From Flavobacteriales bacterium (GTDB lineage: Bacteria > Bacteroidota > Bacteroidia > Flavobacteriales_D > Crocinitomicaceae), in assembly GCA_013373595.1 (NCBI GenBank), contig JABXHO010000052.1, forward strand, positions 1 through 64,000: DNA of 64,000 bases, written 5' to 3'. The notes under the pieces were generated by a model. It worked only from the letters and a program-made list of their open reading frames with translations. It searched no databases and was not told the DNA's origin. Both the position numbers and the translations under genes were made by a program. Positions 1 through 64,000 of the stretch are shown piece by piece (position 1 is the stretch's first letter; the number at the start of each line of letters is the position of its first letter).

Positions 1-48
1 AGCGGCAAAACCGACGATAAACATTAATGTATAAAGTAATTTTTTCAT
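1..48 (-). CDS. 5' end of a secreted or membrane protein (cut by window edge)
   Basis: Reading leftward from an ATG at 48, the 16 visible codons give MKKLLYTLMFIVGFAA with no stop. This is a typical signal-peptide start: two lysines followed by a hydrophobic core. The rest lies outside the window, so the product cannot be named. The gene is divergent from rnhB, with an 88-bp AT-rich gap between them. Confidence 0.6.
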   Translation of the reverse strand, partial: MKKLLYTLMFIVGFAA

Positions 49-136
49 GGCTTCTTTTTTTAAAAGACGAAGCAAGTCGTCTAAAAGTTGTATTGTTGTA
101 AAAGCTAATCTACAATTTTTTTGCCAATTTTAATTA

Positions 137-745
137 ATGAGTTCTTTATTACCATACAAAATAAAAGACGACATCGAAGCAGGATGTGATGAAGCCGGTC
201 GTGGTTGCCTTGCCGGTCCTGTAGTTGCAGCAGCTGTTATCTTACCTCCTGACTTTAAAAATGAGCTTCTCGATGACTCAAAAAAACTCACAGAAGCGAA
301 GCGAAAAAAACTTCGGCCGATTATTGAAAAAGAGGCGCTCGCCTACGCTGTATCGTTTGTAGATGAAAAGGAGATTGATGAAATCAACATTTTGAATGCC
401 AGCTTTATTGCCATGCACCGAGCAGTGGATCAATTGAAACTTCGTCCAACTTCGTTGCTCATTGATGGAAATCGATTCAATCCGTACCCAGATATTCCGC
501 ACGACTGCATCATCAAAGGAGATGGAAAATATTTATCCATAGCAGCCGCATCTATTCTCGCCAAAACATATCGCGACGAATACATGGAAAAACTCCACGA
601 AGAATTTCCTAATTACGATTGGAAAAACAACAAAGGCTATCCTACAGTCAAGCATCGCGCTGGAATTTTGGAGCATGGAGACTGCAAATATCACCGAAAG
701 AGTTTTACGCTGCTTTCCCCTGAACAACTTTCGCTTTTCCCGTAG
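137..745 (+). CDS. rnhB: Ribonuclease HII
   Basis: This 202-residue cytoplasmic enzyme cleaves the RNA strand of RNA-DNA hybrids and removes misincorporated ribonucleotides from DNA. The N-terminal [13 protein letters not shown] block (residues 17-29) carries the first catalytic Asp-Glu pair (D18, E19). LLIDGNRF near residue 110 and the later [15 protein letters not shown] block supply the other acidic and conserved residues of the RNase HII DEDD site. Length matches the family. The gene stands alone, divergent from the fragment at the left edge and about 90 bp before the next gene. Assignment is by family motifs and is secure. Confidence 0.96.
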
Positions 746-836
746 AAGTTGGTTAAACAATAAATTGTTCATTCTTTAATGCAAGGAACATCTTCTCCGT
801 CTGCTTTCTGCCTATTTTTGATAGAAACAACGCTTC

Positions 837-2981
837 ATGTTTAAACGTGTTCTTCTTGGACTGATATTTCTTGCCAGTATCGCTTGGGTCGGATACATCG
901 GATACGGAATTTTTACGGCGACGAATGAGTACTCCGAAATCCACGTATTTAACGAAGCGGATGGACAGGTAATTATTGTCAATCGTTCATCTGAAGTAGC
1001 ATTCGATGCCATCAACGGCTTTGCGGAAAGTCCAACTTATGACATTGCACAATCCTTAACGCCAGCGTACAAAACAGGCTATTTTAGTCTGAAACGCCCA
1101 CAATTTATTTTAGTGAATAGCCAAAATTGGGACGCAAAGCAGCTACAGGGAGTTTTTGGTGAAGAAAACCTGCAGGTTGACGAAAAGAAAAAAACGATTT
1201 CAATTAACGATTGGTCAGGAACCTACAAAAATGATCGTCTGTACCTTTCTCAAAAAGATTTCGAAAAGAACAATCCGGCACTCAGCCCATTTATCTACGA
1301 TAAAAAAGCCAGTGCATCTGTACTCACGTTTGATCCGGAAAATAATGTTTCGACTGTTTTAGATATCTACTTCAAGGAAGATGGAAAAGTAGATTACATC
1401 ACGCGCAATGAAGACATCGAACAGGGAAAGCAAATTCGAGATCAAGTCCTTTTTGCCAGCTATGTGAGTCGAAAAGTGAATAGCTACCATTTCTTTGAAC
1501 GCGATTACTACGCAACGCTCGACACCGTTTTTGCCAACGGCCCAATGTCGAAATGGTTGCAGTCAGGTTTTGTAAAAGTCGACTACAACGGTACACCTGT
1601 GTTAATTTGCGATTATATCGGTGGACAAGATCCTGTATTGATACTAAATGACTTGCAGCAAACAACGGATTCATCTCGTTTTACAACTCCACTAACATCT
1701 ACCTTCCCTTCTTCAGGAAAATCTTACTACGTAAAGTACTTGGATGATCTTGTAGTGATTTCAGAAAAGGAAGACGCGTGTGATTTATTCGTTGCCGACT
1801 ACAAACTTGGAAACACCATTGCCCAGAGTAATGCCTCAAAACAACGCATCTTCGGAGGGCTTCCACAGTCGGTTTCCGAACGATACATTGCGGATGACCT
1901 ACGCATTTCAAGAGCGGTTTACAACGGGTATCTGCTCGAAACAAAATTTGGACAAGCAGCCGCTGAAATGGAAGCTCAAGACGAATCCATTGCCATGATG
2001 TGCGACTTCAATATAGTCGACTTTCAAACCTTTGATCAACCCGGAAAGCTAGTTGCTCTCGGATCAAAAGGAGAAGTGGCTTTCTTCAATAAAGGAAAGA
2101 AAGCATGGGCAAAAAAACTCGAAAGCAAAGCACTTGGAAGCATTCAACTGATCGAATTACACGGTGGAGGCGATACATACGTGTTAGTGAATACGGATGA
2201 TGCTATTCATCTTTGGAACACCAAAGGTCAGGCTGCCTCAGGATTCCCAATAAAACTAGAGAAACCAGCCATGAACGAAGTGAAGTTCTATCGATGGAAA
2301 GACAAAAGCTACTTCCTGGTAACGGATGAAGAAAACACCACACTTCAATTCGATTCAGAAGGTCGTGAATTGACGCATTTTGCTTCCAAAGTAAGACCTG
2401 AACGCCAAATCGACGTATGGGCAAGTCAAGGCAGACTCTTTTTCGGGTTTGCATCTTCAACACAGTTTGAAATGTTCGAAGTAGCGAAAAATAAAACCCT
2501 GCGTACGTTTGACATCCCCGAGAACAGTCAGTCGCTCAAAACACCAAATCAACTTTTCCACTATGGTGTTTCGAACGGTAAATTATATCAGGTGAATCAA
2601 AAAGGGACGAAAACTAATTTTGAATCTTACGCTGAGGGTCAGCTTCTTCCAATCAACAGATTATCGAAAAACCCAGTACTCATTGTTCGGTCGAGAAACA
2701 CCTTACACTTTGTGAATCAGAAAGGTATCGAAATATCAAAACTAAGAATGCCGTTCAATGAAATTGAAGAAGTGGCGCATTTCAGTCTCAATTCAGGAAA
2801 AACAGTTATATCCGTTATAGATGGTCTTGAGAATAACGTATATTTGTACAATACGGCTGGAAGTCAACTGTACAACCGTTCATTCGAAGGTAAAACCAAG
2901 GTGAATGTTTCCGCAACTGGCAACGGTCTTATGATAACTACAGTGGTTGACAACTACGTCATCCAATATTTTGAAAACTAA
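837..2981 (+). CDS. N-terminally anchored protein of unknown function
   Basis: I do not recognise this 714-residue protein. It begins with a short basic segment and one hydrophobic helix (about residues 4-26) with no Cys lipobox or obvious cleavage site, so it is probably held in the inner membrane with the bulk in the periplasm. The C-terminal half (about 385-714) has repeated short strands with patterns such as KLVALGSKGEVAFFNKGKKA and IHLWNTKGQAASGFP, which resemble beta-propeller blades. It ends 13 bp before the start of the OmpA-like gene, so the two may be co-transcribed and this may be an envelope accessory protein. That role is inference only. Confidence 0.7.
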   Translation: MFKRVLLGLIFLASIAWVGYIGYGIFTATNEYSEIHVFNEADGQVIIVNRSSEVAFDAINGFAESPTYDIAQSLTPAYKTGYFSLKRPQFILVNSQNWDAKQLQGVFGEENLQVDEKKKTISINDWSGTYKNDRLYLSQKDFEKNNPALSPFIYDKKASASVLTFDPENNVSTVLDIYFKEDGKVDYITRNEDIEQGKQIRDQVLFASYVSRKVNSYHFFERDYYATLDTVFANGPMSKWLQSGFVKVDYNGTPVLICDYIGGQDPVLILNDLQQTTDSSRFTTPLTSTFPSSGKSYYVKYLDDLVVISEKEDACDLFVADYKLGNTIAQSNASKQRIFGGLPQSVSERYIADDLRISRAVYNGYLLETKFGQAAAEMEAQDESIAMMCDFNIVDFQTFDQPGKLVALGSKGEVAFFNKGKKAWAKKLESKALGSIQLIELHGGGDTYVLVNTDDAIHLWNTKGQAASGFPIKLEKPAMNEVKFYRWKDKSYFLVTDEENTTLQFDSEGRELTHFASKVRPERQIDVWASQGRLFFGFASSTQFEMFEVAKNKTLRTFDIPENSQSLKTPNQLFHYGVSNGKLYQVNQKGTKTNFESYAEGQLLPINRLSKNPVLIVRSRNTLHFVNQKGIEISKLRMPFNEIEEVAHFSLNSGKTVISVIDGLENNVYLYNTAGSQLYNRSFEGKTKVNVSATGNGLMITTVVDNYVIQYFEN

Positions 2982-2994
2982 AAACAAATCAAGA

Positions 2995-5568
2995 ATGAGA
3001 ACTTTAAAACGTTTAGCATTCCTTGTTGTCGTGTCCCTTTCTTTCTCTAGTTTTGGACAAAACTATCTCGGAGTTCACAGTAGTAATTATGGTGGAGTGA
3101 TGTCTACCGACCTTCAACCTGCAAGTTTTGTTGATGGCCGATTCAAATTTGACCTCAACCTAGCAAGTTTTAACTTCGGTCTTTGGACGAACGCTGCTTA
3201 TTTTGACTCTGGAGATATGCCAAAATGGTGGGTTAAATCGTTCAAGCAAGATGACTTCGGCGGAGGAGTAACAGGATATGAGTCGGGAGGAACAAACCCA
3301 GACAATGATTGGATTTTGCCTGATTCTACCTTTGCTGATCGTTACATTTTCAGAAGTTATGACAGTATTGGTGATCCTCTCGGAAGAGAAACGGTTGGTT
3401 TTTACAACAACATCCAAGTAGATGTTTTGAACTTCATGTTCCACATCAATCCAAAAATTGCAGTAGGTTTTGCCGCTAAGTTTCGAAGCATCACAAACAT
3501 TGATGATGTAGACACAAAGTTGGCTGTACTCGCAGAAAACGATCTTGAAATTGCCTCATTATGGAATCAACAGTTCAACGAAACACTATTGAACTTGAAC
3601 CACATGAGCTGGATGGAATACGGTTTTATTTATTCTCAAGTATTGAAAGATGACGGAGAACATTTCATGAAAGCCGGAGGTAAAGCGAAATGGCTTTCCG
3701 GATATTCAGCGGCCTATGTTCACACAAATAACTTTTCGTACAACCTTTTCAATGCCGATACTTCACGCTACTTGAATGGAGATTTCGCGTACGGTTACTC
3801 GAACAACATTGATGATATTGGTTCTTCAGATGGATTGCCAAAATCATCTTCTAAATTTGGTTTAGGACTTGACCTCGGATTCGTTTACGAATGGCGCCCA
3901 GATTGGAAAGAGTACAAATACGACATGGACGGTGAATCGAACCTATGGAGAAGAGACAAAGAAAAATACAAACTTCGTGTTGGAGCTTCTGTCTTGGATT
4001 TGGGAGGAATGCGCTTCCAAAAAGGAGAAATCACTTCTGATTTTAGTGTAAATACAGAACAGTTATTTGATTTAGCCGTTTTCGATCAAGCGAATGGTTT
4101 CGCCAGTTTCGATTCTATTATCGACAGCTTAACAACGTATAACCCTGATTGGACGGAAACAGATAGTAAAGCAACTTTCTTTATGCGTACACCAGCATCT
4201 GCGAGCTTCCAAGTTGATTACCACATTTGGAAACACTTCTACGTGAATGCAACAGGAATTTTTAGCATCAACAACCGAAAGAACCCACACCGTGTTCGCG
4301 TAGCCAATCAATTCTCGATTACTCCAAGTTTTGATCAAGCGTGGCTTGGTTTCCACTTGCCTATTTCTTACAACAAGTACTCTGGATTGAAAACTGGTTT
4401 CGGTACACGCCTTGGACCGCTTACCGTGGGTGTAACAGATTTCAGAACATTGTTTGCTGCAGGGAAAATCAAAGGTGCTGAATTCTACGCTGGATTGAGA
4501 GTTCCAATTTTGTACTTCCACCCAAGTGATGTGGATGGTGACCTTGTTTCTGACAAAGTGGACGAATGTTTAGTAGTTCCAGGTGTTTGGGAATTCAAAG
4601 GATGTCCAGACACAGACAGCGATGGAATCAAAGACATGGACGATTTATGTCCAAATACAGCTGGTCTTGCTGAATTCCAAGGATGTCCAGACACAGATGG
4701 TGATGGAATTCCAGATAAAGATGATAAATGTCCAGAAGAAGCAGGAGACAAATTCTTCGATGGATGTCCTGACCGCGACAACGATAGCATCATCGACTCT
4801 AAAGATGATTGTCCAGACGTACCAGGTCTTCCTGCATTCAAAGGGTGTCCAGATACAGATGGTGATGGAATCAAGGATGAAGACGATGCGTGTCCAGATG
4901 TAGCAGGTCCACTAGTAAATAATGGATGTCCTGATACAGATGCTGACGGATTATTCGACTTCATCGACAACTGTCCAACAGAATTTGGTCCGAAAGAAAA
5001 CAACGGTTGTCCTTGGCCAGATACAGATGAAGATGGATTACTTGACAAAGATGACAAGTGTCCAAACATGGCTGGACCATTAGCAAATGATGGATGTCCA
5101 TACCAAGATACAGACGGTGATGGTATCCTCGACAAAGACGATGATTGTCCTGCAACAGCCGGTGTACCTTCAACTGAAGAAGGAATGAATGGTTGTCCTA
5201 AAATCGAGAAAGAGGTAGAAGAAGTGCTTCAAACAGCCTTCGACAACCTTGAGTTCGAAACAGGTAAAGACATCATTAAAGCCGCGTCGATTCCTTCATT
5301 GACGAAATTGGCTGAAGTATTGGTTAAAAAGCCAGAATGGAAACTTCAGATTTCAGGTCACACGGATAGTCAAGGTAACGATCAAAACAACTTGATCTTG
5401 TCTAAGAAACGTGCGGAAGCCGTGAAGAACTTCATGGTAGAAAATGGAATCAATGCAGATCGTCTTAACACATTGTACTTCGGAGAGACGCAGCCAATTG
5501 CTGACAACTCGACAGCAGAAGGTCGTCAACGTAACAGACGTGTTGAAATGAAAATCATTTTCGATTAA
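2995..5568 (+). CDS. OmpA-family outer-membrane protein with TSP3 repeats
   Basis: An 857-residue protein. I use the ATG at 2995 because it is followed directly by a signal peptide (MRTLKRLAFLVVVSLSFSSF, cleaved near FGQ); the in-frame ATG 48 bp upstream would put a charged tail before it. Residues about 25-500 look like an outer-membrane beta-barrel or porin domain. Next come about eight calcium-binding thrombospondin type 3 repeats of the DTDGDGIPDKDDKCP form (about residues 510-735). The C terminus is an OmpA/MotB-type peptidoglycan-binding domain (LQISGHTDSQGNDQNNLILS and AEGRQRNRRVEMKI). This layout anchors the outer membrane to peptidoglycan and is common in Bacteroidota. A strong terminator follows. 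Confidence 0.88.
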   Translation: MRTLKRLAFLVVVSLSFSSFGQNYLGVHSSNYGGVMSTDLQPASFVDGRFKFDLNLASFNFGLWTNAAYFDSGDMPKWWVKSFKQDDFGGGVTGYESGGTNPDNDWILPDSTFADRYIFRSYDSIGDPLGRETVGFYNNIQVDVLNFMFHINPKIAVGFAAKFRSITNIDDVDTKLAVLAENDLEIASLWNQQFNETLLNLNHMSWMEYGFIYSQVLKDDGEHFMKAGGKAKWLSGYSAAYVHTNNFSYNLFNADTSRYLNGDFAYGYSNNIDDIGSSDGLPKSSSKFGLGLDLGFVYEWRPDWKEYKYDMDGESNLWRRDKEKYKLRVGASVLDLGGMRFQKGEITSDFSVNTEQLFDLAVFDQANGFASFDSIIDSLTTYNPDWTETDSKATFFMRTPASASFQVDYHIWKHFYVNATGIFSINNRKNPHRVRVANQFSITPSFDQAWLGFHLPISYNKYSGLKTGFGTRLGPLTVGVTDFRTLFAAGKIKGAEFYAGLRVPILYFHPSDVDGDLVSDKVDECLVVPGVWEFKGCPDTDSDGIKDMDDLCPNTAGLAEFQGCPDTDGDGIPDKDDKCPEEAGDKFFDGCPDRDNDSIIDSKDDCPDVPGLPAFKGCPDTDGDGIKDEDDACPDVAGPLVNNGCPDTDADGLFDFIDNCPTEFGPKENNGCPWPDTDEDGLLDKDDKCPNMAGPLANDGCPYQDTDGDGILDKDDDCPATAGVPSTEEGMNGCPKIEKEVEEVLQTAFDNLEFETGKDIIKAASIPSLTKLAEVLVKKPEWKLQISGHTDSQGNDQNNLILSKKRAEAVKNFMVENGINADRLNTLYFGETQPIADNSTAEGRQRNRRVEMKIIFD

Positions 5569-5589
5569 GCAATCGTTATTGAATGATAC

Positions 5590-5624
5590 AAGCCGATTCG
5601 CTCTTGAGTGAATCGGCTTTTTTA
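5590..5624 (+). terminator. Rho-independent terminator after the OmpA-like gene
   Basis: Arms at 5590-5603 and 5606-5619 form a 14-bp stem with a single G-T wobble, and a T-run follows from 5618. It lies 21 bp past the stop of the OmpA-like gene. Confidence 0.88.
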
Positions 5625-5781
5625 TTTTGAGCAAAACCATTTGGCGTCGATTTCCTCGTATTCAGTAAAGAATAATGCTCAATTTGATGATGTCCTGCAC
5701 ACTTTCGTAACAAATTAGTTCGGACAGGGTGGTATTTTCCGCATTTTGTTCATTATATTTAGGAGAACCGAAAATCAGACA

Positions 5782-6330
5782 ATGAAATTTCTTCTCAAGC
5801 TACTCTTTTTACTACTCTCCCTTGTTGCGATTGTTCTAATAGTAGGACTCTTCATCGATGGGAAGTTTTCCGTAAAACGATCTATAACAATCAATCAGCC
5901 GCAGGAAGTCGTATTTGACTACATCTCCTCGCTCAATAACCAACAGGAGTATGGCGTGTGGCACAAGAAAGATCCCACTATCAAAATCACCACAAAAGGA
6001 ACGGATGGAACCGTAGGTTATATCTCAGCCTGGGAAAGTTCCCAAGAAGATATTGGTAAGGGAGAACAAGAAATTACGCACATTGTCTACAACAAACGGA
6101 TTGATACCGAAATTCGGTTCAAAGAACCTATGAACGGAACTTGTCAGGCCTCGATTATTGTGGAAAGGGACACCAACAATTCATCCACTGTAACATGGAT
6201 CATGAAAGGAGAAAGTACGTATCCGTACAACATCTTGGCTTTGTTTATGAATGTAGACAAGGAAATAGGTCCAGACCTCGAAAATGGACTGAACAACCTA
6301 AAAGATATTTTGGAATCACAGAATAACTGA
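5782..6330 (+). CDS. Membrane-anchored SRPBCC (START-like) domain protein
   Basis: A 182-residue protein from the ATG at 5782, chosen because it begins with MKFLLKLLFLLLSLVAIVLI, a clear N-terminal membrane helix; an upstream in-frame ATG at 5746 would add 12 unconvincing residues. The remainder matches the polyketide cyclase/SRPBCC helix-grip fold: VKRSITINQPQEVVFDYISS at the start, a central strand around NGTCQASIIVERD, and a final amphipathic helix DLENGLNNLKDIL. The family binds hydrophobic ligands in a closed cavity, but the ligand is unknown here. It precedes lnt by 44 bp, possibly in the same transcript. Confidence 0.75.
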   Translation: MKFLLKLLFLLLSLVAIVLIVGLFIDGKFSVKRSITINQPQEVVFDYISSLNNQQEYGVWHKKDPTIKITTKGTDGTVGYISAWESSQEDIGKGEQEITHIVYNKRIDTEIRFKEPMNGTCQASIIVERDTNNSSTVTWIMKGESTYPYNILALFMNVDKEIGPDLENGLNNLKDILESQNN

Positions 6331-6374
6331 ATCTGAAAAAGAGTTAACTGATTTTTTCTCCCTAATTTTAGGGT

Positions 6375-7979
6375 GTGATCAGACTACAGAAAAAACACCG
6401 CTTTCTTCTAAGCATCCTTTCGGGTATCTTACTCGTTGTATCTTTTCCGTATACGGGAAGCTTAACACCTCTAGTATTCGTAGCCCTCGTCCCCCTTTTA
6501 TTGGTGGAGAGTTACATCACAACGAAAAGTTACCGTTCGCGGAAGGTATTCACGCACGCGTACCTTACTTTCTTCATTTACAATGTCGGTTCTACGTGGT
6601 GGGTATGGAATGCTGATGCGGGCGGAGCCGTTTTGGCCTTCTTAGCGAATAGTCTGCTCATGTCGACCGTCTTCTACCTCTTTCACCTCACAAAAAAATA
6701 CGTGGGTTCGAAAGAAGGATATCTCTCCCTCTTGATTTATTGGATTGGATTCGAGTACCTGCACTACCATTGGGAAGCATCATGGACGTGGCTCACTCTC
6801 GGAAACACCTTCTCCATTCATCCGTCTTGGGTGCAATGGTATTCTTATTCAGGAGCACTCGGAGGTTCATTTTGGATTTTGTGCATCAACCTACTCATTT
6901 ATCGCGTGTATCAAAACCTATGGTTTAAAGGAGAAAGCTGGAGAATTCAAACGCCACTGCTGATTATGGCTGGATTATTTTTCGTGGTTCCGATGACCAT
7001 TTCATTGATCACCTACGCAACCTACGAAGAAAAAAATGATCCCTACGAAGTCGTAGCCATACAACCTAATATTGATCCGTACAATGAAAAATTTCTTCGC
7101 CCACCGATGGAACAACTTCGGGATATGGGTGAACTTATGCTTCAGAAAGCGGACAGTACAACCGACTTAATTGTTGCGCCAGAAACAGCCATTTATGGAT
7201 CTTTCGACGAGAAAGATTTCAAGCGATTGATGTACTATCCATACTTGACATCCATTCAAGATCAAACCAACAATGCATCTATTTGCATTGGCGCATCAAC
7301 AGTACGTTTTTTCGATAAGAAACATTCTCGCTCCTCGCGATTGCAAAGCGACGGACAGTACATCGAATATTACAACACTTCGATCTTTTTAGGTAAAAAC
7401 GGTGAGCCTCAATTTGTACACAAATCCAAATTGGTTCCCGGAGTGGAAAGCATACCATTTTCTGACATCTTCCCGTTCTTAGAAGACGTTGCGATTCAAA
7501 ATGGAGGAACAAGCGGTACGCTTGGCATTGAGCCACACCCGAAGGTATTCTACGACAGAGATGTGAAACTTGCGCCAGTTGTGTGCTACGAATCAATTTA
7601 TGGCGGTTGGGTAGCCGGTCAATGTCGAAATGGCGCTGAACTCATTGTAATTTCCACGAATGACGGTTGGTGGAAGGACACACCAGGATATAAACAACAC
7701 TGTAGCTTTGCCAGTTTGCGTGCTATTGAAAACCGCAGATCCATTGCCCGATCGGCCAATACAGGAACAAGTTGTTTCGTGAATCAACGCGGAGATATTT
7801 TGCAACCAACCGACTGGTGGGTCAAGGACGTCATTAAAGCAACATTAAACCTCAACTCTGAACCCAGTTTCTATACCACATACGGTGATGTATTAGGAAG
7901 AAGTCTGGCCTTTGTAGCCGCCCTCCTCCTACTCTTTACCTTTGTGAAACGCTTTAAAAAATTTAGAACTTCATCATGA
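6375..7979 (+). CDS. lnt: Apolipoprotein N-acyltransferase
   Basis: A 534-residue inner-membrane enzyme that adds the third acyl chain to bacterial lipoproteins. About six membrane helices in the first 230 residues are followed by a nitrilase-fold domain with the Glu-Lys-Cys triad: Glu in VAPETAIYG (about 268), Lys in VHKSKLVPGVE (about 353) and Cys in PVVCYESIYG (about 408). One more membrane helix (LAFVAALLLLFTFV) ends the protein. The start is a GTG at 6375. The stop overlaps the ATG of the following sigma-factor gene by 4 bases, indicating translational coupling with an envelope-linked regulator. Confidence 0.93.
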   Translation: MIRLQKKHRFLLSILSGILLVVSFPYTGSLTPLVFVALVPLLLVESYITTKSYRSRKVFTHAYLTFFIYNVGSTWWVWNADAGGAVLAFLANSLLMSTVFYLFHLTKKYVGSKEGYLSLLIYWIGFEYLHYHWEASWTWLTLGNTFSIHPSWVQWYSYSGALGGSFWILCINLLIYRVYQNLWFKGESWRIQTPLLIMAGLFFVVPMTISLITYATYEEKNDPYEVVAIQPNIDPYNEKFLRPPMEQLRDMGELMLQKADSTTDLIVAPETAIYGSFDEKDFKRLMYYPYLTSIQDQTNNASICIGASTVRFFDKKHSRSSRLQSDGQYIEYYNTSIFLGKNGEPQFVHKSKLVPGVESIPFSDIFPFLEDVAIQNGGTSGTLGIEPHPKVFYDRDVKLAPVVCYESIYGGWVAGQCRNGAELIVISTNDGWWKDTPGYKQHCSFASLRAIENRRSIARSANTGTSCFVNQRGDILQPTDWWVKDVIKATLNLNSEPSFYTTYGDVLGRSLAFVAALLLLFTFVKRFKKFRTSS

Positions 7980-8530
7980 CAGCTAATTCTGAAATAGACG
8001 TTTCTAAACTGGTTGATGATCATAGCGACTATCTGCTTTCCTTTGCGATGTCCAAACTAAAAGATTTGGATTTATCGAAAGATTTAGTGCAAGACACGCT
8101 GTTGACGGCAATTACCAAATTAGACACCTTCGAAAAGCGAAGTAAACTCCGAACTTGGTTAACGAGTATTCTGAATCGTAAGATCATTGATCATTGGCGA
8201 AAAGCAGAAACACGGTATAGCGATCCTGTCTCTTCCTTTTTCAGTCAAGATGAAAAGAAAGGTCATTGGTTAGAATCCAAAGGAGGAAATCAAACCTTGG
8301 AAACGATTGAAGATCAAATTTCGCAAGAAGAAACACATCAAGAGTTGGCAGAATGCATGGACAAGCTTCCAGAGAAGTGGAAAGGCGTTGTAGCATCAAA
8401 ATATCTCGAAGAAAAAGAAAGCGAAGATATTTGTAAGGATTTTGAGATAACTTCTTCTAATCTCTGGGTAATCATTCATAGAGCGAAGCTCGTGTTGCGT
8501 GATTGTCTGCAAACAAAATGGAAACTGTGA
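7976..8530 (+). CDS. ECF-type RNA polymerase sigma factor
   Basis: A 184-residue sigma-70 family protein. Region 2 covers about residues 10-80, with DLSKDLVQDTLLTAITKLDTF and the DNA-melting segment KLRTWLTSILNRKIIDHWRK. Region 4 covers about 120-180, with a helix-turn-helix in SEDICKDFEITSSNLWVIIH. It is coupled to lnt by an ATGA overlap and to a small zinc-binding anti-sigma factor by a 13-bp overlap, so the two downstream genes form a typical sigma/anti-sigma pair. What it senses is unknown; linkage to lnt hints at envelope or lipoprotein stress. Confidence 0.9.
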   Translation: MTANSEIDVSKLVDDHSDYLLSFAMSKLKDLDLSKDLVQDTLLTAITKLDTFEKRSKLRTWLTSILNRKIIDHWRKAETRYSDPVSSFFSQDEKKGHWLESKGGNQTLETIEDQISQEETHQELAECMDKLPEKWKGVVASKYLEEKESEDICKDFEITSSNLWVIIHRAKLVLRDCLQTKWKL

Positions 8531-8763
8531 AAAGATGTGAGCAAATAACGCTGGATTTCGAGCGTGGTCAATTTCAAGCGCTTTCGGTGAAAGATCGATT
8601 GGGAATGAAAATGCATCTTGGAATTTGTAAGAAGTGTCGGCGATACGTGAAGGACAGTCAGAAGTTGGATTTATGGCTCAAACGTCGTTTACAGCAAGTG
8701 GACGAATCGATTAAGTTTTCCGATTTAGAGAAAGTAGAATTAAAAGAAAAGTTGAGTCATTAA
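8518..8763 (+). CDS. Small zinc-binding anti-sigma factor (ZAS-like)
   Basis: An 81-residue protein from the ATG at 8518; a TTG at 8503 in the same frame is less likely. It carries the HxxxCxxC zinc motif (in MHLGICKKCRRYVKD, near residue 40) that defines zinc-associated anti-sigma domains. It has no membrane helix, so it would act in the cytoplasm, and it overlaps the cognate ECF sigma gene by 13 bp. The usual role is to hold the sigma factor inactive until a signal, often redox or thiol, disturbs the zinc site. The partner is inferred from position, and the signal is not known. Confidence 0.82.
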   Translation: METVKRCEQITLDFERGQFQALSVKDRLGMKMHLGICKKCRRYVKDSQKLDLWLKRRLQQVDESIKFSDLEKVELKEKLSH

Positions 8764-8766
8764 AAG

Positions 8767-9834
8767 CTACAACTCCAAGGCATTCAAAAACGAACGCTGT
8801 AAGCGCTCAAACTCCCATTTTTCATTTGAATAGAAGTCCACTTTTTCATCGGTTTTCAATCCATTAATTAAGTGCATAACGTTCGAACTTTCGTAAAATT
8901 TCGATGTATTTCTAAAATCTTCGTAGTCCGAAAATAAATTTTCCATCAACAGAGGCTTCTTAAATCCAAAAGCGAGGTTGAACGATCCTGAAATTTGATA
9001 TTCATACAAAGCATACGATTCGTGCTTGGGATGAATCAATGGTAAAATATAATCCGATTGCTTCAGCATTCCGTAGAACTCATCCGTTTCGATGAATGCA
9101 TCCCACAACACCACATTTTCTTCAATTCCCAATTCCTTTACCCGTTGTTTGACATAGGCACCATCGCCATCTGCGTGCTCACATCGACCCAAAAAGAGCA
9201 ATTTAATATGTGGTTCGATCCCCAATTGTTCGATCGACTCGAAGAGTGAATCATAATCTCTCCTACTCCGCTCAACTTGTCCCGGAATACAAATCCAGAT
9301 ATCTCCCTCCTTTTTTTCCTGCTCGCGCGAAGGATAATTCGGATAAAAAACGGTGTACAACGGATATAACTTTACGCGCTGCTTCACCTCATCCTTTACC
9401 TGATCGATCAAATAATCGTTCAAAACAAAATAAGCTTCCAGGTTTCGCGTAATCACTTTCTGCGAATGACTGTTTTCCAGTTTTCGCAAATTATGAATCA
9501 CCCCGTAGCGTTTTGCCTTCTTCGGTTTTGGCAGCAAAAACAAATTCTTCAATACGTTTCCTTGCGCCGTATTGAACACAATGCGATCAAAATTTCCCTT
9601 TGTGAGAATCTTCCGAATGATACGCAGATCAATCCACTGTTTCAATCCACTTCGCAACTGAATGAAATGTACGCGATCCAATCCATCAAAATAATCGACA
9701 TTCGACTTCAGCGATGCATTGCAAATCAACTCAACATGGTGTCCTGCTCGTTTCAAATAGAGAACTTGCGCATACAGGCATTCGTCGTGCGACCCACCCA
9801 TTTCCACCAATACTATCCGTTTCATTTCGCTCAT
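8767..9834 (-). CDS. GT-B-like glycosyltransferase
   Basis: A 355-residue cytoplasmic protein. The N-terminal half begins MKRIVLVEMGGSHDECLYAQ with a Rossmann-type strand and glycine loop. The C-terminal half has the layout of a GT4-like nucleotide-sugar domain: ICIPGQVERSRRDYDSL, then IKLLFLGRCEHADGDG, ENVVLWDAFIETDEFYGML and SDYILPLIHPKHESYALYEY. The donor sugar and acceptor cannot be read from the sequence. It converges on the anti-sigma gene with only 3 bp between stops. Either ATG (9834 or 9825) could be used. Confidence 0.7.
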   Translation of the reverse strand: MSEMKRIVLVEMGGSHDECLYAQVLYLKRAGHHVELICNASLKSNVDYFDGLDRVHFIQLRSGLKQWIDLRIIRKILTKGNFDRIVFNTAQGNVLKNLFLLPKPKKAKRYGVIHNLRKLENSHSQKVITRNLEAYFVLNDYLIDQVKDEVKQRVKLYPLYTVFYPNYPSREQEKKEGDIWICIPGQVERSRRDYDSLFESIEQLGIEPHIKLLFLGRCEHADGDGAYVKQRVKELGIEENVVLWDAFIETDEFYGMLKQSDYILPLIHPKHESYALYEYQISGSFNLAFGFKKPLLMENLFSDYEDFRNTSKFYESSNVMHLINGLKTDEKVDFYSNEKWEFERLQRSFLNALEL

Positions 9835-9980
9835 TGCGCACCAAGATTACGGATAGAAGTTGATTTTCGCAAGAAAAGGAGTGGATTATGTGGGTTTCCG
9901 CTCCGCTCAACCCACGCGGCATTGGATGAGAGTGTGGAGCGAAGACCAAGACTGATCTTGTTAAACCATTAACAACGCGC

Positions 9981-10019
9981 AAAAAACACTTAACACACGA
10001 AGCATTAAGTGTCTTTTTT
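9981..10019 (-). terminator. Terminator for the YD-repeat-like gene
   Basis: An 8-bp perfect inverted repeat (ACACTTAA at 9986-9993 and TTAAGTGT at 10005-10012) is flanked by six As on the left and six Ts on the right, so it can act in both directions. It lies 20 bp beyond the stop of the leftward gene at 10039. Confidence 0.75.
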
Positions 10020-10038
10020 ACAAACCCATTTCTTTCTC

Positions 10039-11436
10039 TTAATCAAACACCGACACCTTATCGCGCAAATACTCCGTATTCATTTCACGTAAATCCGCGT
10101 TGTAGTTTTGAATGAGTAATTGCATGGCAAGCGCCAAAACCTGTTCTTCAGAAATTTCTGTCCCCGTGGTATGGCTCAATACATCGGCAATATGTGATAA
10201 TTTCTCTGCATCCAACGCAAAAGCGTTCAAAGTTGCCCCTTCATTCGATTCGATATTTAGTGCATTCAAATCATTTACGAGCGATTGTGTTGACATCGGC
10301 TTTGTTGTTTGTGAAGGAAGCGTGTTCGTATTGGGCGCTGGTTCCCAATTCGGTTCCTGTTGATTGACACTCGACGCTACTGCTGCATTTCCAGACACAT
10401 TTCCTCGAACGGGCGGTGTAAACTCATCGATGTTTGCGAAACTCTTTGTGCTAATGAGCTTCCATCCACCATTCTTATTCATGCGGTACCGCTTCGCTAC
10501 TACATTTCGTCCGTGTTCATAGATGATTTTCTCCTTCGCATCAGAATAATGCTTGCTTTCCGTTTGGATTAAGCGACCTTGACGATCGTACACGAAATGA
10601 ATTACTTCTTTGTATGTTTCGACCGGTTTATCATTATTGTCATCAAAATTATGCGTTCCTAAACCGATGTAAATTACGCGACCATTTTGATCAAACGTAC
10701 GTTTCACTGCTTCGTGATCAACAAACACTTTCTCCACATAATTCCCATTTCGATCAGTTTCTTCCCACTTCACCACGCGATTCGGGCGCAGGTTGGGTGC
10801 ATGTTTATTGATGTCAAAAACAAAGGTTCCTGCATTATCGAAATGCCAATCTGCCAAACCACTTCGGAAACTATTCGACGAAATCTCCCGATCATTCGCA
10901 TCGAACTCGTATTCTATCACAGATCGCGTTCGGTTCGCATAATCATAATTTGTTCGAGCCAATTTATTCATCAAATAACCAAACCGAGTTCCTTTCGAGC
11001 GAAAGTAATTTACGTTGTTTCGCTCATCATACCCCTGTTGTGTCATCTGATCCTCTTTCCAATTCCCTTCCGTTTTTGATACATAATGGTGGTATTCTGT
11101 TTCATAACCAAACTGATTAAACGCGTGCGTTTCACGTTCATATCCTTGTGTATAGATGTACGCCGTTCGCTCCACCAACATGTTGTTTTCGTAACGGTAT
11201 TTATCAAACATCCGCATGCGTTTTCCTCCAGGGAAATAATGTGCCGTTTCCAACAAGCGCATTTGCTGATCATAGCGTTCAATCGAGTATCCTTCAGGGC
11301 TATCGTGCTCATTAACCATCGTTCCATCGGAAAGAAATTTAAAGGTCATGGTTTGCCCGAAAACTGGTGCCAAACACCAAACAATTAAACCAATAAAGAT
11401 GAGTACTCCCACTGTTGTTTTTCTTGCTCCTTCCAT
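10039..11436 (-). CDS. Exported protein with YD/RHS-like repeats, function unknown
   Basis: A 465-residue protein. I use the ATG at 11436 because it is followed by basic residues and a hydrophobic helix (VGVLIFIGLIVWCLAPVFG) typical of a signal peptide; the upstream ATG at 11463 adds nine polar residues. The middle (about 25-340) consists of short tyrosine-rich beta motifs such as YDQQMRLLETAHYF, FDQNGRVIYIG and YDRQGRLIQTESKHY, which resemble the YD repeats of RHS and related shell-forming proteins. There is no toxin domain, no T9SS sorting signal, and a helical, Asn/Leu-rich C-terminal tail. Function cannot be assigned. Confidence 0.65.
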   Translation of the reverse strand: MEGARKTTVGVLIFIGLIVWCLAPVFGQTMTFKFLSDGTMVNEHDSPEGYSIERYDQQMRLLETAHYFPGGKRMRMFDKYRYENNMLVERTAYIYTQGYERETHAFNQFGYETEYHHYVSKTEGNWKEDQMTQQGYDERNNVNYFRSKGTRFGYLMNKLARTNYDYANRTRSVIEYEFDANDREISSNSFRSGLADWHFDNAGTFVFDINKHAPNLRPNRVVKWEETDRNGNYVEKVFVDHEAVKRTFDQNGRVIYIGLGTHNFDDNNDKPVETYKEVIHFVYDRQGRLIQTESKHYSDAKEKIIYEHGRNVVAKRYRMNKNGGWKLISTKSFANIDEFTPPVRGNVSGNAAVASSVNQQEPNWEPAPNTNTLPSQTTKPMSTQSLVNDLNALNIESNEGATLNAFALDAEKLSHIADVLSHTTGTEISEEQVLALAMQLLIQNYNADLREMNTEYLRDKVSVFD

Positions 11437-11579
11437 AATCCTCGATTTTAAATTATAATGCAACTGACTGTCACCGTTACGAATTGTCCTTCAATCCGAA
11501 GTGAGGAATGAAAATTCAAATAACATGCCACAGAAAATAATTTCACATTCTTTGATCGTTTTTTCTAGCTTTGTTTGTG

Positions 11580-12890
11580 ATGAAAAAATGGTCTTTATCC
11601 AAGTGGACACTTCTTGTAACGATGTTGGTAATGCTGATGGTAACCAACAACTTGAATTGGACGAGCGATCATTGGAAAGGTGTGATTGAATCCGATGCGA
11701 AAGGATATTTTGCCTATCTACCTGCGACCTTCGTTTATGGAGACTTGAACTATGGCTTCTACGACGAGCTCGAAATAAAGAAATACTACGATCCGAATTT
11801 CTTTTTCGATTACCGATTCCAAACGGAAGACGGACGTTGGTACAACAAATATTTCTGTGGCTCCGCCGTTGCGATGAGTCCGTTTTATCTCGCAGGACAT
11901 CTTACAGCGAAAAGCAGTAGCTACGATGCCGACGGTTACTCGTTTCCGTACATCATTTCGATCACTTTGGCCGCTCTTTTTTATCTGTTTATTGGTCTTC
12001 TCTACTTGAGAAAAACACTCCTGCTCTACGAAGTCTCGGAACGTACCGTTTCAGTTGTATTACTTGCTGCTACCTTCGGTACAAACTTGTTCTACTACGC
12101 CATTGTGGAGCCGGGCTTATCGCACATTTACTCCTTCGGTTTTGTTGCGATGTTCCTCTATTTCGCCAAGAAATTCCTGCTTTATCATGATCGAAAATCC
12201 TTGCTCATTCTTTCCTTTGCCTTAGCAATGATTATTTTGATTCGCCCCGTAAATGGATTGATCATTTTTGCACTTCCCTTCTTAGCTGGAAGCCTATCGA
12301 ATTTAAGAGAAGCATTAAGCGGTATTTTCTCTGATATTAAATCGCTTGTTTTCTCAATACTCATTGGCGGAGGCATTCTCTTTTTGCAATTGATCGTGTA
12401 TAAGATCTCAACAGGACACTTTTTCATCTATTCCTACGGAACGGATCGTTTTTATTTCTTAGATCCACACATCTTCGACATCTTATTTAGCTACCGAAAG
12501 GGATTGTTTTTGTACACGCCCATTTATTTTATTGCTGTGTTATCTGTCTTTCTGTTGTGGCGAAAAAGCAAATTTCAAGTCTTGACCTTTCTCGGATTCT
12601 TCTTATTGATCACCTACGTACTTTCTTGTTGGTGGATGTGGTATTACGGAGGAAGTTTCTCGTCTAGAGTATATGTTGAATATTTACCGATCATCATGCT
12701 TGTCCTCGGTCTTGGATTGCAGCAAATCCGCTCTCAGTGGGTAAAAATCACTGCTGTTTCAATGATCTTTTTACTCGTTTCGTTGTGCCAAATTCAAACT
12801 TATCAATACCGTTATGGGCAAATTCATTGGTCAGAAATGACGAAAGATCGTTATTGGAATGTATTTTTACGCATTGATCGACTGTTGTAA
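11580..12890 (+). CDS. GT-C-like integral membrane glycosyltransferase
   Basis: A 436-residue membrane protein with about 10-12 hydrophobic helices. The ATG at 11580 is followed by MKKWSLSKWTLLVTMLVMLM; a TTG nine bases upstream is unlikely. The first extracytoplasmic loop contains IESDAKGYFAYLPATFVYGD, with acidic residues where GT-C enzymes keep their catalytic Asp/Glu. GT-C enzymes transfer sugars from polyprenyl-phosphate donors to glycans or proteins on the outer face of the inner membrane. The next gene, 22 bp downstream, encodes a likely donor synthase, which supports this reading. Substrate unknown. Confidence 0.65.
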   Translation: MKKWSLSKWTLLVTMLVMLMVTNNLNWTSDHWKGVIESDAKGYFAYLPATFVYGDLNYGFYDELEIKKYYDPNFFFDYRFQTEDGRWYNKYFCGSAVAMSPFYLAGHLTAKSSSYDADGYSFPYIISITLAALFYLFIGLLYLRKTLLLYEVSERTVSVVLLAATFGTNLFYYAIVEPGLSHIYSFGFVAMFLYFAKKFLLYHDRKSLLILSFALAMIILIRPVNGLIIFALPFLAGSLSNLREALSGIFSDIKSLVFSILIGGGILFLQLIVYKISTGHFFIYSYGTDRFYFLDPHIFDILFSYRKGLFLYTPIYFIAVLSVFLLWRKSKFQVLTFLGFFLLITYVLSCWWMWYYGGSFSSRVYVEYLPIIMLVLGLGLQQIRSQWVKITAVSMIFLLVSLCQIQTYQYRYGQIHWSEMTKDRYWNVFLRIDRLL

Positions 12891-12912
12891 GTCGCCGAAA
12901 TGAAATTAAGTT

Positions 12913-13635
12913 ATGAGCAAAACCCTTTCAATTGTTATACCTGCGTACAATGAGGAACGCACTATTCATGAGATTCTTGATGCTGTTCGTGCTGTAGAAT
13001 TAGATGGTGGCATGAAAAAAGAAGTAATCATCGTGGACGATTGTTCTTCTGATAATACCATGGAGCGTTTGGAAAAATATAGCTTGGAGCACCCAGACAT
13101 GGGACTGAGCCTTCACAAACACGAAGTAAATAAAGGAAAGGGAGCTGCCTTGCATACAGGAATAGACAAGGCAACTGGCGACTACATCATTATTCAAGAT
13201 GCCGATTTGGAGTACGATCCACAGGAATACAACTTGCTGCTTAAGCCCATTTTAAATGGTCAAGCTGATGTTGTTTACGGATCGCGATTCATGGGAGGAA
13301 ATCCTCACCGTGTATTGTTCTTCTGGCATACCATCGGGAACAAGTTTTTAACGCGCATGAGCAACATGTTCACCAATTTGAACCTGACAGACATGGAAAC
13401 GTGCTACAAATTGTTCCGCTCCGATTTGATTAAGAGTGTCAATTTGAAGGAAAAACGATTTGGTTTCGAGCCAGAAGTAACGGCGAAAGTATCGCGTATC
13501 AAAGGAGTTCGCATCTATGAAGTAGGAATTTCCTACTACGGTCGTACTTACGAAGAAGGGAAGAAAATCGGTTGGAAAGATGGTTTCCGTGCATTGTGGT
13601 GCATCTCGAAATACAACATTTGGTCGAGAAAGTAG
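12913..13635 (+). CDS. GT2 glycosyltransferase, polyprenyl-phosphate sugar synthase (DPM1-like)
   Basis: A 240-residue enzyme of the GT-A fold. It shows the nucleotide-binding start [17 protein letters not shown], the [13 protein letters not shown] block, the metal-binding DAD motif in [14 protein letters not shown] (about residue 96), VYGSRFMGG and the acceptor-side [12 protein letters not shown] and [14 protein letters not shown]. These match soluble dolichyl-phosphate-mannose/polyprenyl-phosphate-glucose synthases without C-terminal membrane helices. It probably charges a lipid carrier for the adjacent GT-C transferase, with which it forms a two-gene unit. The exact sugar (mannose or glucose) is not determinable. 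Confidence 0.85.
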
Positions 13636-13675
13636 TCACTCCGCGATTACATCCCATTCCATTTCAAAACATTCA

Positions 13676-15949
13676 TCAGTGCTTCAGCTCTGCGAAGTAA
13701 CGTTCGAATGAATAACAATTGCTCAACAATTCTTCCGCACTATTTGGGAATTGCTGCTCCAATCGTTGATACGCTTTATTCTTGGCGTAAAAGTATGACT
13801 GCTGTCCACCGTAAGCTTCGTAATCAAAGTCCCACCTGTAAGGTGCTTCAAACATCAAATCGTGCTTTTCACATCGACCTGCCATTCGCAAACACAGCGC
13901 CTTTTCCTTATTGGTAGTTGCATGATCGTATGCTTTCATGTACATCGCACGCGCTCGCTTCACTCGGAAAAACTCGTCATCATCTTCCAGATAGTTCGGA
14001 CGCATTGATGATGTCCAAAAATAACGACGCATCAGCCATGAATTTCCATATTGACTCATGTTCAACTCGCAATTCGCGACCAAGAAATAATAGTACGCTC
14101 GATTTTTCGTTTCAGGATTTTCTGCCTTCTTTAAATACCTTTGGTATTGTTTTGCCAATTCCAACTTTGTGTAGAGAATCGTATCCATCTTTGTAGGTTC
14201 GTGCTCCGAATAGAAATTCGCGTAAAAAGGATTGGCATTGAGGTAGAACTTGTACGGATACTCATTCCACAAAGAATCATCGACTTTTTCAAATGCAGAA
14301 ATAGCCGTTTTCATGTCGTTTTTTCGGACGTATTTCGTTCCCAATAAATCGTACAAGCGATCCACCTCCTTCTCCAAATACATATGTAGCCAATCATCAA
14401 ATTTCGAATTTTTACTCGATGTTGATTTCGCAAAATCAATCACTGATTGCACTTCATCCACGCTGTATTCCGCATCCATATACAAGAACCAATCGTAGAA
14501 ATAATCGGCCGAGAGTGTGTGTTTCCCTGTACCTGATCGCCAAGATACACCCTCGTAGTATTCATTCCTTTGATTCACATGACTAAACAAAGCAGCAGCA
14601 AGATCCATTTGACCTTGAAATTCATATTCCCGAGCAACCGCGAATAAGAATAAATTGTAGCCTTCCTGCTTATTTTCCATGAGCAACTTTTGATCTTCCT
14701 CACTCAGTGATTTTTTTGCATTCGCCTTCACACGGAACAACAACTCCAATCGATTGGCTAATAGACTCTTTTTTTCGGATGAGTAATTTGTTTTGCTCAG
14801 GATAGAAAGAGCGGACTTTTCATCTCCAGTGATTCCTTTCAAATACGCTTCAATAAATTTCCAATCCGCAGAGCGATTCGGTAACGTTCCAATCCATGCT
14901 CCCAAATTTCGGGCATACTCCTCATCCTCTTTTTGCCGTTCGAGAATCAGCTCCTGAGATGCTTCGTATCGATATCCACGTGGGTCCAAGGTTGGATCAA
15001 AATTGGTATAACGCGGTGTTAACATCCAATCTTCCAACTTATTTACTTCACGTACCAACAAGAAATCAAGTAATGGATGATCCGCGTCGAGTGCCTGAAT
15101 TGCTTTTATAGTTTCCATTTCACGCCCTTGATTCCGGACAGCATACATTGCATGCACTGTTGCTTTGTCGGCATCTGTTGTAGCCATTGCGAGCACCTCC
15201 TCTTTTGGAATCTTATTGGAAAAACGACTCAATGCACCAAATCGTTTACCAGGAGCATAGGCAAATACACGCGCCATATCAAAATTACGTTCTGCCGATG
15301 TACTTTTCGTTGTCGCATAAAAATACAAGGCCCAATAATCGATTACATCCGAAGGATTTCCACCAAAGGATTTCTTGTAAATACCACGCACTTGATCTTG
15401 ATCTCCATTGTAAAACGCCAAGCGAATGGCCAAGAAGCGATAACGTCGTTTGATGTGTCTCGACTTTGCCTTTTGGCTCTTTTTCAGTGCCTCCAAAATC
15501 TTCTTACTTCGCTCGTAATCTCCCTTACTTTCACGCTCCCAATCCAAATAGGCATCATTTAGATGAGAACAGCTTTTGGCAAAAATCAAGTATTCCAAAG
15601 CTTCTTTGTCACTCTTTTGAAGGTATTGAACCATCGTATTCTTTGAATTCCCCGACGCCAATTCGCTTTCTCCCAGTCCGTAGACAGCCTCAAAAATAGC
15701 GTTGGGGTCCAATGTTCCACCACAGTATTCGTTCCACAGCTCAACATTTGGGTCATTCGCTTCCGTTGATTCATAGCTTTCCCCGTAATTCAAAAAATTG
15801 TAATAGTACGGAGACATTCCCCCGTTATCGAAATAGGCAGGATTCACTAACGAAAAACGGACATCTTCGCCAAAAGGATACCAACCACAGGCTAGAGAAG
15901 TTGATGTACTAATCAGATAAACGAGAAGAATACGAATTGAGTTTTTCAT
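13676..15949 (-). CDS. Large exported helical protein of unknown function
   Basis: A 757-residue protein starting at the ATG at 15949, chosen because it begins a signal peptide (MKNSIRILLVYLISTSTSLA, then Cys-Gly-Trp). An earlier in-frame ATG at 16006 would overlap the upstream gene by almost 100 bp. The Cys could be a lipidation site, but the box (SLAC) is imperfect. The body is rich in helices with repeated aromatic and acidic residues (for example DYWALYFYATTKST and YYYFLVANCELN), consistent with degenerate TPR-like solenoids. It overlaps the lipoprotein gene before it by 41 bp, so they form a coupled unit. I recognise no enzymatic motif. Confidence 0.7.
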   Translation of the reverse strand: MKNSIRILLVYLISTSTSLACGWYPFGEDVRFSLVNPAYFDNGGMSPYYYNFLNYGESYESTEANDPNVELWNEYCGGTLDPNAIFEAVYGLGESELASGNSKNTMVQYLQKSDKEALEYLIFAKSCSHLNDAYLDWERESKGDYERSKKILEALKKSQKAKSRHIKRRYRFLAIRLAFYNGDQDQVRGIYKKSFGGNPSDVIDYWALYFYATTKSTSAERNFDMARVFAYAPGKRFGALSRFSNKIPKEEVLAMATTDADKATVHAMYAVRNQGREMETIKAIQALDADHPLLDFLLVREVNKLEDWMLTPRYTNFDPTLDPRGYRYEASQELILERQKEDEEYARNLGAWIGTLPNRSADWKFIEAYLKGITGDEKSALSILSKTNYSSEKKSLLANRLELLFRVKANAKKSLSEEDQKLLMENKQEGYNLFLFAVAREYEFQGQMDLAAALFSHVNQRNEYYEGVSWRSGTGKHTLSADYFYDWFLYMDAEYSVDEVQSVIDFAKSTSSKNSKFDDWLHMYLEKEVDRLYDLLGTKYVRKNDMKTAISAFEKVDDSLWNEYPYKFYLNANPFYANFYSEHEPTKMDTILYTKLELAKQYQRYLKKAENPETKNRAYYYFLVANCELNMSQYGNSWLMRRYFWTSSMRPNYLEDDDEFFRVKRARAMYMKAYDHATTNKEKALCLRMAGRCEKHDLMFEAPYRWDFDYEAYGGQQSYFYAKNKAYQRLEQQFPNSAEELLSNCYSFERYFAELKH

Positions 15950-16940
15950 AACTGTAAAAATTAAGTTCTTCACTGGAAAGATGAAAATACGACAAAGTGG
16001 CCTCATTTTTAAGCACTTTTGCCGTTTTGATGATATCTATTGCTTTGGATAAGTCCTCTTGCGAAACCCGTTCCCATTTGATCCGATCTCCTTTTCTCAC
16101 GAAAACATTTTCAAGAACCGTGTCCGATTTCGCGTGATACCACAATCCTTCTTCATGCTCCAATAACTCAACAAACGGTTCAATTGGGCCATGCACCACA
16201 CCTTTGAAACGCTCACGATCATAACATTGCATCCACGAATAAACGGGCAGTGCCACATCCAGGGGAACTGGGTAATCTACTTTTGTATCGAGGTATTTCG
16301 ACATTTCATCGATATCGAGAATGGAGTTTTTTCGAGGATTCTTAATCGGATTCAACAAATTATAGCACATCAACATGGCCCGATCGCAAGGAGGAACGCC
16401 CATCTTTTCGTTGAATTTGTACGGATACAGCCGCAAGGTACAGCTCACCTCCTTTTTCCAGATCTCCTTCACTTTCCGTAGGAAGTAGAAATAATTTCCT
16501 TGCGATTTTTCTGACCAGTCGCAATCAATTTGAAGTTCCGAACAATCAACTACAGCACCCGGTAGCAACTTCTCATTGATGTACTTCTTCGCCAAAAACA
16601 CCAAATTATCTGCCAATTCATCCAGTTCTTCTTTCGACGATTGCAGCATTACCTTATTCAGCACAAATACACAAGGAACTACCTTTCGATTTTTCACTGC
16701 CTCGCTTGTTAATTCTAGAGAAGATTTTGCTACTGGTTTATTCTTTCCACCAACACGATCAACCTCAAACACCTTGACGTATATTTTTTCAGCGTGAAGA
16801 GAATCGAGTGCAGCCAAATTGTTCGCAGTAAGCGACGGAGTATCATTCTCCCAAAAATACACGCCTTTTGTTATGTGCACAGAATCATCTGTACAGGACA
16901 GTACAGCAAATAATAGAATGAATAAGGTGAACTTTCGCAT
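15909..16940 (-). CDS. Putative lipoprotein of unknown function
   Basis: A 343-residue protein with signal MRKFTLFILLFAVLSC, where the Cys at 16 fits a lipobox, so it is probably anchored by lipid in the envelope. The mature part alternates strands and helices: KGVYFWENDT, KIYVKVFEVD, VVPCVFVLNKV, GAVVDCSELQIDCDW, CTLRLYPYKF, AMLMCYNLLN and DVALPVYSWMQCYDRE. This order suggests a TIM-barrel fold. Absence of clear hydrolase motifs prevents a functional call. It is translated just before the large helical exported protein, with a 41-bp overlap. Confidence 0.7.
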   Translation of the reverse strand: MRKFTLFILLFAVLSCTDDSVHITKGVYFWENDTPSLTANNLAALDSLHAEKIYVKVFEVDRVGGKNKPVAKSSLELTSEAVKNRKVVPCVFVLNKVMLQSSKEELDELADNLVFLAKKYINEKLLPGAVVDCSELQIDCDWSEKSQGNYFYFLRKVKEIWKKEVSCTLRLYPYKFNEKMGVPPCDRAMLMCYNLLNPIKNPRKNSILDIDEMSKYLDTKVDYPVPLDVALPVYSWMQCYDRERFKGVVHGPIEPFVELLEHEEGLWYHAKSDTVLENVFVRKGDRIKWERVSQEDLSKAIDIIKTAKVLKNEATLSYFHLSSEELNFYSYEKLNSYSSRLSD

Positions 16941-17052
16941 ATTTTCGTCTTCGTCGAAAGTACAATTTTCATTCCATCTATCTTTCCAGTTTGATTAAAC
17001 GTAACCTTTTCTTGAGGATTCGTTATGCCCCTAAACCAAACAGCTATTGAAC

Positions 17053-17955
17053 ATGAAAAGAAGTCAACTCATTCTCATTTGTATCATCGGATTAATTCTT
17101 GCGAGTTTTACATCTAAAAAGAAAACGGGACTGAAACATGCGCAAAAAACGCTGGAAGGATTCTGTGAATTTGTTCCGAGTGGCTATTCGTATGTAGATG
17201 GCGACACCAGTTCTATACAGGCATTTTACATGTCAGCTACCGAAATTACCAATCTTCAGTACGCCGAATTTCTGTACGATTTACTTCGTAAAGGAGAAAA
17301 AGACAAATACGAGATTGCCAAGGTTGATACAAACGGATGGAACAGTTTCGTGGAGAACGCGTCATTTGAGCCAATGGCCACTCATTATCACAAACATCCC
17401 GCATACCACAATTATCCAGTAGTGAATGTTTCCAAAGAAGGAGCGGAACTATTCTGCGAATGGCTGACGGAAAAATACGATAGCCTTTCGAATGGAGAAA
17501 TGAAATTGAAGTTTCGATTGCCATATCGATCCGAGTGGATTCGTGCAGCCAACGGTGGAATGACAGGAGCCACCTATAGTTGGGGAGGACCCTACTTGAG
17601 AAACGCAAAAGGGTGCATGCTTGCCAACTTCTTATCTATTGGAAGTGAAAACATTACTCGTGATGAGCAAACGGGGCAACTACGCATCACTCACGACATA
17701 ATGAGTATGCAAGATGACGGTGCAATGTGCACGGCTTCAGCAAAATCATACAGTCCAAATGACTTCGGTCTATACAATATGAACGGAAATGTCTCCGAGC
17801 TTATCGCAGATGGCAATTATGCCGTTGGTGGCGATTGGTATTCTCCGGGCTACGACATCCGTAATGAAAGCATTAAAGAATTTAAAGGACCAAATCCTAC
17901 GGTTGGTTTTAGGGTGGTCACAACGTTTTTGGGGAGAGAGATCGAGCAGAAATAG
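17053..17955 (+). CDS. SUMF1/FGE-sulfatase-domain protein (GldJ/GldK-like fold)
   Basis: A 300-residue exported protein. The ATG at 17053 leads directly into a basic, hydrophobic leader (MKRSQLILICIIGLILASF). The mature domain has formylglycine-generating-enzyme hallmarks: FYMSATEITNLQYAEFL, YPVVNVSKEGAELFCEWL, FRLPYRSEWIRAANGG, GLYNMNGNVSELIADG and a final VGFRVV. In Bacteroidota, non-catalytic members of this fold include the gliding/T9SS lipoproteins GldJ and GldK. This one is shorter and lacks a lipobox Cys, so I do not assign it to either. A terminator follows. Confidence 0.8.
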   Translation: MKRSQLILICIIGLILASFTSKKKTGLKHAQKTLEGFCEFVPSGYSYVDGDTSSIQAFYMSATEITNLQYAEFLYDLLRKGEKDKYEIAKVDTNGWNSFVENASFEPMATHYHKHPAYHNYPVVNVSKEGAELFCEWLTEKYDSLSNGEMKLKFRLPYRSEWIRAANGGMTGATYSWGGPYLRNAKGCMLANFLSIGSENITRDEQTGQLRITHDIMSMQDDGAMCTASAKSYSPNDFGLYNMNGNVSELIADGNYAVGGDWYSPGYDIRNESIKEFKGPNPTVGFRVVTTFLGREIEQK

Positions 17956-17997
17956 TTTAGAGCAAGATCCTTTCGGGTTGAAAAACCTGGTTTCAAA

Positions 17998-18034
17998 GGG
18001 ACAGTTTTGATTCGTCGAAACTGTCCTTTTTTTT
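17998..18034 (+). terminator. Terminator after the SUMF1-domain gene
   Basis: Arms GGACAGTTT (17999-18007) and AAACTGTCC (18018-18026) form a 9-bp perfect stem, extended by one G-T pair and followed by eight Ts (18027-18034). The T-run overlaps the stop codon of the converging M23 peptidase gene. Confidence 0.85.
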
Positions 18035-18644
18035 AATCTCTGTTCGGAACCTTGCGATGCCTTTCAATATATCCCGTTGGATCGAAGTATCCTTTCGTGT
18101 CGCTGTCGTATCCTCCGCCAATTGGCATTCCAACCTCATAGCGTAATTCCAAGTGAAGGTGTGCTTTGTAACGTCCATTTGCGTTGCCAATTGTTCCAAT
18201 TTGATCTCCCACCGAAACCCATTGATTCTCTTTCACCAGTATTTCATTGCAGTGCGCATACAGCGATTCCACTTGAGAACTATCGGGCAGGTAATGCACA
18301 ATTCGAATGACATTTCCCCACGATGCATTATGCTCTTGGGCAAAAGTGACGTAGCCATCGGCAATTGCATAAACAGGATCGCCCAGATCGGAATCACCAC
18401 CTCCTAAACCGTTCCAATCATCTCCCAGGTGAGTGTTGTCACCAAATCCCTGCGCGTTGAAGTACCCTTTCGCATCAGGCTTTCCAACAGGATAATCGAA
18501 TTGATCGGCCACATATTCCGAAGGAACCACAAAAGTGGAATCCTTTGAAGCGATTTCGTTATGACTCGGCTGAATTTCGTCATTTTGTTGCGCGTTGACA
18601 CAACTAAAAAGCACGGCTAGCAATAAGATAGGTAAGGTTTTCAT
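18033..18644 (-). CDS. M23-family (LytM) metallopeptidase, likely lipoprotein
   Basis: A 203-residue protein from the ATG at 18644, which starts MKTLPILLLAVLFSC with a lipobox-like Cys at 15; an earlier in-frame ATG at 18698 lacks a proper signal. The catalytic domain has the zinc ligands His and Asp in HLGDDWNG, the strand PVYAIADGYVTFAQEH, and the second HxH motif in AHLHLELRYE. LytM enzymes cut peptidoglycan cross-bridges in the periplasm or activate other amidases. The zinc ligands are present, so it may be active. It follows the small membrane protein gene at 18695. Confidence 0.87.
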   Translation of the reverse strand: MKTLPILLLAVLFSCVNAQQNDEIQPSHNEIASKDSTFVVPSEYVADQFDYPVGKPDAKGYFNAQGFGDNTHLGDDWNGLGGGDSDLGDPVYAIADGYVTFAQEHNASWGNVIRIVHYLPDSSQVESLYAHCNEILVKENQWVSVGDQIGTIGNANGRYKAHLHLELRYEVGMPIGGGYDSDTKGYFDPTGYIERHRKVPNRD

Positions 18645-18694
18645 AAACTGAGAATGCAGATTTCTCAAAAGGTAACAACATGAATTGTAATTGA

Positions 18695-19216
18695 TCACTC
18701 GCCCTTAGTAAAACTCTCCGAAAAGGCGGCTACCAACGTCACGAGAATTCCCGTCGCAATGGTAACTCTAGCATATGGAAAATGATACATCTTGATAAGA
18801 AAACCGATCCCCAATAAAAAGATTCCGACCACGTAAGCAGTGGGTTGAAAATTGAATTTCACCTTTCCCTCTTCCCGATCCTGCCTCAACCATTGATACG
18901 ATTGCCACAAAAAATAGCCCAAACCCAAGAAAATGAGGATTGTTTTGAGATGTGCTTGCAACTGCATGGAAACAGGAGTAAATCGTAAAATCGACAAGAT
19001 GCCAAACGCAGGAAGAAATAACATCAGTGCTTTATCCCACACTGATTTCTCCGATTTGGAATAGAAATAAAGGAAGGAAAACACACTGAAAAAGATAAAC
19101 CCAACAAAACTAATTTCCATCCCAAACGTCCAATGCTGAATCCGAAAAAGTGCACCCACAATGATTGCCGCAATAGACAATTGAAAAAGCGTTTTGTAGA
19201 TTTTAGTTACTGTCAT
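18695..19216 (-). CDS. Five-helix membrane protein, weakly GldL-like
   Basis: A 173-residue inner-membrane protein with about five helices (ISFVGFIFFSVFSFLYFYS, ALMLFLPAFGILSIL, TILIFLGLGYFLWQS, AYVVGIFLLGIGFLI and VTIATGILVTLVAAF). The N-terminal IVGALFRIQHWTFGMEI resembles the GALFKIMHWPG start of GldL and related Bacteroidota membrane proteins. There is no long periplasmic domain, so it is not GldL itself. It is transcribed with the M23 peptidase. Function unknown. Confidence 0.6.
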   Translation of the reverse strand: MTVTKIYKTLFQLSIAAIIVGALFRIQHWTFGMEISFVGFIFFSVFSFLYFYSKSEKSVWDKALMLFLPAFGILSILRFTPVSMQLQAHLKTILIFLGLGYFLWQSYQWLRQDREEGKVKFNFQPTAYVVGIFLLGIGFLIKMYHFPYARVTIATGILVTLVAAFSESFTKGE

Positions 19217-19289
19217 CGGCTAAATCTAACAAGATTTCAACAATATCACTGATCATCCACAATCCATAAATCCGAACGAAAATTCCAAC

Positions 19290-19297
19290 TACTTTTG
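19290..19297 (+). promoter_or_regulatory. Candidate -7 promoter element
   Basis: TACTTTTG matches the Bacteroidota -7 consensus TAnnTTTG exactly and ends 16 bp before the ATG at 19314. No TTG -33 element is visible at the usual 17-23 bp, so support is partial. Confidence 0.4.
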
Positions 19298-19313
19298 ATC
19301 AAAACAACTTCAA

Positions 19314-19706
19314 ATGACACTTAAAGACACCATTTCAGCCGTAGAAAGCTTTCACGATGCATTCGGAATTGAGAATAACTATACTCCAACTACCGATATT
19401 TCGACAAAAGACATCGAATTACGTCACCGCTTGATGCAAGAGGAAAACGACGAGTATTTGGAAGCTGCAAAAAATGGTGATTTGGTCGAAGTAGCCGATG
19501 CGCTAGGTGATCAATTGTACATTCTATGTGGAACGATTTTGAAACATGGAATGCAACACAAAATTGCAGAAGTATTCGAAGAGATTCAACGTTCAAACAT
19601 GAGTAAGTTGGACAAAGATGGAAAGCCGATTTACCGTGAAGATGGAAAAATATTGAAGTCGGATTTGTACTTCAAGCCAGACATTAAATCCATTTTGGAC
19701 AAATGA
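19314..19706 (+). CDS. All-alpha NTP pyrophosphohydrolase (HisE/MazG-like)
   Basis: A 130-residue protein of the all-alpha NTP pyrophosphatase superfamily. The metal-binding signature is seen as EENDEY (about residues 42-47) and EVADALGDQLY (about 61-71), matching the ExxE plus ExxD pattern. The C-terminal half (SKLDKDGKPIYREDGKILKS) is typical of the subgroup often labelled phosphoribosyl-ATP pyrophosphohydrolase-like. It overlaps the Nudix gene by 4 bases, so the two are co-translated. The pair suggests clean-up of non-canonical nucleotides; no his genes are nearby, so a role in histidine synthesis is unlikely. Confidence 0.82.
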   Translation: MTLKDTISAVESFHDAFGIENNYTPTTDISTKDIELRHRLMQEENDEYLEAAKNGDLVEVADALGDQLYILCGTILKHGMQHKIAEVFEEIQRSNMSKLDKDGKPIYREDGKILKSDLYFKPDIKSILDK

Positions 19707-20143
19707 GCGAAATCAACGGTTTCAACCTTCGCGTGTACGCCATCATTTTGAATGGAAACGATGAAGTGCTTATTTCCGATGAACGGAGAAACGATGTCTT
19801 CTTTACCAAATTTCCTGGTGGAGGACTAGAATTCGGCGAAGGATTGGCTGATGGGCTGCGTCGTGAACTTCGCGAGGAACTGAATCTGGAAGCTGAAATT
19901 GGCGAATTGTTTTATGTCAATGATTTCTTTCAAAAATCGGCATTCGGCAAACAGCAGTTGATCAGTTTTTACTACGGAGCATTTGTCGATACAGACAAGG
20001 TTCCCGCATCAAACCACGACGTTCCTTTAACCGAAGAAGGTGAAAAATTCCGATGGGTGAAGCTGAGTGATCTTTCAGCGGATTTAGTGACATTCCCGAT
20101 TGATAAATATGTAGTTTCCATGCTAAAGGAAATTGAACTTTGA
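19703..20143 (+). CDS. Nudix hydrolase
   Basis: A 146-residue cytoplasmic hydrolase. The Nudix box Gx5Ex7REUxEExGU is present as GGGLEFGEGL followed by RRELREELNLEAE (about residues 41-67). The N-terminal strand VYAIILNGNDEVLISDERR and the C-terminal FRWVKLSDL are also typical. Members cleave nucleoside diphosphates linked to various groups; substrate specificity cannot be told. The ATGA overlap with the preceding pyrophosphohydrolase suggests both act on nucleotide pools. Confidence 0.88.
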   Translation: MSEINGFNLRVYAIILNGNDEVLISDERRNDVFFTKFPGGGLEFGEGLADGLRRELREELNLEAEIGELFYVNDFFQKSAFGKQQLISFYYGAFVDTDKVPASNHDVPLTEEGEKFRWVKLSDLSADLVTFPIDKYVVSMLKEIEL

Positions 20144-20189
20144 GGAATTTTCCCTTGGGCGAATCGGGATTTCTCCTGATGATATAAAA

Positions 20190-20209
20190 TAGGTTTGGCG
20201 GTAGGTTTG
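20190..20209 (+). promoter_or_regulatory. Two tandem -7 promoter elements
   Basis: Two copies of TAGGTTTG (20190-20197 and 20202-20209) each match TAnnTTTG, 12 bp apart, 20-40 bp before the ATG at 20230. No -33 TTG is seen at proper spacing for either. Confidence 0.45.
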
Positions 20210-20229
20210 TAGAAACAAATCTGATCGTT

Positions 20230-21840
20230 ATGAAACTCTCAATCTTCGCATTCTTTCTTGCTTTTAACTGCTTTGTAAATATTTCTTTGAGTCAAGAAGC
20301 AGACTCGTCTGAGATCGCTATCTCATTTCCTTCCTCAAAAAGTAAAGCACTCAACAAATCGATAGATTCCATAGGCTCCGAACGTTATACCATCACTTTT
20401 GAAATCACAATTAAACCTGACACTGTAGCTACAAAGGATTATTTGATTGAGTTAGACTTCAAACATTTCACTACTGGTGATACATCCTTACGAATTGTTA
20501 CTCCATTATTTAGATTGACAAAAGAAGCGCTTAACTCAAAAAGAAAAATAAGTATAGATACTGAAATTGAAGTGTTTAACAATCTAAGTGAGATATCCCA
20601 ATTTGGTGTATTGATGATCAGATGCGATCAAGTCGCATTCGATGAAGCAAATCATCAAAAAATAATTACACTCATAGCTAAGAAGGATAATCCCGATGAA
20701 AGTAAAGCCACTCAAAATCTAATAGAACTTCAAAAGGAATCAATCTCCGCTTCTGACACAGTTGATGCAGCAATCATCGAACTTATGGTTGAAAACTCTA
20801 AGTACTACGATGGTAACATTCCACATAAGTTCGATGTGGCAAAAGTGTCTCTCAAGATTGAAGATGGGCGGTTTCAAGAAATTATTGTTTATGCTCAAAA
20901 CTTGGTAGGTAGATTCGCCACACGATACCCCATATCGGCAACGCAGTTTCACTCAAAACGCAATGAGAAAATTCACTACCAAGGCTCTGATAAAAAACTG
21001 ATAGGTACATATATCAAAGTCGGTGAATTGATCCAATACGCGGAACAGGCTGGCAGAAGGCAATTCCTACCGAATTCTATGGTTACCTTGACGAAGAACA
21101 AACCGATTGACACACTTTTTTTCTATCGAAATCCTATCTCCTTTTTCGATGCTCGAGTATACACAGATCCTATCGGATTAAACGGAAATTCTAATGGGCT
21201 CTTACTAACAGAGGTTAATTCTCGATTCATTTTAAACTCATATAATCATGGACGATTTACCTGGTTTCCGTTCATACAACTTCACTTAGGTTTAACGAAA
21301 TACGACAGTAAGTTTGACACCTTATCAGTAGCAAGTTTACTTGATAGAAGTCCCAATACACTTTTATCGCTCCGGCAACAGGCCAATATCAACTTTCAAA
21401 TAAGATTAGATGTGCTTCGATACTCTGGTCTACATGAATCCGTGTTTGGAATTGGGCACCATATTGCGCTTACAAAAGTGAAAGACAAAACAAATACCTC
21501 TGGAAGATCAATAACTCCATCATTTAGTGTTTACTGGAGAGGACAACTCTTCTCAAACCCATGGATTAGCCTTGACCTAGTGTTTCCAATTTATGCCAAT
21601 TACAATCATGATAACATTTTTGAGAAGTACACGAGTAAATGGGACTTGATGATTGCTCCTGAACTTGAAGTAAGTATTGAACCTGCTAAATTTAAAGTGA
21701 AGGATGAAGACGCCAAAAACTATACACGCATTTTCGCTCGAGTAAGATACTACGACATGCCGAATCACCGCGGAAACAATTTCCTGCAATTCCACTTGGG
21801 ATTTTCCGTCCCTGTTATCGATCTGTTTAAAAAGAAGTAA
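20230..21840 (+). CDS. Exported protein of unknown function, possibly outer-membrane
   Basis: A 536-residue protein with a clear signal peptide (MKLSIFAFFLAFNCFVNISL, cleaved near SQ). The first 250 residues contain amphipathic strands; the C-terminal half (about 310-536) alternates aromatic residues (HGRFTWFPFIQLHLG, ITPSFSVYWRGQLF, FARVRYYD, FLQFHLGFSVPV), as expected for an outer-membrane barrel or beta-sandwich. There are no recognisable catalytic motifs and no T9SS tail. Its text looks somewhat more AT-rich than neighbouring genes, which I judge by eye only. It is expressed alone, converging on mazG. Confidence 0.65.
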   Translation: MKLSIFAFFLAFNCFVNISLSQEADSSEIAISFPSSKSKALNKSIDSIGSERYTITFEITIKPDTVATKDYLIELDFKHFTTGDTSLRIVTPLFRLTKEALNSKRKISIDTEIEVFNNLSEISQFGVLMIRCDQVAFDEANHQKIITLIAKKDNPDESKATQNLIELQKESISASDTVDAAIIELMVENSKYYDGNIPHKFDVAKVSLKIEDGRFQEIIVYAQNLVGRFATRYPISATQFHSKRNEKIHYQGSDKKLIGTYIKVGELIQYAEQAGRRQFLPNSMVTLTKNKPIDTLFFYRNPISFFDARVYTDPIGLNGNSNGLLLTEVNSRFILNSYNHGRFTWFPFIQLHLGLTKYDSKFDTLSVASLLDRSPNTLLSLRQQANINFQIRLDVLRYSGLHESVFGIGHHIALTKVKDKTNTSGRSITPSFSVYWRGQLFSNPWISLDLVFPIYANYNHDNIFEKYTSKWDLMIAPELEVSIEPAKFKVKDEDAKNYTRIFARVRYYDMPNHRGNNFLQFHLGFSVPVIDLFKKK

Positions 21841-21846
21841 AGAAAC

Positions 21847-22173
21847 TTATTTCAACTTCTCATTATCCAAATGCCTTGTCGAGTCGCGCTTCGTTTTCTT
21901 ATCCAAGTTTTTTCGAAGTGCGGCTTCGAGGTCGATTCCCGTTTGATTCGCGAGACAAATCAATACAAACATCACATCTGCCATTTCGTCGCCGAGATCT
22001 TTGTTTTTGTCACTCTCTTTTTCGCTTTGCTCCCCGTAGCGTCGCGCCATGATCCGCGCCACCTCTCCTACTTCTTCCATGAGCATAGCTGTGTTGGTCA
22101 ATTCATCAAAATAACGAACGCCAAATTCCTTGATCCAATCATCGACGATCTTTTGTGCTTCTTTGATTTCCAT
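21847..22173 (-). CDS. MazG-family nucleotide pyrophosphohydrolase
   Basis: A 108-residue protein with the MazG signature: MLMEEVGEVARIMARRYGEQ (about residues 31-50) and DLGDEMADVMFVLICLANQT (about 61-80), which give the ExxE and ExxD metal ligands. Such small single-domain forms hydrolyse NTPs or dNTPs to monophosphates. It is the last gene of an rsgA-dtd-mazG operon; its start overlaps the dtd stop by 1 base. It is distinct from the HisE-like protein at 19314. Confidence 0.85.
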   Translation of the reverse strand: MEIKEAQKIVDDWIKEFGVRYFDELTNTAMLMEEVGEVARIMARRYGEQSEKESDKNKDLGDEMADVMFVLICLANQTGIDLEAALRKNLDKKTKRDSTRHLDNEKLK

Positions 22174-22625
22174 TACTCTCTATTTTTTGAATCGATCCAA
22201 ATCGTAACAGGACCGTCGTTGATTAATTGTACTTTCATATCGGCTCCAAAACTTCCCGTTGCCACGTTTAAACCTGACTCTTTTCGCAAAATTCGAATAA
22301 ATTCTTCGTATAACGGAATCGCAAGTTCTGGTCGAGCGGCTTTAATGTAACTCGGACGGTTTCCTTTTTTCGTGGAAGCGTGCAAGGTAAATTGGCTAAT
22401 CACCAAAAATTCACCTTCAATATCTGCAACAGAAAGGTTCATTTTTCCTTCTTCATCGCTGAAAATGCGCAGGCCAATTAGTTTACGCACCAACCAGTTG
22501 ATATCGTCCTGTGTATCCTCCGATTCGATTCCAAGTAATACAACCAATCCACGATTGATCTCTCCGTGTACATTTCCGTCAATCCTAACGGAAGCTTCGC
22601 TTGCCCGTTGAATCAATACTCTCAT
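22173..22625 (-). CDS. dtd: D-aminoacyl-tRNA deacylase
   Basis: A 150-residue protein that hydrolyses D-amino acids, and misplaced glycine, from tRNA. The family motifs are present: the start MRVLIQRASEASVRIDG, the SQFTLHASTKKGNRPSY block carrying the catalytic Thr region (about residues 77-93), and the cis-proline motif NDGPVTIWIDS near the C terminus. Length is normal. It overlaps rsgA by 4 bases and mazG by 1 base, so the three are translated as an operon. Confidence 0.95.
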   Translation of the reverse strand: MRVLIQRASEASVRIDGNVHGEINRGLVVLLGIESEDTQDDINWLVRKLIGLRIFSDEEGKMNLSVADIEGEFLVISQFTLHASTKKGNRPSYIKAARPELAIPLYEEFIRILRKESGLNVATGSFGADMKVQLINDGPVTIWIDSKNRE

Positions 22626-23572
22626 CCAAAAATATTTTTGCGGTACGTCTCATTTTGATCTTCTTCCATCAATTGTACGTACGTCATGTATCGACTTTCA
22701 AAAATTTCGCCTGATTCTACTGCCGCTTTAATCGCACAGTTCGGTTCATTCATGTGTTGGCAATTGTGGAACTTACACTCACCCATTCGTTCGCGCATTT
22801 CAGGGAAATAATGCGACATCACACTTTTTTCTAACTCGGTAATTCCAAACGCGCGGATTCCAGGTGTATCGACAATGTATCCGCCAGTTGCCACTTTATG
22901 CATTTCCGCAAAGGTGGTTGTATGTTGTCCTTGTTGATGCGACTTCGATATTTCTCCCGTACGAAGATTCAAATTCGGATCAATTGCATTAATCAAGGTG
23001 CTTTTCCCAACACCTGAATGTCCAGAAATCATCACTTGCTTTCCATTCACCTCATCGCACAGAAAATCAATATTCTCTTTGTTTTTCGCGCTTATCTTCA
23101 CACATGGGTATCCAATCGACTCGTACATAAAACTGAGCGCATCAATGTATTCCAACTCGTCCTCGTCGTATAAATCTACCTTATTGAAAAGCAAGGTAAC
23201 TGGAATTCGAAACGATTCGGCTGAAACCAAAAAACGATCAATAAAGGCCAAGTGAGTTTCGGGCGATTTAATGGTTACCACCAAATATGCTCTATCGATA
23301 TTGGCCGCCAAAATCTGACTCTGCTTTGAAAGGTTCGTCGATTTTCGAACGATGTAATTTTGCCGTTTATCGAAATCAGTAATTACGCGGTTTCCTTCCC
23401 CATCAACTTCTTCGCTCACAGAGACAACATCGCCCACAGAAATTGGATTCGTGGTTCGTAAACCATCCAAGCGTAACTTCCCGCGAATACGGCAATTTAC
23501 AATTTCTCCGTTTTCCATTTCAACGGTGTACCATTTCCCTGTAGACTTTAAGACTTTTCCTTTATTGGACAT
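22622..23572 (-). CDS. rsgA: Ribosome small subunit-dependent GTPase A
   Basis: A 316-residue circularly permuted GTPase that matures the 30S ribosomal subunit. An N-terminal OB fold (about 1-75) is followed by G motifs in permuted order: G4 LLFNKVD (about 125), G1 GHSGVGKST (about 185) and G3 DTPGIR (about 230). The C-terminal zinc-binding region reads CKFHNCQHMNEPNC, matching C-x4-C-x-H-x5-C. It heads the rsgA-dtd-mazG unit. A consensus promoter directly abuts its start codon. Confidence 0.96.
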   Translation of the reverse strand: MSNKGKVLKSTGKWYTVEMENGEIVNCRIRGKLRLDGLRTTNPISVGDVVSVSEEVDGEGNRVITDFDKRQNYIVRKSTNLSKQSQILAANIDRAYLVVTIKSPETHLAFIDRFLVSAESFRIPVTLLFNKVDLYDEDELEYIDALSFMYESIGYPCVKISAKNKENIDFLCDEVNGKQVMISGHSGVGKSTLINAIDPNLNLRTGEISKSHQQGQHTTTFAEMHKVATGGYIVDTPGIRAFGITELEKSVMSHYFPEMRERMGECKFHNCQHMNEPNCAIKAAVESGEIFESRYMTYVQLMEEDQNETYRKNIFG

Positions 23573-23576
23573 GCTT

Positions 23577-23610
23577 CAAAGATAATCAGCTTATTCGATT
23601 ACTCACGCAA
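23577..23610 (-). promoter_or_regulatory. rsgA promoter abutting the start codon
   Basis: On the minus strand a TTG (23610-23608), a 23-bp spacer and TATCTTTG (23584-23577) match the Bacteroidota consensus exactly. The -7 element ends only 4 bp before the rsgA ATG, so the transcript would be leaderless or nearly so. It overlaps the end of the upstream gene. Confidence 0.6.
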
Positions 23611-24294
23611 TTGTGCCAGAGATACAACATGCATAAAAATGGCTAAGGGAGCCAAAAACCCAGCTAGCAGCAAAAACGGCATCTCAATGAAAGCCAGGTC
23701 TACTAGCGGTGTGCTAGCCCCCCAAACACCAGGGAAATACATGGACGACGCAATGATGTATGCAACAAAGAGTACCATAATCATCCCTAGGAAATTCCAA
23801 ACATACAGCAGCCTCCTGTGCTTGTTTCCCTTTACTAAGAAATAAGCGACAAAAAGTGCCGAAATTCCCATTACAATATCGAAATTTAGTCCTTCAAAGG
23901 TGGCCGATTGAGGAATAATTCCACTATAGAAAGTCATCAACAAAAGAACTTCCACTACCACGCGAAACGATTGGAAATAAATAGGCCAAGACCGTGGAAC
24001 AGCTTTCAATACACGACTTCGAGCTGTGCGTTTGTAAAAAATGATGAATCCAATAACTAGCGGCAGAAAAACGAGTAGCGGAAATTTAGGCGGCATGCTC
24101 AAGTCCTTTAAAATCCCTGTCATTGAAATGAGAAATAAATAGATGAGCCACCCGACCACAAATCCAAGTGCCAATCTGAATTTTTTCGAGCGTTCTCGGG
24201 CAGGTATTGCACTATCAAGCAACACCTTTCGATAGGCCAGAATTAGAATCAGGACCATCAGCGCAGAAAACACAGCGTAGATTATTGGGAGCAT
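23599..24294 (-). CDS. Seven-helix membrane protein of unknown function
   Basis: A 231-residue integral membrane protein with about seven helices, starting MLPIIYAVFSALMVLILILA and ending in LLLAGFLAPLAIFMHVVSLA. Hydrophilic loops are short and basic on one side (RKVLLDSAIPARERSKKFR, KRTARSRVLK, KGNKHRRLL). I see no transporter or enzyme motif and do not recognise the family. It lies 26 bp upstream of rsgA on the same strand, but rsgA has its own promoter. Confidence 0.65.
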   Translation of the reverse strand: MLPIIYAVFSALMVLILILAYRKVLLDSAIPARERSKKFRLALGFVVGWLIYLFLISMTGILKDLSMPPKFPLLVFLPLVIGFIIFYKRTARSRVLKAVPRSWPIYFQSFRVVVEVLLLMTFYSGIIPQSATFEGLNFDIVMGISALFVAYFLVKGNKHRRLLYVWNFLGMIMVLFVAYIIASSMYFPGVWGASTPLVDLAFIEMPFLLLAGFLAPLAIFMHVVSLAQLRE

Positions 24295-24539
24295 AAAACG
24301 AATATTGTCGCGAGTTTGGAAGTTTAATTAACTCGTTTCTAGTAGTAGAAGAAACGTATTCTTTCTTTTAAATTTACGAACAATTCCTGAGAACTCCTCA
24401 CAAGAACGACTTCAATTTCACCATTTACTCAATAATAGCACACGTTCAATTCCAGATATGTATTAATCCTGAGAATACCTACGTTTCAAGCGAAGAACAG
24501 GCAAATATTCCTTAAATTCGTTCCTTCAAAAATGAGTAC

Positions 24540-25445
24540 ATGTCGATAGAGGTTAAAAATCTGTTTAAGTATTACGGTGATCAAGCTGCGGTTAAAGACA
24601 TTTCTTTCAACGTAAAAGATGGAGAAATTGTAGGATTCTTAGGTCCAAACGGCGCTGGTAAATCTACTACCATGAAGATCATAACAGGCTATATTTCTTC
24701 CTCTCAGGGGGAAGTGAAAGTGTGTGGTTTACCTGTTTCTATGGAGAATTTGGAAACGCGTAAGTTGATCGGTTATCTTCCAGAGAACAATCCTTTGTAT
24801 TTGGACATGTATGTGAAGGAATATTTAACCTTCGTTGGAAAAATCTATAAAGTCAAGAACATCAAAGAACGCGTTGCGGAGATGATCAAAGCGGTTGGAT
24901 TGGAAGTGGAACAAAACAAGAAAATTGGTGCACTTTCGAAAGGATACCGTCAACGTGTTGGTTTAGCGCAAGCAATTATTCACGATCCGCAAGTATTGAT
25001 TTTGGATGAGCCAACCTCAGGATTGGACCCAAACCAATTGGTGGAAATTCGAAATTTGATCAAGGAAATCGGAAAAGAAAAAACGGTTATGCTGTCCACC
25101 CACATTATGCAAGAAGTGGAAGCGATTTGTGATCGTGTAGTGATTATCAACCGTGGAGAAATTGTTGCGGACGATAAAGCATCACAACTTCAAAATGCCG
25201 CCGATCGCCAAACGGTTTACGTTGAATTCGAAGGAAAAATCAGCAAGAGTCAATTGAGAAAAATTGATCATGTTAGCAAGGTGGAGAAGTTCGAAGATGG
25301 ATGGCTGATCGAATCCAAGGACAGCGTAGATTTGCGAAAATCCATTGCTCAATTCGCGCAAGCCAATGATGCACTCGTATTGACATTGAAGAAAGAAGAA
25401 AAATCATTAGAAGAAGTATTTAAATCGCTTACTAGCGGTAAATAA
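24540..25445 (+). CDS. gldA: ABC transporter ATPase, GldA-type
   Basis: A 301-residue ATP-binding subunit. Walker A GPNGAGKST is at residues 35-43, the ABC signature LSKGYRQRVGLAQAI near 137, Walker B VLILDEPTSGLDP near 155, and the His switch STHIMQEVE near 193. The C-terminal 80 residues form the accessory domain typical of GldA, the ATPase that with GldF/GldG supports gliding and T9SS-linked functions in Bacteroidota. Length and sequence style fit GldA, but gldF and gldG are not adjacent. A general export ATPase is the alternative. tyrS follows after 9 bp. Confidence 0.8.
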   Translation: MSIEVKNLFKYYGDQAAVKDISFNVKDGEIVGFLGPNGAGKSTTMKIITGYISSSQGEVKVCGLPVSMENLETRKLIGYLPENNPLYLDMYVKEYLTFVGKIYKVKNIKERVAEMIKAVGLEVEQNKKIGALSKGYRQRVGLAQAIIHDPQVLILDEPTSGLDPNQLVEIRNLIKEIGKEKTVMLSTHIMQEVEAICDRVVIINRGEIVADDKASQLQNAADRQTVYVEFEGKISKSQLRKIDHVSKVEKFEDGWLIESKDSVDLRKSIAQFAQANDALVLTLKKEEKSLEEVFKSLTSGK

Positions 25446-25454
25446 AAATATAGG

Positions 25455-26729
25455 ATGCCTAAAAATTTTATTGAAGAACTCCAGTGGAGAGGAATGATCC
25501 ACGACATGATGCCAGGAACGGAAGATGCACTCAACAAGCAAGTTTCTGCAGGATACATTGGTTTTGACCCAACAGCAGATTCGCTGCACGTAGGGCATTT
25601 GGTACAAATTATGACGCTCGTGCATTTTCAGCGAGCAGGACATAAGCCGTATGCGCTTGTTGGAGGAGCCACAGGAATGGTGGGTGACCCTTCAGGGAAG
25701 TCGCAAGAACGTAATTTGTTGGATGCTGAAACATTGAACCACAACGTGGCTTGTGTTCGCAAACAATTGGAAAGTTTTCTTGATTTCGAAGGAGACAACG
25801 GTGCCGAAATGGTGAACAACTACGACTGGTTTAAGGACATGAGTTTCTTGGACTTCATTCGCGATGTTGGAAAACACCTTACGGTTAACTACATGATGGC
25901 GAAAGATTCCGTGAAAAAGCGTTTAGAAACGGGAATGTCTTTCACTGAGTTTTCATACCAATTGGTGCAAGGATACGATTTCTACCATTTGAACACTACC
26001 AAAAACTGTATTGTACAGATGGGAGGTTCCGACCAATGGGGAAACATTGTCACTGGAACAGAATTGATCCGTCGTAAAGGTGGTGGCGAAGCATACGCGG
26101 TAACTACTCCATTAATCAAAAAAGCAGATGGAACGAAGTTTGGAAAAACGGAAGGAGGAAGTGTTTGGCTAGATGCTGAACGTACTTCTCCATACGCTTT
26201 CTACCAGTTTTGGTTGAATGCTTCTGATGCCGATGCAGCAAACTACATCAAGATTTTTACACTGAAGGAAAAAGAAGAGATTGATGAAATCTTGTCGAGC
26301 CATGAAGGTTCGGAGTACTTGAGACTGCTTCAAAAAGAAGTCGCTGCTGACATCACAAAGCGTGTTCACGGTGAAGAAGCATTGGAATCTGCTCTTGCGG
26401 TAACCAAAATTATCTTCGACAAAACATCTCTTGAGGATTTAGAAAAGCTTTCGGATAATGCGATCGACACCTTGTCAAAAGAACTTCCGAGCGTGACACT
26501 TCCGAAGGAAGAAATCATTGGGATGGGAATCATCGATGCGCTCGGAGCAAAAACAAACTTCTTGAAGTCAAATGGTGAAGCACGTCGCGAATTAAAAGGA
26601 AACGCAATATCAGTGAACAAAACAAAAGTGAAAGAAGATTTTGTTCTTTCTGAAGAATCATTGATCAATGGCAAATTTGTTTTACTCAGTAAAGGGAAGA
26701 AAACGAATTACATCGTGATCGTTGAATAA
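25455..26729 (+). CDS. tyrS: Tyrosyl-tRNA synthetase
   Basis: A 424-residue class Ic synthetase that charges tRNA-Tyr. The HIGH-type motif is HVGHL (residues 45-49), the tyrosine/tRNA pocket includes YQLVQGYDFYHL and QMGGSDQWGNI, and the KMSKS-type loop is KFGKT (about 232-236). A C-terminal S4 RNA-binding domain starts near residue 355 (NFLKSNGEARRELKGNAISV). Length matches the bacterial TyrS1 form. It lies directly behind gldA and 1 bp before the FkbM-like gene. Confidence 0.97.
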   Translation: MPKNFIEELQWRGMIHDMMPGTEDALNKQVSAGYIGFDPTADSLHVGHLVQIMTLVHFQRAGHKPYALVGGATGMVGDPSGKSQERNLLDAETLNHNVACVRKQLESFLDFEGDNGAEMVNNYDWFKDMSFLDFIRDVGKHLTVNYMMAKDSVKKRLETGMSFTEFSYQLVQGYDFYHLNTTKNCIVQMGGSDQWGNIVTGTELIRRKGGGEAYAVTTPLIKKADGTKFGKTEGGSVWLDAERTSPYAFYQFWLNASDADAANYIKIFTLKEKEEIDEILSSHEGSEYLRLLQKEVAADITKRVHGEEALESALAVTKIIFDKTSLEDLEKLSDNAIDTLSKELPSVTLPKEEIIGMGIIDALGAKTNFLKSNGEARRELKGNAISVNKTKVKEDFVLSEESLINGKFVLLSKGKKTNYIVIVE

Positions 26730-26730
26730 G

Positions 26731-27588
26731 ATGCTCAAACACTACCTCAAAAAATACCTGAAATACTACAAGGTCCGCGGAAGAATGTCCTTGAGTGTGA
26801 ACTTGCAGCAACAGCGCTTGTATTTATACTACCGTGATTTACTCAAGGAAAATGCGCTGCCAGACATTCAAGATACTGGACTCAAAGTCTTTTCTCAGTT
26901 TGAGGAAGATGGAATGTTGTTGTATCTCTTCGCGCTATTGGACATGCCGAATCGAACATTTATTGAGTTTGGATCGGATGACGGAATAAATAGTAACTCG
27001 GCGAATTTATACTATCACCACCGATTTACAGGGTTGTTTATGGATGGGAATCCACAGGCAATTGAACGTGGAAAGCACTTTTTTAGTCGACATAAAAACA
27101 CGAATCCGAAGCCTGTTGTTTTCAAAGAAACAATGATTACCGCTGAAAACATCAATGAGTTGATCAAAGATGCAGGATTTGAAGGCGAAATTGGTTTGCT
27201 ATCGATTGATATTGACGGAAACGATTATTGGGTCTGGAAAGCCATGGATGTGGTTCAACCGCAAGTGGTGATTATTGAGACACACAATGAATTCGGAATG
27301 AACGATATTGTTGTGCCGTATGACCCTGAGTACATGTACCCCGGAAAGCATCCAACGTACCACGGAGCATCGCCTGTTGCCATGACGAAGTTGGCGAAGC
27401 ACAAGGGATATCGTTTGGTTGGCGCAAATGAACTCGGCTTCAATTTCATTTTCCTTCGGGAGGACTTATTGGTTGATGAAGTACCGACTGTTTCGGTTGA
27501 ATCCTTGCTGCAACACCCTTCTAATAAAGAAGCTCAAGCGCGTTTTCAAGCCGTGAAAGATTGGGAGTTTGTGACGGAGGAGTTTTAA
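26731..27588 (+). CDS. FkbM-like SAM-dependent methyltransferase
   Basis: A 285-residue cytoplasmic protein from the ATG at 26731 (a TTG at 26722 inside tyrS is less likely). The core has a Rossmann-type SAM-binding glycine motif TFIEFGSDDGINSNSANL (about 77-94), an acidic residue ending strand 2 (GLFMDGNPQAIERG), and IGLLSIDIDGNDYWVWKAM, which is characteristic of FkbM-family proteins. Many act on sugars or polyketides; the substrate is unknown. Its stop codon sits at the first base of a long repeat array. Confidence 0.72.
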   Translation: MLKHYLKKYLKYYKVRGRMSLSVNLQQQRLYLYYRDLLKENALPDIQDTGLKVFSQFEEDGMLLYLFALLDMPNRTFIEFGSDDGINSNSANLYYHHRFTGLFMDGNPQAIERGKHFFSRHKNTNPKPVVFKETMITAENINELIKDAGFEGEIGLLSIDIDGNDYWVWKAMDVVQPQVVIIETHNEFGMNDIVVPYDPEYMYPGKHPTYHGASPVAMTKLAKHKGYRLVGANELGFNFIFLREDLLVDEVPTVSVESLLQHPSNKEAQARFQAVKDWEFVTEEF

Positions 27589-27589
27589 A

Positions 27590-28513
27590 TCCTTGTGAAC
27601 TTTGTGACCTTGTGATTTGTTTTTTTCACCACTAAGACACGGGCTTGACGGAGTCAAGGCACAAAGCTGTGTTTGGTTCTCAACGTAAAGAACATAACGC
27701 CAAAACGGTTTTGGTTGAATTACTTACTTCTTGTTTTTCAAGGTTTGTTTAAGCAATGGAAGTTCTTGTGAACTTTGTGACATTGTGGTTGTTCTTTTCA
27801 CCACTAGGACACGGGCTTGACGGAGTCAAGACACAAAGTTGTGTTTGATTCTCAGCGTAAAGAACAGAAAGCCACAATAGTACTGATTGAATTAATTATC
27901 TCTTGTGTTTCAAGGTTTGTTTAAACAATGGAAATCCTTGTGAACTTTGTGACATTGTGGTTGTTCTTTTCACCACTAAGACACGGGCTTGACGGAGTCA
28001 AGGCACAAAGCTGTGTTTGGTTTTCAACGTAAAGAACACAAAGCCAAAACGGTTTTGGTTGAATTACTTACCTCTTGTGTTTCAAAGTTTGTTTAAACAA
28101 TGGAAATCCTTGTGAACTTTGTGACATTGTGGTTGTTCTTTTTCACCACTAGGACACGGGCTTGACGGAGTCAAGACACAAAGCTATGTTTGGTTTTCAA
28201 CGTAAAGAACACAAAGTCAAAACGGTTTTGGTTGAATTACTTACTTCTTGTGTTTCAAGGTTTGTTTAAGCAATGGAAACTCTTGTGAACTTTGTGACGT
28301 TGTGGTTTATTTTTCACCACTAGGACACGGGCTTGACGGAGTCAAGACACAAAGCTGTGTTTGATTCTCAGCGTAAAGAACAAAAAGCCAAAACGGTGTT
28401 GATTGAATTAATTACCTCTTGTATTTCAAGGTCTGTTTAAACAATGGAAATCCTTGTGAACTTTGTGACATTGTGGTTGTTCTTTTTCACTACTAAGACA
28501 CAAAGCTGTGTTT
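27590..28513. repeat. Tandem array of ~172-bp intergenic repeats (five units plus a truncated sixth)
   Basis: The palindromic core CTTGACGGAGTCAAG recurs with the flanking GGG starting at 27641, 27813, 27985, 28158 and 28329, so the period is 171-173 bp. Each unit has the order CTTGTGAACTTTGTGAC, CACCACTA(A/G)GACAC, the palindrome, ACAAAGCTGTGTTT, AACGTAAAGAAC and a purine-rich tail. The sixth unit (from about 28449) lacks the palindrome and reads CTAAGACACAAAGCTGTG straight through. The array fills all the space between the FkbM-like gene and the stop codon of the gene at 28512. Small ORFs inside it are not credible genes. Confidence 0.92.
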
Positions 28514-29534
28514 AATTATCAATAGGCATGTCGGCGTCAATATTTAAAGGCTCGGACCGCTTTGCACGGTAGAAAACGCCTTCCATCATGAAATAATAAT
28601 CTGTTTCACTTACCGCTAATCCTTTCGATTGAATCAATATCAAGTTCGCCTTGTCATCATTCCACTCCTTGTATGTTCCAGTTTCTACGGAGTACGAGAA
28701 AAGGTTAAAACCAGTTATGCCAATTAAATCTGACCTGAAGACGGCGTAATCAACCACATTCATCGCTACGAGTGGGGTCAATTTGAGTGAAAAATCTTCT
28801 TGCACTTCTGCCGTTCCAATTGCAGTCACGATAAACAATCGCTCATCAATCACCTCAAAGTTGCAACCGAAATCTGGAGAATACGAAATTACTTCATTGT
28901 AGAGCTCTTGCTTGTTGGCAATATCGTACACAAAGTAACGCGATGCTAGTCCATCGTTTCGAAAATCCAATGCAATCTCCTCTACCGACGAAGGCAATCC
29001 AAATACAGGTTCTTTCGACGGCTTTTCCGTCTCTGATGTGAATCGCTTTGAGAGCAGATGTAATTGTTGTTTTTGAGCGTCGAAGTGAATTGTTTCGAGG
29101 AAATCCGTGAATGCTATCTTGGCATAAGACACCGCTTCTGCTGTATTCAGATCATACACATAAACCAAGGCATCGTTCTCCATCATCTCAAAATGGATGA
29201 GGTAATCCATCGCTGCGCTCAACTCAAATTTGTAGACATTTGAACCTTGAATATTCTTTACGATTTCGCCTGTTTCAAGATCACGGGCATACATCACTCC
29301 GTCTATTTCAAACCAAATTTTAGACTCGTCATGTGAAAGTGCAATTTCTCCGAAAACAGAGCCTTCTAATTCAGTCGATTGCTTAATTTCCAACGATTCC
29401 TTATCATGAACTGTGAGTTTCTTCAAATCCTCGTTAAAAACCACAACGATGTTTTCACCAACACAAATTTTATTGCTCGCAAAAGAGGAGGCTGTGATAA
29501 ATAATAGGAACGATAGGAGTAGAATTCGTTTCAT
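28512..29534 (-). CDS. Exported beta-propeller-like protein of unknown function
   Basis: A 340-residue protein with signal peptide MKRILLLSFLLFITASSFA. The mature part shows repeated four-stranded blade-like patterns with phrases such as KLTVHDKESLEIKQ, MYARDLETGEIVKNIQG, VYVYDLNTAEAVSYAK and RYFVYDIANKQELYN, typical of WD40/PQQ-like propellers that bind proteins or ligands. There is no lipobox and no sorting domain. Its stop codon lies inside the truncated last unit of the repeat array, so the array boundary and gene end coincide. Confidence 0.7.
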   Translation of the reverse strand: MKRILLLSFLLFITASSFASNKICVGENIVVVFNEDLKKLTVHDKESLEIKQSTELEGSVFGEIALSHDESKIWFEIDGVMYARDLETGEIVKNIQGSNVYKFELSAAMDYLIHFEMMENDALVYVYDLNTAEAVSYAKIAFTDFLETIHFDAQKQQLHLLSKRFTSETEKPSKEPVFGLPSSVEEIALDFRNDGLASRYFVYDIANKQELYNEVISYSPDFGCNFEVIDERLFIVTAIGTAEVQEDFSLKLTPLVAMNVVDYAVFRSDLIGITGFNLFSYSVETGTYKEWNDDKANLILIQSKGLAVSETDYYFMMEGVFYRAKRSEPLNIDADMPIDN

Positions 29535-29568
29535 AGTTTTAGCGTTTTCGAATTATTAAAGATAGTGT

Positions 29569-30015
29569 TTATTCAGTATCCTTTTTCAACAACCACAACC
29601 ACGCATCACCGATATCATCATCTTGCACAATTTTTGAAAAGCGGAAACCATTTTTCTTCAAAACTGTCGTAGAAGCATTATTCTCTGGAGCTGTTTTAGC
29701 AGTAATTGTAATATCTGGATTCTCCTTTTTTGCTCTATTTATTAATTCATTACACGCAAACGAAGCAATGCCTTTTCCTTCGTATTGTTTAAATGTCCAA
29801 TAGGCAATTTCCACTTCCCCATCTACTGGTTTACCAGTAAAACTACATGACCCTACGACTATACCATCGTCTAATATTAAATAGGCGATCCACGGAGGGT
29901 TGTATCCTATTTTCGGATAGTAATCTGCGTAAATTTCCAATAGCTGCTGACATTCAGGAGAGCTGAAAAGTGGGTCGTTCACGTTTTCGTTGAGGGATAA
30001 AACTTTTAATTCCAA
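29569..30015 (-). CDS. GNAT-family N-acetyltransferase (RimJ/RimL-like)
   Basis: A 148-residue acetyltransferase. The strand VEIAYWTFKQYEGKGIASFA (about 89-108) carries the acetyl-CoA pyrophosphate loop in the form Q-Y-E-G-K-G-I-A, followed by the helix CNELINRA and the late ENNASTTVLKKNGFRF segment typical of RimJ/RimL relatives. Such enzymes acetylate amino groups of proteins or small molecules; the target here is unknown. It stands alone between truA and the propeller-like gene. Confidence 0.82.
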   Translation of the reverse strand: MELKVLSLNENVNDPLFSSPECQQLLEIYADYYPKIGYNPPWIAYLILDDGIVVGSCSFTGKPVDGEVEIAYWTFKQYEGKGIASFACNELINRAKKENPDITITAKTAPENNASTTVLKKNGFRFSKIVQDDDIGDAWLWLLKKDTE

Positions 30016-30075
30016 GCTGATGTATGTTGATCCGACTGTTGTTTAAAGATATTCCAAATTTACATAGTTCAATCT

Positions 30076-30810
30076 TCAGTACTCAATTTTCCACAAAAAC
30101 AAACCATGAGCAGGAACGGAAGTCGAGGCTGCCTGTCGATCCATGGCCGCTAAAATTGTGGGGATATCTTCAGGCTTCAATTTACCCAATCCGACATCCA
30201 CCAAAGTACCTACCGTTGCACGCACCATATTCCGAAGGAATCGATCTGCTGAAATTTCAAAATAAAGCGTGCCATCTTCTTCCTGAATCCATTTGGCATG
30301 ACGCACATCGCATATATTTGTCTTGACGTCGGTGTGCAATTTCGATAAAGACGTGAAATCTTTTCTTCCAATCAGAAGTTGTGCTGCTTCGTTCATTTTT
30401 GTTACGTCTAGCTCCCGATTAACATACCAACTGGTTTGAGCACGAAATGGATCTTTTTGGGTGTGAATGAAGTATCGATATGTTCGTTCTGTGGCACTAA
30501 ACCGTGCGTGTAATTCATCTGAAACAGGATAAATCTTGGAAATCGCAATCGAATCAGGCAACATGCGGTTGATTTTCATCAGGAACAGATCGAGGTCATC
30601 AATCTGTGGAAGATCAACATGCAAGATGTAATGATGAGCGTGTACTCCCGTGTCGGTTCTACCGCAACCTACTACTTTCACTGGAACATTGGATTGCAAT
30701 CGACTAAGTTTGTTCTGAATTTCTTCCTGAACAGAAGGCGCGTTGGGCTGAATTTGCCAACCGTTAAACGATGATCCATCGTAAGAGAGCTCAAAAAAGT
30801 ACCGTTGCAT
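30076..30810 (-). CDS. truA: tRNA pseudouridine(38-40) synthase
   Basis: A 244-residue enzyme that converts uridines 38-40 of the tRNA anticodon arm to pseudouridine. The catalytic motif GCGRTDTGVHAHHY (residues 48-61) contains the nucleophilic Asp (D53). The N-terminal YDGSSFNGWQIQPN, TYRYFIHTQKDPF and the C-terminal RFLRNMVRATVGTLVDVG blocks are all family landmarks. Length is normal. Its only visible promoter element ends 4 bp before the ATG. Confidence 0.96.
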   Translation of the reverse strand: MQRYFFELSYDGSSFNGWQIQPNAPSVQEEIQNKLSRLQSNVPVKVVGCGRTDTGVHAHHYILHVDLPQIDDLDLFLMKINRMLPDSIAISKIYPVSDELHARFSATERTYRYFIHTQKDPFRAQTSWYVNRELDVTKMNEAAQLLIGRKDFTSLSKLHTDVKTNICDVRHAKWIQEEDGTLYFEISADRFLRNMVRATVGTLVDVGLGKLKPEDIPTILAAMDRQAASTSVPAHGLFLWKIEY

Positions 30811-30814
30811 GACG

Positions 30815-30822
30815 CAAAGATA
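30815..30822 (-). promoter_or_regulatory. truA -7 promoter element
   Basis: TATCTTTG on the minus strand matches TAnnTTTG, with CGTC and then the truA ATG following. No TTG is found at the -33 distance. As at rsgA, this predicts a leaderless or very short-leader mRNA. Confidence 0.45.
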
Positions 30823-30844
30823 CGATTAACCCAGATTTCGAGCA

Positions 30845-30901
30845 GAAAAAACTCCCACCATCAAAGACCTACTCTGTGAAACGATCAATGAAGGGTGGGA
30901 G
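30845..30901 (-). terminator. Terminator after the PKD/T9SS gene
   Basis: CTCCCACC (30852-30859) and GGTGGGAG (30894-30901) form an 8-bp perfect stem around a 34-base loop. Read leftward it is followed by a run of six Ts, 34 bp beyond the stop of the gene at 30935. Confidence 0.65.
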
Positions 30902-30934
30902 CTCGAACCTACGTTTAGTTGTGTAGTTTGTATT

Positions 30935-31756
30935 TTATCGTCGAATGAATTTACGCGTACCGATCAATCCTTTTTCGGCATCCATCAATCGGATCATGTA
31001 CACACCACTGGGCAACTCACTTACTGGAATCTCAGTTATTTCGGAAGTGAGGTCTGCGCGAATCATTTCTCGACCAACAAGATCAACAATCGAGGCATAC
31101 GTACCTGTTGGCATATTGTCCAACTTCACGTTGAGAACAGTACTTGCTGGGTTTGGGTACAGTTCAAACTCTTTCAAACGGAATGACCACAAATCTGCCA
31201 AACTATCCTGAACAACAACCTGGTAACAAGTTGAATCTTCACATGTTACTTGAAGTGAATCATCGTAATAGGAATACAGACATACCCAATACGTTCCAGC
31301 AGATGCGTACGTATGCGTTGGATTTGTTGAGTAAGCGGTAGAACCATCTCCGAAATACCATTGATTAGCACTTGTTCCTGAAGAAGTATTGTTGAACATC
31401 ACCGTATTTCCACTCACTGTGTACGTGAAATCAGCATCGCATGGTGTGTTGGTCGTGCTATCTTGAACTGTTATTGATTGACAAATGGTATCGGCACAAA
31501 AACCACCAACAGAATCAGAATAGTATGCATACAGACAAACGTCGTAGGTTCCCGCTGCTGCGTAGCTGTGCGTTGGATTAATTGCCTGCGAAGCACTTCC
31601 GTCTCCAAAATGCCAATTGTAATACGATGTGCCCGAAGATAAGTTGGTCAATTGAACGGAATTGCCAGAGACCGAAAAGGAAAAGTTTGCTGCACATTGA
31701 GCATGCGAAATAACCGCCGATAAGACAATGCTTGCTAAAAGGATGAATTTTTTCAT
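30935..31756 (-). CDS. Secreted protein with two PKD domains and a T9SS sorting domain
   Basis: A 273-residue protein with signal peptide MKKFILLASIVLSAVISHAQ. Two PKD-type beta-sandwich domains follow (about 21-98 and 104-185), each with the diagnostic WHFGDGSA/WYFGDGST strand and PTHSYAAAGTYDVCLY/PTHTYASAGTYWVCLY. The last ~75 residues (from FELYPNPASTVLNVKL to GTRKFIRR) are a type A T9SS C-terminal domain, so the protein should cross the outer membrane by T9SS. PKD domains usually mediate surface adhesion or glycan binding. It is a single-gene unit. Confidence 0.88.
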   Translation of the reverse strand: MKKFILLASIVLSAVISHAQCAANFSFSVSGNSVQLTNLSSGTSYYNWHFGDGSASQAINPTHSYAAAGTYDVCLYAYYSDSVGGFCADTICQSITVQDSTTNTPCDADFTYTVSGNTVMFNNTSSGTSANQWYFGDGSTAYSTNPTHTYASAGTYWVCLYSYYDDSLQVTCEDSTCYQVVVQDSLADLWSFRLKEFELYPNPASTVLNVKLDNMPTGTYASIVDLVGREMIRADLTSEITEIPVSELPSGVYMIRLMDAEKGLIGTRKFIRR

Positions 31757-31829
31757 GATTTGAAAATTTGGGTTTCTATTTAACTAGATACCCACGTGTT
31801 TCAAAACGCTGCATTTCATTTTCAAAAAT

Positions 31830-33359
31830 CTAAAAATAAAAACAATAACCTACGCGAATTCCATATCTGCGGCGGACTGACTCGTAATTCAGCGCAGGAG
31901 TTGATTGATTGGTAACTCCCAATTGTATCCACGGTTCAACATACACCGAATGATGATTTCCAAATCGATATAAGTATTTCATCGAACCACCAACAGAGAG
32001 CATTCCACTAGTATGATACCCTTCTTGTGTATCAATGGTAAAGTCGGAAGTATCAGGAAGTACCACACCGGTATTCGTACCAAATAGGCTCACGGCTCCT
32101 CCTACCGAAAACTCCAATGCACTTCGTGGACTAATGGGTTGCGTCCAATTGAACTGGAATGGAAGCGAAAAAATTCTATACGTATTCAAACTTACTCCCG
32201 AGGCAATAATGCTTGAATCATACACGCTCGTATGCGTGATGTAGGTGGTGTCAAATGTTGACGTATCAACGGTATAGGTGATCGAATCCACGACAGTGTA
32301 CGGAACAACCTCTTCACTTTTGTATTGGTAATTTTCACGACTCGCATTGTAGTGCAGTCCACTTCCAAATGAGAAACGGTCTGTGAAATGATAGTTTACG
32401 CCAAATCGTGCATCTAAACTGAATTGATCCGAGGCTGCATTGTTGAGTGCCGTAAGAATCAGAGGATCAACTCCCTCTGAAGAAGGAATATTTCTAAACG
32501 ACGACACTCCCATGGAAGCTTCGAGGGAGAAAGCTTTCCAAAACGGTGACTTCACAAATGGGGGCGTATGTTCCTGTTCAAACGAGACCAGCATTCCCTT
32601 CGGTTGAGGAATAGGCATAATTGGATTCAGAGGTAAAGAACCTCTCAACTCGGAACTGTCAGGTGATGGAATAATGGAACTCGAACTGGTTTGATCTTCG
32701 GTTTCTGTTCTTTTTGTTGAAGAAGATATTCTAGCAGAAGGTGTTTGTTTATCCGAAGAAGTATCCATCGATAATTCATTCCCTGATCCCGATTCATTTT
32801 TGGTAGAGAAGTTCTGCCCTTCCACTCCTTCAGGTTTTGATACTTTGTTATCGTTTGTTTGATTCAATGACAAGCCATTTTGCTCGTCCACTTTCGAATC
32901 ATTCGATCCACTACTTTTGGTTTTCGCGTTTGACTTTTTTGAACTGTATGTGGGATTGAAAGCATCATTTGTTGAGTTGGATTCACTTAATTTAGATGCT
33001 TCCGTTTTTATCGAGGGTGTTGTTTGAACAGTTACGGCGTCCGAGTCTATATCGTCCATTCGCGTCTCATCTACGCCCTCCTCTACTCCGCTCGCTTCCA
33101 TTTTCTGCTTGGACGAATCTTTTTGAGTATGCTGCGCTACAAGTTCCTCAGACTTTCCGGTCTCAGAAATAAAGAAATACGTTCCTCCCGCAATAAGAAG
33201 TGCTCCAAGCCCAAGCATGAACCAGATGAAGAATCGTTTTCTCCTTTTAGCCGACAAAGCAGATGAAGTGGACGTCCACACACTTTCTGGCGGAGTCATT
33301 TCGAACCCGTCTAGCTTCTCACGGATGAGACGATCTATGTTGTTAGGCTCTTTCGACAT
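31830..33359 (-). CDS. Dual-membrane anti-sigma-like protein with outer-membrane barrel
   Basis: A 509-residue protein. The first ~40 residues are a small cytoplasmic-type head (MSKEPNNIDRLIREKLDGFE...MTPPESVW), followed by a basic stop and one membrane helix (RFFIWFMLGLGALLIAGGTY, about 42-62). Residues ~65-240 are a Ser/Thr/Asn/Lys-rich low-complexity linker that could span the periplasm. Residues ~260-509 are an outer-membrane beta-barrel with alternating aromatic strands, ending in Phe (GIRVGYCFYF). It overlaps the upstream ECF sigma gene by 17 bp. The layout matches the dual membrane-spanning anti-sigma factors (Dma) described in Bacteroides thetaiotaomicron; function as an anti-sigma factor is inference. 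Confidence 0.78.
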   Translation of the reverse strand: MSKEPNNIDRLIREKLDGFEMTPPESVWTSTSSALSAKRRKRFFIWFMLGLGALLIAGGTYFFISETGKSEELVAQHTQKDSSKQKMEASGVEEGVDETRMDDIDSDAVTVQTTPSIKTEASKLSESNSTNDAFNPTYSSKKSNAKTKSSGSNDSKVDEQNGLSLNQTNDNKVSKPEGVEGQNFSTKNESGSGNELSMDTSSDKQTPSARISSSTKRTETEDQTSSSSIIPSPDSSELRGSLPLNPIMPIPQPKGMLVSFEQEHTPPFVKSPFWKAFSLEASMGVSSFRNIPSSEGVDPLILTALNNAASDQFSLDARFGVNYHFTDRFSFGSGLHYNASRENYQYKSEEVVPYTVVDSITYTVDTSTFDTTYITHTSVYDSSIIASGVSLNTYRIFSLPFQFNWTQPISPRSALEFSVGGAVSLFGTNTGVVLPDTSDFTIDTQEGYHTSGMLSVGGSMKYLYRFGNHHSVYVEPWIQLGVTNQSTPALNYESVRRRYGIRVGYCFYF

Positions 33360-33897
33360 ATTCCATTGTTTTTGGTTGTAACATTTCCATTAATGCCTTC
33401 CGTCCACGTGTCAGTTGAGAGCGTGATGCTCCTTCCGTGATTCCTAAAGTTTCCGCAATTTCTTTATGACTGTATCCTTCAATTGCATACATGTTAAATA
33501 CCAAGCGGTACCCCGTGGGAAGTTCGTTGATTTTTTTCAAAATATCTTCAGCATTAATTTCGCTCAAAATGGATTCCTGGGAAGAAATCTCTGGTGCTTT
33601 CTCTATATCATATTGGTCGATTTTTTTGACTGAATTCTGATAATGACGAATGGCCACATTTACTGCAATGCGTTTAATCCATCCTTCAAATGACCCTTTA
33701 TCCTGAAATGTTTCCAACTTATTGAACACACGTATAAATGTTTCTTGAAGGATGTCTTTTGCATCCTCCTCATTTTTAGCATAGCGATAGCAGATAGGAT
33801 ACACTTTGCACGAAAATCTATCGTACAACACTTTCTGATACCGAGCTTTGCCTTTTTTGCACTTCTCGATCAGCCGTGTATCGCTAATTGTTATCAT
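33343..33897 (-). CDS. ECF-type RNA polymerase sigma factor
   Basis: A 184-residue sigma-70 family regulator. Region 2 shows YPICYRYAKNEEDAKDILQE and RVFNKLETFQDKGSFEGWIK (about 30-72), then IAVNVAIRHYQ. Region 4 (about 120-172) shows LPTGYRLVFNMYAIEGYSHK and EIAETLGITEGASRSQLTRG as helix-turn-helix. It overlaps the following barrel-linked anti-sigma-like gene by 17 bp, so the two are made together. The regulon is unknown; auto-regulation is common in this class. Confidence 0.9.
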   Translation of the reverse strand: MITISDTRLIEKCKKGKARYQKVLYDRFSCKVYPICYRYAKNEEDAKDILQETFIRVFNKLETFQDKGSFEGWIKRIAVNVAIRHYQNSVKKIDQYDIEKAPEISSQESILSEINAEDILKKINELPTGYRLVFNMYAIEGYSHKEIAETLGITEGASRSQLTRGRKALMEMLQPKTMEYVERA

Positions 33898-34082
33898 TTT
33901 CAGGTTCTATCTTCATAGATACAGCGTATTACGAAAACGCTGCACGGGGTTGAAAAAAAGACGCATTTATTTTGAAATAAGTTCGTCCGAACATCTTTTT
34001 TAAATGGAAAAATATTATCGGAAAAGCTTGGGAACTTGGTGGTTTTCACAAATTTTGAATTGATCTCATCCCACAGTTTCTC

Positions 34083-34375
34083 TCAACGCAAAGAATAAAG
34101 CATTTTAAACCACGAGGACACAGATCAATCGTAGATTGATTCACAAAGCAGCATTGCAAACAATACCTTTGCGCCTTGGAGTTCTCCACGGTAAACTACA
34201 CACAGCTTTGTGTCTTGACAGAGTCAAGCCCGTGTCTTAGTGGTAGAAAAAAAATAAACCACAACGTCACAAAGTTCACAACGATTCATAGGCTCTACAT
34301 GGATTTTTCAGACACGAAGAACTCATGCAAACAACAACTGTGCGCCTTAGTGGCAGAAAAAACAAACACAGCCAA
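34083..34375. repeat. Second cluster of the intergenic repeat family, rearranged
   Basis: This 558-bp gap (33898-34455) holds no credible gene. It contains the same words as the array at 27.6 kb in two opposite orientations. Forward: CCACGAGGACACA, a different palindrome (ATCAATC-GTA-GATTGAT, 34124-34140), then CACAAAGC. Inverted: ACACAGCTTTGTGT, CTTGACAGAGTCAAG (34214-34228), CCCGTGTCTTAGTGGT and CACAACGTCACAAAGTTCACAA. Further degraded pieces (GCGCCTTAGTGGCAGAAA) follow to about 34375. A 141-codon ORF reading through it is spurious. Confidence 0.82.
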
Positions 34376-34400
34376 TTCAAAAAAGAGAAAGCTCTGTAAA

Positions 34401-34433
34401 ACAAAAAGGGCATTTCACTATGGAAACGCCCTT
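34401..34433 (-). terminator. Terminator after the TPR/PD40 gene
   Basis: Read leftward, AAGGGC at 34433-34428 pairs with GCCCTT at 34411-34406 (6 bp) and an inner TTTC/GAAA stem adds 4 bp after one mismatch. A T-rich tract (TTTTTGT) follows. It is 23 bp past the stop at 34456. Confidence 0.7.
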
Positions 34434-34455
34434 GCTATTATCGTGAGATTCTATC

Positions 34456-35832
34456 TTAATTCGATGGAAACTCAAAGTTTTTCATGTCTACTTCGTAGAT
34501 ATCAATACTTGCTTTTGAACCTACAAGTTCATACCCCGAAACAAATGCCTTTTTCATTTCTGGTGAATACACAAAGTGCGTATCGTTGTTTACTGTGTTA
34601 ACTCCAATTCCAAGGTTTACAGGAGTTCCCCACTCGCCCCCTTTGTTTTCAACAACATAAACATCTAATCCTCCCATTCCAACAAGTCCGTTCGAACTAA
34701 AGAACAAGTAACGACCATCAGGTGTAATGAAAGGCGTAGTTTCGCGACCTGTTGTGTTAATACCCTCAGGTAAAGGCTTCGCTTCCCCCCATTTGTTTCC
34801 GTCTCGTTCAACTACATAAATGTCTGTCGAGCTTTTGTCTCCTTTGCGGTCCGTCACAAAATACATCGTGTTTCCATCAGCTGTTAATGTTGCCGATCCT
34901 TCGAAGTATGATGTGTTGATGGATTTATTTTTGATGATTTTCGGTGTGTTCCATGTTCCTTTATTGTTCTTTTTGATTTCGCAAATATCAGAACCTCTCG
35001 TTGTTTTTTTGTCTCCTGTGAAGGTTGTGTTCAACGTCATAATTCCCGTTAATCCATCTGGAGAAACGTAATTAAGTGCATCAAATCCGTCAGAGTTTAA
35101 CTTTCCAAGCTCATTGCTAGCATCTCTCCATTCTCCCGATTCTTTATCGTACGTACATCTGTACGTATCCTCGAAGTAACGCTGGTCGTCTGGATTCAAT
35201 CCACCACCCGTTGTGTTGCTGCGTCGTGATGTAAAGTACGCTGTGGGCAAATCTCCTAAAAGAACCATGTTGTAATCATCGTAGCCTGAATTGATGTCTC
35301 CTTTCAAACGAACGCGTTCAACATACTCCTCATCTTTCGCCATTTCAGCCAAAGCAAATTCACATTGGGCAATTTGATCATCTACCAAAAGCTCGGCGGC
35401 TCTTCTTTTACTCAAACGATCTTTGGCTTTTTGAAAGTTGATTATCGCTGTATCAATATTTCCCAATCGATGGTAGCAAGTTCCTAAAATGAAGTATACT
35501 TCTTCATCTGTTTTATCAGCTCCCATTTCTTCAGCTTCTAGCGCATATTTCAAAGAATAACCGAAGTTGTCCATTGCATAATGACATTTGCTAATCCAGA
35601 AAGAAGCTTTCCAACTGTTTGGATCTTTTACTGAGGCTTGTCTGAATTTAATCAACGCATCTTTCATTCTACCATCTAAAAAGAGCGTACGCCCTTCTTC
35701 AATAAGATAAGCAGAAGAGGCTTTGTCGACAATACTCGTAGTAGAATCGGGGGGAGTAGTCATCGCAGATGCGTTTGAGTTAACGGTGAACAATAGCGCA
35801 AATACGGCTACTACGCGGATCCAATTTTTCAT
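34456..35832 (-). CDS. Exported TPR and PD40 beta-propeller protein
   Basis: A 458-residue protein from the ATG at 35832, which begins the signal peptide MKNWIRVVAVFALLFTVNSN; an ATG 33 bp upstream adds a polar extension. Residues ~50-165 are TPR-like helices (GRMKDALIKFRQASVKDPNS, YFILGTCYHRLGNIDTAIIN). Residues ~180-455 form a PD40/WD40-like propeller with blades such as ATLTADGNTMYFVTDRKG, TPFITPDGRYLFFSSNGLVG and HFVYSPEMKKAFVSGY. The order resembles the N-terminal part of PorE-type T9SS-associated proteins, but the OmpA-like C-terminal domain of PorE is absent. Confidence 0.8.
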   Translation of the reverse strand: MKNWIRVVAVFALLFTVNSNASAMTTPPDSTTSIVDKASSAYLIEEGRTLFLDGRMKDALIKFRQASVKDPNSWKASFWISKCHYAMDNFGYSLKYALEAEEMGADKTDEEVYFILGTCYHRLGNIDTAIINFQKAKDRLSKRRAAELLVDDQIAQCEFALAEMAKDEEYVERVRLKGDINSGYDDYNMVLLGDLPTAYFTSRRSNTTGGGLNPDDQRYFEDTYRCTYDKESGEWRDASNELGKLNSDGFDALNYVSPDGLTGIMTLNTTFTGDKKTTRGSDICEIKKNNKGTWNTPKIIKNKSINTSYFEGSATLTADGNTMYFVTDRKGDKSSTDIYVVERDGNKWGEAKPLPEGINTTGRETTPFITPDGRYLFFSSNGLVGMGGLDVYVVENKGGEWGTPVNLGIGVNTVNNDTHFVYSPEMKKAFVSGYELVGSKASIDIYEVDMKNFEFPSN

Positions 35833-35901
35833 AAATACTTTTTTTGGTTTTCCTGTGAAGTACAAAAGTTATGCAAAAAAACGAAAATTTGACCGAATCC
35901 A

Positions 35902-36789
35902 TCAAAATTCTTCATCTTCTTCTTCCTCCTCGTCTTCATATTCGTCATTCTCATCATCTTTGTAAGAATGCTCATTAGTAGAAAGATCCACCAAATCGTC
36001 CATGGCAATCGTTGCTGCAATGATTGCCAAAATTGGAGCTGCAGAGGCACAAATCCAAAGTACTAAATTCAGTAGAAAGCTACCCGATGCTGATATAAAG
36101 TCTTCTCCAAATGCTGAGAAATTAAACAGAACTGAAATATCAACAGGAACTAAAATCAAAATGGAATAGATGGCTCCGATGGCAACGGCCAACCCACGGT
36201 TTTCACGAACGAAGGAAATACTTTGATCCATGGATAATCGTCTTCTTTCATTGATATAATCCAAAAATGAGAACCCGTAGTAGTAAAATCCTATCGCGAA
36301 GGTCAAGTAAAATATCGGTGATGACTTCGGCTCTTCCCAACCAATAAATGATACAGTCAGAATAATCAGAAAGAAGAAATATTCCCACATCAAGTTTCGA
36401 ATGATGATACGCATAGCACGCTTCACATCACTTACCAGCTGCTTGAAGTCCCACGGATATTTTTTTCCTGTGAGCAGGTATTCCGTTTTCATGCTCAAAC
36501 TAGCCAGCAACGGAGAAAGAATCGCCACAACGAGGTACTTGGCAAACTTCATGAGTAAAACCGCAATGGATATTTCCATAAGCAGATAAAACATGTACCA
36601 AATAATTTCATTGATTGTCTCCGTCTGCGGAATGAACTTATGCGATTGAATTACCGCTCCCAACCAGTAGATGAAAAGCATGAGAATTGCAGGAATGGCC
36701 AAGTACCAATACAATCGATACTCAATCATAAACTTGATTGCTTTCCAGTACGATTGAAACCCAAAGGCCATGTTCTTAAAAAATCGCAT
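35902..36789 (-). CDS. EI24/CysZ-like membrane protein with acidic tail
   Basis: A 295-residue membrane protein from the ATG at 36789 (a TTG at 36795 is less likely). It begins FGFQSYWKAIKFMIEYRLYW and has about six to eight helices, with the spacing of the EI24 family that includes the sulfate transporter CysZ. Transport of sulfate is not implied, since no cysteine-synthesis genes are near. The last ~20 residues are almost all Asp/Glu (DDENDEYEDEEEEEDEEF), an unusual cytoplasmic or periplasmic acidic tail. It is divergent from purB. Confidence 0.68.
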   Translation of the reverse strand: MRFFKNMAFGFQSYWKAIKFMIEYRLYWYLAIPAILMLFIYWLGAVIQSHKFIPQTETINEIIWYMFYLLMEISIAVLLMKFAKYLVVAILSPLLASLSMKTEYLLTGKKYPWDFKQLVSDVKRAMRIIIRNLMWEYFFFLIILTVSFIGWEEPKSSPIFYLTFAIGFYYYGFSFLDYINERRRLSMDQSISFVRENRGLAVAIGAIYSILILVPVDISVLFNFSAFGEDFISASGSFLLNLVLWICASAAPILAIIAATIAMDDLVDLSTNEHSYKDDENDEYEDEEEEEDEEF

Positions 36790-36815
36790 GTTCAAAATTA
36801 ATGAATCCGTCGAGG

Positions 36816-36849
36816 TTGTCGGTCATATCCTAAGGCTTTTGTATCTTTG
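36816..36849 (+). promoter_or_regulatory. purB promoter
   Basis: TTG at 36816-36818, a 23-bp spacer and TATCTTTG at 36842-36849 match the Bacteroidota TTG-N17-23-TAnnTTTG promoter exactly. The -7 element ends 32 bp before the purB ATG. Confidence 0.68.
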
Positions 36850-36881
36850 CGCTTTCTTTTTAACTGAAAAACCAGTTGGTT

Positions 36882-38237
36882 ATGAACTTTAATCCATTAA
36901 CAACCATTTCTCCAATCGACGGAAGATACCATTCGAAAACAGCAGAGTTGCAACCTTATTTCTCCGAGTTTGGACTGATCAAATACCGCGTTATCGTGGA
37001 GATCGAATACTTCATCGCTATGGTAGAAAGTGGTGTGAAGGCCTTGGCAGATTTCCCAAAAGAACGCTATGAAGATCTTCGCGCTTTGTGTACAAACTTT
37101 TCGGAAGAAGACGCACAATGGATTAAAGACATTGAGAAAGTAACCAACCACGATGTGAAAGCCGTAGAGTACTTCGTGAAAGATCGAATGAAATCAATGG
37201 GATTGGAAAAATACCTTGAGTTTGTTCACTTCGGATTGACTTCACAAGACATCAACAACACATCCATTCCACTTTCTTTGAAAGAAGCGTTGCAAAATGA
37301 ATACATTCCTTTATTAGATCAAATCATTGAAAAATTACGTGGTCTGAGCTTTGAATGGAAAGATGTCGCGATGTTGGCCAAAACACACGGACAACCAGCA
37401 TCACCTACTCGTTTAGGAAAAGAAATTCAAGTGTTTGTTGAGCGTTTGGAAATCCAGAAAGAATTGTTGATTCAAGTGCCATTTTCAGCGAAGTTTGGTG
37501 GAGCAACAGGAAACTTCAACGCACATCACGTAGCGTATGCGGATAACAATTGGGTAGGATTCGCGAATCATTTCGTAAATGACATTTTGGGATTGTCCAG
37601 AAGTCAAACAACTACACAAATTGAGCACTACGACAACATGGCGGCAATGTTTGATGGCTTGAAACGCATCAACACAATCTTATTGGATTTGGATCGCGAC
37701 ATGTGGACCTACATTTCCATGGAATACTTCAAGCAAAAGCTGAAAGAAGGAGAAGTTGGGTCGTCGGCAATGCCGCACAAAGTGAACCCGATTGATTTTG
37801 AAAACTCAGAAGGTAACATTGGAATCGCAAATGCTCTTTACGAGCATCTTGCAGCAAAACTTCCTGTTTCACGCTTGCAACGAGATCTAACGGATTCTAC
37901 CGTGCTTCGTACCATCGGAATGCCATTGGCTCATACGTTTATTGCTTTCAAATCAACATTGAAAGGATTAGATAAATTATTGTTGAACGAATCCGCATTT
38001 GCTGCAGACCTCGAAAATAACTGGGCGGTAGTTGCAGAAGCAATTCAAACAATTTTGAGACGAGAAGGGTTCCCAAAACCATACGAAGCGTTGAAAGGGT
38101 TGACACGTAAAAACGAAGCCATCACAAAGGAAACCGTTCACGCATTTGTAGACACATTGGATATTTCTGACGATCTCAAGGAAGAATTGAAGGCAATTTC
38201 TCCACAGTCATACACGGGAATTCAGCTGGTTAATTAA
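36882..38237 (+). CDS. purB: Adenylosuccinate lyase
   Basis: A 451-residue cytoplasmic enzyme of the fumarase/aspartase superfamily. It releases fumarate in two steps of purine synthesis (SAICAR to AICAR, and adenylosuccinate to AMP). I start at the ATG at 36882 rather than a TTG at 36876. The N-terminal SPIDGRYHSKTAELQPYFSE, the TSQDINNTSIPLSL block, AKTHGQPASPTRLGKEI and the superfamily signature SSAMPHKVNPIDFENSEG (about 290-307) identify the E. coli-type PurB. It is a single gene with its own promoter. Confidence 0.96.
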   Translation: MNFNPLTTISPIDGRYHSKTAELQPYFSEFGLIKYRVIVEIEYFIAMVESGVKALADFPKERYEDLRALCTNFSEEDAQWIKDIEKVTNHDVKAVEYFVKDRMKSMGLEKYLEFVHFGLTSQDINNTSIPLSLKEALQNEYIPLLDQIIEKLRGLSFEWKDVAMLAKTHGQPASPTRLGKEIQVFVERLEIQKELLIQVPFSAKFGGATGNFNAHHVAYADNNWVGFANHFVNDILGLSRSQTTTQIEHYDNMAAMFDGLKRINTILLDLDRDMWTYISMEYFKQKLKEGEVGSSAMPHKVNPIDFENSEGNIGIANALYEHLAAKLPVSRLQRDLTDSTVLRTIGMPLAHTFIAFKSTLKGLDKLLLNESAFAADLENNWAVVAEAIQTILRREGFPKPYEALKGLTRKNEAITKETVHAFVDTLDISDDLKEELKAISPQSYTGIQLVN

Positions 38238-38327
38238 GCAAAAAAACTGATTGATTTATAGGCGATCTTTCTTCTCGCTCGATTTCGTGGTGCCATTTTT
38301 GTGTAAATTAGCGGAAATTTATACAAT

Positions 38328-39917
38328 ATGTTAAAAACCACCTTTGGGTTAATCGCTATTACCCTACTCTCATTTACCTCTCAGGCACAAATAACCGTTT
38401 CCGAATGGAGCGAATTAGAAAAAAGTCCTGGACGACTACTTAATCTACTACCTAGAGATGCCAATGACTTCTTCGCTTTAAGAAGAACTGGAAGAGGAAT
38501 CTTTGGAGGCATCGCCGTGTCTTCACACAAAAACCTTGAAACGCAACTAAAGGAAAAAATATCGCTCCGCGCGAACAATAGTCCTGCAAATTTCGAAGGT
38601 TCAACAATCGTTGGAGATCACTTTGTTGTCTTTATGTCAGACAAACAAGAAGGTCGAAACAATTTCTTCATGCAAGAGTATGGAGAAGACTTGGAACCGA
38701 TTGGAAATGCATTCGAATTAGCTTCTTACGAGCTTGAAAGTAAACGCGCACGTTTTGCAGGAACATTTTCGCTGTATCAATCAGAAAACAGAAATTTTTT
38801 CTCTGTAGTTTGGACAATCCCAGGACGAAAAGATGAAGAAACAAAATACGGATACAAAGTATTCGATGCTGATTTACAAGAAGTATCTGGAGGAACCTAC
38901 GAATTCCCATTTGAATCAAAATACTGTCGCATCAACACAATGCACCTTTCAAATACAGGTGATTTCTTCACTGTTGTAACAGAATATCAAGAATCTGAGG
39001 ATAAGAAACTATTCAAAAATTACGCGAACTATAAGACAATGCACATCTACCACATCAACTCTGATGGAATGGAGGATGTAGAAATTAATCTAGAAGGAAA
39101 ACGCGTAGAAGCATTAAATATCAACTCAGACAACAACCGACAATTCATCTTGACTGGAACCTACGGTGAGCGCAAAAAAGCAGGAATCAAAGGACTATTC
39201 TACATGAAGTTGGATTTCAAATCGCAGGAAATTTTAGCGGAAGGATTCGAAGAGTTTTCGGATGATTTCATCACGCAAGATTGGTCTGACCGCCAGAAAA
39301 AGAAAAATGCAAAAAAGAAGGCGCGAGGAAAAGATGCTGAACCTAAATTGTACGAATACGTTATGAGAGATATACACATCTTGGAAGACGGAAGCGTTGT
39401 AGGAAGCATGGAACAATTTTACATTCGCGTGGTTACTACCCGTGACCCAAGAACAGGAGCAACAACAACAACGTACTACTATTATTACAATGATGTAATT
39501 GCATTTAAAGTTGGAGCTGATGGAGGATTCGATTGGCATACAAAAATCGATAAATACCAAGTTTCTACCAACGATGGAGGATACTTCAGTTCGTATGAGC
39601 GCTTTGTTGATGACGGAAAAATGTACATGATTTTCAACGACAATAGCATGAACTACGATGAAAGTGGAAACTTCAGTGATCCTGAAAAACTACGTGCTGC
39701 TACCCTTTCGAAAAGAAAAAATACGGTAGCCTTGGTTGAAGTAGATTTGGAATCGGGGGAATTTTCTCGTAAAATGTTCTTTGATCGCTCTGAATTAGGT
39801 GCGATTGCTGTTCCTAAATTGTTCAACGTTGATTACAATAACGGTGAAGTACTGGTTTACGCAGTAAAGGGAACCAAAGAAAAATTTGGAATCATCGAAT
39901 TTGGTGAACAAGACTAA
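38328..39917 (+). CDS. Exported protein of unknown function, tandem paralogue 1
   Basis: A 529-residue protein with a signal peptide (MLKTTFGLIAITLLSFTSQA). It is homologous along its whole length to the next gene: both share LLP-D-N-F-ALR near residue 38, a NFEGS/A block, a FVVF(M/L)SDK(Q/R)EG block, EIPG/TIPGRKD, a Lys/Arg-rich patch (RQKKKNAKKKARGKDAEPKL here), a YYYYYNDVIAFK stretch and NYDESGNFSDPE. The strand-rich text and periodic FIL...GTY patterns suggest a beta-propeller. Function is not recognised. It forms a two-gene unit with its paralogue, 14 bp apart. Confidence 0.72.
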   Translation: MLKTTFGLIAITLLSFTSQAQITVSEWSELEKSPGRLLNLLPRDANDFFALRRTGRGIFGGIAVSSHKNLETQLKEKISLRANNSPANFEGSTIVGDHFVVFMSDKQEGRNNFFMQEYGEDLEPIGNAFELASYELESKRARFAGTFSLYQSENRNFFSVVWTIPGRKDEETKYGYKVFDADLQEVSGGTYEFPFESKYCRINTMHLSNTGDFFTVVTEYQESEDKKLFKNYANYKTMHIYHINSDGMEDVEINLEGKRVEALNINSDNNRQFILTGTYGERKKAGIKGLFYMKLDFKSQEILAEGFEEFSDDFITQDWSDRQKKKNAKKKARGKDAEPKLYEYVMRDIHILEDGSVVGSMEQFYIRVVTTRDPRTGATTTTYYYYYNDVIAFKVGADGGFDWHTKIDKYQVSTNDGGYFSSYERFVDDGKMYMIFNDNSMNYDESGNFSDPEKLRAATLSKRKNTVALVEVDLESGEFSRKMFFDRSELGAIAVPKLFNVDYNNGEVLVYAVKGTKEKFGIIEFGEQD

Positions 39918-39931
39918 ATACAAGTAACAGA

Positions 39932-41527
39932 ATGAGCACAACAAGAATTCTTTTGACATTTACACTTGGATTCTTGTGTGCTTTTTTTTCTTTTTCTCAG
40001 GAAAATAAACACGCCACGCCCGACATTGAATGGGGCGAATTAATGCGTAAAAATGGGCAACTACGCTACCTTCTTCCTGATGATCAAAACAGTTTCTATG
40101 CGCTCCGATGGTCGGGAAGTCGACTTTTTGGATATTACAACGTAACGAAGCACGAAAACCTGAAAATGGTTGGTGAGACCAAGGTGAAATTGGTCGCCAA
40201 TCGGAGCATCGCTAATTTTGAAGGTGCCAGCGTAGTGAATGGGAAATTCGTCGTGTTTTTATCCGATAAACGCGAAGGAAAGAATCACTTCTACATGCAA
40301 GAATTCGATGAAGACTTGCAGAAAAAGGAAGATATCACACTACTTGCTACCTATGAACTGGATCGAAAGCAAAAAGCAGGATCATTCGAGTTCAAAAAAT
40401 CTCCCAACGGAAAGTATTTTGGTGTAATCTGGGAAATCCCTGGAAAAAAGGACGTCCGCGACAGCTACGGATTTAAAATTTTCGACCTCAACATGCAAGT
40501 GATAAATGAGGGAGAGTACAAATTGCCTTTTGATCCCGATCTATCTTCTATTCATGAACACCTCATCTCCAATTCGGGCGATTATTTCATCTGTCTATCG
40601 GAATTTAAAAAATCAGAACGACGAACGCTTTTTTCTTCCAAAACGGAGTACAAAGCCTTGCACATCTATCGAATCAATGATGACCTTGGACTTCAGGACT
40701 TCACACTCGATGTAGACGGTCGACCTGTTGTTGCATTGGCGATGTCTGCTAACGAGCAAAATGTGTTCACACTGACAGGAATTTACAGCAATAACGATCA
40801 GTCGGGAGTAGCAGGCGTATTTTATCAAAAGTTAGACCTCAATGAAGAGAAAGTCATTCAGGAAGGCTTCCAAGAATTTGATGAATCCTTTATCACACAG
40901 GGATGGTCCGAGCGCTCACTGCGTCGGGCAGAACGAAGACGCAATCAAGGAAAAGGAGATCCAGAACTCTTCAGTTATACGATGCGAGACGTTACGTTCC
41001 TGGACGATGGCAGTATCATTGGAACGATGGAACAATATTATGTTCAGGTGCGATCAAATGGTGATGGAAGAATCGACCAATCCTCGAACATGTATTACTA
41101 TTACTACAACGACATCATCGCCTACAAAATCGATTCGACAGGAACGTTCTCGTGGGTGAAAAAGATTGAAAAAGATCAGGTTTCGGTGAATGATGGCGGG
41201 CCCTACAGTAGTTTTGAAAGCTTCGTAAACAACGGAAGAGTCTATTTCATCTTTAACGACAATCAAGAAAACTACGACGAATCGGGAAATTTCTCAGATC
41301 CAGAACGTTTGTATTCTGCCAATTATAGCAAACGAAAAAATGCCGTCGCCTTGGCCAGTATTGATATTGAAACAGGCGATTTAGATCGAACGCTTTTCTT
41401 GGAACGCAAAAAAAGTAACACGCTCGTCATTCCGAAACTATTTTCGGTGAATTATCAATCTGGAGAACTGATTATTTATTCCGTTGCCGGTCGAAAGGAA
41501 AAAATCGGAATCGTCAAATTGAAGTGA
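39932..41527 (+). CDS. Exported protein of unknown function, tandem paralogue 2
   Basis: A 531-residue protein with signal peptide MSTTRILLTFTLGFLCAFFS, cleaved near FSQ. It aligns end to end with the preceding gene, including ANFEGASVV, FVVFLSDKREGKNHFYMQEF, IWEIPGKKD, MYYYYYNDIIAYK and NYDESGNFSDPERLYSANYS. The region equivalent to the Lys-rich patch is Arg-rich (RSLRRAERRRNQGKGDPEL). The pair therefore arose by tandem duplication and has diverged considerably. No sorting domain or catalytic motif is visible. Confidence 0.72.
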   Translation: MSTTRILLTFTLGFLCAFFSFSQENKHATPDIEWGELMRKNGQLRYLLPDDQNSFYALRWSGSRLFGYYNVTKHENLKMVGETKVKLVANRSIANFEGASVVNGKFVVFLSDKREGKNHFYMQEFDEDLQKKEDITLLATYELDRKQKAGSFEFKKSPNGKYFGVIWEIPGKKDVRDSYGFKIFDLNMQVINEGEYKLPFDPDLSSIHEHLISNSGDYFICLSEFKKSERRTLFSSKTEYKALHIYRINDDLGLQDFTLDVDGRPVVALAMSANEQNVFTLTGIYSNNDQSGVAGVFYQKLDLNEEKVIQEGFQEFDESFITQGWSERSLRRAERRRNQGKGDPELFSYTMRDVTFLDDGSIIGTMEQYYVQVRSNGDGRIDQSSNMYYYYYNDIIAYKIDSTGTFSWVKKIEKDQVSVNDGGPYSSFESFVNNGRVYFIFNDNQENYDESGNFSDPERLYSANYSKRKNAVALASIDIETGDLDRTLFLERKKSNTLVIPKLFSVNYQSGELIIYSVAGRKEKIGIVKLK

Positions 41528-41549
41528 TACAAGAAGCAATACAACGCTT

Positions 41550-42812
41550 TTAGCCATTCAGCCGATCAAAATCTTCCCAGAAATCAGGATAACTTTTCGA
41601 TACGGCCTCTGCGCCAGCAATAACTGATTCACCCTCAATTTTCGAAGCAGCAATCGCCAAGCACATCGCAATACGATGATCATTGTGCGAATCCACACGT
41701 GCAGCGTGCAAGGTTGTTCCTCCATGAATCATCATGACATCATTCGCTTCATCCAGTTCGATCTTCAATCCAAACTTTGCAAACTCTTGTTGAAGTACTG
41801 TTCCTCTATCGCTCTCTTTGATTTTTAATCGGTGAAGCCCAGAAATAGTCGACCTTCCTTCGCAGAATGCCGCCAACACCACAAGCGCTGGGAACAAATC
41901 AGGACAATGCGTAGCATCCGCATGAAAAGCTAATCTATTCTCCCCTTTCACCTCAACCGTTGTATCTGAAATGGCCACCTCACAATTGGCAGCTTCCAAT
42001 ATTTTCAAAAGCGCTGTATCCGCTTGCGCACTCTGAAAGTACAAACCAGATACGCAAATTGGATGTCCCAAAGCCGCTGCAACCAACCAATAACTCACTG
42101 AACTCCAATCTCCCTCAACTATATACGAATCACACGTATAGGACTGATTTCCCTTAATGAAAAAGCGCTCAAAATTTTCATTTTCGATATGCACACCAAA
42201 ACTTTTGAGTGTATCCAAAGTCATTTGCACGTAAGGGATGCTTTTCAGATTGTGTACGACCAAGGTAGAATCTTCTTCAATCAAAGGCAATGACATAAGC
42301 ATTCCCGATAAAAACTGAGAGGAAGCACTTCCATCGATTTCAACAATCCCTCCGTGCATTCGTCCATCCACCGTTATGGGTAAATAGCCGTCATTACTTG
42401 AAACACGAACGCCCATTTGCGTCAAGTGTTGCTCAAAAAACAACTGTGGTCGCTTTAACAATGATCCTTCACCCGTAATGAAAAAATGTCCTTCATGTCC
42501 TGCACAAACACCAGTAATCAAGCGCATGCCCAAACCACTTTCTCCCGCATTCAATTCTGCTTCAACTGGAAAAGATTGAATTCCGCGGATGAGGTACGAA
42601 CCATCTTCTTGGAGCTGAACATCTGCCCCGAGTTCCTCAATATTTTGGAGCATTGCACGTTCATCATCGCTTTTTCCAACGCCAATAACTCGCGTTGTTC
42701 CCGTACTCAATCCTGCCGCTAAAATAACCCGTTGGCCATCACTTTTTGAAGCAGGAGCGCTAACTTCACCTTTCAATATGCAAGAAGAAATCGTCTTATT
42801 CATTCGAACCAT
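41550..42812 (-). CDS. aroA: 3-phosphoshikimate 1-carboxyvinyltransferase (EPSP synthase)
   Basis: A 420-residue shikimate-pathway enzyme that joins phosphoenolpyruvate to shikimate-3-phosphate. It has the substrate Lys and Arg in SAPASKSDGQRVILAAG (about 18-34), the NAGESGLGMRLITG block (about 88-101) equivalent to NAGTAMR, the DGSASSQFLSGML segment, KIKESDRG, and DSHNDHRIAMCLAIAA near the C terminus. The start overlaps the DAHP synthase-chorismate mutase gene by 17 bp (ATG 42812) or 8 bp (ATG 42803), so the two are an operon. This operon would supply chorismate to the divergent trp operon. Confidence 0.94.
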   Translation of the reverse strand: MVRMNKTISSCILKGEVSAPASKSDGQRVILAAGLSTGTTRVIGVGKSDDERAMLQNIEELGADVQLQEDGSYLIRGIQSFPVEAELNAGESGLGMRLITGVCAGHEGHFFITGEGSLLKRPQLFFEQHLTQMGVRVSSNDGYLPITVDGRMHGGIVEIDGSASSQFLSGMLMSLPLIEEDSTLVVHNLKSIPYVQMTLDTLKSFGVHIENENFERFFIKGNQSYTCDSYIVEGDWSSVSYWLVAAALGHPICVSGLYFQSAQADTALLKILEAANCEVAISDTTVEVKGENRLAFHADATHCPDLFPALVVLAAFCEGRSTISGLHRLKIKESDRGTVLQQEFAKFGLKIELDEANDVMMIHGGTTLHAARVDSHNDHRIAMCLAIAASKIEGESVIAGAEAVSKSYPDFWEDFDRLNG

Positions 42813-43878
42813 TTTCTGTGTTCATAACCTTTGTTTGATGTCTAATTGATTCCTGATGAATGGCATCCATCAGTTGACGAACAAATTGTTGCGTTAATCG
42901 GTATTCTCCACGTTTTTCAATACGCGAAGCGATTACTCGTTGCCAATGTTCTTGTTGTAAAATCGTAATATTATTTTCTCGTTTTAACTGTCCTACTTCT
43001 TCACTGAGCTCCATTCTTGCGCCCAATATATCAAAAAGTCGGTCATCCAAAATGGAAATTTTCGTTCGTAATTCCTTCAAAACAACCTGCAAATCTTCCG
43101 AGATTTCAACCGATCTCATAACAAGTTGACTTAGAATATCGAACAATCCATCTCCCGTGACTTGTTGTGCTGCATCCGACCATGCTTCGTCTGGGTTTGG
43201 ATGTGTTTCAATCATCAACCCTTCGAAGTCCAAGTCCATCGCTTTTTGACTCACTTCAAGCAGTAAATCACGACGTCCAGTAATGTGACTTGGATCGCAA
43301 ATAATGGGTAAATCAGGACGCTCTTCCTTCAAGCCAATCGGTATTTGCCAGTTGGGAACGTTTCTGTATTTGGGATGTTTGTAAACTGAAAATCCACGAT
43401 GAATCGCTGCCAAATCCGTAATTCCTGCTTTTTCGAAACGCTCGAATGCTCCGAGCCACAAATTCAAATCTGGATTCACTGGATTTTTTATCATGACAGG
43501 AATATCGATCCCTTTCAACGCATCAGCGATTTCTTGCACAGCAAAAGGATTCACGGTAGTTCTCGCTCCGACCCACAACACATCAATTCCCGCTTTTAGC
43601 GCAGCCTCAACGTGTTTCTTATTTGCCACTTCAGTGGTTGTTGGCAGATTTGTTTCCTTCCCCGCATTCACAAGCCATGGCAATGCAATTTCTCCCAATC
43701 CTTCGAAACTATTTGGGCGCGTTCTCGGCTTCCAAATTCCTGCTCGAAGCAATTGAACCGAATCATTTTTTGCAATTTGCTTGCAAATGGACATTACCTG
43801 TTCCTCACTTTCGGCACTGCATGGACCTGCCACAACAAATGGCCGTTCTCCCCGTCTTATCTTCTCTGCTAACTTCAT
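42796..43878 (-). CDS. Bifunctional DAHP synthase / chorismate mutase (AroQ type)
   Basis: A 360-residue fusion. Residues ~1-265 form a type I-beta DAHP synthase, the entry step of the aromatic pathway: FVVAGPCSAESEEQ, LLRAGIWKPRTRPNSFEGLG, VGARTTVNPFAVQEI, MIKNPVNPDLNLW and PIICDPSHITGRRDLL. Residues ~280-350 are a helical AroQ chorismate mutase (LRTKISILDDRLFDILGARM). I use the ATG at 43878; the longer ORF start at 43911 sits on the last base of an intrinsic terminator's T-run and is unlikely. In this fusion type the mutase domain can relay feedback by prephenate. A Trp-rich leader lies upstream. Confidence 0.93.
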   Translation of the reverse strand: MKLAEKIRRGERPFVVAGPCSAESEEQVMSICKQIAKNDSVQLLRAGIWKPRTRPNSFEGLGEIALPWLVNAGKETNLPTTTEVANKKHVEAALKAGIDVLWVGARTTVNPFAVQEIADALKGIDIPVMIKNPVNPDLNLWLGAFERFEKAGITDLAAIHRGFSVYKHPKYRNVPNWQIPIGLKEERPDLPIICDPSHITGRRDLLLEVSQKAMDLDFEGLMIETHPNPDEAWSDAAQQVTGDGLFDILSQLVMRSVEISEDLQVVLKELRTKISILDDRLFDILGARMELSEEVGQLKRENNITILQQEHWQRVIASRIEKRGEYRLTQQFVRQLMDAIHQESIRHQTKVMNTENGSNE

Positions 43879-43911
43879 CTTTCTTATTCGCTTAAAGGTA
43901 ATTTTTTTCAT

Positions 43912-43943
43912 AAAAAAATCCTGACGATTGGCGCCAGGATTTT
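43912..43943 (-). terminator. Attenuator terminator in the DAHP synthase leader
   Basis: Read leftward, AAAATCCTGGCG (43943-43932), loop CCAAT and CGTCAGGATTTT (43926-43915) form a 12-bp stem with one G-T wobble, followed by seven Ts (43918-43912). It lies 34 bp before the start codon of its own downstream gene, not after a gene, so it must act on transcripts entering the DAHP synthase operon. Confidence 0.85.
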
Positions 43944-43977
43944 CAAATTGTATACTATCAAATAGTTGTCCGAACGC
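43931..43977 (-). promoter_or_regulatory. Candidate antiterminator of the DAHP synthase leader
   Basis: GCGTTCGGA (43977-43969), directly after the leader-peptide stop, can pair with TCCTGGCGC (43939-43931), which covers the 5' arm of the terminator: eight of nine positions pair, two as G-T wobbles. A ribosome finishing at the stop would cover this segment and allow termination; one stalled at the Trp codons would leave it free. AACTAT (43967-43962) can also pair with ATAGTT in codons 13-15. This is a model from base pairing only. Confidence 0.45.
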
Positions 43978-44028
43978 TTAGTCTAAACTATCGTTCCATT
44001 GCCAGCTATTTACCTTGTTTTTATTCAT
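43978..44028 (-). CDS. Trp-containing leader peptide of the DAHP synthase-aroA operon
   Basis: An ATG at 44028 opens 16 codons, MNKNKVNSWQWNDSLD, ending in TAA. Two of the 16 residues are Trp (positions 9 and 11), separated by one codon, which is far above expectation. The stop lies 35 bp before an intrinsic terminator that precedes the DAHP synthase-chorismate mutase gene. This is the standard layout of ribosome-mediated attenuation: a stalled ribosome at scarce Trp-tRNA would allow read-through. No protein-level function is expected. It is divergent from trpL, with 75 bp between the two ATGs. Confidence 0.65.
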   Translation of the reverse strand: MNKNKVNSWQWNDSLD

Positions 44029-44066
44029 TTCGAATACAAAGGGAGAAAAAAAATTGAAATAATCCA

Positions 44067-44098
44067 TTGTTTTTGTGAAAAATTATTTCAGATATTTG
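44067..44098 (+). promoter_or_regulatory. Candidate trp operon promoter
   Basis: TTG at 44067-44069, a 21-bp spacer and GATATTTG at 44091-44098 match the Bacteroidota consensus with one mismatch (T to G at the first -7 base). It ends 5 bp before the leader-peptide ATG, so the leader would be translated from a nearly leaderless transcript, as predicted at rsgA. I find no equally good promoter for the leftward leader. Confidence 0.42.
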
Positions 44099-44103
44099 CA
44101 GTG

Positions 44104-44187
44104 ATGTACAAAACAACTCAACATACAAACGTAATTACTACCGCATGGTGGTGGCACTCAACGAATCGTTGGTGTGAGTGGCGCTAG
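44104..44187 (+). CDS. trpL: trp operon leader peptide
   Basis: A 27-codon peptide from the ATG at 44104 to the TAG at 44185. Five codons are Trp: 15-17 in a row (44146-44154), 23 (44170-44172) and 26 (44179-44181). The C-terminal part reads TAWWWHSTNRWCEWR. This density, the position 80 bp before trpE and the downstream hairpins identify it as the sensor of an attenuator for tryptophanyl-tRNA charging. Ribosome stalling at WWW would occur when Trp is scarce and favour read-through into trpEGDCFBA. Confidence 0.88.
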   Translation: MYKTTQHTNVITTAWWWHSTNRWCEWR

Positions 44188-44223
44188 TTTGTAGTTTTCC
44201 ATAATATTCATAAGCGGTTCGTT
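44155..44223 (+). promoter_or_regulatory. trp attenuator: alternative pre-emptor and antiterminator pairings
   Basis: Segment AACGAATCGTT (44160-44170) pairs with 44213-44223 over 11 consecutive positions (two G-T wobbles), which would destroy the terminator. The same segment can be locked in a local hairpin: CACTCA/TGAGTG (44155-44160 with 44175-44180) and ACG/CGT (44161-44163 with 44167-44169). A ribosome stalled on the Trp15-17 codons would occupy the 5' side of that local hairpin and free the segment for antitermination. Confidence 0.72.
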
Positions 44224-44245
44224 TTTCTACGAGCCGCTTTTTTTT
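44212..44245 (+). terminator. trp attenuator terminator
   Basis: Arms AAGCGGTTCGT (44212-44222) and ACGAGCCGCTT (44229-44239) form an 11-bp stem with one G-T wobble and a 6-base loop, followed by eight Ts (44238-44245). It ends 24 bp before the trpE ATG, so it is an attenuator and not the end of a gene. Confidence 0.92.
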
Positions 44246-44268
44246 ACATCATTTTCAAATTAATTTTC

Positions 44269-45666
44269 ATGTTTATTCAATCCCATTTGAGTCTGTTCTC
44301 AGCAGACATTTACACACCCGTCGAATTATATCTATCACTTCGACATCACTTTAGGAAAGCGTGTTTGTTGGAGAACAACGATTACCATTCGCGCCAAAAC
44401 AGTAAATCTTTCATCGGCTGCGAACCGATCGTTGAAATCACTCTGGAGAGAAACATTCTCACCATCAAGCAGCAAGAAGGCGTTGAGGAAATCCAATTGG
44501 AACCACAGCCATCCATTGCCAAACAGGTACAAACCGTTCTCGACCGATTTCAGTTTGAGCAACAACAATTCAACGGCTTTTTTGGGCGCATGAATTTCGA
44601 GTTCAATCTACAGGATGAAACCCACATCCAAAAAACAGCGCACGAAGGTGATTTACCCGATCTTCACCTCTTCATTTTCCGCTATCTGATTGTGATTGAT
44701 CACTTCACTTCCGACGGTTATCTGCTCGAAAATTCGTTTTCACCGATAGAAGAACCTACTGAAATCTATCATCTTTTTCAAAAGAGTAGCGTCATTCAAC
44801 TGCCCTTTGAAACTGTTGGTAAGGAAGTCGCGCATTTTAGCGATTCGGAATTTTCGGAGCTTGTAAAAAAAGGAAAGGCACACTGTGAGCGTGGCGACGT
44901 ATTTCAATTGGTTTTGTCGAATGAATTCCGTCAAGGTTTCTTTGGAGATGATTTTCAAGTATACCGTGAACTGCGCCGATTGAACCCTTCTCCTTACCTG
45001 TTTTACTTCGATTTTGAATCCTATCGACTTTTTGGATCATCGCCAGAAGCTCAACTCTTGGTAAACGATGGAAAAGCAGAGATTCATCCCATTGCTGGAA
45101 CGGTTCCCTTGACGGGAGATGAAACAACAGATGGCAAAGCGCTCGAATTTCTTTTACACGATGAAAAAGAGAATGCCGAACATACAATGCTTGTCGACTT
45201 AGCGCGGAATGATTTAAGTCGGGATTGTGCGCAAGTGACTGTCGAGAAGTACAAGGAAGTACAACATTTTAGCCATGTTACGCATCTTGTGTCCAAAGTC
45301 ACAGGGCAACTCAAAGAAAAAAATGCTTTCGAAGCTTTGTGTCACTCCTTTCCTGCGGGAACACTTTCTGGAACGCCAAAACCAAAGGCACTGGAACTCA
45401 TTCAGCGCTATGAAGGAGACAATCGGAACTTTTACGGTGGCGCCATCGGAATACTCGGGGCATCGGGCAATTTGAATACAGCCATTGTGATCCGTAGTAT
45501 TTTGAGTCAAAACAATGAATTGCAGTATCGAGCGGGAGCTGGCATCGTTCTGGATTCGGATCCCGACCGTGAAACACAAGAAGTACATCATAAGTTGAGG
45601 GCACTACGATCTGCCATTGCACGTGCAGAAAAAGTCGGTCTTCCCACTCAAAACATAGAACGATGA
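44269..45666 (+). CDS. trpE: Anthranilate synthase component I
   Basis: A 465-residue chorismate-binding enzyme that makes anthranilate with ammonia supplied by TrpG. Chorismate-site motifs are seen in the C-terminal half: HPIAGTVPLTGDE, EHTMLVDLARNDLSRDC, HSFPAGTLSGTPKPKALELI, GGAIGILGASGNLNTAIVIR and the final YRAGAGIVLDSDPDRETQEV. The N-terminal ~150 residues form the regulatory/Trp-binding region and diverge more. First gene of the trp operon; it overlaps trpG by 4 bases. Confidence 0.96.
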   Translation: MFIQSHLSLFSADIYTPVELYLSLRHHFRKACLLENNDYHSRQNSKSFIGCEPIVEITLERNILTIKQQEGVEEIQLEPQPSIAKQVQTVLDRFQFEQQQFNGFFGRMNFEFNLQDETHIQKTAHEGDLPDLHLFIFRYLIVIDHFTSDGYLLENSFSPIEEPTEIYHLFQKSSVIQLPFETVGKEVAHFSDSEFSELVKKGKAHCERGDVFQLVLSNEFRQGFFGDDFQVYRELRRLNPSPYLFYFDFESYRLFGSSPEAQLLVNDGKAEIHPIAGTVPLTGDETTDGKALEFLLHDEKENAEHTMLVDLARNDLSRDCAQVTVEKYKEVQHFSHVTHLVSKVTGQLKEKNAFEALCHSFPAGTLSGTPKPKALELIQRYEGDNRNFYGGAIGILGASGNLNTAIVIRSILSQNNELQYRAGAGIVLDSDPDRETQEVHHKLRALRSAIARAEKVGLPTQNIER

Positions 45667-46229
45667 AACATATAACTGTCATCAACAATTACGATTCATT
45701 CGTATTCAATTTAGTACGCTATTTAGAAGAGAACAACTGTGTGGTTCAGGTTCAACGCAACGATGAAATTGAGCACTCACTTCTTGAAAAATCAGATGCC
45801 ATTGTGCTTTCACCTGGTCCGGGAATCCCATCAGAAGCAGGAGAACTATTGGAGGTTATTGATCGGTACCATGCTAGCAAGCCACTTTTGGGTGTTTGTC
45901 TAGGACATCAAGCCATTGCCGAATATTTTGGTGGAAAACTAGCGCAATCACCTCAAGCCATTCACGGGAAGCAATCCCCCATCAAATTGGACACCTCGAG
46001 TTCGATATTTGCGTCACTTCAACCCCAGATAGAAGTTGGACGATACCACAGCTGGCACGTCGAGCATTTGCCCAACAACATGCGAACGACAGCCACCCTT
46101 CACTCGGGAGAAATAATGGCGATCGAACACGAAAGTCTTCCTGTTTACGGCATTCAGTTTCATCCTGAATCGATTCTCACTCCAACGGGAAGGACAATTA
46201 TTTCCAACTGGTTAACAACAACAAAATGA
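45663..46229 (+). CDS. trpG: Anthranilate synthase component II (glutamine amidotransferase)
   Basis: A 188-residue class I amidotransferase that channels ammonia from glutamine to TrpE. The nucleophile is C79 in LLGVCLGHQAIAEYFGG, and the His-Glu pair is in YGIQFHPESILTPTG (about 165-179). The N-terminal INNYDSFVFNLVRYLEE and SPGPGIPSEAG match TrpG/PabA. Operon position decides for TrpG. ATGA overlaps on both sides couple it to trpE and trpD. Confidence 0.95.
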   Translation: MKHITVINNYDSFVFNLVRYLEENNCVVQVQRNDEIEHSLLEKSDAIVLSPGPGIPSEAGELLEVIDRYHASKPLLGVCLGHQAIAEYFGGKLAQSPQAIHGKQSPIKLDTSSSIFASLQPQIEVGRYHSWHVEHLPNNMRTTATLHSGEIMAIEHESLPVYGIQFHPESILTPTGRTIISNWLTTTK

Positions 46230-47221
46230 ATTCAATTCTCAACAAATTATTGCATCATGAGCACCTTTCATTTTCTGAGGCGCGCTCATTCATCTATTCA
46301 ATTGATGTAGAGCACTTCGCCCCAGAAGCCATTAGTGGAATGCTGATGATTATTCAAATGCGCGGGGCACAACTCGAAGAAATGCGTGGCTTTCGAACTG
46401 CTCTCATTGAGCTATCCCATCAATTAGAACTCGACTCCGAGCACGCAATTGACCTCTGCGGAACGGGCGGTGATGGAAAAAACACCTTCAACATTTCCAC
46501 AACCACTGCTTTTGTACTCGCTGCCATGGGGAAGAAAGTCATCAAGCACGGAAATTATGGTGTGAGTTCGCTTTGCGGATCATCCAACGTATTAGAGGAG
46601 CTCGGAATAGTGTTTACGGCAGACGAAGGCGAACTTCAACGGCAATTGGATCAGCACAACATTTGCTTCCTTCACGCTCCCCTTTTCCATCCTGTGATGA
46701 AAAAAGTTGCTCCCATTCGCAAGAAACTTGGCGTCCAAACCATATTCAATAATTTGGGTCCACTTATCAATCCGGCGCAGCCAAAATTTCAATTAACAGG
46801 CACGTATTCCCTGGAATTAGCGCGCATGTATCAACATATTTTACGTTCTGAACGCACAAATTACCGCGTTGTGTACGGTATGGATGGCTTTGATGAAGTC
46901 TCACTGACAGATGAAACACGCGTTTTGGGTGCTCAAACGGACACCGTACTCACCGCCAACAATTTTGGAGCTAGCACGCTCGATTTATCTTCGATAAAAG
47001 GCGGCAATAGCATTCAAGAAGCAGCCAACATTATGCACACAATTTTGGACGGACGAGGCACGCCTGCTCAAACTTCGGTCGTGGCCGCCAATACCGCAGT
47101 GGCCCTTCAGCTTTATCATCCAACAGCTTCACTCGATGAACTCTATGCGGAAGTTATCCATTTTATTCAATCGGGAAATGCCCAGTTCACATCTTCCCCC
47201 TCAACATCCATGTATTTATGA
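46226..47221 (+). CDS. trpD: Anthranilate phosphoribosyltransferase
   Basis: A 331-residue enzyme that attaches phosphoribosyl diphosphate to anthranilate. The PRPP-binding loop CGTGGDGKNTFNISTTTAFV (about 73-92), KHGNYGVSSLCGSSNVLEEL, FHPVMKKVAPIRKKLGVQT, FNNLGPLINPA and MDGFDEVSLTDETRV are the family blocks. It is not fused to TrpG, unlike in enterics. It overlaps trpG and trpC by 4 bases each. Confidence 0.96.
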   Translation: MNSILNKLLHHEHLSFSEARSFIYSIDVEHFAPEAISGMLMIIQMRGAQLEEMRGFRTALIELSHQLELDSEHAIDLCGTGGDGKNTFNISTTTAFVLAAMGKKVIKHGNYGVSSLCGSSNVLEELGIVFTADEGELQRQLDQHNICFLHAPLFHPVMKKVAPIRKKLGVQTIFNNLGPLINPAQPKFQLTGTYSLELARMYQHILRSERTNYRVVYGMDGFDEVSLTDETRVLGAQTDTVLTANNFGASTLDLSSIKGGNSIQEAANIMHTILDGRGTPAQTSVVAANTAVALQLYHPTASLDELYAEVIHFIQSGNAQFTSSPSTSMYL

Positions 47222-48006
47222 AAATTCTAGATCAAATTATCGTCACCAAGAAAAAAGAAGTCGAATTTCTGAAGAAGAAATACAGTTATACCGACTTTGA
47301 ATCACAGCCCCATTTCAACGCCAAATCGATTTCACTCTCTGAACGATTGAAGTCGTCCGAGTTTGGCATCATCGCAGAAATCAAACGGAAATCGCCCAGT
47401 GCGGGAATGATTCGGGAAGAATTGAACCCAATTGACCAGGGAAAACTATATGAATCAAGTGGAGCCGCCGCTATTTCTTGTCTCACGGACCATTTCTATT
47501 TTGGAGGATCAATCGATGACCTCACCGCATTAAAGGCCGCTGTTTCCATTCCCGTTTTGCGAAAGGAATTCATTATTGATGAAATTCAATTGTTCGAATC
47601 GAAGGCAGCCGGAGCCGATGTGGTTTTACTGATTGCGGAAGTGCTATCAAAAGAAGAGGCACTGCATTTGACCATTATGGCACAATCACTTGGCATGGAA
47701 GTTATCATGGAATGTCACAGCTACAACGAACTGAAAAAAGTCAACGATTTGGTCGACATCATTGGCGTGAATAATCGCGATTTGCAAGCACAACAAACCA
47801 ACATTCAAATTTCGTTTGAGTTGCATAAATTTATTCCAGAAGGGAAATTGTGCATTTCTGAATCGGGAATTCGTTCGAAAGAAGACATCATTCAACTTGC
47901 TGAAACTGGATATCACGGTGCACTCGTGGGAGAATACATTTTGAGTCAAACAGACCCTTCGAAAGCCATACACGACCTTCAATTCAAATCATCAGAGTTA
48001 TGTTGA
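47218..48006 (+). CDS. trpC: Indole-3-glycerol phosphate synthase
   Basis: A 262-residue TIM-barrel enzyme that closes the indole ring from CdRP. Signature segments are GIIAEIKRKSPSAGMIREEL (about 48-67), AISCLTDHFYFGGSIDDL, PVLRKEFIIDEIQLFES, GADVVLLIAEVLS, IIGVNNRDLQ and CISESGIRSKEDI, which hold the catalytic Lys and Glu residues. A free-standing TrpC, not fused to TrpF. It overlaps trpD by 4 bases and trpF by 7. Confidence 0.96.
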   Translation: MKILDQIIVTKKKEVEFLKKKYSYTDFESQPHFNAKSISLSERLKSSEFGIIAEIKRKSPSAGMIREELNPIDQGKLYESSGAAAISCLTDHFYFGGSIDDLTALKAAVSIPVLRKEFIIDEIQLFESKAAGADVVLLIAEVLSKEEALHLTIMAQSLGMEVIMECHSYNELKKVNDLVDIIGVNNRDLQAQQTNIQISFELHKFIPEGKLCISESGIRSKEDIIQLAETGYHGALVGEYILSQTDPSKAIHDLQFKSSELC

Positions 48007-48602
48007 TCAAAGTTTGTGGCATGCATTCACCCGATCAAGTGAAACAGGTAGAAGAATTCGCCGATTACGTGGGATTTATTTTTTACAAACACTCCCAACG
48101 CTTTGTTGAGAGCACTCCTGTCGTAAGTAAAGCCAAGAAAGTAGGTGTTTTCGTAAATGCGTCGCTTGATGAAGTTCGTCAATCCATCGCAAAGCATTCC
48201 TTGGATGTCGTTCAATTACATGGAAACGAAACGCCCGAGTTCTGTCAAGAACTGAAAACTAATGTAGAAATCATCAAAGCATTTGGTGTGCAGCCCGACT
48301 TTTCTTTCGCGGAAACAAAAGCATTTGAAGCTCAGGTTGATTTCTTTCTATTTGATACGAAAACTCCGGGGTACGGAGGATCAGGAAAACAGTTTGACTG
48401 GTCGTTACTTTCAAATTATCAAGGAGAAACACCCTTTATTTTGAGCGGAGGCCTTCATCCGAACGCACTCGAAGAGATTCAAAATCTTCGGCATCCACAA
48501 ATGATGGGACTTGATCTCAACAGTGGATTTGAAATCGCGCCAGCCAATAAAGACGTTGATCTTCTCAGAACATTCATTTTACAACTGAAACAACAATCAT
48601 GA
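48000..48602 (+). CDS. trpF: Phosphoribosylanthranilate isomerase
   Basis: A 200-residue TIM-barrel enzyme catalysing the Amadori rearrangement of PRA to CdRP. The catalytic Cys is in [13 protein letters not shown] (C6), the general acid Asp in [19 protein letters not shown] (about 118-136), and the phosphate site in [15 protein letters not shown] and [11 protein letters not shown]. It overlaps trpC by 7 bases and trpB by 4. It is in its biochemical order only loosely, as in many Bacteroidota trp operons (E-G-D-C-F-B-A). Confidence 0.94.
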
Positions 48603-49783
48603 AAACAGCAATACAACCCGACGAAATGGGATTTTACGGTGAATTTGGCGGAGCATTTGTTCCTGAGCTCTTGCGTCCGAACATTGAGGAACTCACACGT
48701 GCCTTTCGCACGGCTCAAGACGACAAATCGTTTCAAGCGGACTATCTTTCCCTGTTGAAGGATTACGTAGGACGACCAACACCGTTGTATTATTCTTCCA
48801 AACTGAGCGATACGCACGGATGTGCCATTTACCTAAAACGAGAAGACCTTAATCATACTGGAGCGCATAAAATCAACAATACGATTGGACAAATTCTCTT
48901 GGCCAAGTCGATGGGAAAACAAACGATTGTTGCCGAAACGGGAGCAGGTCAACATGGTGTTGCCACCGCTACTACCTGCGCACTGATGGACATGGAATGC
49001 ATTGTCTTTATGGGAGAAGTGGACATGGCGCGACAAGCTCCAAACGTGCAGCGAATGGAATTTTTGGGTGCAAAGGTTATTCCTGCCAAAAGCGGAAGTC
49101 GCACCTTGAAAGATGCTACAAACGAAGCGATCCGATTCTGGATCAATCATCCTGACGCGTATTATTTGATTGGTAGTGTGGTTGGACCTCATCCTTATCC
49201 TGAAATGGTCGCGTATTTTCAATCGATTATTTCCGAAGAAATTCAATCCCAGTTAAAGGAAAAAACTGGAAGTTCGTCGCCCACCAAAGTGATTGCGTGC
49301 GTGGGAGGAGGAAGCAATGCCGCTGGAGCCTTCTATCATTTTTACGAGAATGAAGATGTCGAATTAATTGCCGTTGAAGCCGCAGGAAAAGGACTAAATT
49401 CAGGAGAATCTGCAGCAACATCTATCCTTGGAACACCAGGCGTTTTACACGGCAGCATGACCTTGTTGATGCAAGATGCATACGGTCAAGTTACCGAACC
49501 CTACTCCATTTCCGCAGGATTGGATTACCCGGGCATTGGACCTTTGCATGCACATAGTATTCAAACTGGGCGAACGAAATCCATTTCAGTTAGTGACGAA
49601 CAAGCCTTGTCTGCGGCAAAAAACCTATCTCGAAACGAAGGGATTTTGCCTGCTTTGGAAAGTGCTCATGCATTGGCTGCACTCGAACAGATAGAGCTCA
49701 GTCCATCAGACATCGTGGTGGTAAACTTATCGGGCCGCGGAGACAAAGATTTGTCCACCTATCTTCAACATTCTTCTAAATAA
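48599..49783 (+). CDS. trpB: Tryptophan synthase beta chain
   Basis: A 394-residue pyridoxal-phosphate enzyme that joins indole to serine. The PLP lysine is K91 in [19 protein letters not shown]; the phosphate-binding glycine loop is [27 protein letters not shown]-type and the late [16 protein letters not shown] blocks are also standard. It is the TrpB1 form that works with TrpA. Its stop lies 5 bp before trpA. Confidence 0.97.
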
Positions 49784-49788
49784 ACCTC

Positions 49789-50541
49789 ATGAATACTTTC
49801 AAAAAATCACACAAACAACTCAGCATTTTCGTTACTGCAGGATACCCAAATTTGGAAAGCTTGCCTGAACAGCTCTCCCTACTCGAAGCCAAAGGTGTCG
49901 ATTTCGTAGAAGTTGGCATCCCCTTTTCAGATCCAATGGCAGACGGTCCAACCATTCAGAAAACGAGTGATATTGCCTTAAAAAATGGAATGAATCTCGA
50001 TCGCCTGTTTGATCAGCTTCGTGAATATAATTCTAATCTTCCTGTCGTGTTAATGGGATATTTGAACCCCGTGCTTGCGTACGGAATCGATCGTTTTCTT
50101 TCCTTGTGCAAAGAAGTTGGCGTTTCTTCCGTCATCCTTCCAGATATGAGTCTTGAAATTTACGAACGCTTCTATCAAACTACGTTTCACGAATACGAAA
50201 TAACACCATGCTTTCTGATTACTCCGAGTACTTCCACGGAACGAATTGCCACCATTGCCAAAACCTGTCGCAATAGTTTTGTCTATCTCGTTTCATCAAA
50301 CGCGACAACGGGAGAGAACATTTCATTCGGCCAAGATCAAAAGAAACGCTTTGAACGCATTCGATCTGCCTGTGGTGAAACTCCTTTGTTTATGGGGTTC
50401 GGAATCGACTCAAAAGAAAAAGTTGACTTTGTTCACGAAGTATGTGATGGCGCCATCATTGGTTCGGCCTATTTGAAAGCACTGGAACATGGAAATGAGA
50501 TCACTTTTCTCGAATCATTGCAAACGCACGAACAAGCTTAG
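49789..50541 (+). CDS. trpA: Tryptophan synthase alpha chain
   Basis: A 250-residue TIM-barrel subunit that releases indole from indole-3-glycerol phosphate. Catalytic residues are E41 and D52 in FVEVGIPFSDPMADGPTIQK (equivalent to E49 and D60 of E. coli TrpA). VLMGYLNPVLAYGIDRFL, VILPDMSLE and LFMGFGIDSKEKV are also diagnostic. Last gene of trpEGDCFBA. Its TAG overlaps the stop codon of the converging repeat-protein gene, with no terminator between them. Confidence 0.96.
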   Translation: MNTFKKSHKQLSIFVTAGYPNLESLPEQLSLLEAKGVDFVEVGIPFSDPMADGPTIQKTSDIALKNGMNLDRLFDQLREYNSNLPVVLMGYLNPVLAYGIDRFLSLCKEVGVSSVILPDMSLEIYERFYQTTFHEYEITPCFLITPSTSTERIATIAKTCRNSFVYLVSSNATTGENISFGQDQKKRFERIRSACGETPLFMGFGIDSKEKVDFVHEVCDGAIIGSAYLKALEHGNEITFLESLQTHEQA

Positions 50542-53500
50542 TCAATCACCAAACGCAGCATCGCATTTTCATTGCCCGCAGTAACTTCGAGGAAATATAC
50601 GCCAGAAGGATAATCAACGAACATTTTGATCACTTCCTTGTTTTGATACTCATTCAACTGAAGCAGCCTTCCACGCGCATCTCTCATTGTGATTGTCACC
50701 TCACTTTTCACACTTCCTAAATCGATGGTGAATTCACCTTGCGAAGGATTTGGGAAGAGCGAAATCGTCTCAAGGAAATGTTGGTCGATATCCGCATTGT
50801 TTACCGTAACACAAATTGATGTGTCTGAACAGTTATTCAAAGAAATCACAACGGCATAATCACCATTGACGGTTGCAATAAATTCTTGTCCCGTTTCTCC
50901 CACAATCGGCGCTCCTGTTGTACAATTGATCCATTCGTAGGTTCCTCCGTTCGCGTTGCTCGATGTAAGAACATTATCCGTTTGGAATACATTTGCATTG
51001 ATGGTAGTAACTGTAAGATCGAGTGTGACCATTGAATCACATCCTGCTTGACTTTGTAACGTCGTTGAATAGACACCCGAGTTCGTGTAGGTTTGTCCTG
51101 TTGCCGACCACACATAGCTTCCACATGCTGAAATCGTTTCAGAAGAAGTTGTCGCGCCCGAAATACTAAGGTTTAATGTGATGGTAGAATCACAACCCAA
51201 CGAATTTGTCAAGGTCGCAGAATACGTTCCACTGTTTGTATAGGTTTGCCCATCGACAGGCCAGAAATACGATTCACATGCCGCAATGCTTGTAGAAGAT
51301 GATGATGGTGCTCCGATTGTTAAGTTTAAGGTATATACCGAGTCACAACCATTTGCCGCAACAAAGTTAGCCGTGTACGTCCCAGAATTCGTGTAGGTAT
51401 TTCCGTTCACTCCCCACGTGTAGCTGCCACAAGCAGCAACAGATGTTGAACTTGAGAAACCATTGTTGAGCGTCAAATTGAGCGTCAATGTACTATCACA
51501 TCCCGCTGCGTTCGGAATGACTGTTGTGTAAGTTCCTGAATTCGAATACGTCAGTCCACTTTCTGGCCAGAAATAACTTCCACATGCCGTTATATTCGCT
51601 GTAGATGACGAAGGCGAATTGATTGTGAGGTTTAACGTTACTGTTGAGTCACATCCGATAGAGCTCAAAACAGTCGTGCTATACGAACCACTTGATGTAT
51701 ACGTATTCCCATTCAATGCCCATGTGTACGCTCCACATGCATTCACATTTTGAGTAGTTGACGTATTGGATGCAATTGTTAAATCGAGGTTCGCAGTAGA
51801 ATCACATCCATTCGTCGTGAATCCAGTTACTGAATAAATGCCTGACGTCGTATACGTTTGACCATTTACTGGCCACGTATAACTTCCACAAGCCGTAATG
51901 ACATCGGTTGTACTGTAGCCATAATCGAGTGTCAAGTTCAATGTAAGCACACTGTCGCAGCCCAATGTATTCGTTAAGGTTGAGGTATATGTTCCACTTG
52001 CCGTATAGGTCATTCCCGTTTCTGACCAGAAATAACTATCGCACGCGGTGATGTTTTCTGTACTTGCCGAACCATTCAAAATTGTTAGGTTAAGCGTAAC
52101 AACAGAATCACATCCTGCCGCATTTGGAATGGTCGCAAAATAGGTTCCACTCGTTGCGTAAGAGTTTCCATTTAATGGCCATGTGTACAAATCGCACTCA
52201 GTCACAGAAACCGAAGCCGTTGAACTGGTTGTAATCGTTAAATCGAGATTCAAAATAGAATCACACCCTTGTGCTGTTAAGAAAGAAGTAGTGTAGAGAC
52301 CGCTTGTTGTGTACGTTACTCCGTTTGCTGGCCAGAAATACGAATCACATGAAGAGATTACTTCTGTATTGTTGTAATCGTACCCAACTGATAGATCAAG
52401 CGTCACGACACTATCACAGCCTACCGCATTCGTGAACACCTCGGTATACACTCCCGAAGTAGTGTACGTCATTCCGTTTGTTGGCCACGTATAGCTGTTA
52501 CACGCTGCAACGGTTTGCGTTGAGCCAGAACTACTCTTGAGCGTCAAGTTGAGTGTGATCACAGAATCACATCCGCTTACATTTGGAATCGTAGCGAAGT
52601 ACGTTCCTCCCGATGTATAGGTATTTCCATCCACTGGCCAGAAATACGAATCACACGCTGTCGCATTTTGTGTTGCGCTCGAACTACTATTCACGACCAA
52701 ATTTAGATTGACAATGGAATCACATCCTTGTGGTGTTGTCAGTGTTGCCGTGTACACTCCACTTGTGGTATACGTATTCCCGTTCGCACTCCAATAATAA
52801 CTATCACAGGCTGCAACGTTGATGGTTGAGTTCGTGTTTTGTCCAAGATCAAGGTTCAATTGAACAATACTATCGCAACCTGCAGCATTCGTATATACTT
52901 CGGAGTAAATGCCACTACTTGAGTACGTCGTACCATTCTCTGCCCAGAAATAACTTCCACAGGCACTCACGTTTTGAGTGGAGAGATCACTTGAATTGAT
53001 CGTAAGGTTCAACGTTATAATAGAATCACAACCTGCTGCATTTGGAATCGTGTCTTTATACGTTCCTGAAGCTAGATATGTCACTCCATCCTGAGCCCAT
53101 GTGTAGGAATCACATGCTATGATGTTTTGTACCGATGTCGAATTGTTGAGAATCGTCAAGTTGAGCAGATGCGTCGAATCACATCCTGCTGCATTCGTTG
53201 CCGAAATGGCATAGGTTCCGCTTGAGGTATAAGTTACACCATTCGTTGGCCACACATACGATTCACATGTGGTAATGGTTGTGGTATTCAAATAACTATC
53301 ATTGATCGTCAAGTTCAGAGTAATGATGCTATCGCAACCAATTGAATTAGGGATGGTTGTTGTGTAGCTTCCGCCTGTCGTGTATGTCGTATTGGTTGCC
53401 GACCAGAAATAAGCATCGCAAGCCGTAATATCTACGCTACTTGTTGTTGCCGTACTAATCGTCACATTCACAGTGATGATACTATCACATCCTACTGCGT

Positions 53501-55172
53501 TTGGAATCGTATCGAGGTAAGTTCCCGATGATGTCCAAACATAATTTCCACTTGGTGAAACCAGAGAATCACATGCTCCTGCGGAAATCGTTGCAAAGGA
53601 GTTCGGCAATACGGTCAAGTTGATCGTAAGAATCGAGTCACACCCATTTACGTTCAAAATCGTATCTGAATACGTTCCTGAACTCGCATAAACAGCACCA
53701 GAAGGAGCCGTGTACGTTTCACATGCCGTTTCGTTGATCGTGCTGAACGTTGCAGGATTCACTGTCAAGTTAATCGTAATAATCGAATCAAATCCATTCG
53801 CATTGACCAATGTATCTGTATATGTTCCTCCCACAGTGTATGTTTCATCTCCACTTGGAACAGTATAGGCATCTCCTTGACAAATAAGCGGATCAATGGT
53901 TGTGTAGGTGTTGCTGTCCAGAACATTCACCACATACTGGAAAGGCGTGCTCCACGTATTATCTTCTCCCTTCACACGAAGATTGAATAAATGAACTCCT
54001 ATTGACGTTGGTGTTAACGTATTTGCAAACAAGTCTTCCACTGCCTCGTTCAAGTTTCCATCCAGTGCGAAGATTGGCGAACCATTCCCTGCTCCAGGGT
54101 CCGTATCCCAGAAATATTCAGCTTGAACAACTTGTATATCTCTTGAGATAAGTGTTGGAGTGAAGACATTCACCGTATGCGAAAAAGTGCTACTCCACGT
54201 ATTATCCAAGCCTTTCACACGCAGATTAAAGGTATGTATTCCACTTGAAGGGCTCGCAACCGAACCGTCGAACAATTGTTCCAACGCCTCATCGAGATTT
54301 CCATCCAACGCAAGAATAACGGTTCCATTTCCAACTCCTGGATCTGTATCCCAAAAGTACTCTGCTTGAACCACGTGTGCATCTCGCGTGATTAATGTTG
54401 GTGTGTTTACGTTAATCACATATGAAAAAACGGGACTCCAACCATTGTCGAAACCTTTTACTCTCAGGTTGAAGGTGTGAATTCCCATCGTTGGGACCGA
54501 AACAGCACTATTGAATAAGCTTTCTATCGCTTCATCGAGGTTTCCGTCAAGAGCTAAAATTGTTGTTGCATTTCCTTGTCCCGGATCGGTATCCCAGAAA
54601 TATTCAGCTTGTACAACTTTCACATCACGCGATACAACTGTTGCATTGAAGATATTGACCGTATGCGAAAAAACATTACTCCATGTATTGTCAAATCCCT
54701 TTACGCGAATATTAAACTTGTGCAACCCGGCTGCAGGAAGCGATGACGCGTTATCAAACAATGCTTCAATGGCTTCATCTAGGTTTCCGTCCAATGCTAA
54801 AATCGGCGTTGCCAAACCTACCCCTGGATCAGTATCCCAAAAATATTCCGCTTGAACCACCTGAACATCTCTGGATGTGATGGCTTGATTGTAAATGTTT
54901 ACGGTATAACTAAATGTGTTACTCCATGTATTCTCTAATCCTTTCACGCGCACATTGAAGGTGTGCAAACCACTTGAAGGAAGTGCTGATGAATTATTGA
55001 ACAGTTTTTCTATTGCCTCATCCAAGGCACCATCTTCAGCGAGAAGCGCAGTTCCATTTCCTTGCCCTGGATCGGTATCCCAGAAATACTCGGCCACGGT
55101 GACCTGTTGCCCGACAACTACGTGCCCAACAAGCACCATCACAAACGCGAATATATATTTGAATTGCTTCAA
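50538..55172 (-). CDS. Giant T9SS-secreted repeat protein (putative surface adhesin)
   Basis: A 1544-residue protein. The signal peptide is residues 1-21 (MKQFKYIFAFVMVLVGHVVV). Residues ~22-426 are five repeats of 81 residues, each starting (V)xVVQAEYFWDTDPGxGN and containing LDGNLDEAIExLF and FNxRVKGxDNTWS. Residues ~427-1394 are nineteen repeats of about 51 residues of the form ACxSYxWxxNGxTYTxSGTY...GCDSxxTLNLT, nearly all with two Cys that could pair within a repeat. A YEWINC...NGDYAVVIS Ig-like unit follows, then a type A T9SS sorting domain (SLFPNPSQGEFTIDL to the C terminus). Such proteins are exported to the surface; adhesion is inference. Confidence 0.9.
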   Translation of the reverse strand: MKQFKYIFAFVMVLVGHVVVGQQVTVAEYFWDTDPGQGNGTALLAEDGALDEAIEKLFNNSSALPSSGLHTFNVRVKGLENTWSNTFSYTVNIYNQAITSRDVQVVQAEYFWDTDPGVGLATPILALDGNLDEAIEALFDNASSLPAAGLHKFNIRVKGFDNTWSNVFSHTVNIFNATVVSRDVKVVQAEYFWDTDPGQGNATTILALDGNLDEAIESLFNSAVSVPTMGIHTFNLRVKGFDNGWSPVFSYVINVNTPTLITRDAHVVQAEYFWDTDPGVGNGTVILALDGNLDEALEQLFDGSVASPSSGIHTFNLRVKGLDNTWSSTFSHTVNVFTPTLISRDIQVVQAEYFWDTDPGAGNGSPIFALDGNLNEAVEDLFANTLTPTSIGVHLFNLRVKGEDNTWSTPFQYVVNVLDSNTYTTIDPLICQGDAYTVPSGDETYTVGGTYTDTLVNANGFDSIITINLTVNPATFSTINETACETYTAPSGAVYASSGTYSDTILNVNGCDSILTINLTVLPNSFATISAGACDSLVSPSGNYVWTSSGTYLDTIPNAVGCDSIITVNVTISTATTSSVDITACDAYFWSATNTTYTTGGSYTTTIPNSIGCDSIITLNLTINDSYLNTTTITTCESYVWPTNGVTYTSSGTYAISATNAAGCDSTHLLNLTILNNSTSVQNIIACDSYTWAQDGVTYLASGTYKDTIPNAAGCDSIITLNLTINSSDLSTQNVSACGSYFWAENGTTYSSSGIYSEVYTNAAGCDSIVQLNLDLGQNTNSTINVAACDSYYWSANGNTYTTSGVYTATLTTPQGCDSIVNLNLVVNSSSSATQNATACDSYFWPVDGNTYTSGGTYFATIPNVSGCDSVITLNLTLKSSSGSTQTVAACNSYTWPTNGMTYTTSGVYTEVFTNAVGCDSVVTLDLSVGYDYNNTEVISSCDSYFWPANGVTYTTSGLYTTSFLTAQGCDSILNLDLTITTSSTASVSVTECDLYTWPLNGNSYATSGTYFATIPNAAGCDSVVTLNLTILNGSASTENITACDSYFWSETGMTYTASGTYTSTLTNTLGCDSVLTLNLTLDYGYSTTDVITACGSYTWPVNGQTYTTSGIYSVTGFTTNGCDSTANLDLTIASNTSTTQNVNACGAYTWALNGNTYTSSGSYSTTVLSSIGCDSTVTLNLTINSPSSSTANITACGSYFWPESGLTYSNSGTYTTVIPNAAGCDSTLTLNLTLNNGFSSSTSVAACGSYTWGVNGNTYTNSGTYTANFVAANGCDSVYTLNLTIGAPSSSSTSIAACESYFWPVDGQTYTNSGTYSATLTNSLGCDSTITLNLSISGATTSSETISACGSYVWSATGQTYTNSGVYSTTLQSQAGCDSMVTLDLTVTTINANVFQTDNVLTSSNANGGTYEWINCTTGAPIVGETGQEFIATVNGDYAVVISLNNCSDTSICVTVNNADIDQHFLETISLFPNPSQGEFTIDLGSVKSEVTITMRDARGRLLQLNEYQNKEVIKMFVDYPSGVYFLEVTAGNENAMLRLVID
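50991..53894 (-). repeat. Nineteen in-frame ~153-bp coding repeats
   Basis: The part of the giant gene coding for the 51-residue Cys-pair repeats. Units differ at many positions, so they are old or diversifying rather than recently amplified, except that GCDSxxTLNLT and the SYxW core stay nearly constant. The first unit lacks its second Cys (FDS in place of CDS). Confidence 0.9.
53895..55109 (-). repeat. Five in-frame 243-bp coding repeats
   Basis: The part of the giant gene that codes for the five 81-residue AEYFWDTDPG repeats. Units are more alike than the 51-residue repeats. The stretch EYFWDTDPG is invariant in all five. Confidence 0.9.
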
Positions 55173-55209
55173 GCTGAATTTCTTTAGATGTTAATCAACA
55201 AACACTTGT

Positions 55210-56415
55210 CTATCTATCAAAAGAATAACCTGTAACGGCATTCGATCCACCCACCAAGATTTCAGATGGCATTGTTAGGTAATATACCTTCGAACTTGTT
55301 CCATCAATTGGGAAGAAATTATCCAAGCTATATGATCCTCCGTAAGCTCCTGGATCATTTCGTGTAAGATCGAGGTCATAGTCGGCTGTGCCTGGATTTC
55401 CACCATCAACTGTTCCTGTCCACGAACTCGATCCATCAGAATTTAAGTTCACCGACGACGAAGTTGTATTGGTTCCGTCATCTGTAAAGCCAAAAATAGA
55501 TCCATTATCAAAGCTGTTATCCAAGAAATTATAGGACACGACCAAACTCGTAAGAGAATTAGAGCTGTTTCGGATTCCGTAATCTGCCGTAGAGTAATCA
55601 ACCAAAATATTGTTGTAAATCAGTAATCGACCAGAGACACCATTTTGAATGTAAATCCCTGAATAATTTGTTCGAATGGAATTGTTTCGAATCACATTGA
55701 TTCCTGTTCCAACTTTCAGGCTGTTAACACCTACACCATCTACCCCCGATGTTGTCATAATAGCATTGTTCGAAACGTATAGGTAATGACTTGTTGTATT
55801 ACAAGACACACGTTGAAGTCCCGCATTTCCAACAATATGTATACTATCAATTCCTGCCAAGGCATCTGTATTTATTGAGATATCACCACCATCAAATTGA
55901 TTGCCAATTACTTTCCCATATCGGAACAACACATCTCCACCTCCTAAAACTTCACTGCTTGCTAAATTCAACTCAAAGTAGTCGTGATTCAACGAGACAT
56001 TTCCTGCTGCGATGCGGCACCACATCATGTTCACAATCGTTCTTGACGTTCCACCATTTGCAATGGAAGAAATAGTTCCAGAAACATTATCCATTCCGAT
56101 GATAGTTACTTCACGGCCTGGCGCATGTTGAATGCTATAATTTCCTTGTACAACAAAACGTTGGTTATCTACTGCGCTTAAAAACGTCAGCGATTTATTG
56201 ATCGTAATGTCCTCTGCCCACGGAAATCCAGTTGTGGTATTGTTGATGATAATTCTATCTCCATCTGTTGACGCTGCAACCGCGGCTCCAATGGAAGCAT
56301 ACGTCCCAACAGGTCCTGATTCCTGTACAATTAGGTCTGCTGCTGTTGTTGTTCCAGCGAACATCAAGGTAACGAGACTCAAGATTAGCGTGAGGTTCTT
56401 TTGTGCGTTGATCAT
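55210..56415 (-). CDS. Exported right-handed beta-helix protein
   Basis: A 401-residue protein with a signal peptide (ending near FAGTTTAA). The mature part starts VGTYASIGAAVAASTDGDRI, the usual entry to parallel beta-helix proteins, and continues with short turns such as ITINKSLTFLSAVDNQRFVV, VIGNQFDGGDISI, IYVSNNAIMTT-type and IRNNSIRTNYSGIYIQNGVS. Beta-helix folds are common in polysaccharide lyases and surface proteins, but no catalytic residues can be assigned. The usual T9SS C-terminal domain is not visible, though related proteins nearby have one. It sits 38 bp before the giant repeat gene and may be its operon partner. Confidence 0.72.
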   Translation of the reverse strand: MINAQKNLTLILSLVTLMFAGTTTAADLIVQESGPVGTYASIGAAVAASTDGDRIIINNTTTGFPWAEDITINKSLTFLSAVDNQRFVVQGNYSIQHAPGREVTIIGMDNVSGTISSIANGGTSRTIVNMMWCRIAAGNVSLNHDYFELNLASSEVLGGGDVLFRYGKVIGNQFDGGDISINTDALAGIDSIHIVGNAGLQRVSCNTTSHYLYVSNNAIMTTSGVDGVGVNSLKVGTGINVIRNNSIRTNYSGIYIQNGVSGRLLIYNNILVDYSTADYGIRNSSNSLTSLVVSYNFLDNSFDNGSIFGFTDDGTNTTSSSVNLNSDGSSSWTGTVDGGNPGTADYDLDLTRNDPGAYGGSYSLDNFFPIDGTSSKVYYLTMPSEILVGGSNAVTGYSFDR

Positions 56416-56572
56416 ACTATATAGATTATTATTGTTCTAATTTTCGTCGAGCGAAGATAGGGATTTTTCAATTCGCTCCTAAAAATTAGGCGTATGAATC
56501 AGGGGGACAAAAAGTAGACAGTGCGCAGGTAATCAGCGTTTAGGCAATGTTTAGCAACGATTTATTCACACA

Positions 56573-57229
56573 TCACTTCTTCTTTCCAGCAATAAAATCT
56601 TTCAAGTAGAAAGGCTCGAAGTACGCCACGTCCTCGAATGCTTCGCTTTGAAATTTTTGATAGGCGATTTTCACTTGTCCTGCTGCAGAAGACTTCACTT
56701 CTTTATTGATTATGCAATTTTTATTCGCCCAAATGTCCGATAACTTGTCGGCTCCATCTCCGAAAAACACAAAAGGTTCGAACTCCTTGTATGAATCTTC
56801 ATCTATGATGTCCGCGGAAATTTCTTTGAGTTTATTGCCTTCGCTATCAAAAATACAATTGTACACTTCCATTCTCCGCGCATCGATCACCGCACATTTA
56901 TTTTGCGATGTTTCAACTTGTTCAGCCAAAGCTGTTAGGCTATCAATTGCTATGAGTGGAATTTTGAGTGAATAACAAAGTCCTTTTGCGGTAGCAACGC
57001 CAATCCGAAGTCCTGTGTACGACCCTGGACCTGACGCGACAGAAATTCCATTCAACTCTTGCTTGGAAATACCTTCATCTTTAAGCACTCGCTCAATAAA
57101 AATGGTCAGGTTTTCACCGTGAGAGTATCCTTGTTCCTCAAGTTCTTCGATCGCGCACAACTCACCATTTCTGGAAAGTGCTACAGAACACACCTTTGTC
57201 GAGGTTTCAATATGCAATAAATATATCAT
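56573..57229 (-). CDS. tsaB: tRNA threonylcarbamoyladenosine biosynthesis protein TsaB
   Basis: A 218-residue protein of the ASKHA/glycoprotease fold. It begins LLHIETSTKVCSVALSRNG and contains the strongly conserved ISVASGPGSYTGLRIGVATA and KGLCYSLKIPLIAIDSLTAL blocks (about 60-100). TsaB is the inactive paralogue of TsaD that, with TsaE, makes the t6A modification of ANN-decoding tRNAs. It lacks the metal-binding His motif of TsaD, as expected. The last gene of a leftward run with the small exported protein and the response regulator. Confidence 0.94.
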   Translation of the reverse strand: MIYLLHIETSTKVCSVALSRNGELCAIEELEEQGYSHGENLTIFIERVLKDEGISKQELNGISVASGPGSYTGLRIGVATAKGLCYSLKIPLIAIDSLTALAEQVETSQNKCAVIDARRMEVYNCIFDSEGNKLKEISADIIDEDSYKEFEPFVFFGDGADKLSDIWANKNCIINKEVKSSAAGQVKIAYQKFQSEAFEDVAYFEPFYLKDFIAGKKK

Positions 57230-57236
57230 TGTTGGT

Positions 57237-57632
57237 CTATTCCTCTTCTTTTGCTTTGTCCCAGTTCTTGATATACGTGCATGTATCGTGATTTAGCCCC
57301 AATACTTGACCGATTGTTTTGTATTTGAACAATCCTTTTTTCCACACATAGGCGAGGTCGAGCGGTTCATCGCGTGTAATTCCGTCTTCATCCAAATACT
57401 GAACATACACTTCCCAATACTCTTCGTACCCCGTATGCTTCGTATAAACTTTGATCGGTTTCACCTCTACGGGCTCCACCAAGGAGCAACATCCACAGAA
57501 AAGATAAATGGTTTTCATCTTTTCGATTTTTGCAACTGCTCGATCGGCATCTGCTTTGGAAATATACGCTAACTGATCTGCATAGGTAAGTGATGAGATC
57601 GCGATAAAAAGTGACAGTAAAGCTGTTTTCAT
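57237..57632 (-). CDS. Small exported protein of unknown function
   Basis: A 131-residue protein with a signal peptide (MKTALLSLFIAISSLTYA). A Cys cluster (YLFCGCCSLVEPVEV, about 43-57) is the most notable feature and may form disulfides or bind a ligand; a fourth Cys is near residue 118 (HDTCTYI). The rest is acidic and aromatic. It overlaps the upstream response-regulator gene by 4 bases and precedes tsaB by 7 bp. I do not recognise the family. Confidence 0.65.
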   Translation of the reverse strand: MKTALLSLFIAISSLTYADQLAYISKADADRAVAKIEKMKTIYLFCGCCSLVEPVEVKPIKVYTKHTGYEEYWEVYVQYLDEDGITRDEPLDLAYVWKKGLFKYKTIGQVLGLNHDTCTYIKNWDKAKEEE

Positions 57633-58318
57633 TCTGAAGTTTCCAGTTTAAATCCAATTCCGTGGACGTTTGTAATCTGTATGCGCTCATCTTGTTTGAG
57701 GTATTTTCTCAACTTCGTGATGAACACATCCAAGCTGCGTCCTACAAAATAATCATCTTGTCCCCAAACGGCATTCAACACTACTTCGCGTGCCACAACT
57801 TGGTTGGCAAATTTACACAAGATCTTCAAAATTTGCGCCTCTTTTTTGGTGAGGGTTTTCTCAAATTCAGGGTGTTTTAACTGAAAGTTGATGGTGTCGA
57901 ACTGGTAACTCGCGATATCGTAAACGTCTTTCTCCTTTGCTTCAGGCTGAATATCTACTCTTTTCAGGAGCGCAGCAACGCGTAATTGCAATTCTTCTAC
58001 ATTGAAAGGTTTCGTGAGGTAATCATCTCCTCCTGATTTAAACCCTTCTACTTTATCTTGATCGTTGGATTTTGCGGTTAGAAACAGAATGGGAATATTC
58101 TCATCCATTTTACGCACATCTTTTGCAAGCGTGAACCCATCTTTTTTGGGCATCATCACATCAAAAATGCATAGATGAAATTCTTCTTCGTTGAACGCCT
58201 TGAAACCTTCTGCTCCATCGGACTTAAGGGTTACATCGTATCCATTTGATTTGAGCGAATCGGAAATAATAAATCCGAGATTCGTGTCGTCTTCAACAAG
58301 TAGAATTTTGATTTTCAT
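57629..58318 (-). CDS. OmpR/PhoB-family response regulator (RprY-like), orphan
   Basis: A 229-residue two-domain regulator. The receiver domain (1-120) has the acidic pocket in LLVEDDTNLG, the phosphorylated Asp in LCIFDVMMPKKDGFTL (about 53), Thr/Ser in LFLTAKS and Lys in DDYLTKPF. The C-terminal winged helix (about 130-229) shows LTKKEAQILKILCKF, VLNAVWGQDDYFVGRSLDVF and the wing IQITNVHGIGFKLE. It resembles RprY of Bacteroidota. No histidine kinase is adjacent; it lies between the Na/Pi transporter and a small exported protein. Confidence 0.9.
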   Translation of the reverse strand: MKIKILLVEDDTNLGFIISDSLKSNGYDVTLKSDGAEGFKAFNEEEFHLCIFDVMMPKKDGFTLAKDVRKMDENIPILFLTAKSNDQDKVEGFKSGGDDYLTKPFNVEELQLRVAALLKRVDIQPEAKEKDVYDIASYQFDTINFQLKHPEFEKTLTKKEAQILKILCKFANQVVAREVVLNAVWGQDDYFVGRSLDVFITKLRKYLKQDERIQITNVHGIGFKLETSE

Positions 58319-58421
58319 ACGTTTTCACTTTCGTCTAAAATAAATGATTTTATGGAAATGATCCATTCGCATTCATTTTGTAACAAATTGTTAACGCTCG
58401 GTGAAGTCTAAAAGGAGTTGC

Positions 58422-60539
58422 TTATTCTTCCTCTCCGAGGATATTCTTACCGATAATCGCTTCTGTAACGTTGATGATGTGGTCACCAACACGCTCACAC
58501 GAGTAGATCAAGTCTGTGTAGATTGCAGCACTTTTGATGTTGTAATCATCCTCTTCGATTGTTGCCAGGTGCTTCTTACGAAGTTTGTTACGCATTTTAT
58601 TGATCTTGCGCTCAATCTCCATTGCTTCAGCAATTTCAACTTTCTCGTATGGCATTTGCAAGTTGGCAATCATCACCTCGAATGCATTATCTACTAACTC
58701 CAACATTTCTTTTACATTGGAACGTTGATTTGGCGTGAACCAAATTTTCTCTTCGTCTTTACGCTTGTACGTCAACGACATTTGGTAGAAAATATCCCCT
58801 ATTCTTTCGAGTTCGGATGTCACTGCCAACATACTTCTCACTTTCAATCCTGACACGGCAGAAAGCTCGCTCGTAGCACATTCACTCAAGTATCCTGAGA
58901 TCTCCAATTCAACTTTATCGGTGATTTCTTCGTACTTACCAATGCGTGCGATAATCTTCTTTTTCTTCTTCGAATCCTTCTCAAACATCAAGTCTTGAGT
59001 GAAACGTGACATTTTCGACGTAATCTTTCCGAATTTTGCCAATTCTTTTTGCGCCTCCAACAAGAAAAGCTCTGGTGTTGCTAACAAACCACCACGAATG
59101 TAATCGAGTGAAAACTCTTCGTCGCTCGATGATTTTGTAGGCACTAGCTTGATTACTAATTTGGCGATGAAAGGTGTGAACCATACCAACAAGAGCACGT
59201 TCATGATATTGAATATCGTATGGAACAATGCCAAGGCAATTGGTCGTGCTTCTTGGTTTTTAATAGGACTCGCATAGTTTGCTGAAACCAAACTATCAAT
59301 CATCTCGATGAACCAAGGGAAAGCAATTACCATCCAAACAACACCGAACACGTTAAAGATAAAGTGAGCACGTGCCGCACGCTTGGCATGAACGTTTCCA
59401 ACGATCGCCGCTAAGTTTGCTGTAATTGTTGTTCCGATGTTTTCTCCCAGTACCATCCCTGCCGCCATTTCGAATGGAATAATCCCTCTTTCACACAAAA
59501 GAATTGTAATGGCCATAGCGGCAGAAGACGACTGTACAATGATGGTAACGAGTGTCCCGATAAGGACGAATATAATTACACTGAATACTCCGTGACCGGA
59601 AAGGCTTTTCAAGAACTCCAATGATTGTACACTTCCTTTGATGTCAGGCACACCCGATTTCAAGAATTCCAAACCGATAAAGAGGATGGCAAAACCAACA
59701 AGCATTTCTCCCCACGACTTCGTATTACCTCGATTAGAGAAAAGCATGATGATTGCCACCAACATAATTGGCAAGGCATAATCGGACATACTTACCGAAA
59801 AACCAAGGAATGCAACAATCCAAGCCGTTACAGTCGTTCCAATATTCGCTCCCATGATAACGCCAATACTCTGTTTTAGAGTAAGAAGTCCTGCGTTTAC
59901 AAAACTTACCACCATTACGGTAGTTGCGGAAGATGACTGAATAATCGACGTGGTAATAAATCCAGTAAAAATCCCTTTGATTCTGTTTTTGGTAATTGCT
60001 CCGAGAATCTTGCGCAGTCGTTGTCCAGCTGCTTTTTGAATTCCTTCGCTCATTACCTTCATTCCATAAATGAAAAGTGCTAGAGCTCCGAGAAGCATCA
60101 AAATACGCATAATCAAACCGGAACCAAGCGACCAACCACGCTCTATTTCTACCGACTTTGCTTTGGTCCAAGTAATATTCGCAGATGATAAATCTTTCTT
60201 TGAGCTTACTGGAGAATTAATCACACCAATTGAAAAGGCATATTTTTCGTTGACCGTAAGATTTTTCAACGTAAACGAAGTCACCGATGCATCCAGAATT
60301 TTGGAATATTTCCAGTCTGGACTTGTATTCAGTTTTGTGAGATTGCTTTCTAGGTAGCGAATAACGAGTTGTTTATCCGTAGGTAAACTGTCGTAGTTAA
60401 TATTCCACGTGATTTTAGCTTCGCCTTCACCTCCTGAGGAAGAAACATTTTCAATAAACTGATCACTTGCGTAGGTTGTAGTTCCAATAAGTGATACGAA
60501 AATTAAGACGATGAATCTTCGAAAAACCTCAAATTTCAT
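58422..60539 (-). CDS. Na/Pi-cotransporter family protein with N-terminal Fn3-like and C-terminal PhoU-like domains
   Basis: A 705-residue membrane protein. A signal peptide (residues 1-24) is followed by an extracytoplasmic Fn3-like domain (about 25-130) that is unusual for the family. The transporter core has the inverted QSSSA repeats: SIIQSSSATTVMVVSFV with GANIGTTVTA, then VQSSSAAMAITILLCERG with GENIGTTITANLA. The C-terminal ~220 residues form PhoU-like helices (VSGLKVRSMLAVTSELERIG, YSCERVGDHIINVTEAII). The family moves phosphate with sodium. A full-consensus promoter lies just upstream, and PhoB/RprY-type regulators flank it. Confidence 0.9.
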   Translation of the reverse strand: MKFEVFRRFIVLIFVSLIGTTTYASDQFIENVSSSGGEGEAKITWNINYDSLPTDKQLVIRYLESNLTKLNTSPDWKYSKILDASVTSFTLKNLTVNEKYAFSIGVINSPVSSKKDLSSANITWTKAKSVEIERGWSLGSGLIMRILMLLGALALFIYGMKVMSEGIQKAAGQRLRKILGAITKNRIKGIFTGFITTSIIQSSSATTVMVVSFVNAGLLTLKQSIGVIMGANIGTTVTAWIVAFLGFSVSMSDYALPIMLVAIIMLFSNRGNTKSWGEMLVGFAILFIGLEFLKSGVPDIKGSVQSLEFLKSLSGHGVFSVIIFVLIGTLVTIIVQSSSAAMAITILLCERGIIPFEMAAGMVLGENIGTTITANLAAIVGNVHAKRAARAHFIFNVFGVVWMVIAFPWFIEMIDSLVSANYASPIKNQEARPIALALFHTIFNIMNVLLLVWFTPFIAKLVIKLVPTKSSSDEEFSLDYIRGGLLATPELFLLEAQKELAKFGKITSKMSRFTQDLMFEKDSKKKKKIIARIGKYEEITDKVELEISGYLSECATSELSAVSGLKVRSMLAVTSELERIGDIFYQMSLTYKRKDEEKIWFTPNQRSNVKEMLELVDNAFEVMIANLQMPYEKVEIAEAMEIERKINKMRNKLRKKHLATIEEDDYNIKSAAIYTDLIYSCERVGDHIINVTEAIIGKNILGEEE

Positions 60540-60560
60540 GTTACGTGAGAATTATTTGTA

Positions 60561-60589
60561 CAAAAATAGGAGAACTTCGCTTGCCACAA
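60561..60589 (-). promoter_or_regulatory. Na/Pi cotransporter promoter
   Basis: On the minus strand TTG (60589-60587), an 18-bp spacer and TATTTTTG (60568-60561) match the Bacteroidota consensus exactly. The -7 element ends 21 bp before the ATG at 60539. Confidence 0.68.
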
Positions 60590-60655
60590 ATTCTAACCCT
60601 CTTTTTTTGAAAAAAATTAATACTGAGTTCATATTGGAGTGTTGAAGTTTAGTGC

Positions 60656-60725
60656 AAAAAAGAACGAGAATCGAAGGCGGGCGCCTCCAATTCTCGTTAC
60701 ACTAATCAACCTAACCTACTACTAC
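60656..60725 (-). ncRNA. Candidate small RNA or terminated leader
   Basis: In the 465-bp gap before the transporter, a minus-strand -7 element TACATTTG (60737-60730) is followed by about 70 bp ending in a strong hairpin (arms from 60698 and 60663, 9 bp perfect, then a GC-rich inner stem GGCG/CGCC with two mismatches) and six Ts (60661-60656). No ORF is present. The transporter has its own promoter downstream, so this looks like an independent transcript. The end points are approximate, no -33 element is visible, and an alternative is a transcription-attenuated leader. Confidence 0.45.
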
Positions 60726-60960
60726 ATTACAAATGTAGAATGAAAGAACAAGAATATTGAACACATTTAGGAATAATTCTGGGGTGCAATAAATGTTAGC
60801 ATCGTAAGCATTTGATTCCATTTCGAGATTAAGAGAACATGATTTTTAACTTTACAAACCTTTAAAAACCACTGTTTAACGTAAATATTAATCGCTAAAC
60901 GGTTTTAGTATTAAGGAAGTATAGCAAATGTTCAACGAACTAAGATTCCAATATTCTCCC

Positions 60961-60968
60961 TATATTTG
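60961..60968 (+). promoter_or_regulatory. -7 element of the PhoB-like regulator gene
   Basis: TATATTTG matches TAnnTTTG and ends 36 bp before the ATG at 61005. No TTG at the usual -33 distance. The rest of 60740-60960 is AT-rich and shows nothing I can assign. Confidence 0.42.
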
Positions 60969-61004
60969 ATTCAACTTGAAACATTAATTGCTTAAAATCG
61001 CCCC

Positions 61005-61682
61005 ATGGAATCAGTATTGATCATCGATGATGAAGCAGACATTAGAGATATCCTTTCGTATAACCTAAAAAAGGAAGGATTCACAGTTACAACAGCCTCA
61101 AATGGTAAAGACGGGATCGAGATTGCTCGTTCTACTCTACCCGACATTATTATTCTCGATGTTATGATGCCCGAAATGGATGGTATCGAGGTCTGTGATG
61201 TATTGCGAAATGATCCGGAAACAAAGCACATTCGTATTTGTTTCTTGACAGCACGCAGTGAAGACTATAGTCAAATCGCAGGTTTAGATGCTGGGGCAGA
61301 CGATTACGTTGCCAAGCCAATTAAGCCCAGAGTTCTTATCAGCCGATTGAAAGCATTGCTCCGCAGAAATGCGAATCTCGATGAAGAAAAAAGCGTTACG
61401 GAGGAAGGATCTCTTCATATTGATAGAGAAAAGTACCTTGTTGTCAACAATGGAGAAACTGTTCACTTACCGCGAAAAGAGTTTGAACTGTTGGCTTTAC
61501 TCGCTTCAAAACCCGAAAAAGTGTTCGATCGCGATTACATTCTGAAAACGGTTTGGGGCGAAGGAGTTGTTGTTGGCGATCGTACGATTGACGTTCATGT
61601 TCGTAAACTCCGAGGTAAAATTGGCGACGATTATATCAAAACCGTTAAAGGTGTTGGGTATAAGTTTTCTTACGGCAAGTAG
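61005..61682 (+). CDS. OmpR/PhoB-family response regulator, orphan
   Basis: A 225-residue regulator. Receiver domain (1-118): acidic pair in LIIDDEADIRDIL, phospho-Asp in IIILDVMMPEMDG (about 52), Thr in FLTARSEDYSQIAGL and Lys in DDYVAKPIKPRVLI. Winged-helix domain (about 128-225): LPRKEFELLALLASKPEKVF, ILKTVWGEGVVVGDRTIDVH and IKTVKGVGYKF. It is close to PhoB in style. No histidine kinase is adjacent: the next gene converges on it. Its closeness to the phosphate transporter suggests, but does not prove, phosphate regulation. Confidence 0.9.
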   Translation: MESVLIIDDEADIRDILSYNLKKEGFTVTTASNGKDGIEIARSTLPDIIILDVMMPEMDGIEVCDVLRNDPETKHIRICFLTARSEDYSQIAGLDAGADDYVAKPIKPRVLISRLKALLRRNANLDEEKSVTEEGSLHIDREKYLVVNNGETVHLPRKEFELLALLASKPEKVFDRDYILKTVWGEGVVVGDRTIDVHVRKLRGKIGDDYIKTVKGVGYKFSYGK

Positions 61683-61749
61683 GCCCTTGAATTGTTAACA
61701 AAAGATCTTTTCGATAAAAGATAGACTTCAAGACCTTATTAATAGATAT

Positions 61750-61782
61750 AAAAAATGCACGCTCGATGAGCGTGCATTTTTT
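61750..61782. terminator. Bidirectional terminator
   Basis: A 15-bp perfect inverted repeat (AAAAAATGCACGCTC at 61750-61764, GAT loop, GAGCGTGCATTTTTT at 61768-61782) lies between the converging response regulator and TonB-dependent receptor genes. With six As and six Ts at the ends it can serve both. Confidence 0.93.
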
Positions 61783-61799
61783 GTTTGGTTATCTTTTAA

Positions 61800-64000
61800 T
61801 TATTTGATCGTGTATGAGATCGATGCAGAAACAGTTGTTCCTTGGTGCAAATAATCAAACACTTGAGATTTCGCATTAAACGATTCGTAGTATCTTCTTC
61901 TTGCTTGGTTCAACAAGTTTCTTCCAGTGATACTTGCTTTCCATCTTGGAGCTGATTCACCTTCACGAACCTTTCCGAATCCTTTCGATACTTTCACATT
62001 CAAGCTATGGAATGGTTGTTCGAATACATCTGGAACCAATCCAACACCGATAACGGCCAATTTCTTTCCTTGAACATTGTATGATACGTTACATGAAAGG
62101 AATAATGAATCGTCGCTGAAGTTCACGAAACCGTTTACGATGTATGGCGACTGTCCGTACATTGTTCGGTAATCTCCAATTACTTCTCCGTTACGTGCAT
62201 TTGCCTGACGTACTTCTTTTTCTGTCATCTTAACACCACCAACTTCAGTTGTTACTTTGTTCATGTCGATTTGAGAAATCACATACGTGAAGTTTCCTCC
62301 CACTACGAAACGAAGGTGTTCTTTTGACTTCTTGTTGAATCCAATTGCCTTACGGAATTCAAACTCTCCACCGTATACATCTGCTACACCCGCATTCACC
62401 GGAATGAATTCGTTTGGTGCTGCAACGTTCGCTACAATTTCAATTGGGTTGATGAAGCGCTTGTAGAAACCACTCAACGAGATGATCTCTGTACGTCCGA
62501 AGAAATGCTCCCAACGAACATCAGCATTGTGAATCAATGTTTGTTTCAAGTCGATATTCCCCAAGTAACGACGTCCTTGAATTGGGTCGTAGATTTGCGA
62601 AATTGAGATTTCACGGAATGAAGGACGTGCCACCGTTTGCGTGTATGCCGCTCGGAAGTTTGTCTTGCGCTCGTATCTCGAAGAATCTGCATCCTTACGA
62701 ATTTTGTACACCATGTTTAACGACGGCAACAAGTTGATGTTATTCAATACTACTTCGTTCACGTATCTTGGAGCGGTTGTATCGAAATCAGCGTTGTTTG
62801 ATTGTCCAGTGTATCGGTTGATGCTACGCTCTACACGTGCTCCGTAGGTTGCACTGAACGACTTCGACAATGGCAATTCGTTCATCACGTACGCTGAATT
62901 AATCATTTGATTCGCTTCGTAGATGTTTGCTCTCTCTTGCTGTCCAGTTGCATACGTTCCTTGGTACGTATCCGTATTCCACACATTCTCATCTTCGAAG
63001 AACCAGTTTGGATCGTTTGGAACAACGTTGTTTGGTGTATTGTACAATTTGAAAACGTATTCTGCCACGTCAAACGTACGGTTCTTGTAGGTTGTCAATC
63101 CACCGAAAGACAATGTGCTTTCCAATGAATCCCATTGCATGAATTTACGCTCAAAATCAAAACGTCCGCTCAAGTTGTACTCGTTCAAAGAACGGAAAAT
63201 ACGACGAACCTCTGCTCCAACAGATTCTTCCCACAAGTATTGAACTTCCCCATTTGGACCAGGTGTGTCAGATTCCTCAATTGCTGTTGAGCGAATGTCT
63301 GGATCGGAAATACGCGAATATGTTGGGCTCAATTTCCAGATCAATTTCCATTTGTTCTTTTCATCCAAGAAATGCGTTCCTGTAATGTTTGCGTTTGTAA
63401 CCGAACGTTGAGAGTATTGAAGGCCTTGCTTTAACAATACTGCTTGGTTACTGTCGTAGTTCGTTTCTCTCAAGTTTGCTGCCGACTTCGTCCCGTTTTG
63501 TGTGTGAAACAAGGTCAATGAGAACTTGCTTTTTCCAAATTTGATTGATTGTCCAAGTAAAGCCGTCCATAAAACATTCGATTCCGTTTGCTCCCCTTTC
63601 GACGTACGATCTCGGAACAACTCTGTTTGATTTGGGTCTGTTTCCATGATGTACTCATTATATTGTACATCTTTGAAATACGTATTGGATGTACGATAAT
63701 TCAAGACTACGTTGTACCCATACGTTAAACGCGTAGAGTCTTTACCTTTCTTTCCTCCAACGTAGAAGTTCTTTTGATTTCCAGTTGCGAATGCATAGTT
63801 CTGGTTCATGAAGCTAAATGCTTTTTCCGTTGCCATCGTTTCGCTAAACTTTTGCGTAATAGTAGCCGTAACAGGATCTTGTAACGCAGGATGCGGAATT
63901 TCAGTGGAAGAACTGATCGGTAATCTTCGAGTTCCATCATCAAATCCAAGGAAATCCAAAGATCCACCTTCATACGAAATGAAGTCAGGATTGAATGTTG
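61800..64000 (-). CDS. TonB-dependent outer-membrane receptor (5' end outside window)
   Basis: The reading frame stays open to the right edge of the window, so the annotated part is the C-terminal ~733 residues. It enters with FNPDFISYEGGSLDFLGFDD, typical of the end of a plug domain in Bacteroidota receptors. A long series of barrel strands follows (NFYVGGKKGKDSTRLTYGYN, FSATYGARVERSINRYTG, FRAAYTQTVARPSFREISIS, GGNFTYVISQID), ending in the terminal strand TTVSASISYTIK. Such receptors import iron chelates, vitamins or glycans; the substrate cannot be told. No SusD partner is visible downstream, where the bidirectional terminator ends the unit. Confidence 0.88.
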   Translation of the reverse strand, partial: TFNPDFISYEGGSLDFLGFDDGTRRLPISSSTEIPHPALQDPVTATITQKFSETMATEKAFSFMNQNYAFATGNQKNFYVGGKKGKDSTRLTYGYNVVLNYRTSNTYFKDVQYNEYIMETDPNQTELFRDRTSKGEQTESNVLWTALLGQSIKFGKSKFSLTLFHTQNGTKSAANLRETNYDSNQAVLLKQGLQYSQRSVTNANITGTHFLDEKNKWKLIWKLSPTYSRISDPDIRSTAIEESDTPGPNGEVQYLWEESVGAEVRRIFRSLNEYNLSGRFDFERKFMQWDSLESTLSFGGLTTYKNRTFDVAEYVFKLYNTPNNVVPNDPNWFFEDENVWNTDTYQGTYATGQQERANIYEANQMINSAYVMNELPLSKSFSATYGARVERSINRYTGQSNNADFDTTAPRYVNEVVLNNINLLPSLNMVYKIRKDADSSRYERKTNFRAAYTQTVARPSFREISISQIYDPIQGRRYLGNIDLKQTLIHNADVRWEHFFGRTEIISLSGFYKRFINPIEIVANVAAPNEFIPVNAGVADVYGGEFEFRKAIGFNKKSKEHLRFVVGGNFTYVISQIDMNKVTTEVGGVKMTEKEVRQANARNGEVIGDYRTMYGQSPYIVNGFVNFSDDSLFLSCNVSYNVQGKKLAVIGVGLVPDVFEQPFHSLNVKVSKGFGKVREGESAPRWKASITGRNLLNQARRRYYESFNAKSQVFDYLHQGTTVSASISYTIK

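Follow-up and report, generated by a model that had tools for sequence, protein, structure and literature searches.

In the genome of a Flavobacteriales bacterium of the family Crocinitomicaceae, a short open reading frame (ORF) with two Trp codons and an intrinsic terminator precede the gene of a DAHP synthase-chorismate mutase fusion. Comparison with related genomes indicates that this region is very probably a Trp-responsive, ribosome-mediated transcription attenuator placed in front of the fusion gene and aroA. The stretch of DNA analysed (the window) is 64,000 nucleotides long. An earlier note, made from the window alone, had described the leader and proposed this control. It was right on the anatomy and most likely on the mechanism, which is supported by leader conservation, terminator covariation and a test in which pairing partners are swapped between leaders.

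Organization of the leader region

The features discussed are the following:

41550..42812, minus strand: aroA (EPSP synthase); TIGR01356 above cut-off, PF00275; overlaps the end of the synthase gene
42796..43878, minus strand: DAHP synthase-chorismate mutase fusion, the putative controlled gene; PF00793 and PF01817 above Pfam cut-offs
43916..43942, minus strand: intrinsic terminator hairpin (3:4), then a T run to 43912; from folding and covariation
43931..43939, minus strand: segment 3, partner of segment 2 inside the terminator 5′ arm; from sequence reading and duplex prediction
43969..43977, minus strand: segment 2, predicted antiterminator 5′ arm, right after the stop codon; from its duplex with the terminator 5′ arm and the swap test
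43978..44028, minus strand: leader ORF MNKNKVNSWQWNDSLD with its stop codon; from sequence reading, ATG at 44028
44037..44044, minus strand: candidate promoter -7 box TCCCTTTG; predicted, consensus TAnnTTTG (Bacteroidota)
44104..44187, plus strand: divergent trp leader ORF MYKTTQHTNVITTAWWWHSTNRWCEWR, the first leader of the earlier note; from ORF reading and a sub-cut-off RF01692 match
44212..44239, plus strand: terminator hairpin of the divergent trp leader; from a terminator scan
44269..45666, plus strand: trpE, with which the divergent trp operon begins; PF00425 and PF04715 exceed their cut-offs

The leader ORF extends over 16 codons on the minus strand, from the ATG at 44028 to the stop codon at 43978, and re-reading of the window sequence finds it where it had been placed before. 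It has two Trp codons only, codons 9 and 11 of MNKNKVNSWQWNDSLD. The segment behind the stop codon, GCGTTCGGA (43977-43969), lies opposite TCCTGGCGC (43939-43931) in the terminator 5′ arm, and eight of the nine positions pair, as the earlier note had claimed, two of them as G-U; duplex prediction also finds this pairing (-10.3 kcal/mol). The terminator ahead of the synthase gene, for which 12 bp had been claimed, has 11 bp (-13.5 kcal/mol, z -4.3, equalled by 0 of 200 dinucleotide shuffles) and 13 bp when the whole leader is folded. It is missing from the output of a simple terminator scan, and a fold-based search was therefore used. Its T run lies 34 bp before the synthase start codon, which by homology is the ATG at 43878, in agreement with the spacing first described; an in-frame ATG at 43911, right after the T run, has no counterpart there in the relatives read. 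Taken alone, the antiterminator of the window is moderate (z -1.4 against shuffled post-stop segments). The window's own pairing of the two segments comes 5th and 11th out of 19 when partners are swapped, and the antiterminator stretch folded in isolation favours part of the terminator.

Conservation in Crocinitomicaceae and beyond

Conservation was assessed with a strict test that demands an ATG-initiated ORF of 8-35 codons with two Trp codons within four codons and a terminator 0-70 nt after its stop codon, a T run after the hairpin being part of the search criterion. The synthase search gave matches in 198 of 200 genomes. From the matches listed, 110 Crocinitomicaceae loci (30 + 80) were chosen by eye, excluding second copies, incomplete matches and several rows lower in the list. 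The ORF with its terminator is present at 33 of the 110 loci versus 2 of 2200 dinucleotide-shuffled upstream regions; the Trp-Trp ORF alone occurs in 40 of the 2200. The 33 leaders span nine genera (g1, g7, g9, g10, g11, g13, g18, g22 and g23), have 19-41 nt between ORF and terminator, and encode peptides of 14-20 residues (n=33). In this range the window is counted from the conserved ATG; the script had taken an upstream in-frame ATG there, giving 29 residues. A WW or WxW core, demanded by the test, is found in all 33 peptides and little else is common between genera. A relaxed scan in which one Trp suffices, run without shuffles, gave 37 of 110 loci; the additional L044, L070 and L073 look genuine and L093 does not. 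By the strict test 77 of the 110 loci lack the element, and by the relaxed test 73. Searched with a covariance model of the synthase element, 34 same-genus genomes gave 11 matches with 57 bits or more, all before the synthase gene (ten directly, G052 by coordinates); seven of these were in the model alignment and four were not. Weaker matches reach at most 46.8 bits; in the window's genome the runner-up scores 34.7 bits.

Among named organisms, a strict leader is found in a Fluviicola record and is missing from Brumimicrobium glaciale and Crocinitomix algicola; taxonomy records assign Fluviicola and Brumimicrobium to Crocinitomicaceae, Flavobacteriales. The 80 named loci, 79 of them long enough, gave four matches. 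Three of them, L214, L215 and L218, are taken to be identical with L016, L015 and L060; the fourth is L285 of Aequorivita aurantiaca (Flavobacteriaceae), whose Trp-Trp leader with terminator was the entry point to a second family. In that family, for which no shuffles were run, a Trp-Trp ORF with terminator is found at 7 of 75 loci (e.g., MNINNIFNTSNFWWHLLRSVS); complementary post-stop segments were seen there by eye only, L294 is the same site as L285, and L325, one of 76 loci, could not be oriented. At 66 of the 68 other loci there is no terminator within 120 nt of the gene. No credible case was found at 59 loci from other families of the order, which form an outgroup set of 80 together with 19 loci of genus g22 and 2 second family copies. 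Two formal matches in this set, L163 and L176, each located in a stretch that contains tRNA genes, were rejected. Phage records searched with the intergenic region gave no match.

The earlier note had suggested aligning the leaders of orthologous genes, and this alignment revealed the Trp-codon ORF, the terminator and compensatory changes. The comparison makes the predicted element a much stronger observation than the single sequence did. Conservation holds in part of the family and is not general.

Pairing within the leader

Thirteen of the 33 leaders were aligned and 19 served as representatives in swap tests, both sets being picked by eye. In the alignment, 96.8% of the terminator cells are paired, versus 59% at most when the arms are slid. 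Compensatory changes are found at 7 of 12 pairs, and 28 cells are changed on both sides versus 9.6 expected, a number reached by 0 of 500 shuffles. The antiterminator is weaker on this alignment: 79.3% of its cells are paired (51.1% at most when slid), its double changes at 4 of 9 pairs are reached by 113 of 500 shuffles, and its covariation score is reached by 19 of 500.

Segments 2 and 3 match across lineages when examined free of the alignment, by pairing the region behind the Trp codons with the leader's own terminator arm or with that of another leader. Own partners gave a mean of -10.3 kcal/mol in the 19 representatives versus -7.9 +/- 0.5 for permuted ones, and 0 of 20000 permutations were as good, although ancestry is shared among these leaders. 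For all 33 leaders the means are -9.9 for own partners versus -6.9 for partners from other genera. The distance from the last Trp codon to the start of segment 2 is 6-25 nt (median 15); relative to the end of the stop codon, this start lies anywhere from 12 nt upstream to 8 nt downstream. Judged by the known size of the ribosome footprint, this placement fits a ribosome that would free the segment when halted at the Trp codons and cover it when at the stop codon. A protecting 1:2 helix appears in many leader folds and is not supported (mean z -0.3 in 33 leaders; 2223 of 20000 permutations in its swap test).

Candidate promoter and leader start

Of the 19 representatives, 15 have a TTTG whose last base lies 4-9 nt ahead of the leader ATG, versus 122 of 1818 other ATGs of the same regions, and the same placement is seen in 22 of all 33 leaders. 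The full TAnnTTTG is present in 9 of the 19, the window not being among them. In Flavobacterium psychrophilum the -7 box is located at -12 to -5 (PMC9723704), and transcription is therefore predicted to start 0-5 nt before the leader ATG. This applies to 15 of 19 lineages, the distance being 12-14 nt in L016, L025, L032 and L051; in the window the predicted start is 44032, 4 nt ahead of the ATG. The leader peptide may therefore be translated from an almost leaderless message, if the predicted box is the promoter. The divergent Trp-rich ORFs likewise have TTTG 4-9 nt before their start in 22 of 34 cases. The F. psychrophilum study reports 5.5% leaderless mRNAs and describes Flavobacteria as being without Shine-Dalgarno sequences (PMC9723704).

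Genes behind the leader and the divergent trp leader

In the fusion enzyme, the chorismate mutase domain (PF01817) lies C-terminal to the DAHP synthase domain (PF00793), and aroA probably shares one transcript with the fusion gene. In the first 30 loci with long flanks, the synthase gene has aroA downstream in the same orientation at 15 of 17 leader loci and at 13 of 13 others. TIGR00564 (trpE_most) is the top NCBIfam match of 44269..45666, under its cut-off. In a scripted count on the first 30 loci with long flanks, trpE is head-to-head at 16 of 17 loci with a leader (the 17th, L013, begins 530 nt upstream) versus 0 of 13 without. In 22 more loci that were viewed, 18 of them within the 110, the arrangement is seen at 2 of 5 strict-leader loci versus 3 of 13 others, two of the latter (G096 and G080) having one-Trp leaders. 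At G012, G086 and G043 a leader is present and neither trpE nor aroA was seen in the flanks. From these counts (16 of 17 and 2 of 5), the leader is mostly tied to trpE. At the leader-free loci L006, L019-L022 and L029 the synthase gene is often close behind an ORF ending ...FEDVAYFEPFYLKDF..., presumably tsaB from its resemblance, and the gene therefore seems to have moved away from trpE.

Elsewhere in the window, 38328-39917 and 39932-41527 (plus strand) encode adjacent similar proteins of 529 and 531 residues that look like a tandem duplication. A protein of 1544 residues (50538-55172, minus strand) carries many repeats of the type YTW...GxTYTxSGxYxxxxxNxxGCDS, and its C-terminal end resembles a type IX secretion tail.

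The divergent trpE leader resembles the Rfam family Bacteroid-trp (RF01692), which matches the window at 44099-44223 (plus strand) with 26.6 bits, below the cut-off of 49. On the trp side of relatives the cut-off is exceeded in L032 (55.5 bits) and L378 (51.8 bits); 60 family genomes gave one match over it and none in the window's genome. A divergent Trp-rich ORF, counted without shuffles, is found at 27 of 33 leader loci versus 7 of 77 others, and at least three of these seven (L040, L047 and L048) are without the usual motif. That motif, C-terminal in the trp leader peptide of many relatives, is of the form WW(W)(H/R)(S/T)Txx(R/S)WCxW and appears longer than codon counting alone would need.

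The synthase leader itself has no Rfam assignment: RF01692 has no minus-strand match in the window up to E 10, and in 16 related sources scanned it matches the trp side only. At gathering score Rfam has 0 matches in the window. The matches of other families to the leader all stay under their cut-offs; examples are FsrA (21.0 bits, E 0.046, cut-off 80) and, in L016, Thr_leader (25.9 bits, cut-off 55).

Proposed mechanism and alternative explanations

From the position of the promoter box, transcription would start a few bases before the leader ATG and produce a leader of ~120 nt, from which the ribosome would translate the 16-codon peptide. With scarce Trp-tRNA it would stall at Trp 9 or 11 and leave segment 2 free to pair with the terminator 5′ arm; no terminator would then form, and the synthase-chorismate mutase gene and aroA would be transcribed. 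With ample Trp-tRNA the ribosome would arrive at the stop codon and cover segment 2, the terminator would form and transcription would end just before the genes.

The combination of an unrelated terminator with a spurious ORF is a very improbable origin for such a leader. The ORF alone does arise in shuffled sequence (40 of 2200), and two of the 80 outgroup loci match formally in regions with tRNA genes; against this stand the frequency of ORF and terminator together (33 of 110 versus 2 of 2200) and the swap test (0 of 20000). We give as little credence to a TnaC-like sensor, in which the nascent peptide would detect free tryptophan instead of charged tRNA being counted: several genera retain the ORF and its Trp residues, but apart from the Trp core there is little agreement between their peptides, a pattern that fits codon reading and would not be expected of an arrest peptide. 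Slightly less remote, though still improbable, is control at the level of translation, with the stalled ribosome or the hairpin governing the synthase translation start. The hairpin does end only 15-45 nt from the start codon at most leader loci; however, this distance varies from 15 to 145 nt, a T run follows the hairpin in every match (as the search criterion has it), and Flavobacteria are without Shine-Dalgarno sequences (PMC9723704).

A different matter is what the attenuator reads. Phe or Tyr codons stand beside the Trp codons in many related leaders (e.g., MMNTNTFYWFWFDFKGSTF and MKNYNTRFFWFWNSLS), and some species may therefore respond to more than Trp, the leader of the window being an exception. 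That in part of the family the same device responds to more than one aromatic amino acid, Phe and Tyr codons causing stalls too while the window leader reads Trp only, is possible if rather unlikely. In 19 leaders, 21 of the 87 residues adjoining the Trp cluster are Phe or Tyr, versus 13 of the 160 residues elsewhere (Fisher p 0.0008, for a zone picked after the data were seen). AroR of Corynebacterium glutamicum reads Phe-Tyr-Phe, but Tyr is without effect there (PMC11802643). Some divergent trp leaders likewise have F or Y before WW, and Trp, by the search criterion itself, is the sole residue common to all 33 cores. It is possible, at somewhat less than an even chance, that the region is bidirectional, with two head-to-head near-leaderless attenuators, the trp side reading Trp and the common-pathway side reading Trp or, in many species, Trp together with Phe/Tyr.

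Relation to known attenuators

Trp control of DAHP synthase is known by other means, namely E. coli aroH with TrpR, and T-boxes. To our knowledge, the AroR-controlled DAHP synthase of C. glutamicum is not fused to chorismate mutase. AroR is the closest counterpart in kind, a leader peptide with attenuator that precedes a DAHP synthase gene, aroF (PMC11802643, PMC4046766). It differs in its Phe-Tyr-Phe codons, its response to limitation for Phe and not Tyr (PMC11802643) and the phylum, and the likeness of the two is one of description. The earlier note had known of no description of Trp attenuation of a synthase-mutase fusion. Attenuation of a DAHP synthase gene as such is known from AroR; in the literature searched, leader-peptide control of DAHP synthase is found in Corynebacterium only, with Phe/Tyr codons, and neither the Trp version, nor the fusion enzyme as target, nor the phylum Bacteroidota was found. 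No article found in these searches was recognised as describing a Trp leader before a Bacteroidota DAHP synthase. Strong clues for leader-peptide attenuation before amino-acid operons are mentioned for F. psychrophilum (PMC9723704), and Table S7 of that article may list a counterpart.

Bacteroid-trp is likewise a Bacteroidota leader with Trp codons, and relatives carry it in the same intergenic region as the synthase leader, on the other strand; unlike the synthase leader, it controls the trp operon. It is listed in PMC2864571. The E. coli trpL and pheL attenuators share with the synthase leader a short ORF with end-product codons and alternative antiterminator and terminator (PMC11802643). 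In contrast to them, the target here is a common-pathway gene, the 1:2 helix is unsupported and the start is predicted to be near-leaderless in most lineages. In Sinorhizobium meliloti, the leader RNA of the Trp attenuator trpL has the ATG of its ORF at the very 5′ end (PMC7298713); its target is trpE(G), and the leaderless start is established there whereas here it is predicted. Comparison gives good support to the synthase leader, which would be a familiar kind of switch on an unusual target.

DAHP synthase stands at the entrance to three amino acids and other aromatic compounds. A Trp attenuator on its fusion gene and aroA, beside a trp attenuator, would show that the common pathway and the Trp branch are coupled in part of the family. 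The predicted near-leaderless peptides provide a testable case of translation start without Shine-Dalgarno sequences. If the reading with two attenuators were true, entry into the aromatic pathway and the Trp branch would be matched via the translation of two small peptides.
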